Part shown: positions 1 through 64,000 of the stretch, in pieces
How the letters are laid out: every line of letters begins with the position of its first letter
Numbering within the stretch: the stretch's first letter is position 1
Assembly (NCBI RefSeq): GCF_017094485.1
Contig: NZ_CP064786.1
Span: forward strand, 1,240,001-1,304,000
DNA from: Natranaeroarchaeum sulfidigenes
Lineage (GTDB): Archaea > Halobacteriota > Halobacteria > Halobacteriales > Natronoarchaeaceae
Length of the DNA stretch: 64,000 nt
Direction: 5' to 3'
Translations under genes and position numbers: made by a program
Notes under the pieces: model-generated
What the model was told of the DNA's origin: nothing
Seen by the model: only the letters and a program-made list of their open reading frames with translations
Database searches by the model: none

Positions 1-59
1 TTGAACGCGCGACCGTCTGATTAAGAGTCAGACGCTCTGCCGGACTGAGCTACCGGCCC
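1..59 (-). tRNA. tRNA-Lys (anticodon CTT), 3' end cut by window start
   Basis: Read on the minus strand, the sequence begins GGGCCGG (acceptor stem), then TA, a GCTC...GAGC D arm, a TCTGA/TCAGA anticodon stem around the loop CTCTTAA, and the start of the T arm. The loop centre CTT pairs with the lysine codon AAG. The T loop and 3' acceptor strand lie outside the window. It sits just downstream of the gltX stop on the same strand. Confidence 0.93.
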
Positions 60-135
60 AACGTATCACGACGTTGCCGGGGTATAGTGAAATACGTTAC
101 GTTTGTCGATCGGTTTCGGCCGCCGAGCAGTGGTT

Positions 136-1863
136 TCAGGGGTGGGCGTAGTAGACGACTGCGTCGGTCTCATCTGCCGGATCGACTTCGTCGACCCGGA
201 CGAAGCCGATACGCTCGAACTGGACTACGTCGTCGGCGTCGTACTCCTCGAATCCGGGCTCAGCGCGACCGGTGACGTCGCCGTCCATCGTACGCATCCG
301 GATCGGGACCGACTCCTCGGCGGGGACCCAGTGGATCACGTCGACACCCTCCTCGCGGACCGCGTCGATGTCGTCGCCGGTAAACTGGAACGTATCGCGG
401 GTGTATTTCACGCAGCCCAGTCCCTTCAGCCAGACGCGTTCCTCGTGGTTCGGTCGGTCCTCGGGTTCGATCAGGACGGCCTGTCCTACCGGGATCTCAC
501 GAGTGCCGCGGTCCTCGTGGTCGGGGTGGATCGGCGGCGTCGCCTCCTCCGGGCCCGAGCCGGTGAGCGGGACCTCGACGCCGTCCCGGACGAAGAAGGC
601 CCGATCCGACTCGTCGCCGATCAGGTCGCGGTTGTTGGAATAGATGCTGGACATCGCCAGATCGACGTTGCTCGTCGACGTGCCGAGTTCGACCATCGCG
701 TCGGTGATCGCCTCACCGCGGATGCCGCGGCGGCGGACGCTGGCGATCGTCGGTGCGCGCGGGTCCCCCCAGCCGTCGAGGTCGCCCTCGTCGATCAGCT
801 CCTTGATCGAGGACGTCGACATCGGAACGTCGTAGGCGTCGATCTGGACGTGGCCCCAGTGGACGACTTCGGGGTACTCCCAGTCGAAGTAATCGTAGAC
901 GAAGCGCTGGCGTTTCGCGGAGTCCTGCAGGTCGATTCCGCGGATGATGTGGGTGATCCCGAGCAGGTGGTCGTCGATCCCGCTCTGGAAGTCGAGCATC
1001 GGCCAGCACCGATACTCGCTGGCCTCCTCGCGCGGATGCGGCGTGTCGATCATCCGGAACGCAACGAAATCCCGGAGTGCGGGGTTCTTGTGCTCGATGT
1101 CAGTCTTGACACGAAGTACCATCTCGCCGCTTTCGTACTCGCCTGCAACCATGTCGGCGAACTCCTCACGAACCGTCCCGACGTCCTTGTCGCGGTGCGG
1201 GCAGGGGTTCCCGTTGTTTTTCAGTTCGCTGAACTCCTCGCCAGAACAGGAGCAGGTGTACGCGCCGCCCTGCTCGATGAGTTCGCGGGCGTGCTCGTAG
1301 TAGGTCTCGACACGATCGCTGGCGCGATAGACGGCATCGGGCTCGAAGCCGAGATACTCAATCGCGTCGAGGATCTCCTCGTAGGCGTCGAGGTCGGGTC
1401 GCTTGGTCTCCGGGTCGGTATCGTCGAAGCGGACGCAGAACCAGCCGTCGTACAGCTCCTTGTACGTCCCGATCACGGCGGGCATCCGGGCGTGGCCCAT
1501 ATGCCACGGACCGTTCGGGTTCGGGGCGACGCGCATCCGGACCTCGTCAAATTCGTCAGCAGTAGGGAGGTCGGGCAGGACCTGCTCGTCTTCCTCGTCC
1601 TCACTTTCCAGTTCGTCGAGTTCGTCGGGGGCAACCTCGGCAAGTCGCTCCCGCCGTTCGTCCGCAGAAAGCCCGTTGATCTCGGCGATGACGCCGCCCG
1701 CGATTCCGGGGATCTCGTCGCCATGCTCTCGGAACTCGGGATTCTCGCCCATCAGCGGCCCCATGATCGCGCCGACGTCCGCGTCGCTATCGTGTTTGAC
1801 GGCGTTGATGAGAGCGTGTTTTTCGACCTCCTGTTCGACCCGCTCGCGGAGTTCGTCGTTCAT
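136..1863 (-). CDS. gltX: Glutamyl-tRNA synthetase, archaeal type
   Basis: 575 aa, the usual length for archaeal GluRS. This class I enzyme attaches glutamate to tRNA in the cytoplasm. Archaeal forms usually also charge tRNA-Gln, and the product is then amidated. The HIGH-type signature appears as APNPNGPWHMGHAR near residues 112-125, and the KMSKS-type loop as VPMSTSS in the second half. The N-terminal 90 residues are the acidic helical extension typical of archaeal forms. A tRNA-Lys gene follows on the same strand. The long open frame running antisense through it is a high-GC shadow. Confidence 0.96.
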   Translation of the reverse strand: MNDELRERVEQEVEKHALINAVKHDSDADVGAIMGPLMGENPEFREHGDEIPGIAGGVIAEINGLSADERRERLAEVAPDELDELESEDEEDEQVLPDLPTADEFDEVRMRVAPNPNGPWHMGHARMPAVIGTYKELYDGWFCVRFDDTDPETKRPDLDAYEEILDAIEYLGFEPDAVYRASDRVETYYEHARELIEQGGAYTCSCSGEEFSELKNNGNPCPHRDKDVGTVREEFADMVAGEYESGEMVLRVKTDIEHKNPALRDFVAFRMIDTPHPREEASEYRCWPMLDFQSGIDDHLLGITHIIRGIDLQDSAKRQRFVYDYFDWEYPEVVHWGHVQIDAYDVPMSTSSIKELIDEGDLDGWGDPRAPTIASVRRRGIRGEAITDAMVELGTSTSNVDLAMSSIYSNNRDLIGDESDRAFFVRDGVEVPLTGSGPEEATPPIHPDHEDRGTREIPVGQAVLIEPEDRPNHEERVWLKGLGCVKYTRDTFQFTGDDIDAVREEGVDVIHWVPAEESVPIRMRTMDGDVTGRAEPGFEEYDADDVVQFERIGFVRVDEVDPADETDAVVYYAHP

Positions 1864-1968
1864 TACCGATCGATACTCGGCGGGGCGTCAAAACTGCCGT
1901 GGATTGTTCCGCGTCGAGACTCCCGTGACAGGCACCGCACGTCGAACGCGCCGTTTTTGTGCCCCAGC

Positions 1969-2730
1969 ATGCAATCAGAACCAGTGACAGCAGGAACCGA
2001 CGATACGGGCCCCCGGATACGCACGAACGTTGACCCGTCACTTCGCGAGGCCGCCGAGATCATTGACGACGGGTTCAGGGGCGATCGCCTCGTCACGGCC
2101 TTTGGCCGATGCACAGTCGACTACGATGGCCGTGCGTCGTCGACGCTCGGGCTAGGCGACCGCCACGTCATGTGCAAGCCGGACGGCTCGATCCTTGTCC
2201 ATACGGACGAAGGCCAACAGCCGGTCAACTGGCAGCCACCGGGCTGTACCCACGAAGTTAGCACAGAGGGCGATAGGGTCGTCCTGGAAAGCGAGCGTTC
2301 GACACCCGCGGAGCGACTTGTCGTGGAGTTCGAACGGGTTGGACAGGTCTCGACGTTCGCCGTGGATGATGCCACTGAACTGTCGCTTGATGGAACTGAA
2401 GAGGATCTCCGAAACCGGATCCTCGACGATCCCGAACTCGTCGAACAGGGCTTTACGCCGCTGGCGACGGAGCGCGAGACAGCGGCGGGTGCGATAGATA
2501 TCTTCGGCGAAGATGCGGACGGCCGGACGGTCGCCGTCGAACTCAAGCGAAAACGGGTCGGTCCGGACGCTGTCGGCCAGCTCGATCGGTACGTCGATGC
2601 GCTCCGACGTGATCTGCACGACGACGCCGACATACGGGGAATCCTCGTCTCGCCATCGGTTACGGATCGGGCCGCGGACTTACTGGAGCGAAACGGACTG
2701 GAGTTCGTCTCACTCACCCCGCGCAAGTGA
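1969..2730 (+). CDS. nucS: Endonuclease NucS/EndoMS (mismatch-directed)
   Basis: 253 aa from the ATG at 1969. The N-terminal half matches the NucS DNA-binding region. The C-terminal half is a RecB-like nuclease with the core GAIDIFG followed by the VELKRKR strand, giving the D...ExK metal site near residues 175-195. NucS cuts mismatched or branched DNA with PCNA and serves as a non-MutS mismatch repair system in many archaea and actinobacteria. The open frame continues far upstream across gltX, but homology begins only here. It is transcribed divergently from gltX, with 105 bases between the two starts. Confidence 0.93.
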   Translation: MQSEPVTAGTDDTGPRIRTNVDPSLREAAEIIDDGFRGDRLVTAFGRCTVDYDGRASSTLGLGDRHVMCKPDGSILVHTDEGQQPVNWQPPGCTHEVSTEGDRVVLESERSTPAERLVVEFERVGQVSTFAVDDATELSLDGTEEDLRNRILDDPELVEQGFTPLATERETAAGAIDIFGEDADGRTVAVELKRKRVGPDAVGQLDRYVDALRRDLHDDADIRGILVSPSVTDRAADLLERNGLEFVSLTPRK

Positions 2731-2735
2731 GTCCA

Positions 2736-3197
2736 CTACCTGCCCTCACTGCGCGCTCGGCGTGTCTCGACGACCGCCAGATAGCCGACGTAGATCAGCG
2801 CGGCGACGACGATGGCAACGGCGAAGACAGTGACCCCCGCGTAGCCATCGAGCGCGACGGAGGGGTCTTCCCAGATGTACTGCCCGCCTTCGACAGCGAA
2901 GACGAACAGCCCACCATAGATCACCGCGAACGCGACGGCACGGAGGAATCCCAGTGAGCCAAGGTGACGACTGTTCAGCAACTCGATGACGAACAGGAAC
3001 GCAATGGCGAGTATGTAAAACGGCTGCGGGAGCGCTTCGCCGATGGGCTGTCCGCCCTGTATCGCAACGACGCCGTAGTACGCAAGTGCGAGCAGGAGTC
3101 CACCGAGAAACGTCATCGTGATACCGTACCCGCTGGTATCCGCCGCTGTAGGCGTCCGCGGCTCATCGGTCGGTGCCGCCGCTCGATCCTCGGCCAT
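2736..3197 (-). CDS. Haloarchaeal membrane protein, unknown function
   Basis: 153 aa from the ATG at 3197; a longer frame upstream lacks membrane-protein character and would crowd the neighbouring gene. The N-terminal 20 residues are polar and Ala/Thr/Pro-rich, followed by about four hydrophobic segments (FLGGLLLALAYYGVVAI, FYILAIAFLFVIELL, a third ending YGGLFVFAV, and VFAVAIVVAALIYVGYLAVV). It ends in a charged cytoplasmic tail. I recognise no catalytic motif. It converges tail to tail with nucS. Confidence 0.75.
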   Translation of the reverse strand: MAEDRAAAPTDEPRTPTAADTSGYGITMTFLGGLLLALAYYGVVAIQGGQPIGEALPQPFYILAIAFLFVIELLNSRHLGSLGFLRAVAFAVIYGGLFVFAVEGGQYIWEDPSVALDGYAGVTVFAVAIVVAALIYVGYLAVVETRRARSEGR

Positions 3198-3267
3198 ACG
3201 TAGAGGCTGGCCGGAGCGACGGATAGTTAGTAGTCGCCTATCGTACTGCAGGATCGATAATGCGATC

Positions 3268-3756
3268 CTAGCTGTTATCCCGAACCGCTCGCAGGGCGTC
3301 CTCCCGCGTGACAATGCCGACAATCCGATGGTCTTCGACGACCGGAAGGCGGTTGATATCTCGTTCTTCGTCGGTGAGTAGAACGATGACCTCCTCGAGA
3401 GCAGTGTCGGGGGTAACCGTGACGACGTCCGTGGTCATGATTTCGTGGATCGGCTTGCGGGCTGCTTTCGCCGCGTCGATCCCGATGTCGAGTTCGTCGA
3501 GGGAAAGGTCGAAACCATACGTCAGTGTCTCGCTGAAGGGCGGAACACCGATCGGGATCCAGACGATGCGGTCTTTCTTGCGAAACAGGCGGACGAGATC
3601 GGTCTGTGTAACGATGCCGACGACCCGTTCGTCGTCATCGACGACCGGAAACCCCTCGAAATCGGCCTGTGCGAGCCGTTCGAGTACGTCGTCTACCCGG
3701 CTGTCGCGGTGAACGGTCTCGACCGGCTCCGTCATGAAGGAGGCTGTTCGCACCAT
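3268..3756 (-). CDS. Paired CBS-domain protein
   Basis: 162 aa made almost entirely of two CBS repeats: residues 1-60 with the FEGFPVVDDDERVVGIVTQTDL core, and residues 100-160 with RLPVVEDHRIVGIVTREDAL. Such Bateman pairs bind adenine nucleotides or SAM and act as energy or metabolite sensors. No effector domain is attached, so the partner is unknown. The middle, residues 60-100, is longer than in minimal pairs. The ATG at 3756 is the first methionine and keeps the whole first CBS strand. Confidence 0.88.
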   Translation of the reverse strand: MVRTASFMTEPVETVHRDSRVDDVLERLAQADFEGFPVVDDDERVVGIVTQTDLVRLFRKKDRIVWIPIGVPPFSETLTYGFDLSLDELDIGIDAAKAARKPIHEIMTTDVVTVTPDTALEEVIVLLTDEERDINRLPVVEDHRIVGIVTREDALRAVRDNS

Positions 3757-3804
3757 AGCGGAGTTTCACAGCGGTGTCGTGTAGGTGTTGTGGTGGGACG
3801 AGAG

Positions 3805-5247
3805 TCAGTCGTCCGCCGTGACGTCCGGCCGGTAGGCCTCGCTAATTCCCTTCCACTTGCCAGTCTGGAACCGCCAGTAGTTGATCGCCGCGGGGACCGT
3901 GGTCTCCGCGACGAAGGCCAGATACAGCCCCCAGTAGCCGAGCGGGGTTGTCGCGCCGAGATAGGCCAGTGGGATGGCGACGCCGAACATCCCGATGAAC
4001 TGGCTGACGAAGGGCACACGCGTGTCGCCGCTGGCATCGAGGGGCCCTGCAGCGGCGCTGGAGACCCCCGCGAAGACGACTGCAACACAGGCCGCGTAAA
4101 CGAGGTTGATCGCGATCGGTATCTCGCCGCCCGCCGGATCGTCCGAGAACAGGACGACCAGATCCTCGGCGAAAATGGCGATAATGACCGCCGAGAGTGC
4201 GTACGTCACGACAGAGAAAATGATGATGTCGTAGCCGTAGGCGGTCGCAGTTCCTTCGTCGTTTTTGCCGAGTGCTTGCCCGACGAGACTTGACGATGCG
4301 AGTCCGAAGCCCCACCCTGGCGCGTTCATGATGCCCCAGATCCGACGGGCGATGACGAACGCCGCGACGGTGTTCTCACCGAAGATGTCGAGGATACCGA
4401 GCATCGGGAACTCTGCGACGGTCCAGACGAGATTTCGCGCACCGACCGGCAGACCGATCTCGACCAGGTCGTGGAGCGTTCCAGGATCGACGTAGGTCCC
4501 AGTGGGGTCGATCTGCACTGGGAACTCACCCATCGTCGGGAAACGCCCCCAGACGAGCCCCATTGCGAAGGTAGCGGTGACGGCGATGTTTGCGAGGACA
4601 GTACCCCACGCCGCGCCGATAACGCCCATATCCAGCCAGAAGATCAGGATAACACTGAGAATGATGTTCGCAATCGCTCCACCTGCCCGGACCAGCATCG
4701 CAGTATAGGCATCGTCGGCTCCGACGAGGGTGCGACTCCCGACAAGGTTGAGTGCCGCGAACGGTACGCCAAGCCCGACGTACTGGAGATATAGGGCACC
4801 GTAATCGATCGCTGCCTGATTGCTGGAGATGATCGAGATGAGTTCGTGTGGGATAAGCCAGAAAACGATGGTCACTGGAATCGTGATCACGACTGTGAGC
4901 AGGGTGCTCGATCGGACCGCGAGCCCGAGCTCGTCGTGGGCTTCCGCACCGTATCGCTGGGAGACGAGTGCAATGGTACCGCCGGCGACCCCGCCTCCGA
5001 GCGCGAACGCGAGACCCCAGAACGGTCCGGCAAAGCCGACGCCCGCGACTGCCGAGGTACCGACCGCGACGCCGACCAGTGCCACGTCGACTGCACCTTT
5101 CGACATCCGCGCGATACCCGTAACGATCCGGGGCCACGCGAGTTCTGTCGTCTGGATGGCACGCTCCCGGTCGATCAACCCGGCACGGGCAAGTCCGAGC
5201 CCGATCCAGAGAATGAGGAGCCGGATCGGGTTGGGGGGACGATACAC
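3805..5247 (-). CDS. MATE-family multidrug/sodium efflux transporter
   Basis: 480 aa, about twelve hydrophobic segments in two homologous halves, the size and pattern of MATE exporters. These use Na+ or H+ gradients to expel cationic compounds across the cytoplasmic membrane. The N-terminal AWPRIVTGIARMSKGAVDVALVG stretch is typical of haloarchaeal members. The start is a GTG at 5247, and no in-frame ATG fits better. A perfect 8-bp inverted repeat begins four bases upstream of the start codon and probably controls it. No regulator gene is adjacent. Confidence 0.9.
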   Translation of the reverse strand: MYRPPNPIRLLILWIGLGLARAGLIDRERAIQTTELAWPRIVTGIARMSKGAVDVALVGVAVGTSAVAGVGFAGPFWGLAFALGGGVAGGTIALVSQRYGAEAHDELGLAVRSSTLLTVVITIPVTIVFWLIPHELISIISSNQAAIDYGALYLQYVGLGVPFAALNLVGSRTLVGADDAYTAMLVRAGGAIANIILSVILIFWLDMGVIGAAWGTVLANIAVTATFAMGLVWGRFPTMGEFPVQIDPTGTYVDPGTLHDLVEIGLPVGARNLVWTVAEFPMLGILDIFGENTVAAFVIARRIWGIMNAPGWGFGLASSSLVGQALGKNDEGTATAYGYDIIIFSVVTYALSAVIIAIFAEDLVVLFSDDPAGGEIPIAINLVYAACVAVVFAGVSSAAAGPLDASGDTRVPFVSQFIGMFGVAIPLAYLGATTPLGYWGLYLAFVAETTVPAAINYWRFQTGKWKGISEAYRPDVTADD

Positions 5248-5251
5248 TGGT

Positions 5252-5271
5252 GACTGACTAATCAGTCAGTC
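5252..5271. promoter_or_regulatory. Inverted repeat at MATE gene start, probable TetR-type operator
   Basis: GACTGACT-AATC-AGTCAGTC is a perfect 8-bp dyad with a 4-bp centre, ending four bases before the GTG of the efflux gene. Size and spacing resemble operators of TetR-family repressors, which commonly control drug efflux genes. Because haloarchaeal transcripts are often leaderless, a protein bound here would cover the transcription start site. The assignment to TetR is inference. Confidence 0.6.
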
Positions 5272-5391
5272 GTAAAAACGGCTTTGTTCTTCGATGGGTG
5301 CGACCCTCACAGAGCGGGAAAAAAGTCGAACGAACTACACAGGTAGATGGGTAGTGAGTCCCTGACTCAGTTTGGGTCTCTGAGAGAGCCG

Positions 5392-5823
5392 TCAGCGATA
5401 CTGTGCGATCAGCGATTCGAGTGTTCCTCTGTCTTTCGCGCCGACCAGTCGTTCGACAGGCTCCCCATCGACGTACAACAGGAGGGTGGGAATACTCTGG
5501 GCACCCAGCTGTCCCGCGAGTCGCTGGTTGGCGTCGACGTCCACTTTCGCTACCGCGGCGTCAGTCTCCGCAGCCAGCGCGTCGATCGTCGGCTCCATCA
5601 TCTGACACGGACCACACCAGTCCGCGTAACAGTCGACCAGCACGACCCGATTGGACTCGACTACCTCCTCGAATTCCCCCGAGCCGTCGATGTGAATCGG
5701 TGTACTTGGGGTCCCTTCGCTAGTAGTATTGCCCTCCTCAGCGGGGTCAGCTTCACCGAGTTGTTTCTTCAGCTGTTCTTTTTTGCGTTCGCGGATCCGC
5801 TCTCGTTCGTCGTCACTGCTCAT
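5392..5823 (-). CDS. Thioredoxin-fold protein with WCGPC active site
   Basis: 143 aa from the ATG at 5823. The first 45 residues are a charged, probably flexible helix (Glu/Arg/Lys-rich) followed by a Thr/Ser linker. The remainder is a complete thioredoxin domain with the redox motif ADWCGPCQMM, the cis-proline turn SIPTLLLY, and a final helix. It probably reduces protein disulfides or accepts electrons from a thioredoxin reductase; the small flavoprotein at 7954-8538 resembles part of one. Alternative earlier starts add only nine residues. Confidence 0.92.
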   Translation of the reverse strand: MSSDDERERIRERKKEQLKKQLGEADPAEEGNTTSEGTPSTPIHIDGSGEFEEVVESNRVVLVDCYADWCGPCQMMEPTIDALAAETDAAVAKVDVDANQRLAGQLGAQSIPTLLLYVDGEPVERLVGAKDRGTLESLIAQYR

Positions 5824-5968
5824 GATCGATGGTACGGTGAGCCTGGGCATAATACTTGTGCATGATTAGAACAATACTGGCCGTTAGTGGTACTCACTTC
5901 AAGCGTACATGTTGCATACAGACACAGTGAACGGACACACTTTTGCGTCCACCACACAAGTCCATACC

Positions 5969-6523
5969 ATGGGATTTCATACGTTCCCCGTCGACCACGC
6001 GGATGCGCTCGAGGATCCGACGCGCTATCGTTTCTGTTCCCGCGAAGAGCTGATCGAGATGCTCGCTCCGGCAGCCGACGCCGTCGTCGCGGACCTTGGA
6101 TCCGGAACGGGGTTCTACACCGAGGAGATTGCGCCGTTCGTCGAAACCGTGTACGGCGTCGATCTCCAGTCAGAGATGCACGAACACTACCGCGAGAACG
6201 GGGTCGCCGCTAACGTCGAGCTGGTTGCTGCAAACGTCAGCACGCTTCCGTTCGATGATAGTGAACTCGACGCCGCGTTCTCGACGATGACCCATCACGA
6301 GTACGCGGACGACGAGACGATCGCCGAACTGGCCCGCGTGATCCGTCCCGGCGGGCGAATGGTGACTGTTGACTGGTCGACAACCGGAACGGGTGAGAAC
6401 GGACCGCCAATCGAGGAACGATTCGGACCGGAGGACGTCCGTGAGCAGTTCGAGACGGCCGGGTTCAAAATCGACCGTGTCCACGACCGCCCCGAGACAC
6501 TTGCCGTCGTCGCCCGGCGCTGA
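5969..6523 (+). CDS. Class I SAM-dependent methyltransferase
   Basis: 184 aa from the ATG at 5969, where the haloarchaeal family begins (MGFHTFPVDHADALEDPTR). A longer frame from 5909 adds an unlikely 20 residues. The SAM-binding glycine loop is VVADLGSGTGFYTEEI, the acidic residue ending strand 2 is in VYGVDLQ, and the motif before the product strand is LDAAFSTMTHHEY. It has a UbiE/MenG-like core, but the substrate cannot be told from sequence. Confidence 0.88.
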   Translation: MGFHTFPVDHADALEDPTRYRFCSREELIEMLAPAADAVVADLGSGTGFYTEEIAPFVETVYGVDLQSEMHEHYRENGVAANVELVAANVSTLPFDDSELDAAFSTMTHHEYADDETIAELARVIRPGGRMVTVDWSTTGTGENGPPIEERFGPEDVREQFETAGFKIDRVHDRPETLAVVARR

Positions 6524-6605
6524 GCTCCCTGTCGGTATGCACGCGGTTACGTAGTATTGTGTATTTTACGAAATACTTTACACACTGGTCACCGTATCCT
6601 CTGGT

Positions 6606-7949
6606 ATGGACGATCCGTTTGTAATCATCGGTGGCGATGCCGCGGGGATGAGTGCTGCAAGTAAGGCCAAACGTGAGGCCCCGGATCTCGATGTGGTCGT
6701 GTTCGAACAGGGTGAGTGGGTTTCCTACGCCGCGTGTGGGATGCCGTACTACGTGAAAGGCGAGGTCGACGAGCTCGACGATCTCGTCGCGGTCGAGCCC
6801 GAGACGTTTCGGGACAAGCGTGACGTCGACCTCAGAACGGGCCACGAGGTCGTCGGCATCGATCCGACGGCACAGACCGTCACCGTCAGTACGGACGAGG
6901 AGACGTTCGTCCAGCCCTACCACTCGCTTTTGATCGGGACGGGCGCGCGAGCGATCGAGCCGCCGTTCGACGGCCTCGATCTGGACGGCGTGTTCACGCT
7001 CCGGAGCATGGACGAGGCTGCGGCGATCCAGCGCTACGTCTCGGACGCGAAGCCAGCCAGTGCAGCGATCGTCGGCGGGGGTTACGTCGGCGTCGAGATG
7101 GCCGAGGCCCTCACCGAGCGGGGACTCGATGTCTCGATCTACGAGATGCTCCCGCGCACTCTCCAGCCGTTCGGCGAGGAGACGGCCCGGACCGTCGAAG
7201 ATCACCTCCGGGAGCACGGTGTCGATCTTCACCTCGACACGGCCGTAGAAGGGTTCATCGGTGAGGAGACGGTCGCGGGGATCGAGCACGATGGCGGCGT
7301 CGACGACACCGACCTCGTCATCGTCGGTGTGGGCGTCGCTCCGAACGTCGAGCTTGCCGAGCAGGCCGGGATCGAACTCGGCCCGACCGGCGCAATCGCG
7401 ACCGACGAGTACGGTCGGACGAACTACGCGGATGTGTACGCTGCCGGGGATTGCGCCGAAGCGACTAACGTTGTCACCGGCGATCCCGATCACGTCCCAC
7501 TGGCACTCACCGCCAACCGTGCCGGGCGGGCGATCGGGACCACGGTCGCGGGCGACCCAACCGAGACCGGCGGGACGGCCGGGACGGCGATCGTCAAGGC
7601 GTTCGATCTCGGCGCGGCTCGGACAGGGGTACTCAACGAGGAACAGGCCCGTGAGGCCGGCTTCGACCCCGTCGCGGTGACGATCGATGCACCGACGCGC
7701 CCACACTACTATCCGGGCGGCTCGGAACTCACGGTGACGCTCGTCGCCGATCGGGGGACAAGTCAGGTATTAGGGGCCAGCATGGTCGGCGGGGACGGCG
7801 TCAAGCGGATCGACACCGTCGCAACCGCCCTCGGCTCCGGGCTCACCGTCACGGAACTGCAAAACCTCGATCTCGCCTACGCGCCGCCGTTCAGTCCGGT
7901 CTGGGACCCAGTGCTCACGGCCGCGAAAGTGCTTGCCGGAAAACTGTAG
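6606..7949 (+). CDS. CoA-disulfide reductase / NADH oxidase family flavoprotein
   Basis: 447 aa. An FAD-binding fold opens the protein (FVIIGGDAAGMSAASKAKRE), and a second Rossmann fold for NAD(P)H appears at AAIVGGGYVGVEMAEAL. The single redox cysteine of this family is present in YAACGMPYYV near residue 43. The C-terminal dimerisation domain is complete. Members reduce CoA disulfide, or oxygen to water or peroxide; haloarchaea use CoA and gamma-glutamylcysteine rather than glutathione. A TATA-like stretch lies about 30-40 bases upstream. Confidence 0.9.
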   Translation: MDDPFVIIGGDAAGMSAASKAKREAPDLDVVVFEQGEWVSYAACGMPYYVKGEVDELDDLVAVEPETFRDKRDVDLRTGHEVVGIDPTAQTVTVSTDEETFVQPYHSLLIGTGARAIEPPFDGLDLDGVFTLRSMDEAAAIQRYVSDAKPASAAIVGGGYVGVEMAEALTERGLDVSIYEMLPRTLQPFGEETARTVEDHLREHGVDLHLDTAVEGFIGEETVAGIEHDGGVDDTDLVIVGVGVAPNVELAEQAGIELGPTGAIATDEYGRTNYADVYAAGDCAEATNVVTGDPDHVPLALTANRAGRAIGTTVAGDPTETGGTAGTAIVKAFDLGAARTGVLNEEQAREAGFDPVAVTIDAPTRPHYYPGGSELTVTLVADRGTSQVLGASMVGGDGVKRIDTVATALGSGLTVTELQNLDLAYAPPFSPVWDPVLTAAKVLAGKL

Positions 7950-7953
7950 GCTG

Positions 7954-8538
7954 CTATTCGTCGCTCATGCCGCCGAACACTGCCTCTGCATCCGCCGGTA
8001 CGTCGAAGTCGTGGTAGTGCTCTCCTTTCTCCTTCGAGAGAATATTGAGCGCCGCTGCTGCGCCATCACCGACAGAGATCGCCGCTTGCCACTCCTCGGC
8101 GCGGGGCATCGCGCCGGTCGCATAGGCGTCCTCGACGCTGGTTTCCATCGTAATGTCGACTGCAACTGTACCGTCGTCGTCGAATTCGCAACCGAGGTCC
8201 TCTGCGAGGTCGCGGTTGGCTCCGGTCGCAAGTACGACGTAGTCCGCCTGTATCTCGTCCTCCACGGTCGTTACCGTGAACCCGTCCCCGTTCTCGGAGA
8301 TTGTTGTTACTTCTTCACCCTGTCGGCGGTCGACACCGAAGTCGTCGACCTGCTGTCGGGCCGTCGCCATGAACTCGCTGCCGCCGACCGAGCCGATACC
8401 GAGGTAGTTGAACAGATGTGCCTTGTGCATCCACGTCTCGTCAGTATCGAAGACGACGGCGTCCAGTCCGTTTTTTCGTACGAAAAGGGCTGCGCTGAGT
8501 CCCGCTGGTCCACCGCCGACGATTACTACGTTCGTCAT
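7954..8538 (-). CDS. Small NAD(P)/FAD-dependent oxidoreductase, thioredoxin-reductase-like
   Basis: 194 aa from the ATG at 8538. The FAD dinucleotide motif VVIVGGGPAGLSAALFV is at the very N-terminus, and the second FAD motif is YVVLATGAN. The C-terminal FAD contact includes AISVGDGAAAALNIL. It lacks the CxxC redox pair and the inserted NADPH domain of full thioredoxin reductases (about 310 aa), so it may be a one-domain flavoprotein working with a partner. It converges tail to tail with the CoA-disulfide-reductase-like gene, four bases between stops. Confidence 0.82.
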   Translation of the reverse strand: MTNVVIVGGGPAGLSAALFVRKNGLDAVVFDTDETWMHKAHLFNYLGIGSVGGSEFMATARQQVDDFGVDRRQGEEVTTISENGDGFTVTTVEDEIQADYVVLATGANRDLAEDLGCEFDDDGTVAVDITMETSVEDAYATGAMPRAEEWQAAISVGDGAAAALNILSKEKGEHYHDFDVPADAEAVFGGMSDE

Positions 8539-8750
8539 ACCGTCTTTATGGTAGATACCTACTTTAACGTGGCAGTAACACTCACCGTACCGGTGTGTTG
8601 CGATCACCACGAGTGTACAGCGGTAAAACACGTTTTAACGATCGTTCCAGCCGGAAACCACGGAAGAAGGGGTCCGGCACCCACGATGAGATCCAACAAG
8701 CGGCGAATCGCCAGTAGTAAAACCGCGTGGTACCTACGACGTGGCGTACA

Positions 8751-9425
8751 ATGACCGTCACCCTCGACACCTATCTCGTGACACAGGAAGATCTCTCGGC
8801 GGGCCGAAGTACGACCGAGATCGTCGATGCTGCAATCGCTGGCGGCATCGATATCGTACAGGTCCGAGAGAAACACCGGAGCGCGGCCGAGCAGCTCGCG
8901 ATCGCCCGAGAGCTTCGGAAGCCGACCGCCGACGCAGGCGTGGCGCTCGTCGTCAACGACCGTGTCGACGTGGCGGTCGCCGCGGCGGCGGATGGCGTCC
9001 ACCTCGGCGATAACGACCTTCCCGTGGCCGCAGCCCGTGATCAGCTAGGCGAGGACGCGATTATCGGTCGATCCGTCTCAACCGTCGCCGCCGCCGTAAC
9101 AGCCGAAGAGAACGGCGCGGACTACCTCGGGGTCGGCGCAATCTACGCGACGAGTTCCAAGGACGTCGACGCGGACGAGCAGGCGATCGGCCTCGACACA
9201 CTCACGGAGATCGCCGAGGCAGTCGATATCCCGATCGTCGGAATCGGCGGCATCACGCCCGATCGCGCAGCAGATGTGGTCGAGGCAGGGGCCGACGGCG
9301 TCGCTGTTATCTCGGCGATCACCGCGGCCGACGATCCGGAGGACGCAACGAGGGCGCTCGCGGAGGCCGTACGGAACGGCAAACGTCAGCGTACTGGGGA
9401 CACAGCCGTGGAGGGATCGGCATGA
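8751..9425 (+). CDS. thiE: Thiamine-phosphate synthase
   Basis: 224 aa TIM barrel. ThiE joins hydroxymethylpyrimidine diphosphate to thiazole phosphate to give thiamine phosphate. Visible motifs are VQVREKH (diphosphate binding), LVVNDRVDVA, DGVHLGDNDLPV, the GRSVST loop, YLGVGAIYAT and the GIGGITPD phosphate loop. It is the first gene of an overlapping thiE-thiM-SDR operon. The ATG at 8751 was chosen over an upstream frame because the conserved barrel strand begins immediately after it. Confidence 0.95.
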   Translation: MTVTLDTYLVTQEDLSAGRSTTEIVDAAIAGGIDIVQVREKHRSAAEQLAIARELRKPTADAGVALVVNDRVDVAVAAAADGVHLGDNDLPVAAARDQLGEDAIIGRSVSTVAAAVTAEENGADYLGVGAIYATSSKDVDADEQAIGLDTLTEIAEAVDIPIVGIGGITPDRAADVVEAGADGVAVISAITAADDPEDATRALAEAVRNGKRQRTGDTAVEGSA

Positions 9426-10249
9426 CAGTTGACCTCGACGACGCGCTCGCAGCAGTCGAAGACGGGTCGCCGCTCGTCAACGCCGTCACGAACAACGTCA
9501 CCGTCAACGATGTCGCCCAGATAATCCTCCACTGGGGCGGGCTGCCGGTGATGTCCGACGACGAACGCGAGGTCGGCGACATGGTCGCCGCCGCACAGGG
9601 CTGTCTGCTCAACATGGGTACCGTCAGCGAGGAAGGGGAAGCGACGATGATCGAGGCGGGCGAGTCCGCGAACGAGAACGGCGTTCCGGTCGTTCTCGAC
9701 CCCGTCGGTGTCGGCGCGACTCCGACCCGTGACCGGGTCGCCGAACGACTCGCGAGCGAGCTGGACGTCGCCGCCATCAAAGGCAACTACGGTGAGATCA
9801 CGGCCCTCACAGGCGAGGACGCCGACGTTCGCGGCGTCGAATCCGTCGGCGAGTACAGCGATATCGCGACGACTGCGATTGCCTGTGCCCAGCAGTACGA
9901 TACCGTCGTCGTCGCCTCAGGGGAGACTGACGTCGTCGCCACCGACCAGGGGGCCTACGAGATCACTGCGGGCCATCCGGATATGGGCACTGTCGTCGGC
10001 ACCGGCTGTATGCTCGGCGCGTCCGTGGCGACCTTTGCGGGCGCGATCGAGGACGCCGAGGAGGCGACGCTGGCCGCAACCGTGGCGTTCGGGCTGGCCG
10101 GCGAGGCCGCGGCGAGCGGCGCGTTCGGCGATGTCCACGGCCCCGGAAGTTATAACGTCGCATTCAAAGATGCCGTCGCCGGGCTACGGGACGCCGAGTA
10201 CGAACCGGCGGCCGAACGCGTAAAGCAGGTGCTGTCTGCAGATACCTGA
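9422..10249 (+). CDS. thiM: Hydroxyethylthiazole kinase
   Basis: 275 aa. ThiM phosphorylates the thiazole alcohol so that ThiE can couple it, allowing salvage of the thiazole moiety. The N-terminus SPLVNAVTNNVTVNDVAQ, the VVLDPVGVGATPTR loop and the VGTGCMLGASVATF anion hole with the catalytic Cys are all intact. Its ATG overlaps the thiE stop by four bases (ATGA), which indicates translational coupling. No thiC or thi4 is in view, so de novo synthesis cannot be judged here. Confidence 0.95.
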   Translation: MTVDLDDALAAVEDGSPLVNAVTNNVTVNDVAQIILHWGGLPVMSDDEREVGDMVAAAQGCLLNMGTVSEEGEATMIEAGESANENGVPVVLDPVGVGATPTRDRVAERLASELDVAAIKGNYGEITALTGEDADVRGVESVGEYSDIATTAIACAQQYDTVVVASGETDVVATDQGAYEITAGHPDMGTVVGTGCMLGASVATFAGAIEDAEEATLAATVAFGLAGEAAASGAFGDVHGPGSYNVAFKDAVAGLRDAEYEPAAERVKQVLSADT

Positions 10250-11022
10250 TGGGAACGGATACCGACGGCCCGATGACGGATGCTGATACCGATCCGGTCG
10301 CACTCGTCACCGGAGCCAGCCGCGGGATCGGAGCGGCAACGGCGTCCCGTCTCGCTGAGGAGGGCTACGATCTCGTGCTCGCCGCCAGAACCGAAAGCGA
10401 TCTTCGGGAGGTGGCAGAGCGGGTCAGTGACGACTCCGGGGTCGAAACGCGAGTCGTGCCGACCGACGTAACCGATCCAGACGCCGTCCAGTCGCTTGTT
10501 GACGTCACCCTCGAACGGTTCGACCGCCTCGACGTCGCTGTCGTCAATGCTGGGACAGGCGAGCGGCGGAACCGGCCGATCGACGAGATTCCACTGGAGG
10601 AGTACCGTGCGGTCCGGTCGACCAACGTCGACGGTACCTTCTATACGGCGCGCGCGGCGCTCGACCCGCTCCGTGAGTCAGCGGGAACACTCGTGTTCGT
10701 CGGCAGTTTCAAAGCGAAATATCCCAGCACGTCGACGCCGGTCTACGCCGCCTCGAAGTGGTGGCTCCGCGGATTCGCTCACAGCCTCGCGGGACGCGTT
10801 GGTCCGGACGGGGTCGCAGTCACGCTGGTCAACCCATCGGGCGTCCCGACCGAATTCGCACGCGAGCGCCGCGAGCGGACCAACGCCGAGCGGCTGGATC
10901 CCGACGAAGAGATTACTGCCGAGGACGTCGCGGACGCCATCGTCACGGCTGCTAGACAGGACGCTCCGGCTGCAGTCACCGAACTCGATCTCTTCCGGCG
11001 CGACATCTATGAGCGGTTCTGA
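10249..11022 (+). CDS. Short-chain dehydrogenase/reductase (SDR)
   Basis: 257 aa. The NAD(P)-binding motif is VTGASRGIGAATASRL, the NAG-type motif is VVNAGTG, and the catalytic set is Ser in VFVGSF with YAASK (Tyr and Lys). The ATG shares its A with the thiM stop (TGATG), so the gene is the third of the thi operon, although its substrate is unknown. An in-frame ATG at 10273 is an alternative start. A role in thiamine metabolism is suggested only by position. Confidence 0.88.
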   Translation: MGTDTDGPMTDADTDPVALVTGASRGIGAATASRLAEEGYDLVLAARTESDLREVAERVSDDSGVETRVVPTDVTDPDAVQSLVDVTLERFDRLDVAVVNAGTGERRNRPIDEIPLEEYRAVRSTNVDGTFYTARAALDPLRESAGTLVFVGSFKAKYPSTSTPVYAASKWWLRGFAHSLAGRVGPDGVAVTLVNPSGVPTEFARERRERTNAERLDPDEEITAEDVADAIVTAARQDAPAAVTELDLFRRDIYERF

Positions 11023-11091
11023 TCGCGGTGACCGCTTCCCGGGCAACCGGTTGCCAAAGCCTGATTACGAGCGGGCGACCAGTAGCGGGTA

Positions 11092-12141
11092 ATGGAGACA
11101 CGCCATCGCATCGTCGTGGGGGACTCCCGGGAGCTCTCCGAACTCGACGACGATTCGGTCGAGCTCGTCGTCACGTCGCCGCCGTATCCGATGGTGGAGA
11201 TGTGGGACGATCTGTTCGCCGAGCTGCGGCCGGGCATTGGCGAGCGCCTCGACGCGGGTGACGGACAGGGTGCATTCGAGGCGATGCACGACGTGCTCGA
11301 TGATGTCTGGACGGAGCTCCAGCGGGTGCTCGTCGAGGGCGGGATTGCCTGTATCAACGTCGGCGACGCGACGCGCAAGGTCGACGACAGCTTTCGCGTC
11401 TATCCGAACCATTCGCGGATCGTCAGCGCCTTCGAGGCGCTGGGCTTCGAGCCCCTCCCCGAACTGCTCTGGCGCAAGCCCGTCAATTCGGGGACGAAGT
11501 TCATGGGCAGTGGAATGGTACCGCCGAACGCCTACGTCACGCTCGAACACGAGTACGTACTCGTCTTTCGGAACGGCGTCGAGAGTCGGTCGTTCGAGCC
11601 CGGCGCTGATCGGCGGTACGAGGCGGCGTACTTCTGGGAGGAGCGCAATCAGTGGTTTTCGGACGTCTGGACTGATGTCGCCGGGCGCGGGCAGGCGCTC
11701 GACGACGACGAACTCCGGGACCGCTCGGCGGCGTATCCCTTCGAGATCCCGTACCGGCTGATCTCGATGTACAGCGTCTACGGCGACACCGTACTGGATC
11801 CGTTCTGGGGGACAGGGACGACGAGCCTCGCCGCAATGGTCGCCGGTCGAAACTCGGTCGGGTACGAACTCGATCGCGAGTTCATCCGTCTGTTCGATGA
11901 GCAGATCGGGCGAGTGCCGGAACTCTCGGAATCGATCGGCCGCGAGCGTCTGGATGCTCACCGCCAGTTCGTCGTCGATCGACGGGACGAGGGTGGGAGC
12001 TTCGAGTACGAGTCCGACCAGTACGAGTTCCCGGTGATGACGAAACAGGAACAGAAGCTCCGTCTCTACCGGGTAACGGACGTGGCGGAATCCGACGGTA
12101 CGTACCGTGCGGCGCATCACCCACTCGACGACCGAGCCTGA
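11092..12141 (+). CDS. Solitary DNA methyltransferase, probably N4-cytosine (candidate CTAG methylase)
   Basis: 349 aa. The catalytic motif TSPPYPMV (residues 28-35) precedes the SAM-binding motif LDPFWGTGTTSLAA (near 236), the beta-class order. SPPY favours N4-cytosine methylation, and WGTGTT is the motif I loop. No restriction endonuclease or specificity subunit is next to it, so it is an orphan methylase. Haloarchaea widely carry one orphan N4-cytosine methylase, Zim, that modifies CTAG. This is a candidate, but specificity cannot be read from sequence. It starts 70 bases after the SDR gene and is followed by its own TATA-separated neighbour. Confidence 0.85.
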   Translation: METRHRIVVGDSRELSELDDDSVELVVTSPPYPMVEMWDDLFAELRPGIGERLDAGDGQGAFEAMHDVLDDVWTELQRVLVEGGIACINVGDATRKVDDSFRVYPNHSRIVSAFEALGFEPLPELLWRKPVNSGTKFMGSGMVPPNAYVTLEHEYVLVFRNGVESRSFEPGADRRYEAAYFWEERNQWFSDVWTDVAGRGQALDDDELRDRSAAYPFEIPYRLISMYSVYGDTVLDPFWGTGTTSLAAMVAGRNSVGYELDREFIRLFDEQIGRVPELSESIGRERLDAHRQFVVDRRDEGGSFEYESDQYEFPVMTKQEQKLRLYRVTDVAESDGTYRAAHHPLDDRA

Positions 12142-12223
12142 GACGATACTCTGCAAATCGTATTACGGAACGCCCGATCCGGTAGTAACAACCTGCTTAA
12201 ACGGGGAGAATTGACAGTCCAGT

Positions 12224-13003
12224 ATGGAACTCGGACTGGTGGCCGGTGTGATCGGCCTGGGCATCGTCCACGGGGTGCTACCGGACCACGGCTGGCCGAT
12301 CGCAGCGACGTACGCGCTCGACAAGCGACGGAAGTGGCTCCACGGCGTCGCTGCCGGGCTGATCCTCGGGACCGGTCATCTCGTCAGCAGCGTTGCGCTC
12401 GTGCTCGCGTACTTCTGGGTGAGTAGATTCGCCGAATTCGCTGAGGGACCATGGATGGGCGTCGTCGCCGGATGCCTGCTGATACTGCTCGGCGTCAACG
12501 AGTACGTCAACGGTGGACACGGCGATGGCCACATTCACGACGGCGACCATGATCACGAGGAACACGAAAGCCACCACGAGGAGCACCATCACGATGGTGA
12601 TCACGACCACCATCACCCGGCTCACCACGACCATGAAGAGGCTGCCGGGATTCTCGGACGGCTCCGCTCGTACCTCCCCGGTGGCGGTGGTCACCAGCAT
12701 CTCGACGAGACACATGCCGAACAGGGGCTGTTCACGCTCGGCTCGACGGCGCTACTGCTCGGCTTCGCCCACGAGGAGCCGATCCAGATCCTCGCCATCT
12801 GTGCGGGGACGACGTTCTGTCTCGAACTGATGCTCATCTACTCGCTGGCCGTAATCGTGGCGATTCTCGCCCCGACCTTACTGCTCATCGCGGGCTACGA
12901 ACACTACCGGGAAACGGTCGAGCGCTACACGCCGTACCTGCCGACGATTACGGCAATCGTGCTGGTCGCGATGGGGCTAGCGTTCGTGTTCGGCTTTGTC
13001 TGA
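12224..13003 (+). CDS. Nickel/cobalt-type membrane transporter with His-rich loop
   Basis: 259 aa with about six hydrophobic segments. The first helix carries H-x4-D-H (HGVLPDH), the metal-selecting signature of NiCoT/NicO transporters. The central hydrophilic loop (residues 98-145) contains about eighteen histidines alternating with Asp and Glu, a likely metal chelating reservoir. A second HxE-type site is FAHEEP in a later helix. A TATA-like box at 12195-12202 lies 26 bases before the ATG, consistent with a leaderless message. Export or import cannot be decided; the His loop is common in efflux members (RcnA-like). Confidence 0.82.
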   Translation: MELGLVAGVIGLGIVHGVLPDHGWPIAATYALDKRRKWLHGVAAGLILGTGHLVSSVALVLAYFWVSRFAEFAEGPWMGVVAGCLLILLGVNEYVNGGHGDGHIHDGDHDHEEHESHHEEHHHDGDHDHHHPAHHDHEEAAGILGRLRSYLPGGGGHQHLDETHAEQGLFTLGSTALLLGFAHEEPIQILAICAGTTFCLELMLIYSLAVIVAILAPTLLLIAGYEHYRETVERYTPYLPTITAIVLVAMGLAFVFGFV

Positions 13004-13020
13004 TGTATCATCCCGGAATA

Positions 13021-13035
13021 TGTAGACTATCTACA
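13021..13035. promoter_or_regulatory. TGTAGA-CTA-TCTACA inverted repeat
   Basis: A perfect 6-bp dyad with a 3-bp centre lies 18 bases after the metal transporter stop and 58 bases before the J-domain gene. The following 50 bases are AT-rich and include the likely promoter of the J-domain gene. It may be an operator or a short terminator hairpin; it lacks a T-run directly behind it, which makes an operator slightly more likely. Confidence 0.4.
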
Positions 13036-13092
13036 ACATTTACCAACATATTCAAAAGATATTTTTGTAACCTTATTCAATAAACAAACGAG

Positions 13093-13881
13093 ATGGATCG
13101 TCCGTACACTGTCCTCGATCTGGAGCCCGACGCCGATCAGGAGACCGTCAGATCGGCGTACCGGTCGCTACTAAAGGAGCATCATCCGGATCAGGGTGGT
13201 TCGATGGACGCGTTTCTGCGCGTCAAGCGTGCCTACGAGGCGATCCAGAGCCAGCAGGAACGAGCAACTACAACACAGCCGGCATCCTCGAAGACTGCAA
13301 CGACCGACGGTGGTGCGACGACGCGGACGCAGAACGTCAACTGGCGACTCGCGAACGACGGGACAGAGCAGGAGCGGTCCCGCGCAGAGTCGACGCCATG
13401 CTGTGCAGGTGTCGGACTCGAAATCGACGGTACGCATCTCACACTCACCCTCGTCTCGATGGTGAGGGAGACAGAGCTCACTGGAATCACCTGGACTATG
13501 GACGACAGCGATCCCGACCGACCACTCGCCTGGTTCACCGTCGAGAACACGAGTGACCAAACGCTGCGCTGGCGAGGCAGTCAGCGAACGGAGTTCGTCG
13601 GCACGGACGGCGAGCGATACGGCCCAGCCGGAGCGTATCGGGCATCGGATACCGTGCTTCCGGCAGACTGGAGAGGATCGACGGTCGACCTCACTCCCGG
13701 TCAGGCGGTCAGAGCAGTCGTGGTAGGCGAGGAGATTCCGGATGACGCCGAGATTGATCGGATCACGTACGAACAACCTCTTGGCACACACATGTCGAGT
13801 GCCGGGCGCACCGAGAGTGAGCAGTTCGTGTTCGATATTGACTCGACAGCACGGTCACAGCTCGCCGAACGACCGTTCTGA
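13093..13881 (+). CDS. N-terminal J-domain protein with unknown C-terminal domain
   Basis: 262 aa. Residues 1-60 form a J domain with the HPD tripeptide in EHHPDQGG, which stimulates Hsp70 ATPase activity. No Gly/Phe region or CxxC zinc repeats follow, so it is not a full DnaJ. After a Thr/Ser/Gln linker (65-90), residues 110-260 look beta-rich, like an immunoglobulin-type or DUF4352-like fold (WFTVENTSDQTLRW is typical of such domains). No dnaK is nearby, so it probably acts as a specialised co-chaperone or adaptor. Confidence 0.82.
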   Translation: MDRPYTVLDLEPDADQETVRSAYRSLLKEHHPDQGGSMDAFLRVKRAYEAIQSQQERATTTQPASSKTATTDGGATTRTQNVNWRLANDGTEQERSRAESTPCCAGVGLEIDGTHLTLTLVSMVRETELTGITWTMDDSDPDRPLAWFTVENTSDQTLRWRGSQRTEFVGTDGERYGPAGAYRASDTVLPADWRGSTVDLTPGQAVRAVVVGEEIPDDAEIDRITYEQPLGTHMSSAGRTESEQFVFDIDSTARSQLAERPF

Positions 13882-13996
13882 GCCTCCCCTTGAACAGTAC
13901 GCGCATCCATCTCTCTGGTATACGTAACGCTAAAGAGTCGAACGAACCTTTGTGCTACTAACATGAACATCAGTCGTACTCTTTCGAGGTGGTTCT

Positions 13997-14686
13997 GTGG
14001 GGGTTGAAATCAAGGAGTCCCGCGTCTCCGAAGAGGAGTTCGCGGACATGGCCGATTTCGTCTTCGAGTATCTCTCGGCGAGCGTGCAAAACGAGGACGA
14101 AGGTGGACGGATGCGGTGGTATCCGTGGCACAGCGCGGAGTATCGCCACAACCACATCCTGAACGTCGTGGAGCTATCGACGGAAATCGCGCGCAAAGAG
14201 GGTGCAGACGTCGACATCGCCCGGGTCGCGGCGCTCTTTCACGACATCGCGAAGCTCGACGCCGAGCAGGATGTCCACGCCGAGGAGGGCGCGAGAGTTG
14301 CACGCAAGTATCTGGAAGCACACGGGGACTATCCCGAATCCTTCGTCGAGAGCGTCTGCCGAGCCGTTCGGGACCATTCCTATCAGGGATCGCTGAATGA
14401 CCTGTCCCTGGAGACCCAGAGCCTGATCGAGGCTGACCTGCTCGACAAGATCGGCGCGAACGGAACGGCACTGATGCTGTTGCGGATGGGTTACGAGGCT
14501 CGCACGCACATGGATGCCGCCGAGATGGTCGAACGAGTGCTCGAACGTGGCCAGAACGCCGCCGACCGGGTCGAAAGCGAGACGGCCCAGGATATCGCTC
14601 ACCGGCGACTCAAACGGGTCCGCTGGTTCAGCGAATGGCTCGACGACGAGGTCGCCGCGATCGATCTCGACGAGATCGACCCCTAG
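13997..14686 (+). CDS. HD-domain hydrolase
   Basis: 229 aa from a GTG at 13997 preceded by a good ribosome site (GAGGTGG). Metal-binding HD residues are H in HNHILNVV, HD in ALFHDIAKLDAEQ, and the later H and D of VRDHSY and ADLLDKIG. HD proteins of this size hydrolyse phosphomonoesters or cyclic nucleotides; the substrate is not evident. Its TAG stop is part of a CTAG that also ends the convergent gene. Confidence 0.85.
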   Translation: MGVEIKESRVSEEEFADMADFVFEYLSASVQNEDEGGRMRWYPWHSAEYRHNHILNVVELSTEIARKEGADVDIARVAALFHDIAKLDAEQDVHAEEGARVARKYLEAHGDYPESFVESVCRAVRDHSYQGSLNDLSLETQSLIEADLLDKIGANGTALMLLRMGYEARTHMDAAEMVERVLERGQNAADRVESETAQDIAHRRLKRVRWFSEWLDDEVAAIDLDEIDP

Positions 14687-15873
14687 ATTCCCTGGCCCAT
14701 CAGGTGGCTCCGGAGCACGTCGTTATCTTTGCTCCCGGCCCCGGTATTGAGGACGACAATACAGTCGTCCTCACCAAGTGTATCCCGCTCGGCGAGTCGC
14801 CACGTCCCGCCGAGCGCCGCACCCGTACTCGTCCCGACTTCGAGGCCTTCGCTTGACGCCGCCGTGACGGCGCTCTCGAGTATCTCTGGATCTTCGACGG
14901 AGACGGCACCGCCATCGGTCGCGGCCAGCGCATCGAGAACGTGTGCCGAGCCGTTCGGATCGGGAATTTCGAGCTCTCCACAGATCGTATCCGGCAGCTC
15001 GACTGGGGCGGCCTCCGACCGTTCCGCGCCCCACGCCTCGACGAAGGGTGCACAGCCCGCGGCCTGCGCGACGTACAGCGCGGGCAGGTCGTCGACGAAC
15101 CCCAGCTCGCGTAGCTCTCTCGCCCCCTTGTACAGCCCGGCGATCGAGAGGCCCGTCCCAGTCGGCGCAACGATCGCATCCGGCAGTGTCCAGTCGAGCT
15201 GTTCGACGATCTCGAACAGCACCGTCTTTCGCCCCTCGTGGCGGTATGGTGTGTCAAAGGCCGAAAGCGAGTGCCAGGACTCCTCGGCAATGGCGTCTTC
15301 GAACGCCTCGACCGCGTCGCCAAAGCGGCCGCCGATCACGTTCATGTCGCCGCCGTGGACGTTGATCATCGCCTTGTTGGTAAAGGGCGTCCGCGAGGGG
15401 ACGAACGCGTGTGAGTCAAGGCCCGCTCGCGCTGCGTACGCCGCCGCAGACTGTGCGCTCGCCCCCGGTGAGGGGAGCGCAACGGCAGTCTCGTCGGCTT
15501 CCGTCGCGGCGGTCAACGCCAGCGATTGTCCCCGATCCGCGGTCGATCCCGTTGGAAGCCGCCCGTCGTCCTTGACGAGCACGCGCCCGACATCGAGCTC
15601 GTCGGCGAGTCGCGGACACTCGACCAGTGGCGTCCCGCCCTCATCGAGGCTGACCGCGCTCTCTCGCGTGAACGGCAGCAGCTCACAGTAGCGCCACTGG
15701 GAGCGATCAGTGCGGTCGTCGAGCGTTTCCCGATCGAGGTCGATCTCGTCGTACTCGTACTGTGGGTCGAGGACGCCGCCACAATCGGGACATCGCCCGA
15801 CATCCTGGTCGGCAGAGACCGTCTCACCACAGTCGAGACATCGCAGACCGTCGAACGCGTGGCTGGTTTCCAT
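14683..15873 (-). CDS. Threonine-synthase-like PLP-fold protein lacking the catalytic lysine
   Basis: 396 aa from the ATG at 15873; a GTG at 15894 would add seven residues. The N-terminal zinc ribbon (CLDCG...CPDCG) and fold type II core are those of threonine synthase. The PLP phosphate loop (APTGTGLSIAG) and the C-terminal NTGAGSKD motif are present. Where the family has GSFKDRG, this protein reads GSTADRG: the Schiff-base lysine is alanine (residue 112), with GCG in the DNA. It therefore cannot form the normal internal aldimine and may be a non-catalytic paralogue or bind PLP differently. Threonine synthesis by this protein is doubtful. Confidence 0.82.
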   Translation of the reverse strand: METSHAFDGLRCLDCGETVSADQDVGRCPDCGGVLDPQYEYDEIDLDRETLDDRTDRSQWRYCELLPFTRESAVSLDEGGTPLVECPRLADELDVGRVLVKDDGRLPTGSTADRGQSLALTAATEADETAVALPSPGASAQSAAAYAARAGLDSHAFVPSRTPFTNKAMINVHGGDMNVIGGRFGDAVEAFEDAIAEESWHSLSAFDTPYRHEGRKTVLFEIVEQLDWTLPDAIVAPTGTGLSIAGLYKGARELRELGFVDDLPALYVAQAAGCAPFVEAWGAERSEAAPVELPDTICGELEIPDPNGSAHVLDALAATDGGAVSVEDPEILESAVTAASSEGLEVGTSTGAALGGTWRLAERDTLGEDDCIVVLNTGAGSKDNDVLRSHLMGQGI

Positions 15874-15995
15874 ACCCACGACTTGCGACGGCACGGCTTA
15901 ATCCCTGTCCATCCCGGCACACGAAGGGTAGTATCGCTCTGTCCTGTCGGACCGATACGTGTGGAATTTTGACCCGGGGGTCCCAACGGGGATGT

Positions 15996-17267
15996 ATGTC
16001 AGGTATGAAGCGCGTGCTCGTCGCCGGGGGTGGGCTCGCGGGACTCGTCGCGGCGCGCCATCTCGCCGAGACCGGCGTCGACGTCGAACTGCTGGAACGA
16101 CGCGACGAGGTCGGCGGGCGCGTCCGGACGGTCCACGAGGACGGCTATACGTTCGACCGGGGGTTTCAGGTGCTCTTTACGGCGTATCCGGCGGTGAAGC
16201 GCGAACTCGACCTCGACGCGCTCGATCTGCGTCACTTCACGCCGGGGGCCTGTATCGCCCGCGAGGGACAGCGCTCGATCCTCTCGGATCCGTTCCGTGA
16301 TCCGGGCGCGTTCACCGACTCGCTGTTCAACCGCGAGGTAACCACGCGGGACAAGCTCCGCGTCCTCAAACTCCGCCGTGCACTCGCCAACAAGTCCCAT
16401 ACTGCCATCTTCAGCGGTTCCGATCGGTCGATCCGTGAGTATCTCGACGATCGGGGCTTCTCCGAGGGGTTCATCGAGAACTTTGCCGCACCGTTTTACG
16501 GTGGCATTACGCTCGATCGGTCGCTCTCGAACTCCGCGCGCGTGTTCGAGTACACGTTCAAGATGCTAACTGCGGGGCTGATCGCGGTTCCCGCGGCGGG
16601 AATGGGCGCGATTCCGGAGCAGCTCGCCGACAACGCGCGCGAAGCGGGCGCAACGATCACGCTCGGTGCCACCGTCGAGGCCATAGAAGCGGACGACGAC
16701 GGTGCGACCGTCACTGTCGATGGCGAGAGCCGGTCAGCCGACGCCGTCATCGTCGCGACGGATCCGCCGACCGCGGGGGAGCTAACCGGTGTCGAGTCCA
16801 TCCCGACTGCGGGGCGTGGCTGTGTCACACAGTACTACTCGATGCCCGCGGGCAAGGATCTCGGCGCGGGCAAACGGCTCATCCTCAACGCCGAGAGCGA
16901 CGCGCCGAATCAGGTGCTCGTCAACTCGGAGGTCGCCCCAGAACACGCGCCCGACGACCGACAGCTGGTCAGTGCGACATTTCTCGGTGACCGCGGGGAA
17001 GCCGACGCGCGCCTCGACGACATGACGCGCCGGGCGCTCGCGTCATGGTACCCCGAACAGAACTTCCCCGACTTCCAGTTACTCCGGACCGAGCGCGTGC
17101 CGTTCGCACAGTTCGAGCAACCCCCCGAGTCGCTGTCGGAACTGCCAAGCGTCGACGCACCCGAGGGACGCTGCTATCTCGCGGGCGAGTACACCCGCTG
17201 GTCCTCGATCAATGGAGCGATGGAAAGCGGCAAAGATGCTGCGCAGGCGGTGCTGAGCGAGCTGTAG
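15996..17267 (+). CDS. FAD-dependent amine oxidase/phytoene-desaturase-like oxidoreductase
   Basis: About 423 aa. The N-terminal motif KRVLVAGGGLAGLVAARHL binds the FAD ADP moiety, followed by ELLERRDEVGGRV typical of the amine oxidase, protoporphyrinogen oxidase and carotenoid desaturase superfamily. The C-terminal FAD contact is YLAGEYTRWSSINGAMESG. The substrate is unknown; related haloarchaeal genes are often annotated as phytoene-dehydrogenase-like, but no carotenoid genes are nearby. Starts at 15996 or 16005 differ by three residues. The open frame extends further upstream across the previous gene without homology. Confidence 0.87.
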   Translation: MSGMKRVLVAGGGLAGLVAARHLAETGVDVELLERRDEVGGRVRTVHEDGYTFDRGFQVLFTAYPAVKRELDLDALDLRHFTPGACIAREGQRSILSDPFRDPGAFTDSLFNREVTTRDKLRVLKLRRALANKSHTAIFSGSDRSIREYLDDRGFSEGFIENFAAPFYGGITLDRSLSNSARVFEYTFKMLTAGLIAVPAAGMGAIPEQLADNAREAGATITLGATVEAIEADDDGATVTVDGESRSADAVIVATDPPTAGELTGVESIPTAGRGCVTQYYSMPAGKDLGAGKRLILNAESDAPNQVLVNSEVAPEHAPDDRQLVSATFLGDRGEADARLDDMTRRALASWYPEQNFPDFQLLRTERVPFAQFEQPPESLSELPSVDAPEGRCYLAGEYTRWSSINGAMESGKDAAQAVLSEL

Positions 17268-17276
17268 CGTTCGTTT

Positions 17277-17975
17277 TCACAAGAGCTGCCGAAACTCACC
17301 GAGCGGCGGGAATCTGTACGTCTCCCCTGTGTCGACGTCCCGGACGATCGGCCGAAACTCGTCGAGATCGTCGATGAGTGGGGAGCCCAACTGGTGTGTC
17401 CGGTTGAGAAGGATCCCCGGGGCAAGCCTGTTGAACGCAGGTAGCACGAGTACGTCGCTCCCCTCGTACACCCCCTCACCGACGAGATAGCACGGCCGAC
17501 GCTGTCCCTCTATTTCGATCGCCGGATGATCGTGACCGATCACGTACCGGTCGGCGTCGGCGGTCGGCGGTTCGTGGCCGTGCAGGACGACGGTCCGCTC
17601 GTCGTCGAGCCTGTACTCCTCGACTGTATCGCCGTCCCACACGTCGTCGAGTAGCCGGTCGTGGTTTCCGATCACAGCTACCGGCGACGCCGCGGCGTCC
17701 TCGACGAGTTCGACGATCGCCGTTAGCGTTCGGCTGGCCTGCAGGGGCACCGTATCGAACGCGTGCAGGATATCGCCGGCGAAGACGACGGTTCCAGGCT
17801 CGAAGCGGTCGAGCAACTGCCTCACTCTGTCGAGCAAGTCCCCACGCTCGCCCAGCGGCAACTCGACATTCGAGGCGGCGTCTCGCCCGACGTGCAGGTC
17901 GGCGAGAACGAGGGCGTCGGCGTCGGGAACGTAGATGGAGCGCCGACCGATCCGCGGGTCAGTCGTCCCCGCCAT
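17277..17975 (-). CDS. Metallophosphoesterase (ICC-like)
   Basis: 232 aa calcineurin-like phosphoesterase. All five metal-ligand blocks are visible: DLHVGRD, AGDILHAFD, GNHDRLLD, LHGHEPP and GHDHPAI. Proteins of this COG1407 type hydrolyse phosphodiesters, but the substrate is unknown. It overlaps the end of the archaeosortase gene by 17 bases on the same strand, so the two are co-transcribed and translationally coupled. Confidence 0.9.
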   Translation of the reverse strand: MAGTTDPRIGRRSIYVPDADALVLADLHVGRDAASNVELPLGERGDLLDRVRQLLDRFEPGTVVFAGDILHAFDTVPLQASRTLTAIVELVEDAAASPVAVIGNHDRLLDDVWDGDTVEEYRLDDERTVVLHGHEPPTADADRYVIGHDHPAIEIEGQRRPCYLVGEGVYEGSDVLVLPAFNRLAPGILLNRTHQLGSPLIDDLDEFRPIVRDVDTGETYRFPPLGEFRQLL

Positions 17976-18900
17976 CCGTCATAACGGGCTCCATCCCGAG
18001 GTCGGCGCGGAGGTCGTACTCGTCGCCGGTCAGGATATAGAGTAGATCATCGAGCACGTCGAACAGCTCGGGGACGATGCGGACGACGAGCAGGGTGATG
18101 CCGACGAGCGCGACGATCGAGAGCGTCTGGGAGATCAGGTGATGGGAGACGAAAAAGGAGGTTCGCATCCCTTCACCCGCGAGCGTCGCCGTGATCGTGT
18201 TGAAGACGCCGTAGTCGAACCAGCCCAGCGGGGCGGCGAGACCGACGAAGACGTTCCGGGCGAGGTTGAGGATCCAGATCACGCCGACAGCGACCGCGAA
18301 CGCGGCGAGCTTTCGGCGAAGCGGCGCGCGGACTGCGGCGATCAGCCCGCCGAAGATCGAGATGCTCCCGATCCCGGTACACGCCAGCACGATGTACGTC
18401 GAGTAGCCCTCGAACGCAAAGCGGCTCTGGTAGCCGTTCATCCCCTCCTCGATCCCCGGCGAGTAGCCGAGCAGTTGCATCCCCATGTGAGACTGGATCG
18501 TTACGGTCTCGATGAGCCACATCTTCAGCGGCTCGATCGTCGTGAAGGGCAGATAGATGATCCCCATCAGCCCGACCGCGCGAGTCAGGGTCAACAGCGA
18601 ATCGCGCCCGCCATAGAGTAGATACCCGGTGTAGACACACAGCGGCAGTCCGGCGAGGCTAAGAATCGTCTGCAGGGGGCTCTGTGCGTCGTAGTAGAAG
18701 TACGGCATCATCGTCAGCCAGAAGACGCCGAACAGCGCCCACGCAACACTGCCGGCGTACCGGGCGTGTTTCCTGTTGCCCGCGAGGTCGAGTGCGGCCG
18801 TCAGGAGGAACGCACCGATGGCGACCCAGACGAAGTGGGCCGTCGGATCGAACGACGTGAACGCGTCGACCACGAGCGGGGTACTCGAAGCTACTGTCAC
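17959..18900 (-). CDS. artA: Archaeosortase A
   Basis: 313 aa integral membrane protein. ArtA cuts PGF-CTERM surface proteins (including the S-layer glycoprotein) and hands the new C-terminus to a lipid. The catalytic triad is visible as Cys in LACTGIGSIS, Arg in NLARNVFVG and His in SHHLISQT. The frame is open further upstream to 19002, but a TATA-like TTTAA box 24 bases before the GTG at 18900 supports this start as leaderless. No PGF-CTERM substrate is encoded in the window. The divergent neighbour is a winged-helix regulator. Confidence 0.93.
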   Translation of the reverse strand: MTVASSTPLVVDAFTSFDPTAHFVWVAIGAFLLTAALDLAGNRKHARYAGSVAWALFGVFWLTMMPYFYYDAQSPLQTILSLAGLPLCVYTGYLLYGGRDSLLTLTRAVGLMGIIYLPFTTIEPLKMWLIETVTIQSHMGMQLLGYSPGIEEGMNGYQSRFAFEGYSTYIVLACTGIGSISIFGGLIAAVRAPLRRKLAAFAVAVGVIWILNLARNVFVGLAAPLGWFDYGVFNTITATLAGEGMRTSFFVSHHLISQTLSIVALVGITLLVVRIVPELFDVLDDLLYILTGDEYDLRADLGMEPVMTDGGDD

Positions 18901-18918
18901 TGGTCCGTGGTAGTCTCC

Positions 18919-18928
18919 GCTTAAACAT
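18919..18928 (-). promoter_or_regulatory. TATA-type promoter of artA
   Basis: On the minus strand this reads ATGTTTAAGC, a haloarchaeal TATA box about 24 bases upstream of the GTG at 18900. The position is the reason for choosing that start: transcription would begin at or next to the codon. Confidence 0.6.
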
Positions 18929-19041
18929 AGGCCTATCGGGACCGGATCCGGCCGACACTCGACCGTCGATGACGACCGAACGGTCGGGTGAGACGCCGAC
19001 ACCGTGGTGTTTTTTTACTGCTGCGTGGTAACCGTGTGGAT

Positions 19042-19821
19042 ATGTCCGACGTCCTCGAAAACAAACGGTCCGCGACACGATTTCGCATCCTCGTCGAAAT
19101 AGCGGACCGACAACCCGCGGTAAGTCAGGGTGAGATCGCCGACGCCGTCGGCGTTACGAGTCAGGCGGTCAGCGAGTACATTCGTGAACTCGTTGATGAC
19201 GACCTCGTGGAGAAGGAGGGCAGGTCACGCTACCGGATCACGAAGGAGGGCGTCGACTGGCTCCTGTCCGAGGCGGCTGACGTGCGCCGCTTTGCTGATC
19301 ACGTCACCGAAGACATCCTCGGTAACGTACAGGAAGACGCCGCGATTGCCGCGGCTGTGATCGAGGAGGGTGAAAGCGTCACGTTAACTGTCGAAGACGG
19401 ACTATTGCGTGCGACACCGGGGGAGTCGGGGCCAGCCACCGGCGTCGCGACGACGGACGCGGACGCGGGCGAGGACGTTGGTGTCACCGGCTTCGAGGGG
19501 ATCATCGATCTCGATCCCGGCGACGTAACCGTCCTCCAGATCCCGCCGGTCCGGTCCGGGGGGAGCCGTGCCGTCGATTTCCCTGCTCTTGCCGAGCGTT
19601 CGTCGAGCGCCGATATCGTTGCCGCTGCGGGCGTCGAGGCGGTCGTCGCACTGCGCGGTGCAGACGTCGATATCGACACGCGGTTCGCCGCTGGCGAGGT
19701 TGCGGTCGATGCCGCAAGCCGCGGGCTGGACGTTCTCGTGGCATCGACCATCGACAACGTCGGGCGCGTAACGGACGCGCTACGGGATGCGGAAGTCGCG
19801 TACGAAGTGTCGGAATTGTGA
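19042..19821 (+). CDS. Winged-helix transcriptional regulator with C-terminal sensing domain
   Basis: 259 aa. Residues 1-75 are a MarR-like winged helix (VSQGEIADAVGVTSQAVSEYIREL is the recognition region, then the wing GRSRYRITKEG). Residues 85-259 form an alpha/beta region with repeated Asp-Val strands and no enzymatic motif, probably a ligand-binding or dimerisation domain of a haloarchaeal family. It is divergent from artA with about 140 bases between starts, so control of artA is plausible but unproven. Confidence 0.8.
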   Translation: MSDVLENKRSATRFRILVEIADRQPAVSQGEIADAVGVTSQAVSEYIRELVDDDLVEKEGRSRYRITKEGVDWLLSEAADVRRFADHVTEDILGNVQEDAAIAAAVIEEGESVTLTVEDGLLRATPGESGPATGVATTDADAGEDVGVTGFEGIIDLDPGDVTVLQIPPVRSGGSRAVDFPALAERSSSADIVAAAGVEAVVALRGADVDIDTRFAAGEVAVDAASRGLDVLVASTIDNVGRVTDALRDAEVAYEVSEL

Positions 19822-19823
19822 TA

Positions 19824-20426
19824 TCAACGCGCGTGTTCTTTCGCGGCGTCGTATGCCTCCTGTAATCGTCTGAACTCCTCGCGGTCGCCGCCGTGGTCTG
19901 GATGGACATCGATCACACGGTCCCGATACGCCCGTTCGATCTCCTTGATCTCCGCGTCTGTCGATAGCCCCAGTTCCGTGAAGGCTCCGGTTGGGACACC
20001 CCCGGATCGATCAATCGTCACGGTTGGCGTCTCGAAGGGGAGCCTGCTCCCGAGCGCAATGCCCGGCAGTTCGTGCTCGACCAGCACCGCTTCGACGTCA
20101 TTGGACCGGAGCTGGAAGTACACGTGCGCGTCGAACGTCACCGCAACCCCCCGTGTCGGCAGATAAAAATCGACGTGTTGATCGTCGATCGTGCGTCCTT
20201 CCTCGTAGCGCTCTCCGATCGCATCGAAGTAATGTCTGATCTCGGCGCGGCGGCGTGCCATCCCGTCGCCGCTCCCGTCGGTCCGGCGCTTTTGCCGATC
20301 TGGAGATGACGGTATCAGGCGCTGTCCGGCGAGGAAGATCCCGGCTACGATTACCGAAAACACCCCCGCAAGGGCGACGCCAACGACGAGCCAGTCGGGG
20401 AATGTGGTGAGTGTCTGCCAGGCCAC
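19824..20426 (-). CDS. Membrane-anchored protein with C-terminal J domain
   Basis: 200 aa. One hydrophobic helix near residues 14-34 (VVGVALAGVFSVIVAGIFLAG) is followed by a basic linker and a beta-rich middle domain (60-145). The C-terminal J domain has DVHPDHGGD (HPD intact). The order TM, middle domain, then J domain resembles the DjlA layout and would place the J domain in the cytoplasm. It is the second J-domain protein in 7 kb with no Hsp70 gene in view. The stop lies two bases from that of the convergent regulator. Confidence 0.8.
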   Translation of the reverse strand: MAWQTLTTFPDWLVVGVALAGVFSVIVAGIFLAGQRLIPSSPDRQKRRTDGSGDGMARRRAEIRHYFDAIGERYEEGRTIDDQHVDFYLPTRGVAVTFDAHVYFQLRSNDVEAVLVEHELPGIALGSRLPFETPTVTIDRSGGVPTGAFTELGLSTDAEIKEIERAYRDRVIDVHPDHGGDREEFRRLQEAYDAAKEHAR

Positions 20427-20551
20427 GGCCGGAATAAGCGTTGGATACTAATGAACGTCTCGGGCGCGGCAACGATACCAGATCTGAGATGCCCTGAACC
20501 GCACTCCGAATACATTCGACAGCTCGTACACCTCAGCGGTCTAATTATTGC

Positions 20552-20639
20552 ACTTCGGGATACGAAGTGGATAACTTCGAATATTGTAGTGAACAGCTTC
20601 GAAACTCGTAGTGTGTTGCTTCGAATTCAATAGTAAAGT
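20552..20639. repeat. Four degenerate palindromic repeats at exact 22-bp period
   Basis: Units begin at 20552, 20574, 20596 and 20618. The unit consensus is RCTTCGAA-n(3)-CGTAGT followed by five less conserved bases. The first unit contains the perfect dyad ACTTCG-GGATA-CGAAGT, and the others keep the outer half-sites. TTCG recurs at 20554, 20576, 20598 and 20620. The array lies in the divergent intergenic region between the membrane J-domain gene and the metzincin lipoprotein, ending 74 bases before the latter. A 22-bp period is two helical turns, which suits cooperative binding of a regulator on one face. Confidence 0.75.
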
Positions 20640-20713
20640 ACCGGCATCGATATTCGACCGAGCACTCCGGCCGCAACACTCAATTGTTCTCTCGCCAAGT
20701 TCTAGTAGCCACC

Positions 20714-21682
20714 GTGAACCGCCGAACACTACTACTCTCCGTCGGCGCTGTCTGTGCCGGGGCCGCTGGCTGCACTGAACTGGAAGAGGCTGGCGAGCGC
20801 ATCTCCGCGGCGACGGGTCCCGATCGCCCCTGGGCCAACCTACCGGTAACCGTTACCCTCGACGATCAGACCGAGGACGGCCGGGAGGGGTTCGAGGAGC
20901 TGCTCCGGCAGGGGATGGCCTACTGGGAGGATCACAGCGAGGAGTACGCGGGCTACGAGATCAAGTACACATTCGATCCGGACCTCGACGATCACGAGGA
21001 CGCCGATATCGTGGTCGAACTGGTAGAGGACGTCCAGACGTGCTCCGTCGAGGGGCACGATCAGGAGGCAGTCGGGTGTGCGCCAGTTATCACCGACAGT
21101 GCCCCCGATACGGCGACGGTCGAGATCAAGGACGGGTTCTCTGACGACCTCACGCTCGTCACGATCAAACACGAGTTCGGCCACACGCTCGGGCTGGGCC
21201 ACGACGACGAGCCACAGGAGATCATGTCCTCGGATCCCGCCGACCGTATCCCCGACTACGAGACGCGCGTCAACATCCACGAGCGGTATCGTGAGACGGT
21301 GGGGCGGATCAACGAGGGGACGAGTCGATTTAATGAGGGGATAGAATATGGCACAGATCGGGAGTGGGAAGCGGCCCAGGAACAGTTCGAAAAGGCAACT
21401 GAACACTACGACTGGGCACACACAGAACTCTCCGAGATGCGCGACGACGCCGAGGCGATCGAAGCGGACGGGGCGGTCGAGCTACTCACCGAGGCCGAAA
21501 ACTTCACTCGGTACTACGGAGAGGCAGGGAAACTGTTCGCACAGGAAGCCAGAGCACGAGCTGATGGTGATCACATCGAGGCCGAACAGTATCAGAACGA
21601 GGCCAGAGAGGCAGTCGAAGCGGCACGGGAGTACGATGTCGAGGTCGGGTATACTCTCGCCGAAGCGCTTGGACTGCAGTGA
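20714..21682 (+). CDS. Tat-exported lipoprotein with metzincin-type zinc protease domain
   Basis: 322 aa from the GTG at 20714. The N-terminus NRRTLLLSVGAVCAGAAGC has a twin arginine, a hydrophobic stretch and a lipobox Cys at 20, so it is probably exported folded and lipid-anchored outside. Residues 40-175 form a matrixin-like domain with HEFGHTLGLGH (zinc His 153, 157, 163; Glu 154) and a nearby Met-turn candidate (IMSSD). Residues 195-320 are helical and Glu/Ala-rich, possibly a coiled stalk. The 22-bp repeats lie just upstream. Substrates are unknown. Confidence 0.87.
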   Translation: MNRRTLLLSVGAVCAGAAGCTELEEAGERISAATGPDRPWANLPVTVTLDDQTEDGREGFEELLRQGMAYWEDHSEEYAGYEIKYTFDPDLDDHEDADIVVELVEDVQTCSVEGHDQEAVGCAPVITDSAPDTATVEIKDGFSDDLTLVTIKHEFGHTLGLGHDDEPQEIMSSDPADRIPDYETRVNIHERYRETVGRINEGTSRFNEGIEYGTDREWEAAQEQFEKATEHYDWAHTELSEMRDDAEAIEADGAVELLTEAENFTRYYGEAGKLFAQEARARADGDHIEAEQYQNEAREAVEAAREYDVEVGYTLAEALGLQ

Positions 21683-21692
21683 ACAGGGACTT

Positions 21693-21986
21693 TCAGAACC
21701 CGTACCGTTTGTGCGCGTCGTCGATCGGTAGGATTTCGAGAACGCGGACTTCACCATCGTCCTCGATTACAGTGTAAATCGCCGTGTACGTCCGCGAAAT
21801 GTGCATTCGAAACCGATCACGGCGACCGTCGATCGGAAGCTTCTCTTTGTCTCCGCGACCTCGCCCAGGGTAGGGATTGTCGGCGAGATAGCCGAGCTTC
21901 TCTTTGCAGACTCTGGTGGTCTTGTCATCAGCTACCGAGAGGAACTCGCTCGCATCCTCGCCGAGTAACACGTCGTACTCAGACAT
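21693..21986 (-). CDS. RelE/ParE-family toxin
   Basis: 97 aa, the standard size of RelE-type toxins. The pattern is a helical N-terminus (LLGEDASEFLSVADDKTTRVC), a basic loop (GRGRGDKEKLP) and the core strand FRMHISRTYTAIYTV followed by VRVLEILPI. RelE toxins cleave mRNA on the ribosome. It overlaps the antitoxin gene by eight bases, antitoxin first, the usual order. Confidence 0.85.
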   Translation of the reverse strand: MSEYDVLLGEDASEFLSVADDKTTRVCKEKLGYLADNPYPGRGRGDKEKLPIDGRRDRFRMHISRTYTAIYTVIEDDGEVRVLEILPIDDAHKRYGF

Positions 21987-22173
21987 CTTCGAGCGCGGTT
22001 AGTTCGTCGCCGTCTTGCCCTTCGAGTTCCCGGAACCGACGCTCAAGGTCTTCACGACGGCGTGCCTGCGCGAGTTCCTGGAGCAGGTCATCGTACGTCT
22101 GCCCCGGTTCTTTCAGCTCGTGTAGTTCTTTCCGGGTTTCCTCGGTGACCGGAATACGTTTGTCGGCGGACAT
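21979..22173 (-). CDS. Antitoxin of RelE-type pair
   Basis: 64 aa. A short N-terminal ribbon (KRIPVTEETRKELHELK) and a long acidic helix with many Glu/Arg residues resemble the haloarchaeal antitoxins found directly upstream of RelE toxins (DUF7557-like). The N-terminal ribbon-helix-helix-like part probably binds its own promoter, and the C-terminal helix neutralises the toxin. AT-rich DNA upstream (22185-22210) is the likely autoregulated promoter. Confidence 0.8.
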   Translation of the reverse strand: MSADKRIPVTEETRKELHELKEPGQTYDDLLQELAQARRREDLERRFRELEGQDGDELTALEDV

Positions 22174-22277
22174 TGGCTGTTAGGACGTAACATCCTTACA
22201 GTATTAACACTGACGACCATCCGTTGGCCACAGGTTGTTCCGCAACCATTGTAATACCGGCACACGCAGGGAGAGCC

Positions 22278-23267
22278 ATGACGACTTCGAGCGCCCCCGG
22301 GAAGATCTACCTGTTCGGGGAACACGCCGTTGTGTACGGCGAACCCGCAGTACCGTGTGCGATCGAGCGCCGAGCGCGGGTGACGGTCGAACAGCGCGAG
22401 GACAGCCATCTCCGCGTCCACGCCGACGATCTGAGCCTGGACGGCTTTACCGTCGAGTACAGCGGTGCGACTGATACGGCGCCAGATATCGACGTCTCCG
22501 AGTCGCTGATTCAGGCGGCGATGGGCTACGTCGACGCGGCCGTGCGACAGGCCAGAGACGCCGCGGACGCTCCGGACGCTGGCTTCGATATCACCATCGA
22601 GAGCGACATCCCGCTGGGTGCCGGACTCGGCTCGTCTGCCGCAGTAACGGTCGCCGGGATCGACGCGGCGACGCGCGAACTCGGCGTCCCCCTGGAGCCG
22701 GCCGAGGTCGCCGACCGGGCCTTTCAGGCCGAGTACGAGGTACAGGAGGGGCAGGCCTCACGTGCGGACACGTTCTGCTCCGCGGTGGGCGGTGCGGTCC
22801 GCGTCGAGGGCGAGGACTGCCGAGCCATTGATGCGCCGGACCTGCCGATCGTCGTCGGCTTCGACGGCGGCGCGGGCGACACCGGCGAGCTCGTCGCGGG
22901 CGTCCGCGAACTCCGGGAGACCTACGGCTTCGCCGCGGATACGGTCGCGGCGATCGGCGATATCGTACGCGAGGGCGAGCGCTCGCTGGCCGACGAAGAC
23001 GTCGAGCGCCTCGGCGAACTGATGGATTTCAACCACGGGCTGCTCGAAGCACTCGGCGTCTCCTCCAGATCACTCGACAACATGGTGTGGGCCGCCCGCG
23101 ATGCGGGGGCCTACGGCGCGAAACTCACCGGTGCGGGCGGCGGGGGCTGTATCGTCGCACTCGACGACAGCGAGGAGACCGAGACGGCACTACGGTTCAC
23201 GCCGGGCTGTGAGGAGACGTTCCGGGCCGGGCTCGATCGTGAGGGCGTCCGTCTGGAGGAACAATGA
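22278..23267 (+). CDS. mvk: Mevalonate kinase
   Basis: 329 aa GHMP kinase. It phosphorylates mevalonate for archaeal membrane lipid synthesis. Motifs are APGKIYLFGEHAVVYGEPA at the N-terminus, the ATP loop PLGAGLGSSAAVTV near 115-128, and AYGAKLTGAGGGGCIVAL at the C-terminus. The ATG at 22278 fits the family N-terminus. It is coupled to the next gene by a 4-base ATGA overlap, so the two kinase steps are co-expressed. Confidence 0.96.
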   Translation: MTTSSAPGKIYLFGEHAVVYGEPAVPCAIERRARVTVEQREDSHLRVHADDLSLDGFTVEYSGATDTAPDIDVSESLIQAAMGYVDAAVRQARDAADAPDAGFDITIESDIPLGAGLGSSAAVTVAGIDAATRELGVPLEPAEVADRAFQAEYEVQEGQASRADTFCSAVGGAVRVEGEDCRAIDAPDLPIVVGFDGGAGDTGELVAGVRELRETYGFAADTVAAIGDIVREGERSLADEDVERLGELMDFNHGLLEALGVSSRSLDNMVWAARDAGAYGAKLTGAGGGGCIVALDDSEETETALRFTPGCEETFRAGLDREGVRLEEQ

Positions 23268-24004
23268 CGGTCGTTCTGAAGCTCGGCGGAAGCGTCGTCA
23301 CCGAAAAGGACCGCAAAGAGACGGTCGACGGCGAGTCACTGGACGCTGCAGCAGCGGCGATCGGCGATGCCGTCAACGATGTCGATGGGCTGGTTGTCGT
23401 CCACGGCGGCGGAAGCTTCGGCCACCCGAACGCCGCGGCGTACGGCGTCTCGACCACTGAGGGAACTCACGACACCGAGGGCGTACTGGCAATCCACGGC
23501 GCGATGAAGACACTCAACACGTTCGTCCTGCGACGGCTTCGTGAGCACGACGTCCCCGCAGTCCCCGTCCATCCGCTTTCGGCCGCGAGCCGCGATACGG
23601 GCGGTGAGTTGACCTTGCCCGTCCAGCAGGTCCGAACGCTGCTCGGCGAGGGGTTCGTGCCCGTACTCCACGGCGACGTGATCGCGCACGCTGGCGAGGG
23701 CGTTACCGTCGTCAGCGGCGACGAACTGGTGGTCGAACTGGCACAGGGTGTCGATGCCGACCGGGTTGGACTCTGTTCTGCCGTCCCAGGTGTGCTGGAT
23801 GAAAACGATGACGTCATTCCGCGGATCGATGCGTACGAGGACGTCGCAAACGTGCTCGGTGCGAGCGACGCGACGGACGTGACCGGCGGAATGGCTGGCA
23901 AAGTGCGGGCGCTGCTCGATCTCGACGTCGAGGCCTCGATCTTCGATCTGGGTTCTGTCGGCCCGTTCCTCGCTGGTGAACCGGTCGGAACGACGATCGA
24001 CTGA
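23264..24004 (+). CDS. ipk: Isopentenyl phosphate kinase
   Basis: 246 aa amino-acid-kinase fold. It turns isopentenyl phosphate into isopentenyl diphosphate, the last step of the archaeal mevalonate pathway. The N-terminal VLKLGGSVVTEKDRK, the VVHGGGSFGHP loop with the substrate-binding His, and VSGDELVVELA match the family. It overlaps the mevalonate kinase stop by four bases. Confidence 0.94.
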   Translation: MTVVLKLGGSVVTEKDRKETVDGESLDAAAAAIGDAVNDVDGLVVVHGGGSFGHPNAAAYGVSTTEGTHDTEGVLAIHGAMKTLNTFVLRRLREHDVPAVPVHPLSAASRDTGGELTLPVQQVRTLLGEGFVPVLHGDVIAHAGEGVTVVSGDELVVELAQGVDADRVGLCSAVPGVLDENDDVIPRIDAYEDVANVLGASDATDVTGGMAGKVRALLDLDVEASIFDLGSVGPFLAGEPVGTTID

Positions 24005-24021
24005 TCTGAGCTGTCGACTGC

Positions 24022-24576
24022 TCAGAGCTCTTTGACGATCTCTGCCGGATTTCCTGCCACCATCACGTCATCGGGCACGTCCTCGGTCACGACAGCACCG
24101 GAGCCGATTACCACGCCGTCGCCGATCGTCACGCCGGGATTGAGCACGGCGTTGCCGCCGATCCATGCCCTGTCGCCGACCGTCACGGGCTTGCCGTATT
24201 CGAGCCCAGCTGTGCGCTCCTCGGCGTCGACCGGATGCGTGGCCGTGTAGACCTGGACTGCCGGGCCGAGCATACAGTCGTCTCCGAACTCGATCGGACA
24301 GACGTCCAGAAAGACGCAGTTGGCGTTCGCAAAGAACTCGTCGCCGACGTGGATGTTGAAACCGTAATCGCATCGGAGATCGGGCTCGATATAGGGATTC
24401 TCGCCGGTCGAACCGAATAGCTCGGTCAGTAGCTCCAGGGCCCGATCCTCGTCGTCGATGATCGCCCGGTTGTACTCATCTGCGAGTCGTCGGGCACGTC
24501 TATGTGCGTCTCTGAGATCGGCATCCTCGGGATCATACATCTCGCCCGACACCATCTTTTCGCGTTCGCTCGGCAT
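24022..24576 (-). CDS. Maltose/galactoside O-acetyltransferase-like enzyme (left-handed beta helix)
   Basis: 184 aa. An N-terminal helical pair (MVSGEMYDPEDADL is the Maa-type opening) leads into hexapeptide repeats such as IGGNAVLNPGVTIGDGVVIGSGAVVTEDVP. The catalytic His is likely in YTATHPVDAEERT. Family members acetylate sugars or related hydroxyl compounds from acetyl-CoA as trimers. It stands between two isoprenoid gene pairs with no obvious link to them, and converges on ipk. Confidence 0.9.
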   Translation of the reverse strand: MPSEREKMVSGEMYDPEDADLRDAHRRARRLADEYNRAIIDDEDRALELLTELFGSTGENPYIEPDLRCDYGFNIHVGDEFFANANCVFLDVCPIEFGDDCMLGPAVQVYTATHPVDAEERTAGLEYGKPVTVGDRAWIGGNAVLNPGVTIGDGVVIGSGAVVTEDVPDDVMVAGNPAEIVKEL

Positions 24577-24638
24577 GGCTGAGGTTCGCGTTGCCAGCGG
24601 AATAGGTGTTCCCGTCTTGCACTGGGGCCGTCATCTGT

Positions 24639-25241
24639 TCATTCCAGATACCGATCGGGGACGTACTCCTCGATCGGCTCGGGGACCTTCGAGAACACCG
24701 TCGGTGCGAGGTCTGCGAGCCACCGTCGAAGAACGACGTAGACGAACGAGATCCCAAGAAGCACCGCGACGAGTACAACGACTGGGCCGTCGAGGAGCAG
24801 GACGGTCGGCACTGCAAATCCGCCAGCGAGCAGGAGGTCTTCGGGGGAACCGTCGTACCGGATCAGCCGACGAGGGGCGATCCAGCGGCCGTGGTAGTGG
24901 TCGTACACTGCCCGCTCCGAGCGTCCTTCCCACGGACGGAGTTCGAGGCCGCCTCCGAAGATGTCCATCAGGCAGTGCAGCGCCGCAGCAGCGAGACCGA
25001 CCGCGACCGTGATCGTCAGTAGCTGTGGAACCGTGACCGCGACACCGACAGCTGGTACGGCCAGCGCTGTGTAGTACACCGGGAAGTGGAACGTTCTGCG
25101 ATGACCGAAATACATATCGAAATCCGGGAATGCGCCACCGACTCCGCCAGCAACGACTGCTGCGGGAGCGAGTTCCGGGACGAATACCACGACCGGAAGC
25201 GCAAGCGCGAGGCCAGCCAGTACGTGGGTTGTCAGCATCAT
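24639..25241 (-). CDS. DUF457/YdjM-like membrane metal-dependent hydrolase family protein
   Basis: 200 aa from the ATG at 25241, chosen because a TATA-like box (25266-25273) lies 28 bases upstream. Several transmembrane helices are present. Conserved polar residues are the His of TTHVLAGLAL, the acidic pair of FPDFDMYFGHRR and the HCLMDIFGGG motif, which in this family make a membrane-embedded metal site. Biochemical function is unknown for most members. The C-terminal 35 residues are soluble and charged. Confidence 0.75.
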   Translation of the reverse strand: MMLTTHVLAGLALALPVVVFVPELAPAAVVAGGVGGAFPDFDMYFGHRRTFHFPVYYTALAVPAVGVAVTVPQLLTITVAVGLAAAALHCLMDIFGGGLELRPWEGRSERAVYDHYHGRWIAPRRLIRYDGSPEDLLLAGGFAVPTVLLLDGPVVVLVAVLLGISFVYVVLRRWLADLAPTVFSKVPEPIEEYVPDRYLE

Positions 25242-25331
25242 TGTTCTCACTGAACGATCCTCAGAAGTATAAGTATTCTGTAGATACTGGAGCCACAGTG
25301 TTTATGATGAATGGCTCTTCAGACGCTTCCA

Positions 25332-25937
25332 ATGGATCAGCAGCAAGATATCCTCGAAAGTCTGTTTAACAACAACCGCCTGAACGCGACGATCGGCTGG
25401 CTGTTCGTCGGGGTTCTGGCTATCGTCTTGCTCGAAAGCGTGGTGGATTTCGACCTGCAGTGGATCGTCTTTACGGCTGCAACGGCGGGTATCGTGCTCG
25501 TCCCGCCGGTGGTTCATCGTTCGCCCCAGATTATGCTCCCCTGGGAACTGCTCCTGCTCGCGACGCTCCCGATCGTGGTGCGGGCACTCGAACTCTCCGC
25601 GCTCTCGAACACCTTCGCAACGTACCTCTCGATCGCGGCCCTTGCGCTGATCGTCACCGTCGAACTCCACCTGCTCACGTGGATGCGAATCACTGACTGG
25701 TTCGCGGTCGTCCTCACCGTCATGTCGACGCTTGCCGCGGCCGGGCTGTGGACGATCCTGCGGTACAACATGGACGTCTATCTCGGTACCGAGTTTCTCA
25801 CGACTAACGAGGCACTCATGATCGAATGGATCTGGGTCACGCTGGCTGGAGTCGCCGCAGGCGTCCTGTTCAACCTGTACTTCCGGCCACGTTCACGCCG
25901 ACTGCGACAACGATTTGGTCGGGTGATGCGTCGATGA
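25332..25937 (+). CDS. Multi-pass membrane protein, unknown function
   Basis: 201 aa from the ATG at 25332; a TATA-like TTTATGATGA at 25301 lies about 29 bases upstream, consistent with a leaderless start. A short polar N-terminus (MDQQQDILESLFNNNRLNA) precedes about six hydrophobic segments and an Arg-rich C-terminal tail. No recognised motif. It overlaps the next membrane gene by four bases (ATGA), so the two products probably work together. Its promoter is back to back with that of the DUF457-like gene. Confidence 0.75.
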   Translation: MDQQQDILESLFNNNRLNATIGWLFVGVLAIVLLESVVDFDLQWIVFTAATAGIVLVPPVVHRSPQIMLPWELLLLATLPIVVRALELSALSNTFATYLSIAALALIVTVELHLLTWMRITDWFAVVLTVMSTLAAAGLWTILRYNMDVYLGTEFLTTNEALMIEWIWVTLAGVAAGVLFNLYFRPRSRRLRQRFGRVMRR

Positions 25938-26575
25938 TCGACCGCGTCCGGCGTGCCGTCCCGCCACGTCAGCAACGACGATTCTCGCGGGCGATGCAGC
26001 TGATTCTGGTCGGAATCGTCCTCTTTGGCCTCGTCGACGGCAACCCGAAAGCGATCGTTAACGGCGGCCTTGCGCTTGCAATTACCTTCTTGCCTGCGGT
26101 GCTCGAACGGAACTACAAACTGCCGCTCGATCCGTGGCTGGCGCTGTGGGTTACCGCTGCCGTGTTCTTCCACACGCTCGGATCGGCCGGGCTGTACGGC
26201 CACTTCCACTGGTGGGATCACCTGACTCACGCCCTCTCGGCGTCGCTCGTGGCTGGTATCGGCTACGTCACGGTTCGCGCGCTCGACCTGCACAGCGATC
26301 AGATCGAGCTCCCGAAACGGTTCTACTTCTTCTATATTCTCATCTTCGTGATCGCCTTTGGCGTCCTCTGGGAGCTATTCGAGTTCGGCCTGGACGTCTT
26401 CGCCGCGCAGACGGGCATCACGATGCCGCTCTCCCAGCACGGACTCGACGATACTGTCGTCGACCTGATGTTCAATACCGCTGGGGCACTCATCGTTGCG
26501 CTCTGGGGACAGGCCCATCTTCTGGGAGTAGCAGAGCAGCTCAAAGAACGGCTTCAGGAAGCGGTCGAGCAGTAG
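25934..26575 (+). CDS. DUF2238-like membrane protein
   Basis: 213 aa. The basic N-terminus (VRRAVPPRQQRRFSR) precedes six or so helices. The motif HWWDHLTHALSASLVAGIGY and the later GVLWELFEFGLD with D and N residues near the last helices (DDTVVDLMFNTAGA) match the DUF2238/YjdF family of unknown function. The ATG overlaps the stop of the upstream membrane gene, suggesting a two-gene membrane complex. Confidence 0.8.
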   Translation: MIDRVRRAVPPRQQRRFSRAMQLILVGIVLFGLVDGNPKAIVNGGLALAITFLPAVLERNYKLPLDPWLALWVTAAVFFHTLGSAGLYGHFHWWDHLTHALSASLVAGIGYVTVRALDLHSDQIELPKRFYFFYILIFVIAFGVLWELFEFGLDVFAAQTGITMPLSQHGLDDTVVDLMFNTAGALIVALWGQAHLLGVAEQLKERLQEAVEQ

Positions 26576-26798
26576 CCGCAAAGACCCCCCTATTTCAGTG
26601 ACCGGCAAGCCGCGCCTTTTTAGTATAGGGACTCGTAGGACCGACTATCACGACCCGCGGGTAGTGGGGTCCAGCCGGATCCTGCAGGCGGGTGCGCGGC
26701 CGACGTGCTGTAAGACGCCGGGGTCTCGTTCCCGTTCTCCGCGGACGTTTCAGTGAGCGGACGCGCCACGCATGTGGCTTTGAATGCTCGGACCAACT
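26576..26798. other. Structured GC-rich non-coding interval upstream of RNase J
   Basis: No credible reading frame. It contains a TATA-like TTTTTAGTATAGG at about 26616-26628. A stem GGACC-n-ACTA...TAGT-nn-GGTCC spans 26638-26672, a CCTGCAGG palindrome is at 26681-26688, and GCCGCGC (26609) is complementary to GCGCGGC (26694). It could be a structured 5' leader of rnj or a small RNA gene. I tried to fold it as a tRNA and found no proper anticodon and T arms. Confidence 0.35.
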
Positions 26799-28151
26799 AT
26801 GGAAATCGAAATTGCAACAATCGGCGGCTACGAGGAAGTCGGACGGCAGATGACTGCTGTCCGTGCAGGTGACGATATCGTTATCTTCGACATGGGACTG
26901 AACCTCTCGCAGGTTCTGATCCACGACAACGTCGAAACAGAACGGATGCACAGTCTCGATCTGATCGACATGGGAGCGATTCCGGACGATCGGATCATGA
27001 GCCAGCTCGAGGGCGACGTACAGGCAATCGTCCCGACCCACGGTCACCTCGACCACATCGGTGCGATCAGCAAGCTCGCTCACCGGTACGACGCACCGAT
27101 CGTCGCGTCGCCGTTTACGATCGAGCTCGTCAAACAGCAAATCGAGGGCGAACAGAAATTCGGCGTCGACAACGATCTGGTAAAGATGGAAGCGGGCGAG
27201 ACGATGCGGATCGGCGACAGCGGTAAGGTCGATCTGGAGTTCGTCAACGTCACCCACTCGATCATCGACGCGATCAATCCGGTGCTTCACACCCCGGAGG
27301 GATCGGTCGTCTACGGACTGGACAAGCGTATGGACCACGACCCGGTCATCGGCGATCCGATCGACATGAAGAGGTTCCGTGAAATCGGTCGCGAAGGGAA
27401 CGGAGTCCTCTGTTACATCGAGGACTGTACGAACGCGAACAAGAAGGGTCGCACGCCCAGCGAGTCCGTCGCCCGACGTCACCTCAAAGACGCGCTCTAT
27501 AGCATGGAGGACTACGACGGCGGTATCGTCGCGACGACGTTCTCCAGTCACATCTCCCGCGTCACGAGCCTCGTCGAGTTCGCCAAGGATATTGGCCGCC
27601 AGCCCGTCCTCCTCGGTCGATCGATGGAGAAGTACTCCGGTACTGCGGAACGGCTCGACTTCGTCGACTTCCCTGACGATCTGGGGATGTTCGGCCACCG
27701 AAAATCGGTCGACCGCACGTTCAAGCGGATTATGAACGAGGGCAAGGAGAACTTCCTGCCAGTCGTCACCGGCCACCAGGGCGAGCCCCGCGCGATGCTT
27801 ACCCGGATGGCCCGCGGTGAGACGCCCTACGATATCCAGGACGGCGACAAGGTCGTCTTCTCGGCCCGTGTGATTCCGGAGCCGACCAACGAGGGCCAGC
27901 GCTACCAGGCCGAGAAACTGCTCGGCATGCAGGGTGCCCGGATCTACGACGACATCCACGTCTCCGGTCACCTCTGTCAGGAAGGCCACTACGAGATGCT
28001 GGACGCACTCCAGCCCCAGCACGTCATCCCGGCTCATCAGAACATGAAAGGGTTCTCGGGCTACGTCGATCTCGCGTCCAACCAGGGCTACACGATGGGC
28101 CGCGACCTCCACGTGACCCGGAACGGCAACCGCATCCAGATCGTCGACTAA
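26799..28151 (+). CDS. rnj: Ribonuclease J (archaeal 5' exoribonuclease)
   Basis: 450 aa metallo-beta-lactamase/beta-CASP protein. It degrades RNA from the 5' end and is the main archaeal counterpart of bacterial RNase J. The start [18 protein letters not shown] is typical, so the ATG at 26799 was preferred over one at 26784. The metal motif is [11 protein letters not shown], and beta-CASP motifs include TTFSSHISR and [12 protein letters not shown]. The stop is one base from the idsA start, the order rnj-idsA seen in many Euryarchaeota. Confidence 0.95.
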
Positions 28152-28152
28152 C

Positions 28153-29205
28153 ATGACAGGGACCGAGGCCCGAAACGATCGCGTGTTGGAGGCAGTTCGC
28201 CAGCGCCGCGAACTTGTCAACGACGCGATTCCGGAAGAACTCCCCATCGTCGAGCCAGAACGGCTCTACGAGGCCTCGCGGTATCTCCTCGACGCTGGCG
28301 GAAAGCGGCTTCGACCGACGGTATCGTTACTTGTCGCAGAGTCGCTTGCGGACACCGACTCCTCCGATATCGAGTACCGATCCTTTCCGACACTCGAACA
28401 CGACGATGAGATCGACATGCTATCGGCGGCGATTAGCGTTGAGGTGATTCAGTCGTTTACCCTGATCCATGACGACATTATGGATGACGACGACCTGCGG
28501 CGTGGCGTCCCGGCAGTCCACCGCGAGTACGATCTAGAGACTGCGATTCTCGCGGGCGATACCCTCTACTCGAAGGCCTTCGAGATTATGATTGAGACGA
28601 ATGCGCCGTCCGATCAGATGGTCGAGGCACTCGATGTTCTCGCCTCGACGTGCACTCACATCTGTGAGGGTCAGGCACATGATGTGGCCTTTGAGACCCG
28701 CAACGACGTCCTGCCCGAGGAGTACCTCGACATGGTCGAGCAGAAGACAGCGGTACTGTACGGAGCCGCCGCGTGCCTTCCGGCAATCCTGATGGGATCG
28801 GACGAGGAGACTGTCGAGGCACTGTATGGATACGGGCTCGATATCGGACGAGGATTCCAGATTCAGGATGACGTCCTCGATCTGACTGTCCCGAGCGAGA
28901 CACTTGGCAAGCAGCGCGGAAGCGATCTCGTCGAGAACAAACAGACGCTCCTTACGCTGCACGCCAGAGAGCACGGTGTCGATATCGAATCTCTGATCGA
29001 GACAGACTCGGTAGATGCGGTTACCGAAGAAGAGATCGACGAGGCAGTTGCGGCGCTCGAAGCGGCTGGCAGTATCGACTACGCGCGTGATATGGCTGCC
29101 GAATTCGTCGATTCGGGGAAAGAGCGACTCGAAGTTCTCCCCGATAACGAGTCACGTGATCTGCTAGAGGAGCTCGCGGACTACCTGATCGAACGCGGGT
29201 ACTGA
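28153..29205 (+). CDS. idsA: Polyprenyl (geranyl/farnesyl/geranylgeranyl) diphosphate synthase
   Basis: 350 aa class I isoprenyl synthase making the C15-C20 chains of archaeal lipids. The first aspartate-rich motif is LIHDDIMDDDDLRRG and the second is FQIQDDVLDLT. The GGKRLRP substrate motif is near residue 50. The gene follows rnj after one base, so they share a transcript. Its substrate (IPP) comes from the mevalonate branch encoded by mvk-ipk 4 kb upstream. Confidence 0.95.
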   Translation: MTGTEARNDRVLEAVRQRRELVNDAIPEELPIVEPERLYEASRYLLDAGGKRLRPTVSLLVAESLADTDSSDIEYRSFPTLEHDDEIDMLSAAISVEVIQSFTLIHDDIMDDDDLRRGVPAVHREYDLETAILAGDTLYSKAFEIMIETNAPSDQMVEALDVLASTCTHICEGQAHDVAFETRNDVLPEEYLDMVEQKTAVLYGAAACLPAILMGSDEETVEALYGYGLDIGRGFQIQDDVLDLTVPSETLGKQRGSDLVENKQTLLTLHAREHGVDIESLIETDSVDAVTEEEIDEAVAALEAAGSIDYARDMAAEFVDSGKERLEVLPDNESRDLLEELADYLIERGY

Positions 29206-29221
29206 TCGCGCTCTGGGCGGC

Positions 29222-29440
29222 TCACGTTTTGCAGGTGTATCGGTGGTCGACCTGCGAGATGAATCCGGCACTCTCCAGGGAATCGAGTACGCCGAACAGT
29301 GCAAGCTTCGACATACGGAGGGTCTGTTCGAGCTCCTGAACTGACGCGCCGCCGGAGACAGCGATATGAAGATAGACCAGTTTCGCGCGGGGTGACGTGA
29401 TCCCTTCCGGCAGGGGCGCGTGGTGACCGACCTGTGACAT
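29222..29440 (-). CDS. Small winged-helix DNA-binding protein
   Basis: 72 aa. A single helix-turn-helix (ASVQELEQTLRMSKLALFGVLDSLESAGF) followed by a short wing (ISQVDHRYTCKT) fills the protein, as in haloarchaeal stand-alone MarR/TrmB-like regulators. There is no ligand domain. It converges on idsA; its target is unknown. It is divergent from the binding-protein gene at 29609, and the shared 168-base region holds a palindrome. Confidence 0.8.
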   Translation of the reverse strand: MSQVGHHAPLPEGITSPRAKLVYLHIAVSGGASVQELEQTLRMSKLALFGVLDSLESAGFISQVDHRYTCKT

Positions 29441-29507
29441 AGGTTACGAACACCGCCGATCCGCTTTGTTAGACAAGGGGTACCAGGACTGCTGAAATAT
29501 AGTGTAT

Positions 29508-29517
29508 ACTTATAAGT
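29508..29517. promoter_or_regulatory. Palindromic TATA region (ACTTATAAGT) of the binding-protein gene
   Basis: The 10-bp palindrome ACTTATAAGT sits inside an AT-rich run starting near 29494 that also contains GTATAC. It is the best promoter candidate for the substrate-binding lipoprotein, about 100 bases before its ATG, and may double as an operator. Transcription from it would give a leader of roughly 70 bases. Confidence 0.45.
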
Positions 29518-29608
29518 GTCGTACGTCAGGTACTACTGTATCGGTCTCAGTCGAAACGGGAGAATACGTACCGCAGCCCCTATGTCCGTTCTCGCTCAAA
29601 CGCAGGTA

Positions 29609-30826
29609 ATGGATCGACGAACGGTGCTCAAGAGTGCGGGCGGAATCGTCGCCGCAAGCTCGCTGTCGGGGTGTCTGAACGGTGGGGATGCCCCCGGTGA
29701 CGCAAGCATCTGGCACGAACTCCCCGATCCCCTTGCAGCCGCGCTGGAGACAGGCGTCGATGCGTACGAAGCCGAGACGGGGTCCCAGATTAGCGTTCAG
29801 GAGTTCTCCGCTCTGGAGAGCCAGCTTTCGACGGCGGTCGACGGCGGGAGTCCTCCCGAGCTGTACACGTGGACGCACGACCGCGTCGGCAACCACCACG
29901 ATCGGGGGTTTCTGTTCGACGCAACCGGGTATCTCGACCTGGATGTCGAGGAAACGTTTACCGAACTCGCTGCACAGGCGGTTCGGACTCCTGATGGCGA
30001 GGAGACGATTGGCCTGCCGCGATCGGCCGAGGTACCGACGCTGCTGTACAACCGAGAGTATCTCGACAGCCCGCCCGAGACGCTCGACGAACTGGTGGCT
30101 CAGGCAGAGGAGTTTCACGCACCTGACGACGAGCAGTACGGCTTCACCTGTCCGGGACGAGCGTACTTCATCAGTGCGTATTTACTTGCCTTTGGCGGAT
30201 TCGTCTCTCGCCTCGACGAGGACGGCATCCCGGAGCTCGGGATCGAGGACGACGAGTTTCACGAGGGAATGGAACTGTACCGGGAAGAGCTCTCCGAGTT
30301 ACAGCCGCCAGGACTGGATTATGACACCCAGACGGATGCCTTTGCCAGCGGTGATGCGCTGTTTCACATCAACGGACCGTGGGCAGTGGATGGCCTGCAC
30401 GACGCAGCGGTTGAGCTCGGTGTCACATCACTGCCGGAGATCGACGGTGGCGAACTCTCACCGTACGCGGGCATCTCCATCTGGTATTTCACGACCGCAA
30501 TGACCGACGACGAAGGGGACGATCGCCGCGATACCGCGCTCGACTTCGCGGAGTGGTACTGTACAAGCGACGAAATCGCAGACAGGATGGCCACGGAACA
30601 CTCGCGTGTGCCTGTCGTTACCGATGTCGATACCGAGGCACTGACCGATGACATCGAGGGGTTCTACCAGACGTTCACGCAGGCGACCCTGCAGCCAGCA
30701 CACCGGGAGATGGACGCGGTCTGGGGGCCGCTTGACGACGCCATCGTCGATATCCTCGAGAACGGCGACGGTATTGCCGAGCGTCTCACGGCGGCAGCAG
30801 AGGTGATTCGAGAAGACTGGGAGTAG
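29609..30826 (+). CDS. ABC-type (maltose-like) solute-binding lipoprotein, orphan
   Basis: 405 aa. The N-terminus MDRRTVLKSAGG is a Tat signal, and the lipobox is SLSGC, so the mature protein would be lipid-anchored on the outer face. The remainder is a cluster B binding protein: FALFHINGPWA-type motif (seen as ALFHINGPWAVDG), YTWTHDRVGN and the C-terminal helix pair. These bind oligosaccharides or similar solutes for an importer. No permease or ATPase gene is adjacent, unlike the usual operon. The ATG at 29609 is preceded by GCAGGT; an in-frame ATG exists at 29582. Confidence 0.88.
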   Translation: MDRRTVLKSAGGIVAASSLSGCLNGGDAPGDASIWHELPDPLAAALETGVDAYEAETGSQISVQEFSALESQLSTAVDGGSPPELYTWTHDRVGNHHDRGFLFDATGYLDLDVEETFTELAAQAVRTPDGEETIGLPRSAEVPTLLYNREYLDSPPETLDELVAQAEEFHAPDDEQYGFTCPGRAYFISAYLLAFGGFVSRLDEDGIPELGIEDDEFHEGMELYREELSELQPPGLDYDTQTDAFASGDALFHINGPWAVDGLHDAAVELGVTSLPEIDGGELSPYAGISIWYFTTAMTDDEGDDRRDTALDFAEWYCTSDEIADRMATEHSRVPVVTDVDTEALTDDIEGFYQTFTQATLQPAHREMDAVWGPLDDAIVDILENGDGIAERLTAAAEVIREDWE

Positions 30827-30992
30827 TCGGTAGCCGCCAACAGTTTCTATATAACAACATACAGTATATTTGGACGAGACGAGCCGTTGCCTGTGTCGGT
30901 TTCGTGAGATTTCGCGAGACGGGCACCCACATTTCACCACGAAATCGTTGACTTTCGAACGCCGTCGGGGCACTACTCCGAGACGTTGGACA

Positions 30993-31859
30993 CTACCGGA
31001 CGACGGTTACCGGGACAGGGGATCGGAAAACCAGTGTTTCGGCGACACTCCCCAGAAGTATATTGTGCCATCCCGATTGCCCGGAATGGCCGACAACGAG
31101 GTGATCGAAATCGTGTTCCGCAACGTGTTCGAGAATCATCCGTGACGGCTTTCCACGTCTGGATGCGGTCTCGATGGTCCTGTCGTGTTCGTCGGCCCGT
31201 CGCTGTGCCGTTTCGAGGATTACGTCCGCATCGTTTTCCCCGCGCTCAGCGGTTCCCCCGGATGCTCCCGCTTCGGTATCAGAAATCGGTAGCTGCAGTG
31301 ATGGCTCAACGACGTACAGGACAGAGACCGTTGCGGAGGGAAGCTCTTTCAGGGTGTACTCGAGCGCCTGATAGGCCTGCTCTGAACCATCGATAGCGAC
31401 GAGGGTATCGTGAGGGGGGTCTACTTCTGAAGTTTCGATATTCCGCACGACAGTGACGGGCGTGGGTGTGCGTCGAGTCACCGTCTTCGCAACGCTACCA
31501 ACGACCAGGTTCCCGAGGCTCGAACGTCCAACACTCCCCATCACGATATGCTCGATCCCCTGTTCTGCGCTGTAGTTGACGATTTCTCGGGCAGGGTCGC
31601 CCTGTTCCGTTACCGAGTCCGTTACCGTCACGTCGTTCTGCTGGGCTATCTCTCGTGCGGTCTCGTGGTACTCCTCGGCTTCGCGCTTTGCCGTTGTGAG
31701 CCAGCCCGCGTCGTATCCGTGGCCCTCGTACCGTTTCATCGTGGGGTTTATTACGTGAAACGTCACGTGGTTTGCGTCGGGGAACATGCTGCAGCTATAC
31801 GACAGTGCAGCAAACGCCTCGTCCGAACCGTCGATCGGGGTAAGCACATGTTCGATCAT
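30993..31859 (-). CDS. Universal stress protein with two UspA domains
   Basis: 288 aa. Domain 1 (1-140) has VLTPIDGSDEA and the nucleotide loop GSVGRSSLGNLVVGSVAKTV. Domain 2 (148-288) has LVAIDGSEQA and GHSGQSGWHNILLGSVAETLVFRSPVPVTVVR. The G-x2-G-x9-G-S signature of ATP-binding Usp proteins is kept in both, although the second has GHSGQS. It heads a cluster of Usp genes around an AMP phosphorylase. Confidence 0.92.
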   Translation of the reverse strand: MIEHVLTPIDGSDEAFAALSYSCSMFPDANHVTFHVINPTMKRYEGHGYDAGWLTTAKREAEEYHETAREIAQQNDVTVTDSVTEQGDPAREIVNYSAEQGIEHIVMGSVGRSSLGNLVVGSVAKTVTRRTPTPVTVVRNIETSEVDPPHDTLVAIDGSEQAYQALEYTLKELPSATVSVLYVVEPSLQLPISDTEAGASGGTAERGENDADVILETAQRRADEHDRTIETASRRGKPSRMILEHVAEHDFDHLVVGHSGQSGWHNILLGSVAETLVFRSPVPVTVVR

Positions 31860-32068
31860 CTCTATGAACTCGTTAGGTCTTCCACTGTACTACTACTACC
31901 CAGCAACTCAAAGTCATACGTGCTGGTCTGTTGATACATAATAACTGGTGGTGGTGTTCCGGCCATACTCTGTCAGATGAGCTCTCTCGACGAGGAATTC
32001 CGCCACGGATTCGCCGACCTCCCAGACCACCCTATATTATTATTGGGGTTCCGCATGAAATACCAGCT

Positions 32069-32494
32069 ATGAACGACCGGATACTGCTACCGTACGATGG
32101 CTCCGACCCAGCGAAGGACGCCCTCCAGTATACCCTCGAAACGTTTCCGGAATCCGAGCTACATGTGCTCTACGTCGTGCCCGAACCAGAAGGGTACTGG
32201 ATGGCGTTCAAAGACGACGATAGTGACCCACCAGGATATGAAAAGGCTCGACAACGTGGAGCCGAACTGGTCTCCGAAGCCGCCGAGACGGCGTCCGAGC
32301 ACGGCAGTGATGTCGAAACGGAGATCGCAAGGGGCCAGCCCGAAGATGTCATCGTCGACCGGGCGGAACGCGAGGATATTGAGACGGTCGTGATCGGAAG
32401 CCACGGTCGAGAAGGATTCTCCCGTATACTGCTCGGTAGCGTCGCCGAGACAGTCGTCCATCGGTCGTCAGTCCCCGTAGTGGTTGTTCGATAG
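32069..32494 (+). CDS. Universal stress protein, single UspA domain
   Basis: 141 aa from the ATG at 32069. It has ILLPYDGSDPAKDAL at the start and the complete ATP loop GSHGREGFSRILLGSVAETVVHRS before the last strand PVVVVR. It is divergent from the two-domain Usp gene and converges with AMP phosphorylase, 21 bases between stops. The longer open frame upstream (from 31931) has no Usp homology and is probably leader DNA. Confidence 0.92.
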   Translation: MNDRILLPYDGSDPAKDALQYTLETFPESELHVLYVVPEPEGYWMAFKDDDSDPPGYEKARQRGAELVSEAAETASEHGSDVETEIARGQPEDVIVDRAEREDIETVVIGSHGREGFSRILLGSVAETVVHRSSVPVVVVR

Positions 32495-32515
32495 CCCAGC
32501 CCGGGGCTGATCTAT

Positions 32516-33994
32516 TTATCTGCGCTCGACGAGAGCATCCGCCTTGCCCCGCACACGAACCGGTTCGAGACGCTCCCCCAGCGATTCCGCCTCCACGAGC
32601 TTGGCCGGTTGTTCAGCGTAGAGTGTGTACAGTGAGTCCCCCTCCACCACCCTGTCGCCGGCCGACTGATGGACCACCAGTCCAGCGCGACTGTCGAGCG
32701 GGGCTCCTGCCCGGCGTGCTAGCTCACAGAGCTGTCGGTTGTCGACCCCCGTCACAATCCCATCTCGGTCCGACCGCCGAGTCATCGACTCATCCCCAGG
32801 CACCAGATCGTCGGCACTAATCTCCGGATCCCCGTTCTGAGCGACGAGTATGCGTCGGAACCGATTCAGTGCGCCACCGGAGTCGAGAATATCGGTCGGC
32901 GATGCGTCGACACCACAGTGATCGAGCAGCATTTCAGCGAGCCGAATGGACTTCAGTCGGAGCGATTCCGGGCCGTTACCTTCGAGCACGGCAAGCACGT
33001 CTCTGGCTTCAAGCACCGGACCGATGCCACGACCGATCGGATCAGATCCGTGAGTAATTGCACAGGTGACGTCCATGTCGAGGTGCGAGCCGACGCGTTT
33101 GATATTGTCCGCGAGCTCTCGTGCTCCGACGAGACTCTGTACTTTCGCTCCCTCACCGTAGGGAATATCGATCACCACGTGAGTCGAGCCGACACTACGC
33201 TTCTTCGAGAGAACGGACGCGATGAGCAGGCCAGCCGGGTCGATCGACAGCGGGTTTTCCGCACGGATAATCTCATCGTCGACGGGCGAGAGTGCCACAC
33301 CGCCGCCCCAGACCAGACAGCCGTTGGTCTCAGTGACGATTGATTTGATCTCGTCAGTCGTGAACTCCACCTCACAGAAGACTTCCATGACGTCTGCCGT
33401 CCCTGCTGGGGAGGTCACCGCACGTGAAGAAGTCTTGGGTATCGTCAGCCCGGCTTCGGCGATGATCGCGACGATAATCGGCGTGACACAGTTCCCGGCC
33501 ACTCCGCCAATTGAGTGTTTGTCCGGGACGACCGGCGGTTCCCACCGAAGCGTCTCGCCGACGTTGCTCATCGACTGAGTCAGGTTCTCGGTTTCTTCAA
33601 TCGAAAGTCCATTCGCATAGACAGCAGAAACGAACGCGCCGAGTTCGATGTCCGAAAGACGTTTTTCGTGAATATCGTGAACGATCGTCTCGAGTTCGTT
33701 CGCGGCGAGTTCGATATCGTCCAGCTTCTTTCGTACGTACTCCACCGAGTGGGGGCGTCCCGCGACCGTCACTGTGACCGTTCCCCGAATCCGGTGGAGC
33801 GGTTCGGTGAGGCCGATCGTCCCCTGTTCGACTAGCCGTTCCGTTCGCTTGACAATTCCTGTCGTCGTCTCCTGGGCGTGGTCGATTCGGACGCGATCGA
33901 GTGGGTGCGCACCGAGTTCGTCCGCGTCGTCTACGTTCAGCAACACGATCGGGCGACTCGTTCCGATGTCGATCGTGGTAGCCTTGAGTTGCAT
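32516..33994 (-). CDS. deoA: AMP phosphorylase
   Basis: 492 aa. It is a member of the thymidine/pyrimidine phosphorylase family with the archaeal N-terminal extension. It converts AMP and phosphate to ribose 1,5-bisphosphate and adenine. Motifs are VPDKHSIGGVAGN, KTSSRAVTSPAGTADVMEV and the later PIGRGIGPVLEARD. In archaea this is the first step of the nucleotide route to form III RuBisCO; the isomerase and RuBisCO are not in this window. Its surroundings are Usp genes, whose products bind AMP or ATP. Confidence 0.93.
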   Translation of the reverse strand: MQLKATTIDIGTSRPIVLLNVDDADELGAHPLDRVRIDHAQETTTGIVKRTERLVEQGTIGLTEPLHRIRGTVTVTVAGRPHSVEYVRKKLDDIELAANELETIVHDIHEKRLSDIELGAFVSAVYANGLSIEETENLTQSMSNVGETLRWEPPVVPDKHSIGGVAGNCVTPIIVAIIAEAGLTIPKTSSRAVTSPAGTADVMEVFCEVEFTTDEIKSIVTETNGCLVWGGGVALSPVDDEIIRAENPLSIDPAGLLIASVLSKKRSVGSTHVVIDIPYGEGAKVQSLVGARELADNIKRVGSHLDMDVTCAITHGSDPIGRGIGPVLEARDVLAVLEGNGPESLRLKSIRLAEMLLDHCGVDASPTDILDSGGALNRFRRILVAQNGDPEISADDLVPGDESMTRRSDRDGIVTGVDNRQLCELARRAGAPLDSRAGLVVHQSAGDRVVEGDSLYTLYAEQPAKLVEAESLGERLEPVRVRGKADALVERR

Positions 33995-34062
33995 ATTTTA
34001 TACCACTCTTGATGTGATCTTAACCGACTGGGGCGTGGCTTCAGGCGGCTTTGATAACGTGA

Positions 34063-34224
34063 GTGTCAGGCTATGTCGATGCTGACAGGCTTCGGGGTCG
34101 GACGGAAATCTATGATTTCCATGATGACGCAACACTCCGTGTCTCGAACCACCTGACCCCGGAGCAGTTGACGGTAGCCCTTGATAATCGTGGCTTTCGA
34201 ATCGTGATACATGTTCAATCAGAT
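34063..34224 (+). pseudogene. Possible remnant of a small gene before the frameshifted Usp gene
   Basis: A GTG-started frame directly after an in-frame TGA encodes RTEIYDFHDDATLRV, then SNHLTPEQL, and on to NRGFRIVIHVQ, which has plausible strand-helix character. The frame then runs into the Usp gene where it is only a shadow. It may be the tail of a lost gene or chance. I do not recognise the family. Confidence 0.25.
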
Positions 34225-35076
34225 GCTCGTACCGACCGACGGGAGCGACGCTGCCGCAACGGCGGTCGGACACGCGACGGATCTGGCTGGTGCGTTCGGA
34301 GCAGACGTCCACGCGCTCTACGTCGTCGAGACGGGGGAGGATCCATCTGGACTCGAGGACGAGGAGTACGCAACACTTCACGAAGCGTCAGAACAGCGTG
34401 GACGTGAAGCAACCATTCGCATCGCAGAAGACGTCGAAGAAGCAGGACTGGAAGCTGCCCGGGCAGTACGGGAAGGCGTTCCCGATGCGACGATCCTCGC
34501 GTATGTCGACGAACACGATATCGACATCGTCGTGATGGGGACTCACGGACGAACCGGTGCCGACAGGGTCCGGATGGGTAGCACCACCGAACGAGTGCTC
34601 ATGCGCGCGGACATTCCGGTCCTGTCGGTTCCACAGATAGCCGATCCGTTGGGGACGATTCGTACGAACGGATCGTCGTGCCGGCCGACGGCAGTGATGC
34701 TGCAGAACGCGCCGCAAGGACTGCACTCGATGTCGCCGAGAGGTACGGCGCTGACATCCGCGTCGTCTACGTCGTCGATCCTACAGCGTACGATCTGGGG
34801 GATGCTCCTCGCAGTATCGTCGGCCTGCTCAAAACGGGCGGAAACGCTGCCGTCGAGGAGGTCGCAACGATGGCTCGCGAGGGGGGACTCGATGTCGCGA
34901 CGACGGTTCGCCGTGGCGTGCCCGCCGAGGAGCTGTTCTCGTACGCCTCGATGGTCGACTCGGACCTCCTGGCGATGGGCACGCGCGGTCGGTCAGTCGG
35001 CTCCGGTCGTTTGCTCGGCAGTACGACGGCCCGCATCGTCCGGCGGTCGTCCATTCCTGTCCTGACCGTCAACTAG
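34211..35076 (+). pseudogene. Two-domain universal stress protein gene with a -1 frameshift
   Basis: The first 147 codons give a complete Usp domain (MLVPTDGSDAAATAV ... GTHGRTGADRVRMGSTTERVLMRA, then PVLSVP). A second domain, YERIVVPADGSDAAERA to PVLTVN, is in another frame ending at 35076. The two frames join at the GGGG run 34651-34654: one extra G would give a continuous two-domain protein. As read, translation from 34211 leaves the second domain and runs to 35065 as nonsense. A separate start at 34678 (GTG) would miss the first strand of the fold. The cause may be mutation, sequencing error or slippage. Confidence 0.8.
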
Positions 35077-35124
35077 TCAATACCGACGGTCAGCATGGTC
35101 GTCGGAGATCATACCTGCAGTTGG

Positions 35125-35466
35125 TCACTCACCGTCCGCGGCGTGCTGGGTCGCGTTTTCGACGTATTCGGCGAGGCTCTCCAGGAAGCGTGCTGCGTCC
35201 GCCCCATCGACGACCCGGTGATCGAAGCTCAAATCGAGCGTGAGCTGTCGGCGAAACTCGACTCCGTCCTCTGCAGGTCGGGCGCGTTCTCGGATGCGCC
35301 CGACGCCAAGTATCGCCACTTCGGGCGGGTTGATAACCGGGGTGAAGGAGTCGACGCCGAGCACGCCGAGATTCGTAACCGTGACCGTGCCGCCACGGAG
35401 GTCGCTCATGTCGCAGTCACCACGCTGGACGCGCTCGGTCAGCCGGCGACGGTACCGGGTGCAGGT
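35125..35466 (-). pseudogene. Truncated 2-oxoacid dehydrogenase E2 (lipoamide acyltransferase), C-terminal piece
   Basis: About 114 codons remain. The end of the catalytic domain is clear: LRGGTVTVTNLGVLG, then NPPEVAILGVGRIRER and the active-site block SFDHRVVDGADAARFL. The reading frame is closed by a TAG at 35467-35469, and the lipoyl, subunit-binding and first half of the catalytic domain are missing. An internal ATG at 35409 could start a 94-residue peptide, but it would be a non-functional fragment. It marks erosion at the edge of the integrase region. Confidence 0.8.
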
Positions 35467-35740
35467 CTATCGGGAGCATCCTTCATCGGTGATCACTCCG
35501 GGTCAATCCAGCCATTGGTGTCTCTGAATGTGAACTCTGCCGTCCTCGATACTGGTAATCTCGACCAGTTCCCGTCGGTAGGAGTGAGGATATCGATACT
35601 CACGGGTTATGGCGTTTCTATTTCCATATAGCAATATACACTTTACTTGGCTCCCAAGCGACGCATAGATCGGTAGTAGACTGAAAATAGTGACCAGTCA
35701 GTCTCTTGAGGACTCCTCAATAGACAGGCCACCCCATCGC
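35467..35740. other. Non-coding interval between E2 remnant and integrase
   Basis: No confident gene. It contains an AT-rich stretch (CCATATAGCAATATACA at 35624-35640) that looks like a minus-strand promoter, and short frames downstream of it that I could not recognise. The integrase stop lies at its right edge. Confidence 0.4.
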
Positions 35741-36787
35741 TCACAACAGCTGATAGATGCTTTCCTCGTATGTCTCTCGTACCCGGTCGCCCCAGTTGTG
35801 GGTGTACGTGTCGATCACGTCCTCCGCAACGTCCCCACGGAGATACTTAACGATCCCCCGATCACCCGTCTCGCTCCGGAGATGCGTCGTGAAGAAGTGA
35901 CGGAAGTAGTGAGGGGTGACGTTCTCGGCGGCACCACCTCCTGATCGATACCAGCCCCGCGCTTCGGCGTGCTCGGTGACGATCGTGTGGGCCATATCCG
36001 TCGTCAGGCGATGCCCCCACGAATCGCCTGTGCTCACGAACAGCGGATCGGCATCCGAGACCGGGTCCGGCCGAATCGCCAGCCATTCGACGAGCACGGA
36101 CTCCAGTTCCTCGTCCACTGGGACCACTGTCTGGCGCTTTCGCTTGTTCGAGGCTGTGCGCTCCTCGCCGTTGGTTCGTTCACCGCGTGAGGGATCCGGG
36201 GAGACGTATAGTGTGTTCAGCTGCCCAGAGAGCTGTGGCCTGACATCCATTTCGGCGTCAAGCCCATCGGTCGCAATATTCACGTCCCGGACGTCGAGAT
36301 TGCAGAGCTCGCCGACACGAAGCCCGGTCTTCAAAAGCGTCACGACGATTGCCCGATCCAGTGGATGTGTGATCCCCTGGACGAACTCCTGCATCTCTTC
36401 GAGCGAGATCTCCCGTCGTGCCGGATCCGTGTCGATCGACTCCTCGATCTGGTCGACGACGAGGGTCATCGGGTTGGCATCGAGAACGCCGACCTGTGTC
36501 ATGTACCCGTAAAATCGGTGGAGATAGGACGCGTACGTCGCAACGGTGCTGCCTGCGTGGTCCGCCCGCAGGGAGTGGACCCACTCCATACAGTCTCTGT
36601 GGGTCGCCTCGGGGATGCTGACGCCGGTCTGGTCTCGTGCTGTGCCCTCGGACAGAAACGCCTCGAACTGCCGCAGAACGCGCTCGTAGGCCGCCTGTGT
36701 CCGTTCTGTCTTGCCGTGATACCCGACGTCTTGCACGAAGTACGCGATCGGATCGTCGACGCTCTCGGCTGTGGTGCTCCGGCTCAT
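35741..36787 (-). CDS. Tyrosine recombinase (XerC/D-like integrase)
   Basis: 348 aa. The N-terminal SAM-like core-binding domain covers residues 10-115, and the catalytic domain 125-348. Catalytic residues are visible: Arg157 in TGLRVGEL, HxxR as His293-Arg296 in PHYFRHFF, and the nucleophile Tyr328 in VIDTYTHNW. It cuts and rejoins DNA at specific sites, either integrating an element or resolving chromosome dimers. It overlaps the small gene 36784-37215 by four bases. No flanking att repeats or tRNA target were seen nearby, so a chromosomal role is possible. Confidence 0.93.
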   Translation of the reverse strand: MSRSTTAESVDDPIAYFVQDVGYHGKTERTQAAYERVLRQFEAFLSEGTARDQTGVSIPEATHRDCMEWVHSLRADHAGSTVATYASYLHRFYGYMTQVGVLDANPMTLVVDQIEESIDTDPARREISLEEMQEFVQGITHPLDRAIVVTLLKTGLRVGELCNLDVRDVNIATDGLDAEMDVRPQLSGQLNTLYVSPDPSRGERTNGEERTASNKRKRQTVVPVDEELESVLVEWLAIRPDPVSDADPLFVSTGDSWGHRLTTDMAHTIVTEHAEARGWYRSGGGAAENVTPHYFRHFFTTHLRSETGDRGIVKYLRGDVAEDVIDTYTHNWGDRVRETYEESIYQLL

Positions 36788-37215
36788 TCTGAGAGTGTAT
36801 ACCCGCCGTGGCGACCGCTGTACCGAACCTTACTCTCGTCCTGTAGCTCGGCCATCGTGTCGTCCAGGCGCTCCTCGATGTCGTCGGTGAGCGCCTCAAC
36901 CAGGTCGTCCCACGAGAGCGTGCCCTCGCGTTCGAGCAATGTCAGTACTCGATCGCCGAGCGCTCCTGTCTGCGCTGGCTGCTGTGCGGCTGAATCGGTC
37001 TGTTCGGTCGTTCCGGGCTCCGCGTTCGGGGGTTCCTGGAGTTCCTCCGGACTCGCACCAAATCCTCGCCGACCGGCCTGCACCATCATGCGGACGAACT
37101 CGCTCTGGCTCATGCCGAGCTCGTCGGCGTGTGCTTTCCACTGCGTTTTTTGATACGCCGGGACGTACGTCTTGACGGACGTTCGGGACGTGTCGACTGC
37201 GTCCTCGCTGCTCAT
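36784..37215 (-). CDS. DUF5805-like partner protein of the recombinase
   Basis: 143 aa from the ATG at 37215. Residues 10-50 look like a ribbon-helix-helix region (SVKTYVPAYQKTQWKAHA, then MSQSEFVRMMVQAGRRGF). A disordered Pro/Glu/Gln linker follows (55-85), then a small winged-helix-like domain (LLEREGTLSWDDLVEALTD to SGRHGGYTLSE). Such proteins commonly precede haloarchaeal recombinase genes; it is probably a DNA-binding accessory or regulator. Its stop overlaps the integrase start (ATGA). Confidence 0.78.
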   Translation of the reverse strand: MSSEDAVDTSRTSVKTYVPAYQKTQWKAHADELGMSQSEFVRMMVQAGRRGFGASPEELQEPPNAEPGTTEQTDSAAQQPAQTGALGDRVLTLLEREGTLSWDDLVEALTDDIEERLDDTMAELQDESKVRYSGRHGGYTLSE

Positions 37216-38425
37216 GAGCGGGCCAATGGATCCCTCCTGCATTAATGTTCCTATACTTGCGGATAACATACCTTATCTGCGAATATAGTTCCGTATTATC
37301 GACGATTTTCACTCCATATCCTCAGTAGATGCCATCATATATGGCAATGTAGCACTTCAAAATTATGGGGGCAACGGTTAAATGACTAAATTCACAGATC
37401 GTGGTTATTACAGGATGGCCGTATTCAACCTGGGGCATAGGGCCCATAGCCAGCGGAGGAATTTTGTGTCGGGAGAACTACTAATCCCGGCCTGAAGTGA
37501 CACCTATCTATTGTTTTATGTGCAGTATTTCCCCGTGCTCGAACTGAGTTCCCGACGAGTGAGTCTAACCCTTGGAAGGGCTGTTCACGAAATAGGCCAT
37601 ATGGACCCGTAGCGATTGACAACCTGACCGAGAAAAGACTGAGTGTTCCCGGAATACATATAGCAGTTACACAGATCGGTCGCCATCGAGACGACAGCTG
37701 CTCCGGACGGATGAGCACTCGATGTCACACTGAGTCCGATTTGATACCCTTGCTGCACCAAGAGTGGGACTCCTCACATCAGGGGATCTCGTGGCCAGGC
37801 CATCAATCAAGCGGCGGTCTTCTAGCCGGATATACCTCAGTTCGTGTACACTACCTCAGGACGATCGCAAGAGTATGATATCTCCGGCCAGTCGTCGTAG
37901 ACGGACTTGACTGGGCGGGTGTACTATGGGACATACTACGCCCGCTTCATGCTGTTGACGATATCTCTCATATCCTGCTTCCCACTTTGTCATTCGGCAT
38001 GTTCTGATTACGACGCAACAGCGTCTCACCTGCCGTGAAAAACGTCTGGCTCCTCTGAAATCACTGTCATACTGGAGTCCTGCTGTCGTTTTGTACACGG
38101 GACGAACCCGTCCGATCTACACGTGCTGGTGGGTTAGCTCCCAGTCAGAGACAGGTATCGTGTCCTCTCGACAGTTTGGCTCCACGGCTGAATCGAGCCT
38201 TCCATCGAACCGGCCGGCGGACTCAGCTCGTGGCGGTCCTCTCGTTATTCGATGAGCTCTCAACACGAGCTGGTTCCGTGAGAGCAGTGCTCTTCGTCAG
38301 GGGATTGGCGAACTAGCGGAACATTTTATCGCGGAGTACAGTCCGATTTGGAACGCGTAAATGGTATATTGATATATGAATACTGGGCTGTGTGTTAGTG
38401 AACTACCACGAAGCGCAAACCCGTA
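37216..38425. other. 1.2-kb interval without intact genes
   Basis: Both strands are broken by many stops, and base composition is less GC-rich than the neighbours, with AT-rich blocks at 37216-37400 and 38320-38400. The only protein-like stretch is the broken frame at 37837-37971. The left AT-rich block (TACTTGCGGATAACATACC region near 37255) is probably the promoter of the recombinase operon. The rest looks like decayed mobile or accessory DNA; no terminal inverted repeats or intact transposase were found. Confidence 0.6.
37837..37971 (-). pseudogene. Short gene fragment with two in-frame TAG codons
   Basis: Starting at an ATG at 37971, the frame reads MRDIVNSMKRA, TAG, YVP, TAG, then YTRPVKSVYDDWPEISYSC and ends at a TGA after VVYTN. 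Third positions are mostly G or C, as in real genes here, in an interval otherwise lacking coding character. It is probably a decayed gene; family unknown. Readthrough of TAG is conceivable but there is no supporting evidence in the window. Confidence 0.35.
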
Positions 38426-39010
38426 CTAGTCGTCGGACGGCTGTCGTGAACTCGTTCGTCCGTTCTGCTCGCCGAACCCGGCGCTGAGCACGCGGATCAG
38501 TGCGTCCTCAACGCTTTCGTCGACTTCGACGAACTTCTCATCGTCGAGTTCGATAACGAAGCCGCTGGTAACGTTGGGTGACGTAGGAACGAAGAGGAGG
38601 TGTTTCCCGTCTCTCGTTTGTTTCCCAGTTTTGAATGCAGTCATTCGTAGATCCCCCCAGAGGTTCACCTTCACAGGCTGGTTGAGTTCCGTCGAGTCGT
38701 AGACGGCGGTTTCGACCGCCATCTGGGAGGCATTGTAGACGATCCGAAAGCCCGGAACGCGGTTCATCACCCAGTCCAGCACGTCCGAGACGAGTTCGCC
38801 GATGGCCGTCCGCATGAAATAACCGACACTGAAAACGACAACACCAACGAGTAGAATGCTCAGTGCGACGCCGACCGGCGACGGATCGATGTCGTTGAAC
38901 AGCGGGAGACCGGCGATAAGGAGATAGAACCACCGCAACGCGTACAGGGACACCAGAATGGGCACGAGCACCACGAATCCGCTGCCGAGGTCCCGTTTTA
39001 CCCAGTCCAT
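38426..39010 (-). CDS. DUF502 family membrane protein
   Basis: 194 aa. There are two N-terminal transmembrane helices (FVVLVPILVSLYALRWFYLL and a segment near 48-65). The signature RVPGFRIVYNASQMAVET and the soluble beta domain with LLFVPTSPNVTSGFVIEL, where the P-T-x-P-N-x-TSG block is diagnostic, follow. Function of the family is unknown; plant homologues (LIKE COV) act in membrane trafficking. A TATA-like region is not obvious; the ATG at 39010 fits the family start (WVKRDLGSGFVVLVP). Confidence 0.92.
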   Translation of the reverse strand: MDWVKRDLGSGFVVLVPILVSLYALRWFYLLIAGLPLFNDIDPSPVGVALSILLVGVVVFSVGYFMRTAIGELVSDVLDWVMNRVPGFRIVYNASQMAVETAVYDSTELNQPVKVNLWGDLRMTAFKTGKQTRDGKHLLFVPTSPNVTSGFVIELDDEKFVEVDESVEDALIRVLSAGFGEQNGRTSSRQPSDD

Positions 39011-39047
39011 ACGTACCCGTAGCTACACACCCTCATATGCGTTCCCG

Positions 39048-39587
39048 TTACGATAATCGGCCTGCGATGTCCGCTTCAGTGAGGATCCCAACCGTTTCAC
39101 CGCTATCAGTGACCATAACGGCCTTGTAGTGTTCGAGCAGGCTGGTTACCTCGTCGAGGGTCGTATCCTCCGAGACTGTCGGAAAGCTTTCGCTCATGAA
39201 CTCTCGCACTGGTTCGCTTCGGTCTCCCTCCTCGGCGTGAACCAGATCCCCCTGGCTGATGCTCCCCACGGGAACACCGTCCTGTAGCACCGGAAGCTGA
39301 GAGTATGCTTCCTCTTCCATCTTCCTGACAGCGTCGCTCAGTTCGTCGTCGGGGGCGACGTTGATCACATCGCTGTGCATCAGATCTTCGGCTCGAACGA
39401 TTCCCGTTTCGGCTTCGGCGAGCGCGCTAACGATCCGTCGAAGCGTCGAGAGCCGCGGATCGACGTCGCCACCCTCAATCCGTGCAATCAAGGGCTGAGA
39501 AACATCGGCCCGATCCGCGAGTTCGCTCTGGGTCAGCTCCAGTTCGTTTCGGCGTTCGCGCAGATCCGCAGGCGTCGGAAGATCCAT
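39048..39587 (-). CDS. XRE-family regulator with two CBS domains
   Basis: 179 aa. Residues 8-60 are a Cro/C1-type helix-turn-helix (LTQSELADRADVSQPLIARIEGGDVDP), and residues 65-179 are a CBS pair (LMHSDVINVAPDDELSDAV and EFMSESFPTVSEDTTLDEV). The layout couples DNA binding to sensing of an adenine nucleotide or related ligand. It is a well-spread archaeal arrangement. The start at 39587 is followed directly by the helix-turn-helix, and upstream AT-rich DNA (39590-39618) is a likely promoter. Confidence 0.92.
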   Translation of the reverse strand: MDLPTPADLRERRNELELTQSELADRADVSQPLIARIEGGDVDPRLSTLRRIVSALAEAETGIVRAEDLMHSDVINVAPDDELSDAVRKMEEEAYSQLPVLQDGVPVGSISQGDLVHAEEGDRSEPVREFMSESFPTVSEDTTLDEVTSLLEHYKAVMVTDSGETVGILTEADIAGRLS

Positions 39588-39624
39588 ACCTATAATTACT
39601 TCCGGTTATAGAATAAAGTTTGGG

Positions 39625-40002
39625 TCAGGGTTCAGATCCGTCTTCCAGCTCGCCTTCATCCTCGTATTCGATCGTCTCGACGACGGATAGCGGAACGTCA
39701 CGGAGGGTGCCGCCGACCTCGCTCTTTGCGATCCGCTGGGCGTGTTCTTCACTGTCAGCATTGAACACCTCCATTTCCAGTACCAGACCCACCAGGGCAG
39801 TATCGGCCGCAATAAAGGCCGAGTCGAACGGCTCTCCGCAGGCCGGACAGCCCGTCGCACCGACGTCGACCTCGACGTAGTCCATATCCTGCTGATTCAG
39901 ACGCTTTCCGGCTTCGCTAACCGCGACGCCGATTGCGTCATCGATCGAGTTAACGTCACGAACCAACCATGCGGCCTCCATCACAACGAGATAGTTGCTC
40001 AT
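39625..40002 (-). CDS. DUF555 / UPF0212 family protein
   Basis: 125 aa from the ATG at 40002. It has a CPACG knuckle with only one CxxC visible, flanked by VEVDVGATGCPACGEPFDSA and the VGLVLEMEVFNADSEEHA block, as in this archaea-specific family of unknown function. The acidic tail (EDEGELEDGSEP) is typical of halophiles. An earlier in-frame ATG would add residues unlike the family. Confidence 0.85.
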   Translation of the reverse strand: MSNYLVVMEAAWLVRDVNSIDDAIGVAVSEAGKRLNQQDMDYVEVDVGATGCPACGEPFDSAFIAADTALVGLVLEMEVFNADSEEHAQRIAKSEVGGTLRDVPLSVVETIEYEDEGELEDGSEP

Positions 40003-40297
40003 ACCTGCACGTTCCGGCTGGAGGTTATCCATCTTTGCGGTTCGTCCTTGCGTGGTCCAGAGTCCGCTGGTCGATGCGCACGAGATTTGTATAATCCGCA
40101 TAAGTTATGAGAGGCCACAGGATTGGCGAGCCGGCACGTACCGAAAGAGCGTCAGGTATTCTACTAAATTGTATCCCCGCGCAAGCGCGGTTGAATCGCA
40201 AGACGCGGCCCATTTCGATCCCTCATTATTCCGGATGATATAAGAAATCATTAGTTATTCTTTTATACACCCCTCGCCGAGCACCGATCGAAGACAG

Positions 40298-40468
40298 ATG
40301 ATCGAACGGGTTTCCAAAGCCGCACTGTTTGCCCTGTACCAGTTCACCATCGTGCTCGGTATCGTCCTGATGCCGGTCGCGGTAACGCTCCAGCGCACCG
40401 TCGGTCGTGCGCCACCGCTACACCGTATTATCGAGCGCGTCGAGCGGACCTACGAGGCAACCGCATAG
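40298..40468 (+). CDS. Small single-pass membrane protein (56 aa)
   Basis: The ATG at 40298 opens a 56-codon frame ending TAG at 40466-40468. It encodes a short basic start (MIERVSKAALFALYQ), one hydrophobic helix (FTIVLGIVLMPVAVTL) and an amphipathic C-terminus (PLHRIIERVERTYEA). A TATA-like CTTTTATACAC lies about 33 bases upstream. Codon third positions are G/C-rich. Similar short proteins recur in haloarchaea, probably under DUF7535. Function unknown. Confidence 0.7.
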   Translation: MIERVSKAALFALYQFTIVLGIVLMPVAVTLQRTVGRAPPLHRIIERVERTYEATA

Positions 40469-40550
40469 AACCGGGCTCATTGTATCAGACGATTTCGATT
40501 TCCTGAGTGACGGCCACACGCGTAGTCTACCTCAGCTACCGCAAACTCGG

Positions 40551-40560
40551 TTATTTATAT
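40551..40560 (+). promoter_or_regulatory. TATA box of psmB
   Basis: TTATTTATAT is centred 29 bases before the ATG at 40585, the standard haloarchaeal spacing. It fixes the psmB start, since a frame open from 40507 would begin before the promoter. Confidence 0.65.
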
Positions 40561-40584
40561 GTGGCCGGGTTCTACGGACACTCA

Positions 40585-41319
40585 ATGCGAACTCCCATGG
40601 ATAACTCCCAGTTCTCGCGTAATCAGGACCGCCTCGACAACGCCAGTTCGGACCCACTCGGCCCGTCAATTGGCTCGCTTCCAGACCCACAGATCTCCGA
40701 GTCCGAACTCGAAAACGTCAACAAGACCGGGACGACGACTGTCGGCCTGACGACTGACGAAGGGGTTGTCGTCGCGACCGACATGCGCGCAAGTCTCGGC
40801 GGCCGATTCGTTTCCAGCAAGGACGTCCAGAAGGTCGAACAGATCCACCCGAACGCCGTCCTGACGCTCGTCGGCTCCGTCGGTGGCGCACAGTCCTTCA
40901 TCAAGTACCTGCGCGTCGAGGCCAGCCTCTACGAGACTCGCCGCGGCGAGAAGATGAGCATGAAGGCGCTCTCGACGCTCGCAGGGAACTTCGCCCGTGG
41001 CGGTCCCTTCTTCGCCATCCGACCGATCCTCGCTGGCGTCGACGACGAGGGATCCCACGTCTACAGTCTGGACCCGGCGGGCGGCGTCATCCGCGACGAT
41101 TATACGGTCACCGGGAGCGGGATGCAGGTCGCCTACGGTACCCTTGAACAGCACTACGAGGAAGGTATGAGCAACGAGGAAGCCAAGGAGGTCGCCGCTC
41201 GCGCAATTCAGAGCGCCACCGAACGCGACACCGGCAGCGGTAACGGTGTCTTCATCGCCGAAGTGACCGAGGAAGACGTCGAGATCCAGGGTCACAAGGA
41301 CTTCGACGAACTGCTCTAG
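40585..41319 (+). CDS. psmB: Proteasome subunit beta
   Basis: 244 aa. The catalytic subunit of the archaeal 20S proteasome. A 49-residue propeptide ends in NVNKTG and is cut before TTTVGLTTDEGVVVATD, freeing Thr50 as the nucleophile. The catalytic Asp and Lys equivalents lie in VVATDMRAS and GGRFVSSKDVQKV. The later SGSG/GSGN and GTL loops of the family are intact. No alpha subunit or PAN gene is in the window. Confidence 0.96.
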   Translation: MRTPMDNSQFSRNQDRLDNASSDPLGPSIGSLPDPQISESELENVNKTGTTTVGLTTDEGVVVATDMRASLGGRFVSSKDVQKVEQIHPNAVLTLVGSVGGAQSFIKYLRVEASLYETRRGEKMSMKALSTLAGNFARGGPFFAIRPILAGVDDEGSHVYSLDPAGGVIRDDYTVTGSGMQVAYGTLEQHYEEGMSNEEAKEVAARAIQSATERDTGSGNGVFIAEVTEEDVEIQGHKDFDELL

Positions 41320-41364
41320 CCCACCGTACGACACTTTTTGTAGGACGGCGCCGAACGCGGGAGC

Positions 41365-42600
41365 ATGGCGACGATCAAGGACAGCGTCCACGATCACATA
41401 GAGATCGAGGGCGTTGCAGCGGCTCTACTCGATACACCTGCAGTCCAGCGTCTCCGACGCATTAGACAGCTGGGAACGGTTTCGTACGTCTACCCGTCGG
41501 CGAACCACACCCGATTCGAGCACAGCCTCGGCGTCTACCACCTCGCCTGTCAGGCGCTCGATGGGCTCGGGATTCACGGCCAGCAGGCCGAACGGGTCCG
41601 GGCCGCGGCACTGCTACACGACGTCGGTCATAGCCCGTTCAGTCACAACGTCGAAGCGGTGATCCATCGACATACGGGTCAGTACCACGACGATGTCGCC
41701 GATCTACTGGAGGAGAACCCGGTGGGTGACGTGCTACGATCACACGATCTCGACCCGGAGACAATCGCCGACCTGATCGCAGGCGATGGTCAGTACGGCC
41801 AACTGGTATCGGGAGAGCTCGACGTCGACCGGATGGATTATCTCGTCCGGGACGCCCACCACACCGGCGTCCCGTACGGCACGATCGATCACGGCCGACT
41901 CGTCCGCGAGCTGACGTTCGAGAACGGACAGCTCGTATTACAGGAGGGTAACGTTCAGGCTGCAGAGAGCCTGCTGATCGCGCGCGCACTGATGAACCCT
42001 ACCGTATACAGTCATCACGTCGCCAGAATCAGCAAATCGTTGCTCCGTCGCGGAACCGAGCGGCTGATCGACGAGGAATCGATCCCCGCAGCGACGGTTC
42101 GCCGGATGGACGACAGCGACCTGCTCGTCGCGTTGCGGACTCACGAGGCGACCGAGGGATACGCCAACGCACTCGACGAACGTGATCTGTTCAAACGCGC
42201 CGTCTGGGCAGAGCTTCGGGACGTCCCCGATAAGATCATCGATGCAGACCACGAGACGGTCCGGGGACTGGAGGACGAAATCGCCGCGAAGGCGGACGTT
42301 CGGCCCGCCCACGTCATCATCGACGTTCCTGGCCGACCGACGATGACGGAATCGACGACCCGGGTCGTCGTCGGGAGCGAAGTCAGACGGCTCGACGAAC
42401 AATCGCCGCTCGTCGAGGCGCTGCGAGCGGCACAGCAGTCCCAGTGGCGACTGGGCGTGTACGCGCCGAACGGCCGGACGGAGCAGGTTGGTCACGCTGC
42501 TGCGTCCGTCCTCGGACTCGATATCGAGGGGGCCCTTGTATCGGAGGTACGGGGGACGCATTACGCGACGCTCGACGAGTTCGACTGTGGACCGAACTGA
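41365..42600 (+). CDS. HD-superfamily phosphohydrolase (SAMHD1/dGTPase-like)
   Basis: 411 aa. The N-terminus IKDSVHDHIEIEGVAAALLD is typical of this COG1078 family. The HD core is H in TRFEHSLGVYHLA, HD in ALLHDVGHSPFSHNVE and Asp in GELDVDRMDYLVRDA. Relatives hydrolyse dNTPs or other nucleotides. It follows psmB after 45 bases on the same strand and may share its transcript. The C-terminal 100 residues are less conserved. Confidence 0.92.
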   Translation: MATIKDSVHDHIEIEGVAAALLDTPAVQRLRRIRQLGTVSYVYPSANHTRFEHSLGVYHLACQALDGLGIHGQQAERVRAAALLHDVGHSPFSHNVEAVIHRHTGQYHDDVADLLEENPVGDVLRSHDLDPETIADLIAGDGQYGQLVSGELDVDRMDYLVRDAHHTGVPYGTIDHGRLVRELTFENGQLVLQEGNVQAAESLLIARALMNPTVYSHHVARISKSLLRRGTERLIDEESIPAATVRRMDDSDLLVALRTHEATEGYANALDERDLFKRAVWAELRDVPDKIIDADHETVRGLEDEIAAKADVRPAHVIIDVPGRPTMTESTTRVVVGSEVRRLDEQSPLVEALRAAQQSQWRLGVYAPNGRTEQVGHAAASVLGLDIEGALVSEVRGTHYATLDEFDCGPN

Positions 42601-42670
42601 ACGTCGTGTCTCGTGAACGTTGTCCTCCCCGAGCGACAGGCAAATGAGTGGTAGCCGAATAGACCTATTC

Positions 42671-43684
42671 ATGCATCTGGAGGGGACGATACTGCGTGGG
42701 CCCTCTTTCGAGCCCGTGGAGGGCCGCGTAGTGATCGACGACGGGGAGATCGTCTCCATCGAGGAAACCGAAACGACCAGCGACGCCATCGTGCTCCCGG
42801 CCTTTGTCAACGCCCACACCCATCTGGGCGATTCGATCGCAAAGGAGGCGGGCGGTGGTCTCTCACTCGAAGAACTCGTTGCGCCGCCCGATGGGTTGAA
42901 ACACCGCCTTCTCGGAGCGGCGTCGCGCGACGACCTTGTCGACGGGATGCGCCGATCCCTGCAGTTCATGCAGTCGACCGGCACAGGAACGACGATCGAG
43001 TTTCGGGAAGGGGGAGTCGAGGGTGTCGAGATGCTCCGGGACGCTGCGGGGAACGTCGACCTTGAACCGGTAATCCTCGGGCGAGAAACCGTCGACGCGA
43101 TGGAAATCGCCGACGGGTTCGGTGCGAGTGGTGCGAACGATGCCGACTTCGACCGGGAGCGAACGGCGACCGCCGAGGCGGGGAAGCTCTTCGGTATCCA
43201 CGCTGGCGAGGTTGACGAGAGCGACATCAACGCCGCGCTCGACCTTGATCCGGACTTCGTCGTCCACATGGTTCATCCCGAGCCGGTCCACCTCGAACGG
43301 ATCGACGACAGCGAGGTGCCGATCGTCGTCTGTCCCCGGTCAAATGTCGTCACTGACGTGGGACGACCACCGATCGAAGAGCTTGCAGCGCGGACCTCCC
43401 TTGCACTCGGGACGGACAACGTGATGACGAACAGCCCGTCGATGTTCCGAGAGATGGCGTTCACGGCGAAGCTATTCGATCTCCCCGCGCGGGAAGTACT
43501 TCGGATGGCCACGCTGAACGGCGCGAAGATCGCCGGACTCGACCGTGGGGTCGTCGAAGAAGGCCGCCCGGCCAAACTACTCGTGCTCGACGGGGACTCG
43601 GACAACCTCGCGGGGGCGCAGGATGTCGTACGGGCAGTGGTGCGACGGGCTGGCCAGGGCGACGTGAAGCGACTCGTTCTCTGA
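42671..43684 (+). CDS. Amidohydrolase-superfamily enzyme
   Basis: 337 aa from the ATG at 42671, where the family beta-sandwich begins (MHLEGTILRG); an ATG at 42644 would add nine residues. Metal ligands appear as NAHTHLGD, His in FGIHAGEVDES, His in VHMVHPEPVH and Asp in LALGTDNVMTN. The set matches cytosine/guanine deaminase and chlorohydrolase relatives that deaminate or dehalogenate ring compounds. Substrate unknown. Confidence 0.87.
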   Translation: MHLEGTILRGPSFEPVEGRVVIDDGEIVSIEETETTSDAIVLPAFVNAHTHLGDSIAKEAGGGLSLEELVAPPDGLKHRLLGAASRDDLVDGMRRSLQFMQSTGTGTTIEFREGGVEGVEMLRDAAGNVDLEPVILGRETVDAMEIADGFGASGANDADFDRERTATAEAGKLFGIHAGEVDESDINAALDLDPDFVVHMVHPEPVHLERIDDSEVPIVVCPRSNVVTDVGRPPIEELAARTSLALGTDNVMTNSPSMFREMAFTAKLFDLPAREVLRMATLNGAKIAGLDRGVVEEGRPAKLLVLDGDSDNLAGAQDVVRAVVRRAGQGDVKRLVL

Positions 43685-43814
43685 GTACGCGAGTATCCGG
43701 TTCGTTTCTCGGTGATCGACCCGACCCTGACCGAACAGTGGCCACACACAGATCACTCACCCATCCTACAGAGGCATCGAGAAGTTTAATACCGTGCCAG
43801 ATTTGATAGAGGTT

Positions 43815-45590
43815 ATGAGTTATCAGAACAGACGACAATTTCTCGGTATGGTCGGTATCGGTGGCAGCGTCGTGGCTGCTGGGTGTCTTGGCTCAGACGA
43901 TGAGGATCCCTCTACTGAAAACGGATCCAGTGATGACGATGATGGCGACGGTACCGGTGACAGTGAGACGATCACCGTCGACGACACCATTCAATCGGCA
44001 GTCGACAGCGCCCAGTCGGGAGATACTATCGAGATTCCGGAGGGAACGTACGAGGAGTTCGTTCGGATCGAAACCGATCTCTCTCTCACTGCAACGGGGG
44101 ACGTAGTACTGGAGGGTGCGAACATCGAACCAGAAGACAGTGATGATGATGCGGTCGGTATCGAGGTGGATGCCTCGGATGTTTCAGTGGCGGGTGTGGA
44201 GATTGTCGGCTACGCGGACGCGGCGATCGCGACCATCGAGTCCGCTTCGTCGATATCGGTCAGTGACGTACAGATCGCAGACTGTGTGGAAGGTGTTGTC
44301 GTCGAAGCGGACGAGATTGTGCTTCAGGACAGTGCGTTCGGAGAGATCGACGGAGCTGGAGCGAGCCTCGTTGCGTCCCGTAGTGGTACAGTTACGGTCG
44401 AGAGCGTGACCGTCGAAGACTGTGGTGGGAACGGTGTCGACGTACAGGGCGGCGAAAGCGTGACAATCTCTGACGTGCAGGCAACGGCGAACGACCGGGG
44501 CGTCAGAATCCACGGCGGTGACGCCCGCGATCAAACTGCCGAGATTCGGGACGTAATCGCGACTGGGAACGAGCGCGGAATCGTCATCGAAGAGGCCAGC
44601 GGTGACAGTGAGCGGAGCCTCGAGCACGTCGAAATCCGTGACGGGACCGGTGGGATCGAAGTTGTTGGGGACACCATCACGCTCGAAGACGCCCTCGTGT
44701 CGGATCACTCGCTCGGGGTCACCCATCGTTCTGCGATACTGCTCGAGAGTTCACCTGACGGCCACGTTACCGTGAACGACATTGAGGTGACAGATATAGA
44801 GGCAAGCAGTTCGAACGACAAAGCCGGGAGAGGTCTTACTGTCATCGATGGCGGAGAGGTAGAGATGGTAGACATCGAGATCACACGAGCGTACGGTAAC
44901 GTGATCCACGTTGAGACAGAGGACGGACGGGATCGATCCGTCTCGATTACCGATGCTCAGCTCGTCTCGAACGGTCTATCCAGCGCCATTCAGGTCGACG
45001 ATGCGGGCGGTACGAACTCGATCGTCCTTGAGCGTATTCGGACGGAAGATACCGTTCGGGGTATCGAGATCGTCGGCGATACTGTCACAGTTGAAGAGGT
45101 CGATGTAAACGGGGTTGTCGGGGGCGGCTCCCCCGGTATCGGTATCGAGAGCACCGCCGACGGAGAGGTAGTGCTGGAAGATATCAGTGTGACTGGGGCA
45201 GAAGGTGGGAGTTCCTACAGTCCATGGGGTCGCGGGGTCGAAGTCGTCGACGGTGAGTCCGTAACGATCTCGGATGCCTCGCTTACACAGAACTACGGGG
45301 ACAACCTGAGTATCGAAGCTGATGCCGTCCGTGATCAATCCATTCAGATCGAATCCGTGTTCGCCGAAACGAATACGGCCGGGAGTGGTATCGTCACTGC
45401 CGGTAGTAGCGGTAGTGACACCGTTGAGATCACGGATTGTGACTCGAACAATCACGCTGCCTACGGTTTCGATATCGGTGGGGAATCGATTAGTATAGAA
45501 AACTGCAGCGCCGCTGATAACGATCGAGATGGTCTCAACCTGCGCGACATCGACGAGGCCGAGGCAAACATCTCGGGCAGTAATCTTTGA
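43815..45590 (+). CDS. Secreted lipoprotein with right-handed beta-helix repeats
   Basis: 591 aa. The N-terminus NRRQFLGMVGIGGSVVAAGC is a Tat signal with a lipobox. An Asp/Ser/Gly-rich spacer (residues 25-55) leads into TIQSAVDSAQSGDTIEIPEG, the start of a pectate-lyase/NosD-like parallel beta-helix that runs to the C-terminus with about 20 turns of the V-x-I-x-D-x pattern. No catalytic cluster is evident, so polysaccharide binding or lyase activity are both possible. A TATA-like GTTTAATA 28 bases upstream and GAGGTT before the ATG support the start. Confidence 0.88.
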   Translation: MSYQNRRQFLGMVGIGGSVVAAGCLGSDDEDPSTENGSSDDDDGDGTGDSETITVDDTIQSAVDSAQSGDTIEIPEGTYEEFVRIETDLSLTATGDVVLEGANIEPEDSDDDAVGIEVDASDVSVAGVEIVGYADAAIATIESASSISVSDVQIADCVEGVVVEADEIVLQDSAFGEIDGAGASLVASRSGTVTVESVTVEDCGGNGVDVQGGESVTISDVQATANDRGVRIHGGDARDQTAEIRDVIATGNERGIVIEEASGDSERSLEHVEIRDGTGGIEVVGDTITLEDALVSDHSLGVTHRSAILLESSPDGHVTVNDIEVTDIEASSSNDKAGRGLTVIDGGEVEMVDIEITRAYGNVIHVETEDGRDRSVSITDAQLVSNGLSSAIQVDDAGGTNSIVLERIRTEDTVRGIEIVGDTVTVEEVDVNGVVGGGSPGIGIESTADGEVVLEDISVTGAEGGSSYSPWGRGVEVVDGESVTISDASLTQNYGDNLSIEADAVRDQSIQIESVFAETNTAGSGIVTAGSSGSDTVEITDCDSNNHAAYGFDIGGESISIENCSAADNDRDGLNLRDIDEAEANISGSNL

Positions 45591-45603
45591 AACCGCACCC
45601 ACA

Positions 45604-45660
45604 TTGACATCCTCCACACGACTGAAGTCGTGGGCTTTCTCCTCGATGTTCTGTAAACCA
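45604..45660 (-). mobile_element. IS200/IS605-type right-end hairpin scar
   Basis: On the minus strand the segment contains CACGACT-TC-AGTCGTG, a perfect 7-bp hairpin with a 2-base loop (45617-45632), followed by GTGGAGGATGTCAA. This closely resembles the right end of haloarchaeal TnpB (IS1341-type) elements, where the hairpin and TGTCAA edge also form the 3' end of the guide RNA. Upstream on the same strand, EFPWFTEHRGESPRLQS may be an eroded TnpB tail. No tnpA or intact tnpB is present, so this is a remnant or a miniature derivative. Confidence 0.6.
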
Positions 45661-45874
45661 GGGGAATTCTTTTTGCACGTCCCCAGTTAGCCACGAGTGG
45701 TACCCGCAGCGAGCGGAGCGACCGAGGATATCCGAGCAGAAAAAAGATGGCCTGCATTCAGCAAGTAGATGGAATCGCTCACCTGCTGACGGTGTCAACA
45801 GAGCCAGATCGATACAATAACCGATCCTGTAGCGGGCAACAGTTATACGACGTGGGTCGGTACCGTATCACACG

Positions 45875-46345
45875 ATGTACGATCGGATACTGGTCCCGAC
45901 AGACGGTTCGACCGGCGTCGGCCGGGCCGTCGAGCACGCCATCGAACTCGCGACGATCCACGACGCGACGGTGCATGCCATCTACGTCGTGAACTCCGCG
46001 ACGTTTGCGGGGCTCCCAATGGAGGCGTCCTGGGATGGGATCAGTGACGTGCTACGTGAGGAGGGCGAGGAAGCACTGGAACTGGTCGAAGAACTGGCTG
46101 CCAGGTCGACGGTTCCCGTCGAGACGCGACTGATCGACGGCTCGCCGCGGCGCGCAATCGTCGAGTACGCCGAGGGCCACGACTGCGATCTGATCGTCAT
46201 GGGGACCCACGGACGAGGGGGAATCGACAGACTGTTGATGGGAAGTGTGACCGAGGGTGTAATCAGAACGTCGGATCGGCCAGTACTGACAGTGCGGCGG
46301 GCATCGACCGCCGATCCGGACGGCGAACCGGATCGCGATGTCTGA
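45875..46345 (+). CDS. Universal stress protein, single domain
   Basis: 156 aa. ILVPTDGSTGVGRAVEHA begins the fold, and the ATP loop GTHGRGGIDRLLMGSVTEGVIRTS closes it, followed by PVLTVRR and an acidic tail of about 15 residues. It belongs to the ATP-binding branch by the intact G-x2-G-x9-G-S motif. It converges with birA, five bases between stops. Confidence 0.93.
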   Translation: MYDRILVPTDGSTGVGRAVEHAIELATIHDATVHAIYVVNSATFAGLPMEASWDGISDVLREEGEEALELVEELAARSTVPVETRLIDGSPRRAIVEYAEGHDCDLIVMGTHGRGGIDRLLMGSVTEGVIRTSDRPVLTVRRASTADPDGEPDRDV

Positions 46346-46350
46346 TGGAC

Positions 46351-47280
46351 TCAGGCCGGTCGGAGGTGTTCACAATCGCCCGCGTGGACGCGAACCGTCT
46401 CCGACCCGGTGTCGACAAGCAGGGTACCGGGCCGCTCGATATCGATGGCTTCCCCCTCGACGATACCGCTCGCCGTCTCGACGCGGACGCGCTGTCCCAG
46501 TGTCAGCGCGTTCTCGCGCCATCGTTCGAGGATCGCGTCCTCCTCAGAGAGGAGTTCGTCGAGTGCCTCCAGCACCCGCTGGGTGAACACGCGGCGGTCG
46601 ACGTCACCGACCTGGTCGCGGAGACTCGTTGCGCCCGCCGGTAGTTCGGCCACATCGATGTTGGCGTTGATCCCGATTCCGGGAACGACCCACGAGATGC
46701 GATCGGCTTCGCCCTCCATCTCGGTGAGAATCCCGGCGAGCTTTCTGTCACCATCCGCTGTCGGCACCAGCACGTCGTTTGGCCACTTGATTCGGGCGTC
46801 AACGCCCGCTTCTCTGGCGGCAGTTGTGGTCGCCACCGCGGCGGCGAGCGTCACCAGCGGAGCATGGGCCGGAGGGATATCGGGTCGGAGCACGGGACTC
46901 ACCCAGATGCCACCGCTCGGGGCGCTCCACTCGCGGTCGAGTCGTCCTCGACTGCCGGTCTGCTCGTCGGCGAGGACGACAAGGTTCTCTGCGCCCGCGC
47001 TTGCTGCCTCGCGTGCGCGATCGTTCGTACTGCCTATCGTATCGTGATATTCAATCTCGAACGGCGCATCCAGCCCGTATTCGACGGCGCTGGCTCCGAA
47101 CTCCGGCACTGATACGAGCCGGTAGCCGTTGTCACTCTCGATGAGGAATCCTTCCTCCCGCAGCGCCTCGACGTGTTTCCAGACCGCGGCTCGGGTAACA
47201 TCGAGGCGCTTTGCGAGGTCAGCACCCGAGACACCCTGCCCATCGATCGCTTCGAGGACGGCGCGTCGTGTATCGTTCAT
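46351..47280 (-). CDS. birA: Biotin-protein ligase with N-terminal helix-turn-helix (BirA type)
   Basis: 309 aa. Residues 1-60 are a winged helix (SGADLAKRLDVTRAAVWKHVEAL), residues 75-240 the ligase core with the adenylate loop GSRGRLDREWSAPSGGIWVS and the lysine motif IKWPNDVLV, and the end an SH3-like C-terminal domain. It activates biotin to biotinyl-AMP, transfers it to carboxylases and probably represses biotin genes. No biotin synthesis genes are next to it. Confidence 0.95.
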   Translation of the reverse strand: MNDTRRAVLEAIDGQGVSGADLAKRLDVTRAAVWKHVEALREEGFLIESDNGYRLVSVPEFGASAVEYGLDAPFEIEYHDTIGSTNDRAREAASAGAENLVVLADEQTGSRGRLDREWSAPSGGIWVSPVLRPDIPPAHAPLVTLAAAVATTTAAREAGVDARIKWPNDVLVPTADGDRKLAGILTEMEGEADRISWVVPGIGINANIDVAELPAGATSLRDQVGDVDRRVFTQRVLEALDELLSEEDAILERWRENALTLGQRVRVETASGIVEGEAIDIERPGTLLVDTGSETVRVHAGDCEHLRPA

Positions 47281-47381
47281 ATCAGTCTGTTTGTGGCATG
47301 GGGTAAAGTTGGTTCTGTCGCGTCGCCGACCCTCTACTCAAGTTGGGAAGTCCTAAATTCCTGCCCCGACAGAGTGGTGGT

Positions 47382-48377
47382 ATGGATACGTACGACCTGA
47401 TCACTCGCAACGCCGAGGAGGTCGTGACCGAGGAGGAAGTGGAGGCGCTGGCCGACGACCCCGATGAAAAACGGGCATACGTCGGTTACGAGCCATCCGG
47501 CGTGCTCCACCTCGGCCACCTGCTGACGGCGAACAAGTTAATCGATCTGCAGGATGCTGGGTTCGATATCGTCGTCCTGCTTGCGGATGTCCACGCCTAC
47601 CTGAACGGGAAAGGCACGTTTGAGGAGATCCGCGAGACGGCCGAACAGATGCGCGAACAGTTCCTCGCATATGGACTCGATGAGAACCAGACCGAGTTCG
47701 TCTACGGCTCTTCGTACCAGATGGACGAGGAATACGTCCTCGACGTCCACCAGATAGAACTGGAGACCTCGCTGAACCGCGCCCAGCGCGCGATGGCAGA
47801 GATTCAGGGTGGAGAGACGGCGAAGGTATCTCACGTCGTCTACCCGCTGATGCAGGCGCTCGATATCGAGTATCTCGACGTCGACCTCGCGGTCGGTGGA
47901 CTGGACCAGCGGAAAGTCCACATGCTCGCCCGGGAGGAGCTCCCGAGCCTTGACTACGACGTTCGGCCCGCCCTGCACACACCGATCATCGCTGACCTAA
48001 CGACTGGTGAGGGGAAGATGTCCTCCAGTGAGGGCGTCACCATCTCGATGGAGGACACGGCCGAGGAGCTTGAAGAGAAGGTAAACTCGGCGTTCTGTCC
48101 GCCAACCAGAGATCCCGAACCCGCCGAGGATGGCACCGAGCGAGAGAATCCCGTTCTGGAGTTGTTCCAGTATCACGTCTTCCCACGCTTTGCGACAGTA
48201 GTCGTCGAGCGTCCGGACCAGTACGGCGGTGATATCACGTACGACGACTACGAAGACCTCGCGGAGGACCTGGAGAGCGGGGAACTCCACCCGGCTGATG
48301 CGAAAGGAACCCTTGCGTCGTATCTCGACGAGCTGATCGCACCGGGACGTGATCGACTCGAAGAGCTCCGCGCGTAA
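47382..48377 (+). CDS. tyrS: Tyrosyl-tRNA synthetase
   Basis: 331 aa, the archaeal/eukaryotic length without an S4 domain. The HIGH motif is HLGH (residues 43-46), and the KMSKS motif is KMSSS (212-216). The tyrosine pocket is seen as YVGYEPSG, YQM and VGGLDQRKVH. The ATG at 47382 is the family start. The gene is divergent from birA with about 100 bases between starts. Confidence 0.96.
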   Translation: MDTYDLITRNAEEVVTEEEVEALADDPDEKRAYVGYEPSGVLHLGHLLTANKLIDLQDAGFDIVVLLADVHAYLNGKGTFEEIRETAEQMREQFLAYGLDENQTEFVYGSSYQMDEEYVLDVHQIELETSLNRAQRAMAEIQGGETAKVSHVVYPLMQALDIEYLDVDLAVGGLDQRKVHMLAREELPSLDYDVRPALHTPIIADLTTGEGKMSSSEGVTISMEDTAEELEEKVNSAFCPPTRDPEPAEDGTERENPVLELFQYHVFPRFATVVVERPDQYGGDITYDDYEDLAEDLESGELHPADAKGTLASYLDELIAPGRDRLEELRA

Positions 48378-48581
48378 CCCGGTATTCTTCTCACTGGCTT
48401 AATCAACTCCTTCTCGATGCTCCTGTGTGTTCTAGCCGTTACGGGACGAGTCATATTATCTCCATAACTTATGTGGATACGCCAGGGGACGTATCCGGTC
48501 CTTTAGCAGTTAATTTGTAACAGGTCTGAAAAAGGATTTTAGTAGGATGAAAAACGATATACTACTGTATCGGTGATCCAA

Positions 48582-48824
48582 ATGAGTCAGAGCACGTCAG
48601 ACCCGATCCGAGGAGAGTTGGCACGGAACCAGCAGACGACCCACGACTGGTCACTATCGAGGTACGATGTCGTCCTCATTCTGATACCTGCCGTCTTCCT
48701 GCTGGCCGCCCTGTTCGGATCGCTCGGGTCGATCCCGCTAAACCTGGCGCTGTTCGGAGCAGCGTTGATCGGCGCAGCCGCGGTGATCGACGGCGTGTTC
48801 TGGAACCCGCCGATGTCGCAGTAG
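48582..48824 (+). CDS. Small two-helix membrane protein
   Basis: 80 aa. A polar N-terminus of 28 residues precedes two hydrophobic helices (VVLILIPAVFLLAALFGSL and LALFGAALIGAAAVIDGVF). A TATA-like GATATACTAC lies 22-30 bases upstream. It belongs to a common type of short haloarchaeal membrane protein without known function. About 200 bases on either side carry no gene. Confidence 0.72.
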   Translation: MSQSTSDPIRGELARNQQTTHDWSLSRYDVVLILIPAVFLLAALFGSLGSIPLNLALFGAALIGAAAVIDGVFWNPPMSQ

Positions 48825-49042
48825 TTTGACGCCGTCGATACAGCGCGTTTTCTCCTGTCAGAGCACACCGCCAGCAGTGTATGTGCCCCGAACGATCACG
48901 TGATATCGCAACGGTTACCTGGTATCCGAACTGTCGCCAAACGTATAATATAGTTCGTATCGTAACCAGATAACGTAATGATACTACAGACCGCGGTCGG
49001 TGATGAACACTCCCCTACCAGCAGTCTCGTGGAGGCAGACAG

Positions 49043-49477
49043 ATGACGATGACTCTTCCGCTTCTCGTTGACACACCGGGTGCGGACGTGGCGTTTCTGA
49101 TCGGTCGCGTCCTCTTCGGTGCTGTGCTGGCCTTTACGGGCCTGAACCACTTTCTCGATCTCGATGCGATGAGCGGCTACGCCGAGATGAAGGGAATACC
49201 GGCTCCGAGGCTGAGCGTCGCCTTCAGTGGCGGAATGTTGGTGTTCGGCGGACTGGGTGTCGCACTTGGCGTCTTTCCGATCATCGCTGCTGGCGCGCTG
49301 GCAGTGTTCCTACTCGTCACGACGCCGATGATGCATGATTTCTGGGCGGCTCCAGAGGATCAACAGCAACAGGAGATGACGCAGTTCCTGAAAAACGTTG
49401 CACTGCTCGGTGGTGCGCTCGTCTTGCTTGTGTTGGGCGGTGCTGACTGGGCCTACTCGCTCGGTATCGGTCTCTGA
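49043..49477 (+). CDS. DoxX-family membrane protein
   Basis: 144 aa with four hydrophobic segments. The motif FLIGRVLFGAVLAFTGLNHFLDLDAM is the DoxX opening, and FWAAPEDQQQQEMTQFLKNVALLGGALVL is its characteristic end, with the FxxP-type loop. DoxX proteins associate with thiosulfate:quinone oxidoreductase or with oxidative-stress defence in other organisms; the role here is unknown. It precedes the ABC exporter operon by 70 bases but the latter has its own TATA box. Confidence 0.88.
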   Translation: MTMTLPLLVDTPGADVAFLIGRVLFGAVLAFTGLNHFLDLDAMSGYAEMKGIPAPRLSVAFSGGMLVFGGLGVALGVFPIIAAGALAVFLLVTTPMMHDFWAAPEDQQQQEMTQFLKNVALLGGALVLLVLGGADWAYSLGIGL

Positions 49478-49514
49478 GTCGGCACGGTTGTTGCCATCTA
49501 CGTTCCAGATAATC

Positions 49515-49522
49515 CTTTTATT
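49515..49522 (+). promoter_or_regulatory. TATA box of the ABC exporter operon
   Basis: CTTTTATT centred 30 bases before the GTG at 49548 fits a leaderless start and supports GTG as the initiation codon; the longer open frame from 49398 would overlap the doxX gene. Confidence 0.6.
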
Positions 49523-49547
49523 CCCCCGGTGCCTGCACCCGAGTAGT

Positions 49548-50420
49548 GTGATCGAGGTCGAGAATCTCCGCAAGGAGTACAGTGGATTTGTCGCGGTCGA
49601 GGACAGCACGTTCGAGGTCGACTCGGGCGAGGTGTTCGGTATCGTCGGCCCGAACGGAGCGGGAAAGACGACGACGCTGAAGATGCTCGCCGGCTTGATC
49701 GAGCCAACTGCTGGCACCGCCACCGTCGCTGGCGTCCAGGCTGGCGAGACCGAGATGCGCCAGAACCTCGGCTTTCTCCCCGAGGAGTCGCCGCTCTATG
49801 AAGACATGACGGCGATATCGTATCTCAACTTTTTTGCCGACCTTTATGACGTGCCAAAGGATGTTGCAACTGAGCGGATCACGGAAACGCTCGACCGGCT
49901 CGATCTCGAACACCGAAACCGGTCGATCGGTGACATGTCGAAGGGGATGAAGCGGAAGGTCGCCATCGCCCGCGCACTGGTTAACGATCCCGACGTCCTG
50001 ATATTCGACGAACCGGCCAGCGGACTCGACCCGCTGACGACCAACTACATTATCGAGTTCACCCGCGAACTGAGCGAGGAGGGCCGTACCGTCGTGTTCA
50101 GCGCGCACAACCTCTTTCACGTCGAGAGCATCTGTGACCGACTCGTCGTGATGAACCGCGGCGAGATTATCGCCAGAGGCACCATCGAGGGGATCCGTGA
50201 GCGCCATGGAACGTCCTCCTACACGGTGTATACAGATGTCGAAGTGCCCGATAGTGCCCAGAAGAACGGGCGGTTCGTCCGTGAAGCCGAGGATATGGAA
50301 GCAGTCGAAGATATTCGGGAGCGGGCGATCGCCGCAGGCGGGTCGGTGGTCGACATTCAGACGGAGACCCCGAGCCTCGAAGATATCTTCCTCGATATCG
50401 CCGGGGAGGCAGAGGCGTGA
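49548..50420 (+). CDS. ABC transporter ATP-binding protein (ABC-2 exporter type)
   Basis: 290 aa from a GTG. Walker A is GPNGAGKTTT, the Q loop is in NLGFLPEESPLYEDM, the signature is MSKGMKRKVAIARAL, Walker B is VLIFDEPASGLDP, and the H loop is VVFSAHNL. The C-terminal 70 residues resemble the regulatory tail of NatA/CcmA-like exporters. It powers the two permeases encoded downstream; the first overlaps its stop by four bases. Confidence 0.95.
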   Translation: MIEVENLRKEYSGFVAVEDSTFEVDSGEVFGIVGPNGAGKTTTLKMLAGLIEPTAGTATVAGVQAGETEMRQNLGFLPEESPLYEDMTAISYLNFFADLYDVPKDVATERITETLDRLDLEHRNRSIGDMSKGMKRKVAIARALVNDPDVLIFDEPASGLDPLTTNYIIEFTRELSEEGRTVVFSAHNLFHVESICDRLVVMNRGEIIARGTIEGIRERHGTSSYTVYTDVEVPDSAQKNGRFVREAEDMEAVEDIRERAIAAGGSVVDIQTETPSLEDIFLDIAGEAEA

Positions 50421-52282
50421 AGCCGCGAAAAACGCTCCGGGTGGCCCGCTGGGAACTGAGTCGTTCGGTCGGATCGGTCGACAAACGAACGGCGATCCTC
50501 GGCATTTTCGGACTGATACTCGTCTTCGGTGGCGGTCTCGCAGTGTTTGGCGGGAGCGTCGCCTTTGACGATGATATTTATCGGGTTGGCATTCCGCAAG
50601 ACAGCAGTTACTACGACGCCGTTGACGAGCATTCCGCGCTCAAACCCGTCTCCCCTGAAGACGACCTGATAGAGCGCGGCGATGCCGAGATCATGCTGGA
50701 GCCATACGGACCAGGCGGCTACGAGTTATCACAGGCGGAAACACAGAAAGGCGACGCCGCGATGGGCGAGTTCGAGGCGGCGATCGACGGCTACAACTTC
50801 CGGACGATGTCGGCCGAGAGCAACCAGACTGCCGCGTTCCCGGTGCTCGTCGACCTCCGGTACGAGGCTGGCGGAACCGGTGGGACGGTTATCGACGAGG
50901 ACCCGGCCGACACGACTCCGGATGATGCCGAAGAAACCGAGAGTGATGGCGATACCGGGACAGACGACGGGCAAGAACGGGACCCGGAGAACGGTGACAC
51001 AGACGACGGCAGGGTCGACGGTGACGAAGCCGGGGATGGGGACGACACTGCCGACAGCGACGACGATCCTGCGCCCGGCGATAGCTCGGATACTGGAAAC
51101 TGGATCAGCGACGCTATCGCCGGAGATGGTGTCGTGGATACACCTGCTGGAATCTCTCCACCCTTCCCTTTCGGCTCGCTGGTGCTTGCATTTCTGTTTA
51201 TTATTCCGATGAACTTCGTCATCCAGCTCTACGGTAGTTCGATCATGAACGAGCGGATTAACCGCCGCGGCGAACTGTTGCTCGTCGCGCCGGTGAGCCG
51301 TGGCGACGTGATCGTCGGAAAGACGTTACCGTATCTCGCCGCACTGGTCGTTGTCTCGGTCGCCATCGCCCTCGCGATCGAGGGCGGTCCAGTCTCTATC
51401 GCTGCCGTCGTTCCGATCGCCCTGTTATTCCTCGCTTCGACCTTCGTCGGCGCGATGTTCGCCCGTTCCTTCAAGGAGTTGACGTTCGTGACGGTGACGA
51501 TCAGCGTCTTGCTGACCTCGTACGTGTTCGTCCCGGCGATCTTCACCGAAATAACACCGATCGCACTGATATCGCCGTTGACGCTGGTCGTCTGGGATCT
51601 ACAGGGCGAGGCCGTCTCGGCGCTGCAGTACACGTTCTCTACCGGTGCGTTCTACCTCCTGAGCGTGCTCCTGTTCGGACTCGGGGCTGGCGTCTACCGC
51701 GAGGAAGACATGTTCTCACAGCGCTCAATTCACCTGAAAGTGCTGGATGCCCTGGCGAACTACGTCGCCGGGCTGAAAAGCGTCGCGGCGATCAGCGCGC
51801 TCATGATCCCCGTTGTATTCGTCGCCCAGTTACTCGCTGTGACGATTCTGTTTGCACTGCCGGAGGCGTTTGCGCTTCCCGTCTTGCTCCTGTGGATCTC
51901 CTGTACCGAGGAGCTTGCAAAGAGCCTGCACATCTACGCAGGCTACGCACACAACCGGTTCGACCGCTCAATCCGCACCGCGGTCGCCGTCGGTGCGGCG
52001 AGCGGGCTGGGCTTTTTCCTCGCCGAGAAAGTGACACACGTCGCCCAGATCGTCGGGATCACACAGCTAGAACTGGGTGCGGCCGCGTTCCCGACGACCG
52101 AGGCCGTCTCTCCAGTACTCGCGGTCGGGCTCTTTTTCCTGCCGCTTGCGCTGCATGTCCTCACCGCAGTCGTCTCCACGATCGGTGCGCGACGCGACCG
52201 AGTTCACTACATGGCGATGCTCGTCCTCGCTATCTCGATCCACACGCTGTACAACTACGTGGTGATCTTCCATGTCCAGTAA
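50417..52282 (+). CDS. ABC-2 permease fused to a PrsW-like intramembrane protease domain
   Basis: 621 aa. Residues 1-430 are an ABC-2 permease: TM1 near 28-48, a 200-residue outer loop whose part 160-230 is Asp/Glu/Gly-rich and disordered, then about five helices from 252. Residues 455-620 are extra helices carrying CTEELAKS (Glu498, Glu499), GLGFFLAEKVTH (Glu537), LALHVLTAVVSTIG (His580) and SIHTLYNY (His609, Asn613), the conserved pattern of PrsW/Rce1 glutamic intramembrane proteases. The fusion suggests a transporter that clips its own cargo or a membrane substrate. It overlaps the ATPase gene by four bases and the next permease by eleven. Confidence 0.85.
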   Translation: MKPRKTLRVARWELSRSVGSVDKRTAILGIFGLILVFGGGLAVFGGSVAFDDDIYRVGIPQDSSYYDAVDEHSALKPVSPEDDLIERGDAEIMLEPYGPGGYELSQAETQKGDAAMGEFEAAIDGYNFRTMSAESNQTAAFPVLVDLRYEAGGTGGTVIDEDPADTTPDDAEETESDGDTGTDDGQERDPENGDTDDGRVDGDEAGDGDDTADSDDDPAPGDSSDTGNWISDAIAGDGVVDTPAGISPPFPFGSLVLAFLFIIPMNFVIQLYGSSIMNERINRRGELLLVAPVSRGDVIVGKTLPYLAALVVVSVAIALAIEGGPVSIAAVVPIALLFLASTFVGAMFARSFKELTFVTVTISVLLTSYVFVPAIFTEITPIALISPLTLVVWDLQGEAVSALQYTFSTGAFYLLSVLLFGLGAGVYREEDMFSQRSIHLKVLDALANYVAGLKSVAAISALMIPVVFVAQLLAVTILFALPEAFALPVLLLWISCTEELAKSLHIYAGYAHNRFDRSIRTAVAVGAASGLGFFLAEKVTHVAQIVGITQLELGAAAFPTTEAVSPVLAVGLFFLPLALHVLTAVVSTIGARRDRVHYMAMLVLAISIHTLYNYVVIFHVQ

Positions 52283-53345
52283 GGGTGGACGTCCACGGAT
52301 CCGCATCTCGCTCCGAGAACTCTCGACGCTCAAAAGCGAGAAGACGATCGTCCTCGCCCTGCTGATCCAGCTCGTGATCGCAGCGTTCTCGTCGTTCCTC
52401 GTGGTCGGGCTGGTTTCGCTGTACGATCCGGCGAGCGCAGGGGGTGAGGTATCGGTTGGCGTCTCCGGGGAACACCGACACGACCTCGCCAGCGTCGCGA
52501 GCGACCAAGAAAACGTCGAGACGGTAACGTTCGACGATCCCGAGGGCGCACAAAGCGCGTATCAGGCTGGCGCAATCGACGCCGTCCTGGTTGCGGAGGG
52601 AAGCGGAGACGGTCGGATACAGGTGGAGACGACCGTTCCGCCCGATGGGATTGAATCGACCGTCGTCGTGACGAGCCTTCAGGACGTATTACTCCAGTAC
52701 GAGGCGTTCGAGCGGAACCAGCGTGGTGCGTATCTGGATAACCAGCCGCTCACGGGACCCGACAACCCTGATCCAGCGCCGTATTACGGGTTCACCTACA
52801 CCGTTCTCGTGCCGTTGCTGCTCTTGCTTCCGGTGTTTATCAGCGGTAGCCTCGCTGTCGATACGATCAGCGAGGAACTGGAGCGTGGTACGTTCGAGTT
52901 GCTCGCGGTCGCCCCTATCGAGATGGGAGAGATCATCGACGGAAAGCTACTGACAGCGGCGCTGCTAGCTCCTGCACAGGCCGCATTGTGGCTTGTACTA
53001 TTGCGGGTGAACGGAACGCCGATCGAGAACGTCCCGGCGTTGCTCACGATCGTCGGTGCCCTCGCCCTCGCGGTAGTTTCCATGGGGATCGGCCTCGCGC
53101 TCGTGACGACCGATCGGCGGCAGGCACAGTTCCTCTACTCCTTTGGCATCCTCGCCATCGCGATGGTGACGGCGCTGCTGCCCGAACACCCCCTCAATAC
53201 GATCGCAAAGCTGGCGATCGGCAGCCCGGCAATATCGACGTGGATCGCGGTAGCAGGCTATGCCCTTCTGGGCGTCCTGTGCCTGTTCGTACTGCAGCTC
53301 GCCGTCTCACGGCTTGACGTCGAGCGAATCGTCAGTTCGGACTAG
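52272..53345 (+). CDS. ABC-2 type permease
   Basis: 357 aa. A cytoplasmic N-terminus (RIRISLRELSTLKSEKT) leads into TM1 (IVLALLIQLVIAAFSSFLVVGL), a long outer loop (50-175), and five helices from 176 (VLVPLLLLLPVFISGSLAVD), including the EELERGTFELLAVAPI coupling segment. It is the second half of the exporter heterodimer. The cargo is not identifiable. Its stop is part of a CTAG shared with the convergent macro-domain gene. Confidence 0.92.
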   Translation: MSSKGGRPRIRISLRELSTLKSEKTIVLALLIQLVIAAFSSFLVVGLVSLYDPASAGGEVSVGVSGEHRHDLASVASDQENVETVTFDDPEGAQSAYQAGAIDAVLVAEGSGDGRIQVETTVPPDGIESTVVVTSLQDVLLQYEAFERNQRGAYLDNQPLTGPDNPDPAPYYGFTYTVLVPLLLLLPVFISGSLAVDTISEELERGTFELLAVAPIEMGEIIDGKLLTAALLAPAQAALWLVLLRVNGTPIENVPALLTIVGALALAVVSMGIGLALVTTDRRQAQFLYSFGILAIAMVTALLPEHPLNTIAKLAIGSPAISTWIAVAGYALLGVLCLFVLQLAVSRLDVERIVSSD

Positions 53346-53851
53346 CCGTCGTCAAACTGCTCGGTCGCGGCTTCGATAATGGCGTACTCCTCATCGCCAT
53401 ACGCGATAAACCGCACCTCTGAGAGCGTGTTCGGTTCGTACGCGTCGATCGTTTCACCGATGAGTTCCGCCCCCGTTTCGAGATCGAAGCCAGCGACGCC
53501 ACAGCCAAGCGCCGGGAGCACGAGAGAGCGACAGCCGAGCTCGTCCGCGGTTTCCAGCGAGCTTCGTGTTGCAGAGCGGATGCTGTCCGCTGTCGCCTGT
53601 CCATCGCCATAGTGAGGCATTGCCGCCGCGTGGATGACGTACTCCGCGTCGAGGGCGTAGGCGTCTGTCACCGCGACATCACCCAGATCGATCGGCCCCT
53701 CCGACATCGCTTCCTCGTTGATCTCCGGGCCCGCCCGACGTTTGATCGCACCGGCAACACCGCTTCCCATCCGGAGGCTCGTTCCTGCCGCGTTGACCAG
53801 CACGTCCGCGGACTGTGCAGCGATATCGCCCTGAACAGTCTCGAAGTTCAT
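53342..53851 (-). CDS. Macro-domain ADP-ribose-binding protein
   Basis: 169 aa from the ATG at 53851; an upstream start would add ten residues. The ADP-ribose pocket is visible as VQGDIAAQSADVLVNAAG, MGSGVAGAIKRRAGPE and the phosphate loop LPALGCGVAGF. Members remove ADP-ribose from proteins or hydrolyse O-acetyl-ADP-ribose. It converges with the exporter permease, sharing a CTAG for both stop codons. Confidence 0.93.
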   Translation of the reverse strand: MNFETVQGDIAAQSADVLVNAAGTSLRMGSGVAGAIKRRAGPEINEEAMSEGPIDLGDVAVTDAYALDAEYVIHAAAMPHYGDGQATADSIRSATRSSLETADELGCRSLVLPALGCGVAGFDLETGAELIGETIDAYEPNTLSEVRFIAYGDEEYAIIEAATEQFDDG

Positions 53852-53971
53852 ACTGACACCTCTGGTTTCCGGCTCCCTCATTGTACCGGTAATCGTGCCA
53901 ATTCAGCACACACCATGAAAACATAGATATGGCTTCAATAAGTAGTAAACACTGAGACCAAACCCCGCATC

Positions 53972-55399
53972 ATGACCGTGGATCTTCCTCCGGAGCCGTA
54001 CGCCGAATACCTCGATATCCTCCGTGACATCGGACTTCCGGACGACGATATTCGGTCGCTACACGCGGGCGAGAGCGACGCGGTAGCCGAGGGACCACTG
54101 CTGGCGTTCGTACAGGAGCGTCTCGACGGGGACGACCCGAGGGCGCTGGCTCGCCGACTGGTCGACGTCCTGACCCAATCGAGACGGGGCATGAACGTTA
54201 CCGGCAGTTACTGGAACTACGCGCCGGAGGTCCACCTGAACGAGGTGTTCGAGCCATACGGCTGTTCGGTCACCTTCCGCGATGCGACACATGGAAACGG
54301 CCAATCGAGCTTCGAGGTCGTTCTCGAAGATGCCTCCGGGACGGGACACCGGATCACCTTCGAGTACCCGGAGACACCACTCGAAGACGACAACTTCCCG
54401 GCGCTGCTCGCGGCGATCGAACGCCAGCTGCTCTCGAACACTGATCTGACGTTCGTGTTGATGCGTCCGATCGACCGACGCTGGCGCGTCCTCATGATCG
54501 AGAACGCCCGACTTGATCGGCTCCGGGCGAAGTACGGCGATCGTATCGAGTTCGCTGGTGTTCCGCTCCTGCGCGAGGACCAGCTCGATGCCTTCGAGAG
54601 CGGTGAGGCAACGGCAGTCAAACCCCACGTCGGGGAAACGACGGCGGGAACAGGTCGGAATCGGAGTACGGTCGATCGACGCAAGCGACCGGACGCGACG
54701 GACGAACTGCTCGCGCGGACGACCGGTCCTGCCGTCGCCCCGACACCCCACCCTGACGCCGACGCGGATCCCGATGCGGTGTTCGGCGGCTCCCCTGACG
54801 ATCTCGCCGCACAGGCGGGCGGGGAGGATACCGGGCACACGCTGGCTGAGGTAGAAGCCTCCGATGGCGACCTCAAACAGGTGTTTGGCGACCTTTCGGA
54901 GGTTTCGCTCGAACCCGTTACTCAGGAGGCGAACGACCGGAGTTCAGTCGATGAACCGGTCGCTCTCGGCACACCAGCAGCGACCAGCGAGGAGTCGGAG
55001 CCTAGCGGTCTTGACGAACTGTTCGAGCAGATCGAACGCGAAGCGCTTACCGACGATGACGCCGCCGCCCCGGCCGGTCCGGGTGACGGGTCTGCGGCCG
55101 TTGCCGCAGCAGGTTCCGGTGGCTCGTTGGTATCGGTATCCGGCAACCGATCGACCCCCGTACCCTCGGACGACGACGAGACGCCGAACGAATCGTTAGT
55201 TGACGAACTGATCGGCGAGTCTTCGGAGGCTGACCGTGAAACTACCACGGATACCGGAACGAACCGTGAGGAGAACGAAACCGAGAGCTCGGATGGTGCG
55301 TCCGATGGCAACGACAGTGCGTCCGACACCGCCGGAGACAGTGACGACGCTTCCGGCGGGTTCAACTGGGTGAGTGACGACGAGCTTGCCACTCGCTAG
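53972..55399 (+). CDS. Haloarchaeal protein with folded N-terminus and long acidic disordered tail
   Basis: 475 aa. Residues 1-205 look globular (a helical start, then a beta-rich region with VTGSYWNYAPEVHLNEVFEPYG and RWRVLMIENARLDRLRAKYG). Residues 215-475 are low complexity, rich in Asp, Glu, Ser, Thr, Gly and Ala, with a few short hydrophobic patches (LDELFEQIEREAL, SLVDELIGE). I do not recognise a function. It converges with the next gene and shares a CTAG stop with it; the pair may be a conserved unit next to hisC. Confidence 0.7.
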   Translation: MTVDLPPEPYAEYLDILRDIGLPDDDIRSLHAGESDAVAEGPLLAFVQERLDGDDPRALARRLVDVLTQSRRGMNVTGSYWNYAPEVHLNEVFEPYGCSVTFRDATHGNGQSSFEVVLEDASGTGHRITFEYPETPLEDDNFPALLAAIERQLLSNTDLTFVLMRPIDRRWRVLMIENARLDRLRAKYGDRIEFAGVPLLREDQLDAFESGEATAVKPHVGETTAGTGRNRSTVDRRKRPDATDELLARTTGPAVAPTPHPDADADPDAVFGGSPDDLAAQAGGEDTGHTLAEVEASDGDLKQVFGDLSEVSLEPVTQEANDRSSVDEPVALGTPAATSEESEPSGLDELFEQIEREALTDDDAAAPAGPGDGSAAVAAAGSGGSLVSVSGNRSTPVPSDDDETPNESLVDELIGESSEADRETTTDTGTNREENETESSDGASDGNDSASDTAGDSDDASGGFNWVSDDELATR

Positions 55400-56001
55400 A
55401 GTGGTAGCCAGTCGCTTGAAACGTCTTTTCCGAGCAAGTGCCAGCGCTGTTCTGCGATGCCATCGTTCCGACGAACTTCGACCAGCACGTCGAACAGCGG
55501 TTCGATCAGATTGACGTGATCGCTCTTGCGGTCCACCCGGAGGTGGTAGTGACCGATCCCGTCTGAACGCCGCACCGAGGCACTGACAAGGTGGAGGAGC
55601 CGAAACAGCTGTTCGGGGTCGTGCTCGACGAACAGCGGACCCAGCGAGTCGAAGCAGAGTCGAAGCTCGCCGGGAGAGAGACCGTCGACACGACTCGCTA
55701 ACAGGTCAATCTCGGTGACAACTTCGCTACCGATCTCGGTGAGTGATCGCTCCTCATCGTCGACCCGGACCGTCCGCCCGTCACCCCCGTCGAGAGTCTC
55801 TGGATCACATGCACAGACTCGCTTGCCCTCCGTGAATACGAACAGCCGCCGCCGATCGTCACCGAGAAGATGACGACACACACTGCTGTGGACGGAGCCG
55901 TCGCCAACGAGCAGGAGGTTACAGCCGTTCTGTTTGAGTTCGGCGAGCTCCTGGGAGAACGTCGTGCTGTCCGGAACACCGTCACCCCGGCCGAGTTGCA
56001 T
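55396..56001 (-). CDS. RecA/KaiC-like fold protein without Walker A, unknown function
   Basis: 201 aa from the ATG at 56001. The strand CNLLLVGDGSVHSSVCRHLLG sits where a P-loop would be, but has no GK(S/T). A later LCFDSLGPLFVEHDPEQLFRLLHLVSASV resembles the Walker B strand and helix of haloarchaeal KaiC-like proteins (DUF7504/DUF7090-like). It is probably a non-ATPase member acting in signalling or chemosensory control; this is inference. Its start region faces hisC across an inverted repeat. Confidence 0.65.
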   Translation of the reverse strand: MQLGRGDGVPDSTTFSQELAELKQNGCNLLLVGDGSVHSSVCRHLLGDDRRRLFVFTEGKRVCACDPETLDGGDGRTVRVDDEERSLTEIGSEVVTEIDLLASRVDGLSPGELRLCFDSLGPLFVEHDPEQLFRLLHLVSASVRRSDGIGHYHLRVDRKSDHVNLIEPLFDVLVEVRRNDGIAEQRWHLLGKDVSSDWLPL

Positions 56002-56061
56002 CCGTTTCGGGTTTGAAATCAATGTCTAATAAACGTTGCGCCGCGGGCTGATCAAAACCTG

Positions 56062-56079
56062 AGCGTGCTTGAGCACGCT
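56062..56079. promoter_or_regulatory. Inverted repeat abutting the hisC TATA box
   Basis: AGCGTGCT-TG-AGCACGCT is a perfect 8-bp dyad directly before TTAATAA, which is the TATA box 26 bases upstream of the hisC ATG. A protein bound here would cover the TFB recognition element of hisC, and it also lies 61 bases upstream of the divergent gene's start. An operator controlling one or both is likely. Confidence 0.6.
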
Positions 56080-56107
56080 TAATAACCACGGGAAACTGGT
56101 AGCGAGT

Positions 56108-57181
56108 ATGCAACCACGGGATCTGTCGGCCCACACGGAGTACGTAGCGGGCCGGGGCATCGAAGAAGTCGCTCGCGAGCTCGGGATGGAGCCGACGGAG
56201 CTGATTAAACTCGCGTCGAACGAGAACGCGTTCGGCCCGAGTCCGGCTGCCGTCGATGCGATCGAGGCCCACGCCGGGTCGGTGAGTAGCTATCCGAAGA
56301 CATCACACACGGATCTGACGGAGCGGCTTGCGACCGACTGGAACGTCGAGCCGGACCAGATATGGCTGTCCGCAGGGGGTGATGGATCGCTCGATTATCT
56401 CTCGCGAGCCATCCTCCGTCCCGGCGAAAAAGTACTCGTCCCACAGCCGGGCTTTGCCTACTACGCGATGAGCGCGCGCTATCATCACGGAGAGATACAT
56501 GAGTACAGCCTCGATCAGGGTGACGGGTTCACACAGAGGGCGGAAACGGTACTCTCAGCGTACGACGGCGAGCGGATCGTCTATCTGACCAGCCCGCACA
56601 ACCCGACCGGGACGGTCTGCCCGCTCGAGGATGTCGAACGGATCGCCGAGGAAACCGACGAGGAGACGCTGGTCGTCGTTGACGAGGCCTACGGCGAGTT
56701 CGCCGACGTCGACTCGGCTGTCGGACTCGTCCGGGAACGGGACGACGTCGCAGTCATCCGGACGTTCTCGAAGGCCTATGGGCTGGCTGGACTCCGGCTG
56801 GGCTATGCGATCACGCCGAGCGAGTGGGCCGACGCCTACGCGCGGGTGAACACCCCGTTCGCGGCGGGCGAGCTTTCCTGTCGCGCCGGGCTGGCAGCGC
56901 TCGACGACGACGAGCACGTCGAACGGACGGTTTCGACGGTCGAATGGGCTAGAGAATACATTTACGAGCACGTCGACGCGCCGACGTGGGAGAGTCATGG
57001 TAACTTCGTCCTGATTCAGGTCGGCGACGCGACCACTGTGGCGGACCGACTACAGGAGCGTGGCGTCATCGTCCGTGACTGTACGAGCTTCGGCCTTGCC
57101 GACTGTATCAGGGTGACCTGTGGGACGGAAGCAGAGACGAAACGCGCGGTTGAAGCGATCAACGAGGTGCTCGCGGAGTGA
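56108..57181 (+). CDS. hisC: Histidinol-phosphate aminotransferase
   Basis: 357 aa fold type I aminotransferase of histidine synthesis, converting imidazole acetol phosphate to histidinol phosphate with glutamate. The PLP lysine is Lys222 in TFSKAYGLAGLRLGY. Other marks are KLASNENAFGPSP, SPHNPTGTVCP and VVVDEAYGEF. A TATA box at 56078-56085 fixes the ATG at 56108. It overlaps the next gene by four bases (GTGA). A hisF gene lies 7 kb downstream on the other strand, so his genes are scattered. Confidence 0.95.
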   Translation: MQPRDLSAHTEYVAGRGIEEVARELGMEPTELIKLASNENAFGPSPAAVDAIEAHAGSVSSYPKTSHTDLTERLATDWNVEPDQIWLSAGGDGSLDYLSRAILRPGEKVLVPQPGFAYYAMSARYHHGEIHEYSLDQGDGFTQRAETVLSAYDGERIVYLTSPHNPTGTVCPLEDVERIAEETDEETLVVVDEAYGEFADVDSAVGLVRERDDVAVIRTFSKAYGLAGLRLGYAITPSEWADAYARVNTPFAAGELSCRAGLAALDDDEHVERTVSTVEWAREYIYEHVDAPTWESHGNFVLIQVGDATTVADRLQERGVIVRDCTSFGLADCIRVTCGTEAETKRAVEAINEVLAE

Positions 57182-57684
57182 GAGTCGCAGTCACCGGAAC
57201 GCCCGGTACGGGTAAAACAACCGCTACCGATCTGTTGGAGACCGACCTTGACGTGGTTCATCTTAACGAGGCGATTCGAGAGGAAGACCTGTACGAGCGT
57301 GTCGACGAGGACCGCGATAGCGTTGTCGCTGACCTCGATGCTGTCACCGAATGGCTCGGTGACCGAGATGATATCGTGATCGACTCACATCTGGCTCACC
57401 ATCTCGACGCGGACCGTGTGGTCGTCCTGCGCTGTCGTCCGGACGTGCTCGAAGGGCGCCTGATCGAGCGGGGCGAGGGTGAAGCGTCGGCGGCCGAGAA
57501 CGCCGAAAGCGAGGCGCTCGACGTGATCCTCTCGGAAGCCGTCGATGCCCACGGCGTCGAGTCTGTCTACGAGATCGAAGCAACAGAACGCACCCCCGAA
57601 GACGTCGTCCTGGAGATTCAGGCGGTCGTCAACGGAGAGCGCGAACCGAGTGCTGGCGAAGTTTCGTACATCGACTATCTATGA
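57178..57684 (+). CDS. Adenylate-kinase-like NTPase (Fap7/hCINAP family)
   Basis: 168 aa from a GTG overlapping the hisC stop. The P-loop is TGTPGTGKTTATDLL, the lid-side acidic motif is VIDSHLAHHL, and the arginine motif is VVLRCRPDVLEGRLIERG. Archaeal Fap7 homologues combine adenylate kinase activity with a role in small ribosomal subunit maturation. It lies between hisC and a lipid synthase in an operon of three genes with 4-base overlaps. Confidence 0.88.
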   Translation: MRVAVTGTPGTGKTTATDLLETDLDVVHLNEAIREEDLYERVDEDRDSVVADLDAVTEWLGDRDDIVIDSHLAHHLDADRVVVLRCRPDVLEGRLIERGEGEASAAENAESEALDVILSEAVDAHGVESVYEIEATERTPEDVVLEIQAVVNGEREPSAGEVSYIDYL

Positions 57685-58289
57685 CACTGGATCAATTCAG
57701 ATCGGTCGCGGATCGTGCGCTCGAACCGTTCGTTGCGCTATCGACTCGAATCGGCGTGTCGCCGGACGCGATCAGCGTCCTCGCGTTCCTCGCCGCGGTC
57801 GCTGCGGGTGGGGTGTACTACGTCGCCGGTGAAATGGCGATACTGTATCTCGCGGGGGCCGTTCTCGTCGGACTCAACGGTGCGCTGGATCTGCTTGATG
57901 GCGCCGTCGCGCGCGAACAGAACGTCGATTCGAAGGCGGGCGATCTTCTCGATCACGTACTGGACAGGTACGCAGATATCGTCATTATCGCAGGGCTCGC
58001 CGCCGGAATCGGGAGCTACGTGCTCGGCTTCGCAGCCGTCACGGGCGTCCTGATGACCTCATATCTCGGGACACAGGCACAGGCAGTCGGACTGGATCGT
58101 GTCTACGCGGGAGTGCTCGGCCGGGCTGACCGACTGGCGATCATCGGTATCGTCACTGGAATCGCCGCGTTCGTTCAGCCGACCATCGCCGGGGTCGGCC
58201 CGATCGGCTGGTTGCTCGTGCTCTTTGCGGTCGTCGGCCACGTTACTGCACTCCAGCGCTTCTGGGGTGCCTGGAACGCGCTCGATTGA
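57681..58289 (+). CDS. Archaetidylinositol-phosphate synthase-type CDP-alcohol phosphatidyltransferase
   Basis: 202 aa with six hydrophobic segments. The family signature D-x2-D-G-x2-A-R-x8-G-x3-D-x3-D is complete: DLLDGAVAREQNVDSKAGDLLDHVLD. It joins CDP-archaeol and an alcohol phosphate (probably L-myo-inositol 1-phosphate) in membrane lipid synthesis. Assignment to inositol rests on similarity to haloarchaeal members; glycerol phosphate is an alternative. The ATG overlaps the upstream stop (ATGA). Confidence 0.85.
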   Translation: MTLDQFRSVADRALEPFVALSTRIGVSPDAISVLAFLAAVAAGGVYYVAGEMAILYLAGAVLVGLNGALDLLDGAVAREQNVDSKAGDLLDHVLDRYADIVIIAGLAAGIGSYVLGFAAVTGVLMTSYLGTQAQAVGLDRVYAGVLGRADRLAIIGIVTGIAAFVQPTIAGVGPIGWLLVLFAVVGHVTALQRFWGAWNALD

Positions 58290-58300
58290 CGACGGCGTAC

Positions 58301-58310
58301 CTTTTATCAA
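58301..58310 (+). promoter_or_regulatory. TATA box of the MBF1-like gene
   Basis: CTTTTATCAA is centred 29 bases before the ATG at 58334, supporting that start for a leaderless transcript and excluding the in-frame codon at 58286. Confidence 0.6.
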
Positions 58311-58333
58311 CGCCGGCGGCGAAAGGGAAGTAT

Positions 58334-58870
58334 ATGGTGCAGTGTGAAATGTGCGGCGCCTCGGTGTCGTCGCCAAAGACCGTCAAGATCGAGGGAGCTG
58401 AACTCGACGTCTGCAATGACTGTGCTGACTTCGGGACCGAAATAAAGACCCAGCAGTCCTCCAGTTCGTCCACGAAGTATTCGACAGGATCGAGTTCGAG
58501 CAGCTCCGGTGGGTCGACCGGATCGTCCGGCACGAGTGGCTCGGGTGGTTCCGGACGGTCACGCTCGCGCTCGGACATGTTCGACGATATGGACGAGATC
58601 GTCACCGACTACGACGAACGGATCCGCTCTGCACGGGAAAACAAGGATCTCAGCCAGTCAGATCTCGCGAACGAACTCAACGAGAAAGCGAGCCTGATCC
58701 GCAAGCTTGAGCGTGGTGACACGCTCCCGAGCGACGATGTCCAGTCGAAGCTGGAGAAGTTCCTCGATATCTCGCTGTCCGGTAGCGTGGCCGCGGACGA
58801 CGAGGAGTGGAGTGGTGGCTCCTCCTCCGGCGAATACACACTCGGCGACGTCGTCAAGCGAAAGGACTGA
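58334..58870 (+). CDS. mbf1: Multiprotein-bridging-factor-1-like protein
   Basis: 178 aa. A zinc ribbon (CEMCGAS...CNDC) at residues 4-31, a Ser/Gly-rich linker (40-80), and a Cro-type helix-turn-helix (ENKDLSQSDLANELNEKASLIRKLERG) at about 100-130. The archaeal MBF1 layout is zinc ribbon plus helix-turn-helix; the protein associates with the ribosome or transcription machinery. The C-terminal tail (SGGSSSGEYTLGDVVKRKD) is a typical end for haloarchaeal forms. Confidence 0.92.
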   Translation: MVQCEMCGASVSSPKTVKIEGAELDVCNDCADFGTEIKTQQSSSSSTKYSTGSSSSSSGGSTGSSGTSGSGGSGRSRSRSDMFDDMDEIVTDYDERIRSARENKDLSQSDLANELNEKASLIRKLERGDTLPSDDVQSKLEKFLDISLSGSVAADDEEWSGGSSSGEYTLGDVVKRKD

Positions 58871-58932
58871 TCGCTTCCCGCTGAGTGGGAGTTCTCGCAA
58901 CCTATTTGTCTCCGGCGACCGCTGTTGCAGAT

Positions 58933-59577
58933 ATGTTCGTCCTTGTCAACCTCAAGGCGTATCCGTGTGATCCAGTCGAAGTAGCAACTGCCGCCCACGA
59001 GGTCAGCGAGTCCTCGGACGCGGACGTCGCCATCGCACCCCAGGCCGCGGCCATCGAGACCGTCGCCGGAACCGGTGTCGAGACGTGGGCACAACACGTC
59101 AGCCCGAACGAGCACGGTAGCCACACTGGTAGCACCCTTGCCGAAGCCGCTGCCGAGGCTGGTGCCACCGGAACTTTGCTCAATCACTCCGAGAACCGCC
59201 TCAAACTCGCCGATATCGACGGCTCGCTCGATGCAGCCGAGCGTGTCGACTTCGATACCGTCGTCTGTGCGAACAATCCTGATCAGGTCGCTGCCGCGGC
59301 CGCACTCGGTCCGGACGCCGTCGCGGTCGAACCGCCGGAGCTGATCGGCACCGGAACGCCTGTCAGCCAGGCGGATCCCGATATCGTCCGGGACGCAGTC
59401 GACGCCGCTGCCGCAGTCGACGAGTCAGTCGATGTCTACTGTGGTGCGGGGATCAGTACCGGTGATGACGTCGTCGCTGCAGAAGAACTCGGTGCGGACG
59501 GCGTACTGCTTGCAAGCGGCGTCGCGAAAGCCGACGACCCCCAGGCAGCGCTCGAAGACCTGGTCGATCCGCTGTAA
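58933..59577 (+). CDS. tpiA: Triosephosphate isomerase, archaeal short form
   Basis: 214 aa, the compact archaeal length. It interconverts dihydroxyacetone phosphate and glyceraldehyde 3-phosphate. The N-terminal NLKAYP carries the catalytic Lys, LLNHSENR the catalytic His, [12 protein letters not shown] the catalytic Glu, and CGAGIS with LLASGVAKA bind phosphate. A TATA box at 58901-58910 is 27 bases before the ATG. Confidence 0.96.
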
Positions 59578-59599
59578 TCGATAGTACCACTGCTGTCGA

Positions 59600-59896
59600 C
59601 TACAACGAGATCTCGGTTTCTTCGGTGTCGATATAGCTACTCTCCCACTCTCGGCGAGCCTCTAGCTCGCGGTCTCCCCGTTGTGTGAGTGCGTAATAGT
59701 TCGTTCGCCGATCGAGCTCCCCCTTCTCTACCAGTCCTTTGTCGACGAGTGCGTCGAGGTTGGGATAGAGTCGACCGTGATGTATCTCGCTCTCGTAGTA
59801 GTCTTCGAGTTCTTCCTTGATCGCGAGCCCATGTGGATCGTCTCGCCCGGCGATCACGTACAGTAGGTCCCGCTGGAACCCCGTTAGATCGTGCAT
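59600..59896 (-). CDS. PadR-family transcriptional regulator
   Basis: 98 aa. The winged helix LTGFQRDLLYVIAGRDDPHG, with YYESEIHHGRLYPNLDALVDKGLVEKG as recognition helix and wing, then YYALTQRGDRELEARREW, match the PadR family. It has only a short C-terminal helix (subfamily 2 style), so it probably forms small dimers. Target unknown; its promoter faces the sod region. Confidence 0.9.
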   Translation of the reverse strand: MHDLTGFQRDLLYVIAGRDDPHGLAIKEELEDYYESEIHHGRLYPNLDALVDKGLVEKGELDRRTNYYALTQRGDRELEARREWESSYIDTEETEISL

Positions 59897-60056
59897 TGTT
59901 CCCCCAAGCAGTTATCCAACTATCAGACAGATAAACGTACAGGGGTACCGAACCTACTTCGACGCCAATACGACTGGCTTCTGGGCCGTTCGTTTTCACG
60001 TCAGTAGTGAGGCTAGCCAAGTGACAACAAAAAATCGTGTACGCTCGACGACTACA

Positions 60057-60668
60057 CTACTCGAAGTGATCGAGGCACTTCGCGTACTCTTCGCTTGCCT
60101 TGTCCCAGTCGACGACCTCGAAGAACGCGCTGATGAAGTCACCGCGTGCCGGTCCGTAGTCGTAGTAGTAAGAGTGCTCCCAGACGTCGAGTGCGAGGAT
60201 CGGGTGTGCGCCCCAGAGAGCGCCCTGGTCGTGTTTGTCGACCGCGACGTTACGCAGTTGCTTGGCAACAGGGTCGTACACGAGCAGTGCCCAGCCTCCT
60301 GCGGCGCTCGCAGCGGCCTCGAACTCGCCCTTCCAGCCTTCATAAGAACCGAAGTCCTCCTCGATACGGTCGAGCAGGTCGCCCTCGGGTTCGCCGCCAC
60401 CGTTGGGATCCATGTTCTCCCAGAACAGCGTGTGGAGATAGTGTCCACAGCCGTTGTGAGTAACGTTACCGAGCGCGCCCGCGGAGCTACCGAAGTCTCC
60501 ACTTTCGCGGTTCTCGGCGAGGGTCTCCTCGGCACTGGCGAGGCCGTTCACGTAGCCCTGATGGTGGGTGTCGTGGTGCCACGTCAGCACTTGCTCGGAG
60601 ATGTGCGGTTCGAGCGCATCGTAGTCGTACGGGAGCGGCGGCAGTTCGGGATCGGATTGTTCTGGCAT
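60057..60668 (-). CDS. sod: Manganese/iron superoxide dismutase
   Basis: 203 aa from the ATG at 60668. Metal ligands appear as His in LTWHHDTHHQGYVNG, His in NGCGHYLHTLFW, and Asp and His in ALDVWEHSYYYDY. It converts superoxide to peroxide and oxygen. A Shine-Dalgarno-like GGAGGAG lies 8 bases upstream, unlike the leaderless neighbours, and an AT-rich AAACGTTTAA dyad about 38-45 bases upstream is a probable promoter or operator. Downstream of the photolyase on the same strand. Confidence 0.96.
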   Translation of the reverse strand: MPEQSDPELPPLPYDYDALEPHISEQVLTWHHDTHHQGYVNGLASAEETLAENRESGDFGSSAGALGNVTHNGCGHYLHTLFWENMDPNGGGEPEGDLLDRIEEDFGSYEGWKGEFEAAASAAGGWALLVYDPVAKQLRNVAVDKHDQGALWGAHPILALDVWEHSYYYDYGPARGDFISAFFEVVDWDKASEEYAKCLDHFE

Positions 60669-60766
60669 ATGTATCTCCTCCATCTCCAATATCGGTTCGA
60701 TGACTGTTAAACGTTTAGAAGACAGTAGTTCACACACCGCACGCGGGGCAATTCTGGTGCCGGATC

Positions 60767-62188
60767 TCACTCTCCGCGCGCCGCCTCGAACATCTCGATC
60801 GCCGCTTCGCGACGCTCGCTGTGATCGACGATGGGGGCGTGGTACTCGGGAGCAAGGCGCCGTCGCTGCGTCTCCGAGAGTTCATGCCAGGAGTGGATCT
60901 GTTCCGGTTCGACATCTGCGAGTTCGGGAACGTAGCGTTTGATGTACTCCGCGTCGGGATCGTAGCGTTCGCCCTGTGTCATCGGGTTAAATATCCGGAA
61001 GTACGGCTGTGAGTCGGTTCCCGTCGAGGCTGCCCACTGCCAGCCCCCGTTGTCGTTTGCCGTGTCGTGATCGGCAAGTCGCTCCCGGAACCAGTCGTAG
61101 CCCTCACGCCAGTCCAGCATGAGGTCCTTGGTGAGAAACGAGGCGACGATCATCCGTACACGGTTGTGCATGTAGCCCTCCGACAACAACTGCCGCATCC
61201 CTGCGTCGACGATCGGATAGCCGGTTTCCCCGGTCTTCCACGCCGACAGGTGCTCCGGCTCCTCGCGCCACTCGATCGAGTTCTCGTACTCCTTGTAGTT
61301 CTCCGTGACCACTTCGGGGTTAAAAAAGAGGACGTGCGTGTAGAATTCGCGCCACGCTAGTTGGGACTGAAACTCCTCAACGGACTCGCGTTCGTCCTCG
61401 GTGTCGGCGCGCTCAGCGGCCTCGACAGTTGCGGCGTGGACCTCCCGAATACCGATCGTTCCCCACTTCAGGTCCGCCGAGAGCTGTGACGTACAGCCGT
61501 CTGCCGGGTAGTCCCGCCTGTCGTCGTACCGGTAGATATCCTCGGCGCAGAAGGATTCGAGACGCTCGCGGGCGGCGTCCGTGCTAGCAGGCTGCAGTGT
61601 CGCGTCCGGCTCGTCGAAGCCCAGATCGTCGAGCGTGGGAAGGGTGCTCGACCAGCGATCGGGGACGGAAAGGCCTGTCGGGTCGACAAGTTTGTCGGCG
61701 TCCGGTGCGTCGTGGGGCTCTTCTTTCTCTCGATCCTGCCACTTCCGGCCGAAGTAGGTAAACACCGAGTATGGGTCACCGTCGTTGGTCGTGATTGACC
61801 CGGGCTCGTGACAGATCTCGTCGTGATAGCTCGCGCGCCGGACGCCCTGTTCGGCGAGAGCCTGCCGGACATCGGCGTCGCGTTCTCGCGCGAGCCCGGA
61901 GTAATCCTTGTTCCAGAGGACATTTTCGGCGTCGATCGCCTCGGCAAGTGCGGGCAATACCTCCCGGGGATCACCACGGGTGACGAGGAGGGTGCTCCCG
62001 TGTTCGTGGTACCACTTCCCCAGCGAGGACAGCGCGTCCAGCATGTAGGCGACCCGCACGGATGAGCCGTGCTGGAGTATCTGTCGGTCGAAGACAAAGA
62101 CGGGGAGTACCGGTCCGAAACTGGCGGCGTTAGCGAGTGCACTGTTGTCCGCCGCCCTGAGATCGCGCCGGTGCCAGTGGACGTTCAT
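60767..62188 (-). CDS. phr: Deoxyribodipyrimidine photolyase / cryptochrome family
   Basis: 473 aa from the ATG at 62188. An N-terminal antenna domain (MNVHWHRRDLRAADNSAL) and FAD-binding C-terminal half are present (ARGSD-type DAGMRQLLSEGYMHNRVRMIVASFLTKDL, then WQWAASTGTDSQPYFRIFNP). The Trp and Asn residues of the repair site are in place. Light-driven repair of UV pyrimidine dimers is expected of class I photolyases in haloarchaea. It stands next to sod, on the same strand, 98 bases apart. Confidence 0.92.
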   Translation of the reverse strand: MNVHWHRRDLRAADNSALANAASFGPVLPVFVFDRQILQHGSSVRVAYMLDALSSLGKWYHEHGSTLLVTRGDPREVLPALAEAIDAENVLWNKDYSGLARERDADVRQALAEQGVRRASYHDEICHEPGSITTNDGDPYSVFTYFGRKWQDREKEEPHDAPDADKLVDPTGLSVPDRWSSTLPTLDDLGFDEPDATLQPASTDAARERLESFCAEDIYRYDDRRDYPADGCTSQLSADLKWGTIGIREVHAATVEAAERADTEDERESVEEFQSQLAWREFYTHVLFFNPEVVTENYKEYENSIEWREEPEHLSAWKTGETGYPIVDAGMRQLLSEGYMHNRVRMIVASFLTKDLMLDWREGYDWFRERLADHDTANDNGGWQWAASTGTDSQPYFRIFNPMTQGERYDPDAEYIKRYVPELADVEPEQIHSWHELSETQRRRLAPEYHAPIVDHSERREAAIEMFEAARGE

Positions 62189-62467
62189 ACCGACCTTGAC
62201 GACTGGACGCGAATAAACCCTCGTTCCCGACAGTTGCAATCTGCGTGACCCTGTCTGTTGGAGTTAGTCTCCCTCACGGAGTTGTCGATAGCGTACTGAC
62301 ATTTCGACATCCCCATGCGCGTCCAGAAGAAGTCAAATAAATCATTTATTGATATATCAAATTGATCGTCGTGCGGTGTCGATTACACTGGGCGAAAGGT
62401 AGCCGCTATCCACGGCGAAAGGCTCGCTATCGAAAGCTACAAACGCGCCACGGGCAAATCAGTCGAT

Positions 62468-62752
62468 ATGGAACTACGGGTCATCGAGAACACCGAAGAG
62501 GAGCTCTCGATCGAGATTGGCGGGGAGGACCACACGTTCATGAACGTCCTGAAGGGTGCGCTACTGGAGACCGAAGGCGTCACTACGGCAACGTACGACA
62601 TGAACCCCGAGCAGTCAGGTGGACAGACCGAACCGATCCTCGCAATCAAGACCGACGACACGACGGAACCGCTCGACGCACTGGAAGCTGGTGCAGGACG
62701 AGTTCGTGAGAAGGCAAGTGCCTTCCGCGAGGCGTTCGATACGGCGGCCTGA
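62468..62752 (+). CDS. rpoL: DNA-directed RNA polymerase subunit L (Rpo11)
   Basis: 94 aa. It pairs with subunit D in the assembly platform of archaeal RNA polymerase. The central [27 protein letters not shown] is the Rpo11 signature, with the acidic C-terminal helix after PLDAL. An AT-rich stretch near 62337-62365 and the region upstream hold its promoter. The neighbours are photolyase (divergent) and a zinc-ribbon protein (convergent). Confidence 0.95.
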
Positions 62753-62820
62753 TCGGACGATCAACTACGATTTTTTCAAACCATCTGTTCGACCGGTTAC
62801 AGCCGACGACAGGCCGTGAC

Positions 62821-63174
62821 TCACAGTACGATCAGGATAATCAACACGAGTCCGGCCGCGGCGATGACGCCCATCAATGGGAGGTAGGGCCGGGCGATCG
62901 CACCCCACTCCGTCCGCTGTTCGAGCGTACGGTCCAGTTCGGTGTAGTCCGGCTCAACCTTCCGCAGGTCCTGACTCCCACACCGACTACACGGCGGAGA
63001 GTGTTTGACGTGCTCGCGGCCACAGTCCTGACACTGCCAGACCAGGTTTCCGCCCGTATCGACTGTTCCTGACGTCGTATCGTCATACTCCTCGAACGAG
63101 TCGTGTCCACAGTCAGTACAGGGCGGATCATCGCGTGGATGGGGCTTCCCACAGCGCGCACACCGATACACCAT
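62821..63174 (-). CDS. Membrane-anchored double zinc-ribbon protein
   Basis: 117 aa from the ATG at 63174. A TATA-like CCTTATGTATC centred 26 bases upstream selects this start over the ATG at 63201, which lies inside the box. Two zinc knuckle pairs are present: CARCG...CTDCG (4-25) and CQDCG...CSRCG (47-67). A charged linker and a C-terminal transmembrane helix (LMGVIAAAGLVLIILIVL) follow. Function unknown; the zinc ribbons would lie in the cytoplasm. Confidence 0.82.
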   Translation of the reverse strand: MVYRCARCGKPHPRDDPPCTDCGHDSFEEYDDTTSGTVDTGGNLVWQCQDCGREHVKHSPPCSRCGSQDLRKVEPDYTELDRTLEQRTEWGAIARPYLPLMGVIAAAGLVLIILIVL

Positions 63175-63274
63175 CACCCAGTCTTGGGAAATCCGATACA
63201 TAAGGGTAGTGAAAGCGGTCGTCTCGCGCCGAACTTCGGGACCTCTTTAGTCACGCATTCCGTATTCAGTTCAC

Positions 63275-63541
63275 GTGCTCAAACCGTTGATCTTCTACGG
63301 CTCGCTGAGTCTCGCCGGGGCCGTCTTCGCGTTCGTCGGCGGCGTCAATCTAACCGGCGAGATCGTCGGTCCCGGATCCGTGCTGATGTCACTCGGGGGC
63401 CTCGGCATGGTACTATATTCGGCCTACACGCTCGTACTGGGAAAGCCGGCCGAGTCAGTTCCGGAGGACTTGTGGGTGGTCGCCACGGCGGTCGGGGCAG
63501 CCCTGCTTGCCCTGTGGGCAGTGACAGTATCACCAGTGTGA
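63275..63541 (+). CDS. Small membrane protein with three helices
   Basis: 88 aa from a GTG at 63275; a TATA-like CTCTTTAGTC lies about 28 bases upstream. Three hydrophobic helices are visible (LIFYGSLSLAGAVFAFVGG, VLMSLGGLGMVLYSAYTLV, WVVATAVGAALLALWAVTV). No motif recognised. It is divergent from the zinc-ribbon gene. Confidence 0.75.
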   Translation: MLKPLIFYGSLSLAGAVFAFVGGVNLTGEIVGPGSVLMSLGGLGMVLYSAYTLVLGKPAESVPEDLWVVATAVGAALLALWAVTVSPV

Positions 63542-63715
63542 TGGTCGGTTCGCGGGCCTGAGTGAAGCATCACTTCTTGAAGTCACACACGTCAACTTCT
63601 GTAGTTTTGGTCTTACTGATCTTCGCGGGTCGTCGAACACCACACTCAGCGTGGCTGCCTCTCCCCACAATTCTGGGTAAAAAGCTCCTCGCTCCTCCCC
63701 TCGCTCGGAGAACTA

Positions 63716-64000
63716 TTACAACCGCACCGGGACGTCACGCTCGTCGAGGTACTTTTTGACTTCCTGAATCGAATACTCGTCGAAGTGGAAAATCGAGGCC
63801 GCGAGCGCGGCGTCGGCATCCGCTTCGGTGAAAACCTCGTAAGCGTCCTCGGGCCCGCCACAGCCCGAGGAGGCGATGACTGGTGTGCTAACCGTATCGC
63901 AGACCGTTTTCGTCAGGGGGATATCGTAGCCGTCTTTCGTCCCGTCGGCATCGATAGAGTTGACAAAGAGTTCGCCAGCGCCGCGACGCTCGGCCTCTTG
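63716..64000 (-). CDS. hisF: Imidazole glycerol phosphate synthase cyclase subunit, C-terminal part
   Basis: Ninety-four codons reach the window end; the N-terminal two thirds lie outside. The visible part contains [13 protein letters not shown] (catalytic Asp region), [13 protein letters not shown] (phosphate loop) and [14 protein letters not shown], then [13 protein letters not shown] at the end, as in HisF. It closes the imidazole ring in histidine synthesis with HisH. Stop TAA at 63716-63718. The 170 bases downstream carry no gene. Confidence 0.93.

Follow-up and report, generated by a model that had tools for sequence, protein, structure and literature searches.

Dispersed intergenic arrays of a 17-bp dyad on a 22-bp lattice in the haloarchaeon Natranaeroarchaeum sulfidigenes

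An array of four short dyads in the chromosome of Natranaeroarchaeum sulfidigenes belongs to a dispersed site system of about 43 conserved arrays. It lies in the window, the stretch of 64,000 nucleotides analysed here (G000:C1:1240001-1304000, where G000 is the window's genome, a haloarchaeal single-contig chromosome of 3,041,127 bases), and had been taken from sequence for a local regulatory site of the neighbouring protease gene. Similar arrays in about 42 other gaps, ten of the 43 arrays being situated between two 3' ends, argue against this role, and the array is probably a landing site for a chromosome-wide DNA-binding protein rather than a protease switch. The explanation we favour, with confidence just short of even, is that the arrays are dispersed intergenic binding arrays of a putative sequence-specific protein, which would have a chromosomal role and not the control of adjacent genes.

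The array in the window and its neighbourhood

Four 17-bp imperfect dyads occupy 20552-20634 of the window, and their starts at 20552, 20574, 20596 and 20618, with a pitch of exactly 22 bp, agree with the sequence-only reading. Unit 1 (20552-20568, minus strand) has the perfect ACTTCG/CGAAGT dyad ascribed to it, yet it is the furthest from the consensus, with the weakest score against the genome-wide model (8 bits versus 14-32 bits). Unit 2 (20574-20590, plus strand) is the exact consensus ACTTCGAANNNTGTAGT (32 bits), and it is followed on the same strand by unit 3 (20596-20612, 15 bits) and unit 4 (20618-20634, 14 bits); CTTCGAA...(G)TAGT is common to units 2-4. The next lattice position upstream (20530-20546) is degenerate in the window (-9 bits), and a recognisable unit is found in the sister species G001 one lattice step further out than the window array (locus L118). 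The units are separated by spacers of 5 bp, with no unique spacers of more than about 20 bp, and the earlier statement that this is not a CRISPR array holds. Generic repeat and tandem-repeat finders did not detect the window array because its copies are too divergent. At up to three mismatches, ACTTCGAANNNTGTAGT has nine matches in the window, four of which make up the array, against a mean of 3.33 in shuffled sequences, none of 100 shuffles reaching nine. The only window site outside the array at up to two mismatches is a single one on the minus strand (60051-60067), which coincides in part with the final codons of a superoxide dismutase-like gene ending at 60057 (name read off the translation) and is kept in G001.

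The array is held by an intergenic interval of 287 bp (20427-20713). On one side is the divergent gene of a membrane J-domain protein (19824-20426, minus strand; PF00226, E 3.1e-8), and on the other is the gene of a metzincin-like lipoprotein (20714-21682, plus strand), the presumed protease, with a zinc site, HEFGHTLGLGH, recognised in its sequence and a weak Peptidase_M10 match slightly below the Pfam cut-off. That no regulator gene is adjacent is correct for these two immediate neighbours, but a MarR-like HTH/DUF7839 gene (18988-19818) is found one gene further. A multi-pass membrane protein without a Pfam match, which we take to resemble an archaeosortase, is encoded at 17959-19002. On the 3' side of the protease gene, a ParE-like toxin gene and a small antitoxin-like gene (DUF7557/VapB) adjoin each other at 21693-22173.

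A genome-wide set of arrays

In G000, ACTTCGAANNNTGTAGT occurs at 47 sites with up to one mismatch and at 83 with up to two, as compared with none and three, respectively, for a reversed-pattern control, and a looser pattern searched exactly gives 22 matches genome-wide versus none for its control. The sites fall in about 43 arrays of one to five units each. Many matches to the motif do exist elsewhere in the genome, as the sequence-only reading had considered, but they form a genome-wide system and are not random matches. In the position table built from 47 G000 and 59 G001 sites, the unit is an asymmetric dyad with the half-sites ACTTCG and ACTACA, and weaker half-site copies appear one lattice step off on both sides. 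The 58 successive spacings within the 43 arrays of G000 are 22 bp (45), 21 bp (6), 44 bp (6) and 41 bp (1), and the 63 within 44 arrays of G001 are 22 bp (53), 44 bp (7) and 21 bp (3). Both unit orientations occur within one array. Across the arrays, no shared sequence was found beyond the lattice. The spacers are no more alike within arrays than between them (0.339 versus 0.334), and thus recent tandem duplication is not seen.

The count of 43 leaves out L053, whose site is within a coding gene, and L055, a single weak, chance-like site adjoining a hairpin at about 2210-2260 of that locus, which is presumably an IS605-like end. A weak in-gene site at L036:5487 (genome position 265486) was ignored, and four weak, isolated places from the search at up to two mismatches (595787, 1028582, 1373094 and 1643091) are uncounted. 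Also outside the 43 are L078 and L102, known as strong sites from G001 only; in G000, L078 corresponds to a weak site (15 bits) and L102 to none.

Conservation in the genus

In G001, the single further genome found for this genus, ACTTCGAANNNTGTAGT has 59 sites at up to one mismatch. The window array is conserved there, with its register kept and its spacers changed, contrary to the lack of conservation in related species that had been named as evidence against an element. When places were mapped by flank alignment, a G001 site of at least 11 bits was found within 120 bp for 40 of the 43 arrays; the G001 partner of L061 has a site 419 bp away, and L038 and L064 had no partner among the fetched loci. 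Over 95 sites, the identity between G000 and G001 is 0.68-0.92 in motif columns and 0.40-0.63 in spacer columns, some alignment positions without a value being scored as non-identical, and of the 87 sites that score 15 bits or more, 72 have an aligned G001 counterpart of at least 8 bits. Since the motif columns are more alike between the species than the spacers, the motif is read as being under purifying selection and not as a decaying repeat. The earlier suggestion that bound proteins would be aligned on one face of the helix is plausible, the 22-bp register and this two-species footprint being in its favour.

Among 392 genomes of the order, the exact unit is present in four, namely G000 (18 matches), G001 (32) and two others with one match each, and is thus absent from 388 of the 390 genomes outside the genus pair. 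In 38 further relatives searched at up to one mismatch, there is at most one match apiece. The exact two-unit pattern gave three scattered matches in unrelated bacteria in genome_contigs, consistent with chance, and none in viral contigs, in searches that may omit the window's own genome. No similar array was found in 72,556 plasmid and 50,697 phage records. Lag-22 autocorrelation gave no signal in G005, a genome of the sister genus, or, with weak power, in a 400-kb sample of G002. Literature searches, largely outside subscription journals, found no report of such arrays.

Placement relative to genes

All 43 arrays are within or overlap intergenic gaps, of which 22 are tandem, 11 divergent and 10 convergent, on gene calls from a simple codon-usage script that may be wrong in single cases. 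Convergent gaps are over-represented when the remaining gaps of 90 bp or longer in the same loci serve as the reference (p 0.009), although the excess varies with the minimum gap length, p being 0.16 when gaps from 10 bp upwards are admitted, 0.044 from 20 bp and about 0.010 from 30-90 bp. The median distance from array to start codon is 79.5 bp (range 34 to 288, never below 34) and that to the stop codon is 43.5 bp, down to overlap, the two distributions being different (p 1.5e-6). Arrays in convergent gaps are about as strong as the others in median best-site score (27.0 bits, versus 29.0 in divergent and 29.3 in tandem gaps) and in units per array (2.80, versus 2.36 and 2.14). The strand of the unit is opposite to transcription in 28 cases and the same in 19, which as bare counts show no clear preference. 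The genes flanking the arrays look functionally mixed as judged by eye; one array (L072, 2260-2320) is upstream of a gene for a MutS-domain-V/HhH protein. Along the chromosome, the positions of 44 places (the 43 arrays and the weak L078 counterpart) are indistinguishable from random (gap CV p 0.24, Rayleigh p 0.41), and thus the origin clustering known for parS is not seen.

The arrays might instead be operators for a global transcription regulator specific to the genus, those upstream of promoters activating or repressing and the convergent ones controlling antisense or unannotated transcripts, which we regard as unlikely but the best placed of the alternatives. At least one start codon is bordered by 33 of the 43 arrays, which are in tandem or divergent gaps, the window array itself being in a divergent gap between two genes, and thus a regulatory role at part of the arrays is still conceivable. 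The array edges that come closest to a start codon lie 34-75 bp from it, which fits upstream activator sites. On the other hand, the ten arrays that border no start codon are of about equal strength and unit number, and the distances to start codons are spread over the range given above with no fixed position. The only regulator gene tested as the source of the binder, a TetR gene next to L060 and the sole TetR gene adjoining an array, was rejected. It is not genus-specific, having orthologues of 68-72% identity in the sister genus, g3, and these have no such sites nearby.

Drifted sites and gap history in the sister genus

The closest genus by protease and TetR comparisons is g3, of which G005 was examined over 1.58 Mb. 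The related word CTTCAGAGTTCGAAG occurs three times in contig 1 of G005 (C1:119972, 793062 and 1385695; loci L167/L168, L201 and L231), while 300 shuffled words gave no occurrence. A partner unit accompanies two of these sites, at a distance of 22 or 23 bp. Two of the three are in gaps between convergent genes, or three of four when a fourth site with two mismatches is included. In the nearest genus, these sites make up a small family whose motif has drifted. One of them, with two units, precedes the MutS-like gene that in G000 has array L072 upstream, for which about 0.2 such coincidences would be expected by a rough estimate; it is possibly an ancestral position, although this is only suggestive.

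The J-domain and protease genes are a divergent pair in G005 as well, separated by 101 bp without an array. Seven array intervals had adjacent orthologues in G005. L033 and L041, whose G005 gaps exceed those of G000 by over 400 bp, were dropped together with L055, and the other four were compared. The gap is longer in G000 in all four (287/101, 121/71, 196/94 and 154/122 bp in G000/G005), which differs from a median difference of -11 bp in 15 control gaps (p 0.009), controls shorter than 60 bp, or with a difference of 400 bp upwards, having been dropped. The longer array gaps imply that DNA was added at some point, or else was lost in g3.

These lengths would fit an origin from a short intergenic repeat, mobile or REP/MITE-like. 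It would have spread in the common ancestor of the genus and now persist as remnants, some of them retained for use by a host protein. The convergent gaps with an array have a median of 174 bp, versus 9 bp without, and the intergenic, random-like distribution of the arrays is also what such a repeat might leave. We nevertheless give this origin a somewhat lower chance than a regulon, because there is no common sequence beyond the lattice, the spacers are equally alike within and between arrays, and the motif columns are selectively kept. Furthermore, no consistent hairpin is formed, z being -0.67 to -1.26 in six of eight folds and -2.47 and -3.68 in the other two.

Stop codons are often abutted by arrays, as would fit a processing or termination signal in 3' UTRs, but an RNA-level element is very improbable: units are found on either strand both inside a single array and with respect to transcription, 11 of the 43 arrays are in divergent gaps, and an Rfam search of 20350-20850 gave no match at E up to 1. 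A chance repeat is refuted, virtually beyond doubt, by the excess of sites over the control, the conservation in two species and the near restriction to the genus.

A putative chromosomal role

The arrays ignore gene orientation and spare core promoters, which suggests a role directed at the chromosome rather than at a neighbouring promoter. As binding arrays of a chromosomal protein, they might work as follows. Every asymmetric dyad of 17 bp would be covered by a dimer, and dimers on adjacent units, at a distance of two helical turns, would touch on one face of the DNA and bind cooperatively, which is suggested by the strict two-turn register together with the dyad unit and the selection on the motif. 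The job of the array would then be chromosomal, that is, organisation, segregation, or a boundary or roadblock between transcription units. A more specific version, which we hold only tentatively and consider rather doubtful, is a fast-evolving archaeal chromosome-organising system, in which a protein polymerises on 22-bp intergenic lattices regardless of gene direction to form boundaries or partition sites. The lattice would have been seeded by inserted DNA in one genus, the nearest genus having few sites of a drifted, more symmetric motif.

If the arrays are structural, they provide a ready bait for the binder and a tractable model of chromosome partition or insulation in archaea, and the two-species comparison and the drifted motif of the sister genus illustrate a way in which a system of this kind may originate and expand. 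To our knowledge, dispersed sequence-specific sites that do not form a promoter regulon have hardly been described in Archaea apart from those of SegB, and we know of none in haloarchaea, for which our paper searches found none either.

Comparison with known systems

Several known systems share single traits with the arrays. The iterons of plasmid replication have units of 17-22 bp at about 22 bp, matching the arrays in unit size and pitch, but here about 43 chromosomal places are involved, with no plasmid or phage match. Iterons of a plasmid or virus were also rejected for the window array itself, which adjoins J-domain and protease genes and not a rep gene at a replicon origin. The REP/BIME elements of bacteria are short, intergenic, lineage-specific and common at gene 3' ends. 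The arrays are likewise intergenic, dispersed and lineage-specific, although they have neither a consistent hairpin nor a conserved body and instead present a binding motif on a fixed 22-bp lattice. The SlmA and Noc sites of bacterial nucleoid occlusion are single and partly within genes. They are chromosomal and sequence-specific, like the arrays, and the protein bound to them has its effect on cell processes and not on neighbouring genes, as is proposed here.

The haloarchaeal histone HstA has a palindromic motif, TCGNSSNCGA, with 11-bp periodicity at its targets; it shows no intergenic preference, and the motif matched 11,630 places (PMC10128011). The unit described here is also haloarchaeal and palindromic, but as compared by eye, it does not conform to the TCGNSSNCGA core and is nearly confined to one genus.

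SegB, of the SegAB chromosome segregation system of Sulfolobales, binds the consensus TCTAGASTCTAGA, and about 83% of its sites are inside genes, several being clustered at segAB; in S. solfataricus, 39 ChIP peaks and 46-49 dispersed palindromic sites were tied by the authors to chromosome organisation (PMC12284271). Both systems are archaeal and have dispersed palindromic sites in similar number, which for SegB do not form a promoter regulon and here probably do not. On the side of the proteins, there are 11 ParA-like AAA_31 matches. Their motifs are unrelated, the unit here being ACTTCGAANNNTGTAGT and that of SegB TCTAGASTCTAGA, and the arrays are almost all intergenic, unclustered and set on a 22-bp lattice, while SegB sites are mostly in genes. 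The arrays are therefore not classed as SegB, from which they differ in motif, placement and lattice, yet SegB is their nearest working analogue.

Follow-up and report, generated by a model that had tools for sequence, protein, structure and literature searches.

Coupling between ABC transporters and intramembrane proteases has been described in bacteria. EcsAB is coupled to RasP or Eep in Bacillus subtilis and Staphylococcus aureus, and PptAB is coupled to Eep; these pairs deal with peptides in the membrane and with what is left of signal peptides (PMC2996298, PMC7157817). Mutations in ecs block cleavage by RasP, and a membrane-cleaning role has been proposed (PMC2996298); in S. aureus, Eep and EcsAB are both needed for the secretion of linear peptides (PMC7157817). 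The archaeal locus analyzed here, an ABC exporter whose first permease is fused to a PrsW-like domain, resembles these systems by functional analogy. Unlike it, they are bacterial, are encoded by separate genes and use a site-2 metalloprotease. PrsW (PF13367, MEROPS M82) follows a scheme of EExxK in TMH3, a histidine in TMH5 that Rce1 lacks, and HxxxD in TMH6 (PMC4602095), and most PrsW proteins have eight transmembrane helices (PMC3482391). CPBP/Rce1 (PF02517) is a distant superfamily relation with a similar motif scheme. A fusion of a permease to a CPBP protease is already known as NF041647 (ABC_perm_CPBP, ABC transporter permease subunit/CPBP intramembrane protease, 636 positions). By name and length this model has the same architecture as the protein described here, from which it differs in protease type, predicted here to be PrsW rather than CPBP. 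The fusion protein does not match NF041647 at E≤1 (cut-off 435 bits); the model does match the second permease of the same operon, at 41 bits and thus far under its cut-off, and it also hits free-standing CPBP proteins encoded by the genome. In the literature we searched, most of it openly accessible, we found no paper describing a permease-PrsW fusion, and a recent review of the membrane proteases of Haloferax volcanii names HVO_0408 as the one PrsW homologue, its accessible portion making no mention of the permease-PrsW fusion family (PMC9263693).

The window, that is, the whole 64,000-nucleotide stretch of DNA that was analyzed, belongs to an archaeal genome of 3.04 Mb (G000:C1:1240001-1304000) related to Halobacteriales. 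As the earlier note had described, it contains three overlapping open reading frames on the plus strand. The first (49548..50420) encodes a DrrA/GldA-like ABC exporter ATPase of 290 aa with a GTG start (Pfam ABC_tran, 108 bits; DrrA1-3_C, 31 bits), which is conserved beside the fusion gene. It overlaps by 4 bases the fusion gene itself (50417..52282; 621 aa), which in turn overlaps by 11 bases a gene for a second ABC-2 permease of 357 aa that has no protease domain (52272..53345; ABC2_membrane_3, 57 bits). A TTTTATT stretch (49515-49548) lies about 25-30 bases 5' of the GTG start, a position that suggests a leaderless ATPase transcript. Leaderless transcripts are common in haloarchaea. Directly upstream of the ATPase gene is a gene for a DoxX-family membrane protein (49043-49477, plus strand), which is not conserved beside the module. 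On the other side, a macro-domain (ADP-ribose binding) gene (53342-53881, minus strand; PF01661, 107 bits) converges on the second permease gene, tail to tail, in an arrangement that is likewise not conserved, and is followed by a gene (53972-55399, plus strand) for a 475-aa protein that has no Pfam match and whose long C-terminal half is rich in Asp, Glu and Ser.

The note had assigned residues 1-430 of the fusion protein (50417..51706, plus strand) to an ABC-2 permease, and profile comparisons back this. Matches to ABC2_membrane_2/3 are weak in the window protein and stronger in relatives (42 bits in L094), and by hhalign this part is similar to the second permease at 99.1% probability. By hydropathy it has a first transmembrane helix near residues 27-42, a long loop, and TM2-TM6. 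The three-gene unit is thus, as judged from these profiles and from the conservation of the module, a predicted ABC-2 exporter in which an ATPase is paired with ABC-2 permeases. The RefSeq label of one homologue reads only 'ABC transporter permease subunit'. The long outer loop between TM1 and TM2 ends in a linker of variable length that forms its second half (residues 149-248; 50861..51160, plus strand) and is probably disordered. The Asp/Glu-rich stretch that had been singled out is present here, at 35% D/E, but it is no distinguishing feature: D/E content ranges from 7 to 36% in other haloarchaea and from 7 to 40% elsewhere, and outside haloarchaea the linker is often rich in Pro/Thr/Ala or in Glu/Lys. 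As length and composition vary by lineage, we rejected a special role for the acidic loop, which is the ordinary halophilic form of a probably disordered linker, without special meaning.

The C-terminal part of the fusion (residues 436-621; 51722..52279, plus strand) has no PrsW match in Pfam or NCBIfam, and NF033739 does not reach it. We therefore put the question of its identity to its relatives. When 98 genomes of the order were searched in six frames with PF13367, the model found strong standalone PrsW proteins and also scored above its curated cut-off of 23.5 bits in the C-terminal part of many fusion homologues. In a sibling of the same genus (G046) it scores 29.6 bits by this search, although it is absent from the full-length hmmscan listing; hmmscan of full-length relatives leaves the PrsW domain unlisted for most but gives 37.6 bits in one (L253). 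In this respect the fusion domain, which lies mostly under the Pfam detection limit, is unlike PrsW proper. When a profile of 40 fusion-domain sequences was compared by hhalign with 27 standalone haloarchaeal PrsW proteins, the two aligned at 95.6% probability (P=4.5e-9) with their motifs in register. The controls, namely either permease against PrsW and the domain against the permeases, gave at most 0.1%. With a larger alignment, the domain scored 94.1% against PrsW, 3.7% against haloarchaeal CPBP and at most 1% against the permeases. A PDB sequence search gave no meaningful match.

The notion that these C-terminal helices are ordinary ABC permease helices with a coincidental motif, to which the missing Pfam match in the window protein itself might have lent some weight, is refuted by the profile comparison and by conservation: similarity to the permeases is 0-1% against 94-96% to PrsW, the catalytic set is invariant (below), and relatives exceed the PF13367 cut-off. 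We regard this reading as extremely improbable. The comparisons support placing the domain with the PrsW family, and so narrow the proposal that it is a PrsW/Rce1 glutamic protease: the PrsW half stood, and the CPBP/Rce1 half did not. Consistent with this, EExxK, FxxxE, the TMH5 histidine and HxxxN/D occur in the same order and at nearly identical spacing as in PrsW, whereas CPBP/Rce1 (PF02517) has EExxxR in place of EExxK, and Rce1 lacks the extra histidine (H580; PMC4602095). The domain also differs from PrsW in its fusion to an ABC permease and in its helix count. Hydropathy and a low-confidence model give about five transmembrane helices after the permease part, fewer than the eight of most PrsW proteins, and it therefore appears to be a reduced version; as the count is below the typical one, though not strictly defining, we call the domain PrsW-like. 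The four motif helices are kept. The genome encodes one standalone PrsW (L032; G000:C1:2553150-2553758; 141-144 bits), which has a long acidic C-terminal tail, and four separate CPBP/Rce1-like proteins (G000:C1:737582, 722680, 2466754, 2503592); almost every genome searched in the order has a PF13367 protein (91 of 98).

To ask whether the domain is likely to be active, we pooled 222 loci from searches and targeted fetches, and detected the domain in 221 of them. These yielded 199 distinct domains, 85 of which come from beyond the order; their median pairwise identity is 33% and the minimum 15%. The only columns that are 100% invariant are E498, E499, K502, E537, K538, H580 and H609, that is, the PrsW motif residues plus one lysine, K538. 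All the motifs named in the earlier note, EExxK at 498-502, GLGFF..E at 530-537, H580 and HTLYN at 609-613, were found in the window protein. EExxK (E498, E499 and K502; 51908..51922) is unchanged in all 198 distinct homologues that cover it. In FxxxEK (52013..52030), which lies in the next TM helix, E537 and K538 are present in 199/199 and F533 in 198/199. H580 (52154..52156), the counterpart of the conserved histidine in PrsW TMH5 (PMC4602095), and H609, the first residue of HxxYN (52241..52255; the PrsW HxxxN/D), are each present in 199/199. F533, P576 and Y612 are kept at ≥98.5%, and residue 613 is Asn in 182 domains and Asp in 17. The motif residues are not due to chance, because they are the fully invariant columns in 199 domains. 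The sole locus under the detection threshold (L190) has diverged, and on reading retains EExxK, FxxxEK, the histidine and HxxYN; we found no inactive copy among the pooled loci. Since almost nothing but motif residues never changes, we infer that the fused PrsW-like domain is catalytically active. K538 (52028-52030), invariant in 199/199, corresponds to Asn in the standalone PrsW proteins L032 and L033, so that EK replaces the EN that follows the second motif of PrsW; this lysine may mark a distinct subfamily.

AlphaFold2 models, each built from a two-sequence alignment, are unreliable both for the domain (pLDDT 44.8) and for the full fusion (pLDDT 33.7). In a mean-field coevolution analysis of 198 sequences (effective number 125), the EExxK and HxxxN helices gave the strongest signal, with six pairs in antiparallel register (p=0.006 for register concentration). 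Coevolving pairs are enriched between helices c-d (12) and d-e (13) against about 4 expected. This pattern agrees with the PrsW/Rce1 core and gives weak to moderate support for packing of the EExxK helix against the HxxxN helix.

The earlier note had asked for a survey of haloarchaeal genomes, and the fusion proved to be widespread. Matches to the window protein, a few of them weak and partial, occur in 209/293 sampled genomes of the order, and a profile search within the same phylum finds the fusion in 14 further families. Wherever the protease domain was detected (221/221 loci), it lies in the same open frame as the permease, and there is usually one copy of the module per genome. Among near-complete genomes of the order, 189/255 carry it; as about a quarter do not, it is not an indispensable clearing machine. 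When genome contigs were scanned with just the domain, a single locus came up, in Halorientalis. We found no relatives in the viral contigs searched, and the plasmid search returned one (L133), on a 540-kb megaplasmid (Haladaptatus salinisoli plasmid unnamed3), where a gene whose annotation reads 20S proteasome subunit A/B lies two genes from the module. To define the neighborhood, 40 loci were read with flanks of about 8 kb, seven of them gene by gene. The second permease gene follows the fusion gene in 40/40, and the ATPase gene lies beside it or nearby, with two exceptions. Beyond the order, the ATPase gene usually points the opposite way, although the three genes stay together in the 14 further families. 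No fourth gene is conserved near the module across this set. A dedicated cargo peptide is therefore unlikely, and the survey gave no support to the suggestions, made from the window, of a peptide cargo or a linked membrane regulator.

Collectively, we favor a model, to which we assign a probability of about 0.5, in which an ABC exporter works together with an active PrsW-type protease, so that peptides embedded in the membrane are cut and taken out. The substrates of the PrsW-type domain would be hydrophobic segments inserted in the membrane, for example leftover signal peptides or the stubs of other membrane cleavages, and the ATP-driven permease pair would clear the resulting fragments out of the bilayer, either outward or into the cytosol. 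With the protease fused to the permease pair that removes the fragments, cleavage and clearance would take place within one complex. The arrangement would in essence be EcsAB plus RasP/Eep combined, with a different protease family. That transport is coupled to cleavage had been suggested from the window sequence and is still something we infer from sequence, strengthened by phylum-wide conservation in one frame. No cargo gene was found, the module is widely distributed, and a genome usually has one copy; these features argue for a general function, and the module may be a general machine for clearing or processing membrane peptides rather than an exporter for one dedicated peptide. The ABC motor might even pull transmembrane segments from the bilayer and feed them to, or take them from, the fused PrsW site. 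We consider such an ATP-driven intramembrane protease unlikely; if true, it would be an archaeal machine for membrane-protein extraction and degradation of an undescribed kind.

Other functions would fit the same architecture. A doubtful but conceivable one is signaling, in which a stressor such as a membrane-active compound is bound by the exporter and thereby switches on the fused protease, whose target would be a membrane-anchored regulator. In B. subtilis, PrsW cuts RsiW at site 1 as part of the resistance to antimicrobial peptides (PMC4602095). The grouping of the domain with the PrsW family fits such a role, and the large outer loop could serve as a sensor, but neither a regulator nor an anchored transcription factor is conserved next to the module. 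To our knowledge, Archaea have no sigma/anti-sigma pairs of the RsiW type, and the target would therefore need to be something else. We think it improbable that the exporter processes one specific secreted peptide, archaeocin- or pheromone-like and encoded elsewhere, with the PrsW domain as its leader peptidase. Eep does work with EcsAB in peptide secretion (PMC7157817), and bacterial PrsW domains occur fused to exported toxins (PMC3482391); nevertheless, no cargo or modifying gene is conserved beside the module in 40 loci, and the module occurs in most of the order's genomes and throughout the phylum, unlike bacteriocin systems with their patchy occurrence. The domain could also act mainly on its own complex or on the partner permease, or be a structural helper with a little-used active site, as it lies in cis and no external substrate is known. 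That all the motif residues are strictly invariant speaks against a role that is only structural, and we hold self-regulation or assembly to be quite unlikely.

The preferred reading, in which an exporter and a PrsW-type protease cut and clear membrane-embedded peptides together, bears on how transporters and intramembrane proteases cooperate. The coupling of EcsAB with RasP and of PptAB with Eep has so far come from genetics with separate genes. Here, the exporter permease and the predicted protease are one polypeptide, conserved across an archaeal phylum and yet labelled only as a permease in the public annotation examined. Because the two parts are joined, their coupling would be testable by point mutants in one gene of a tractable haloarchaeon or methanogen.
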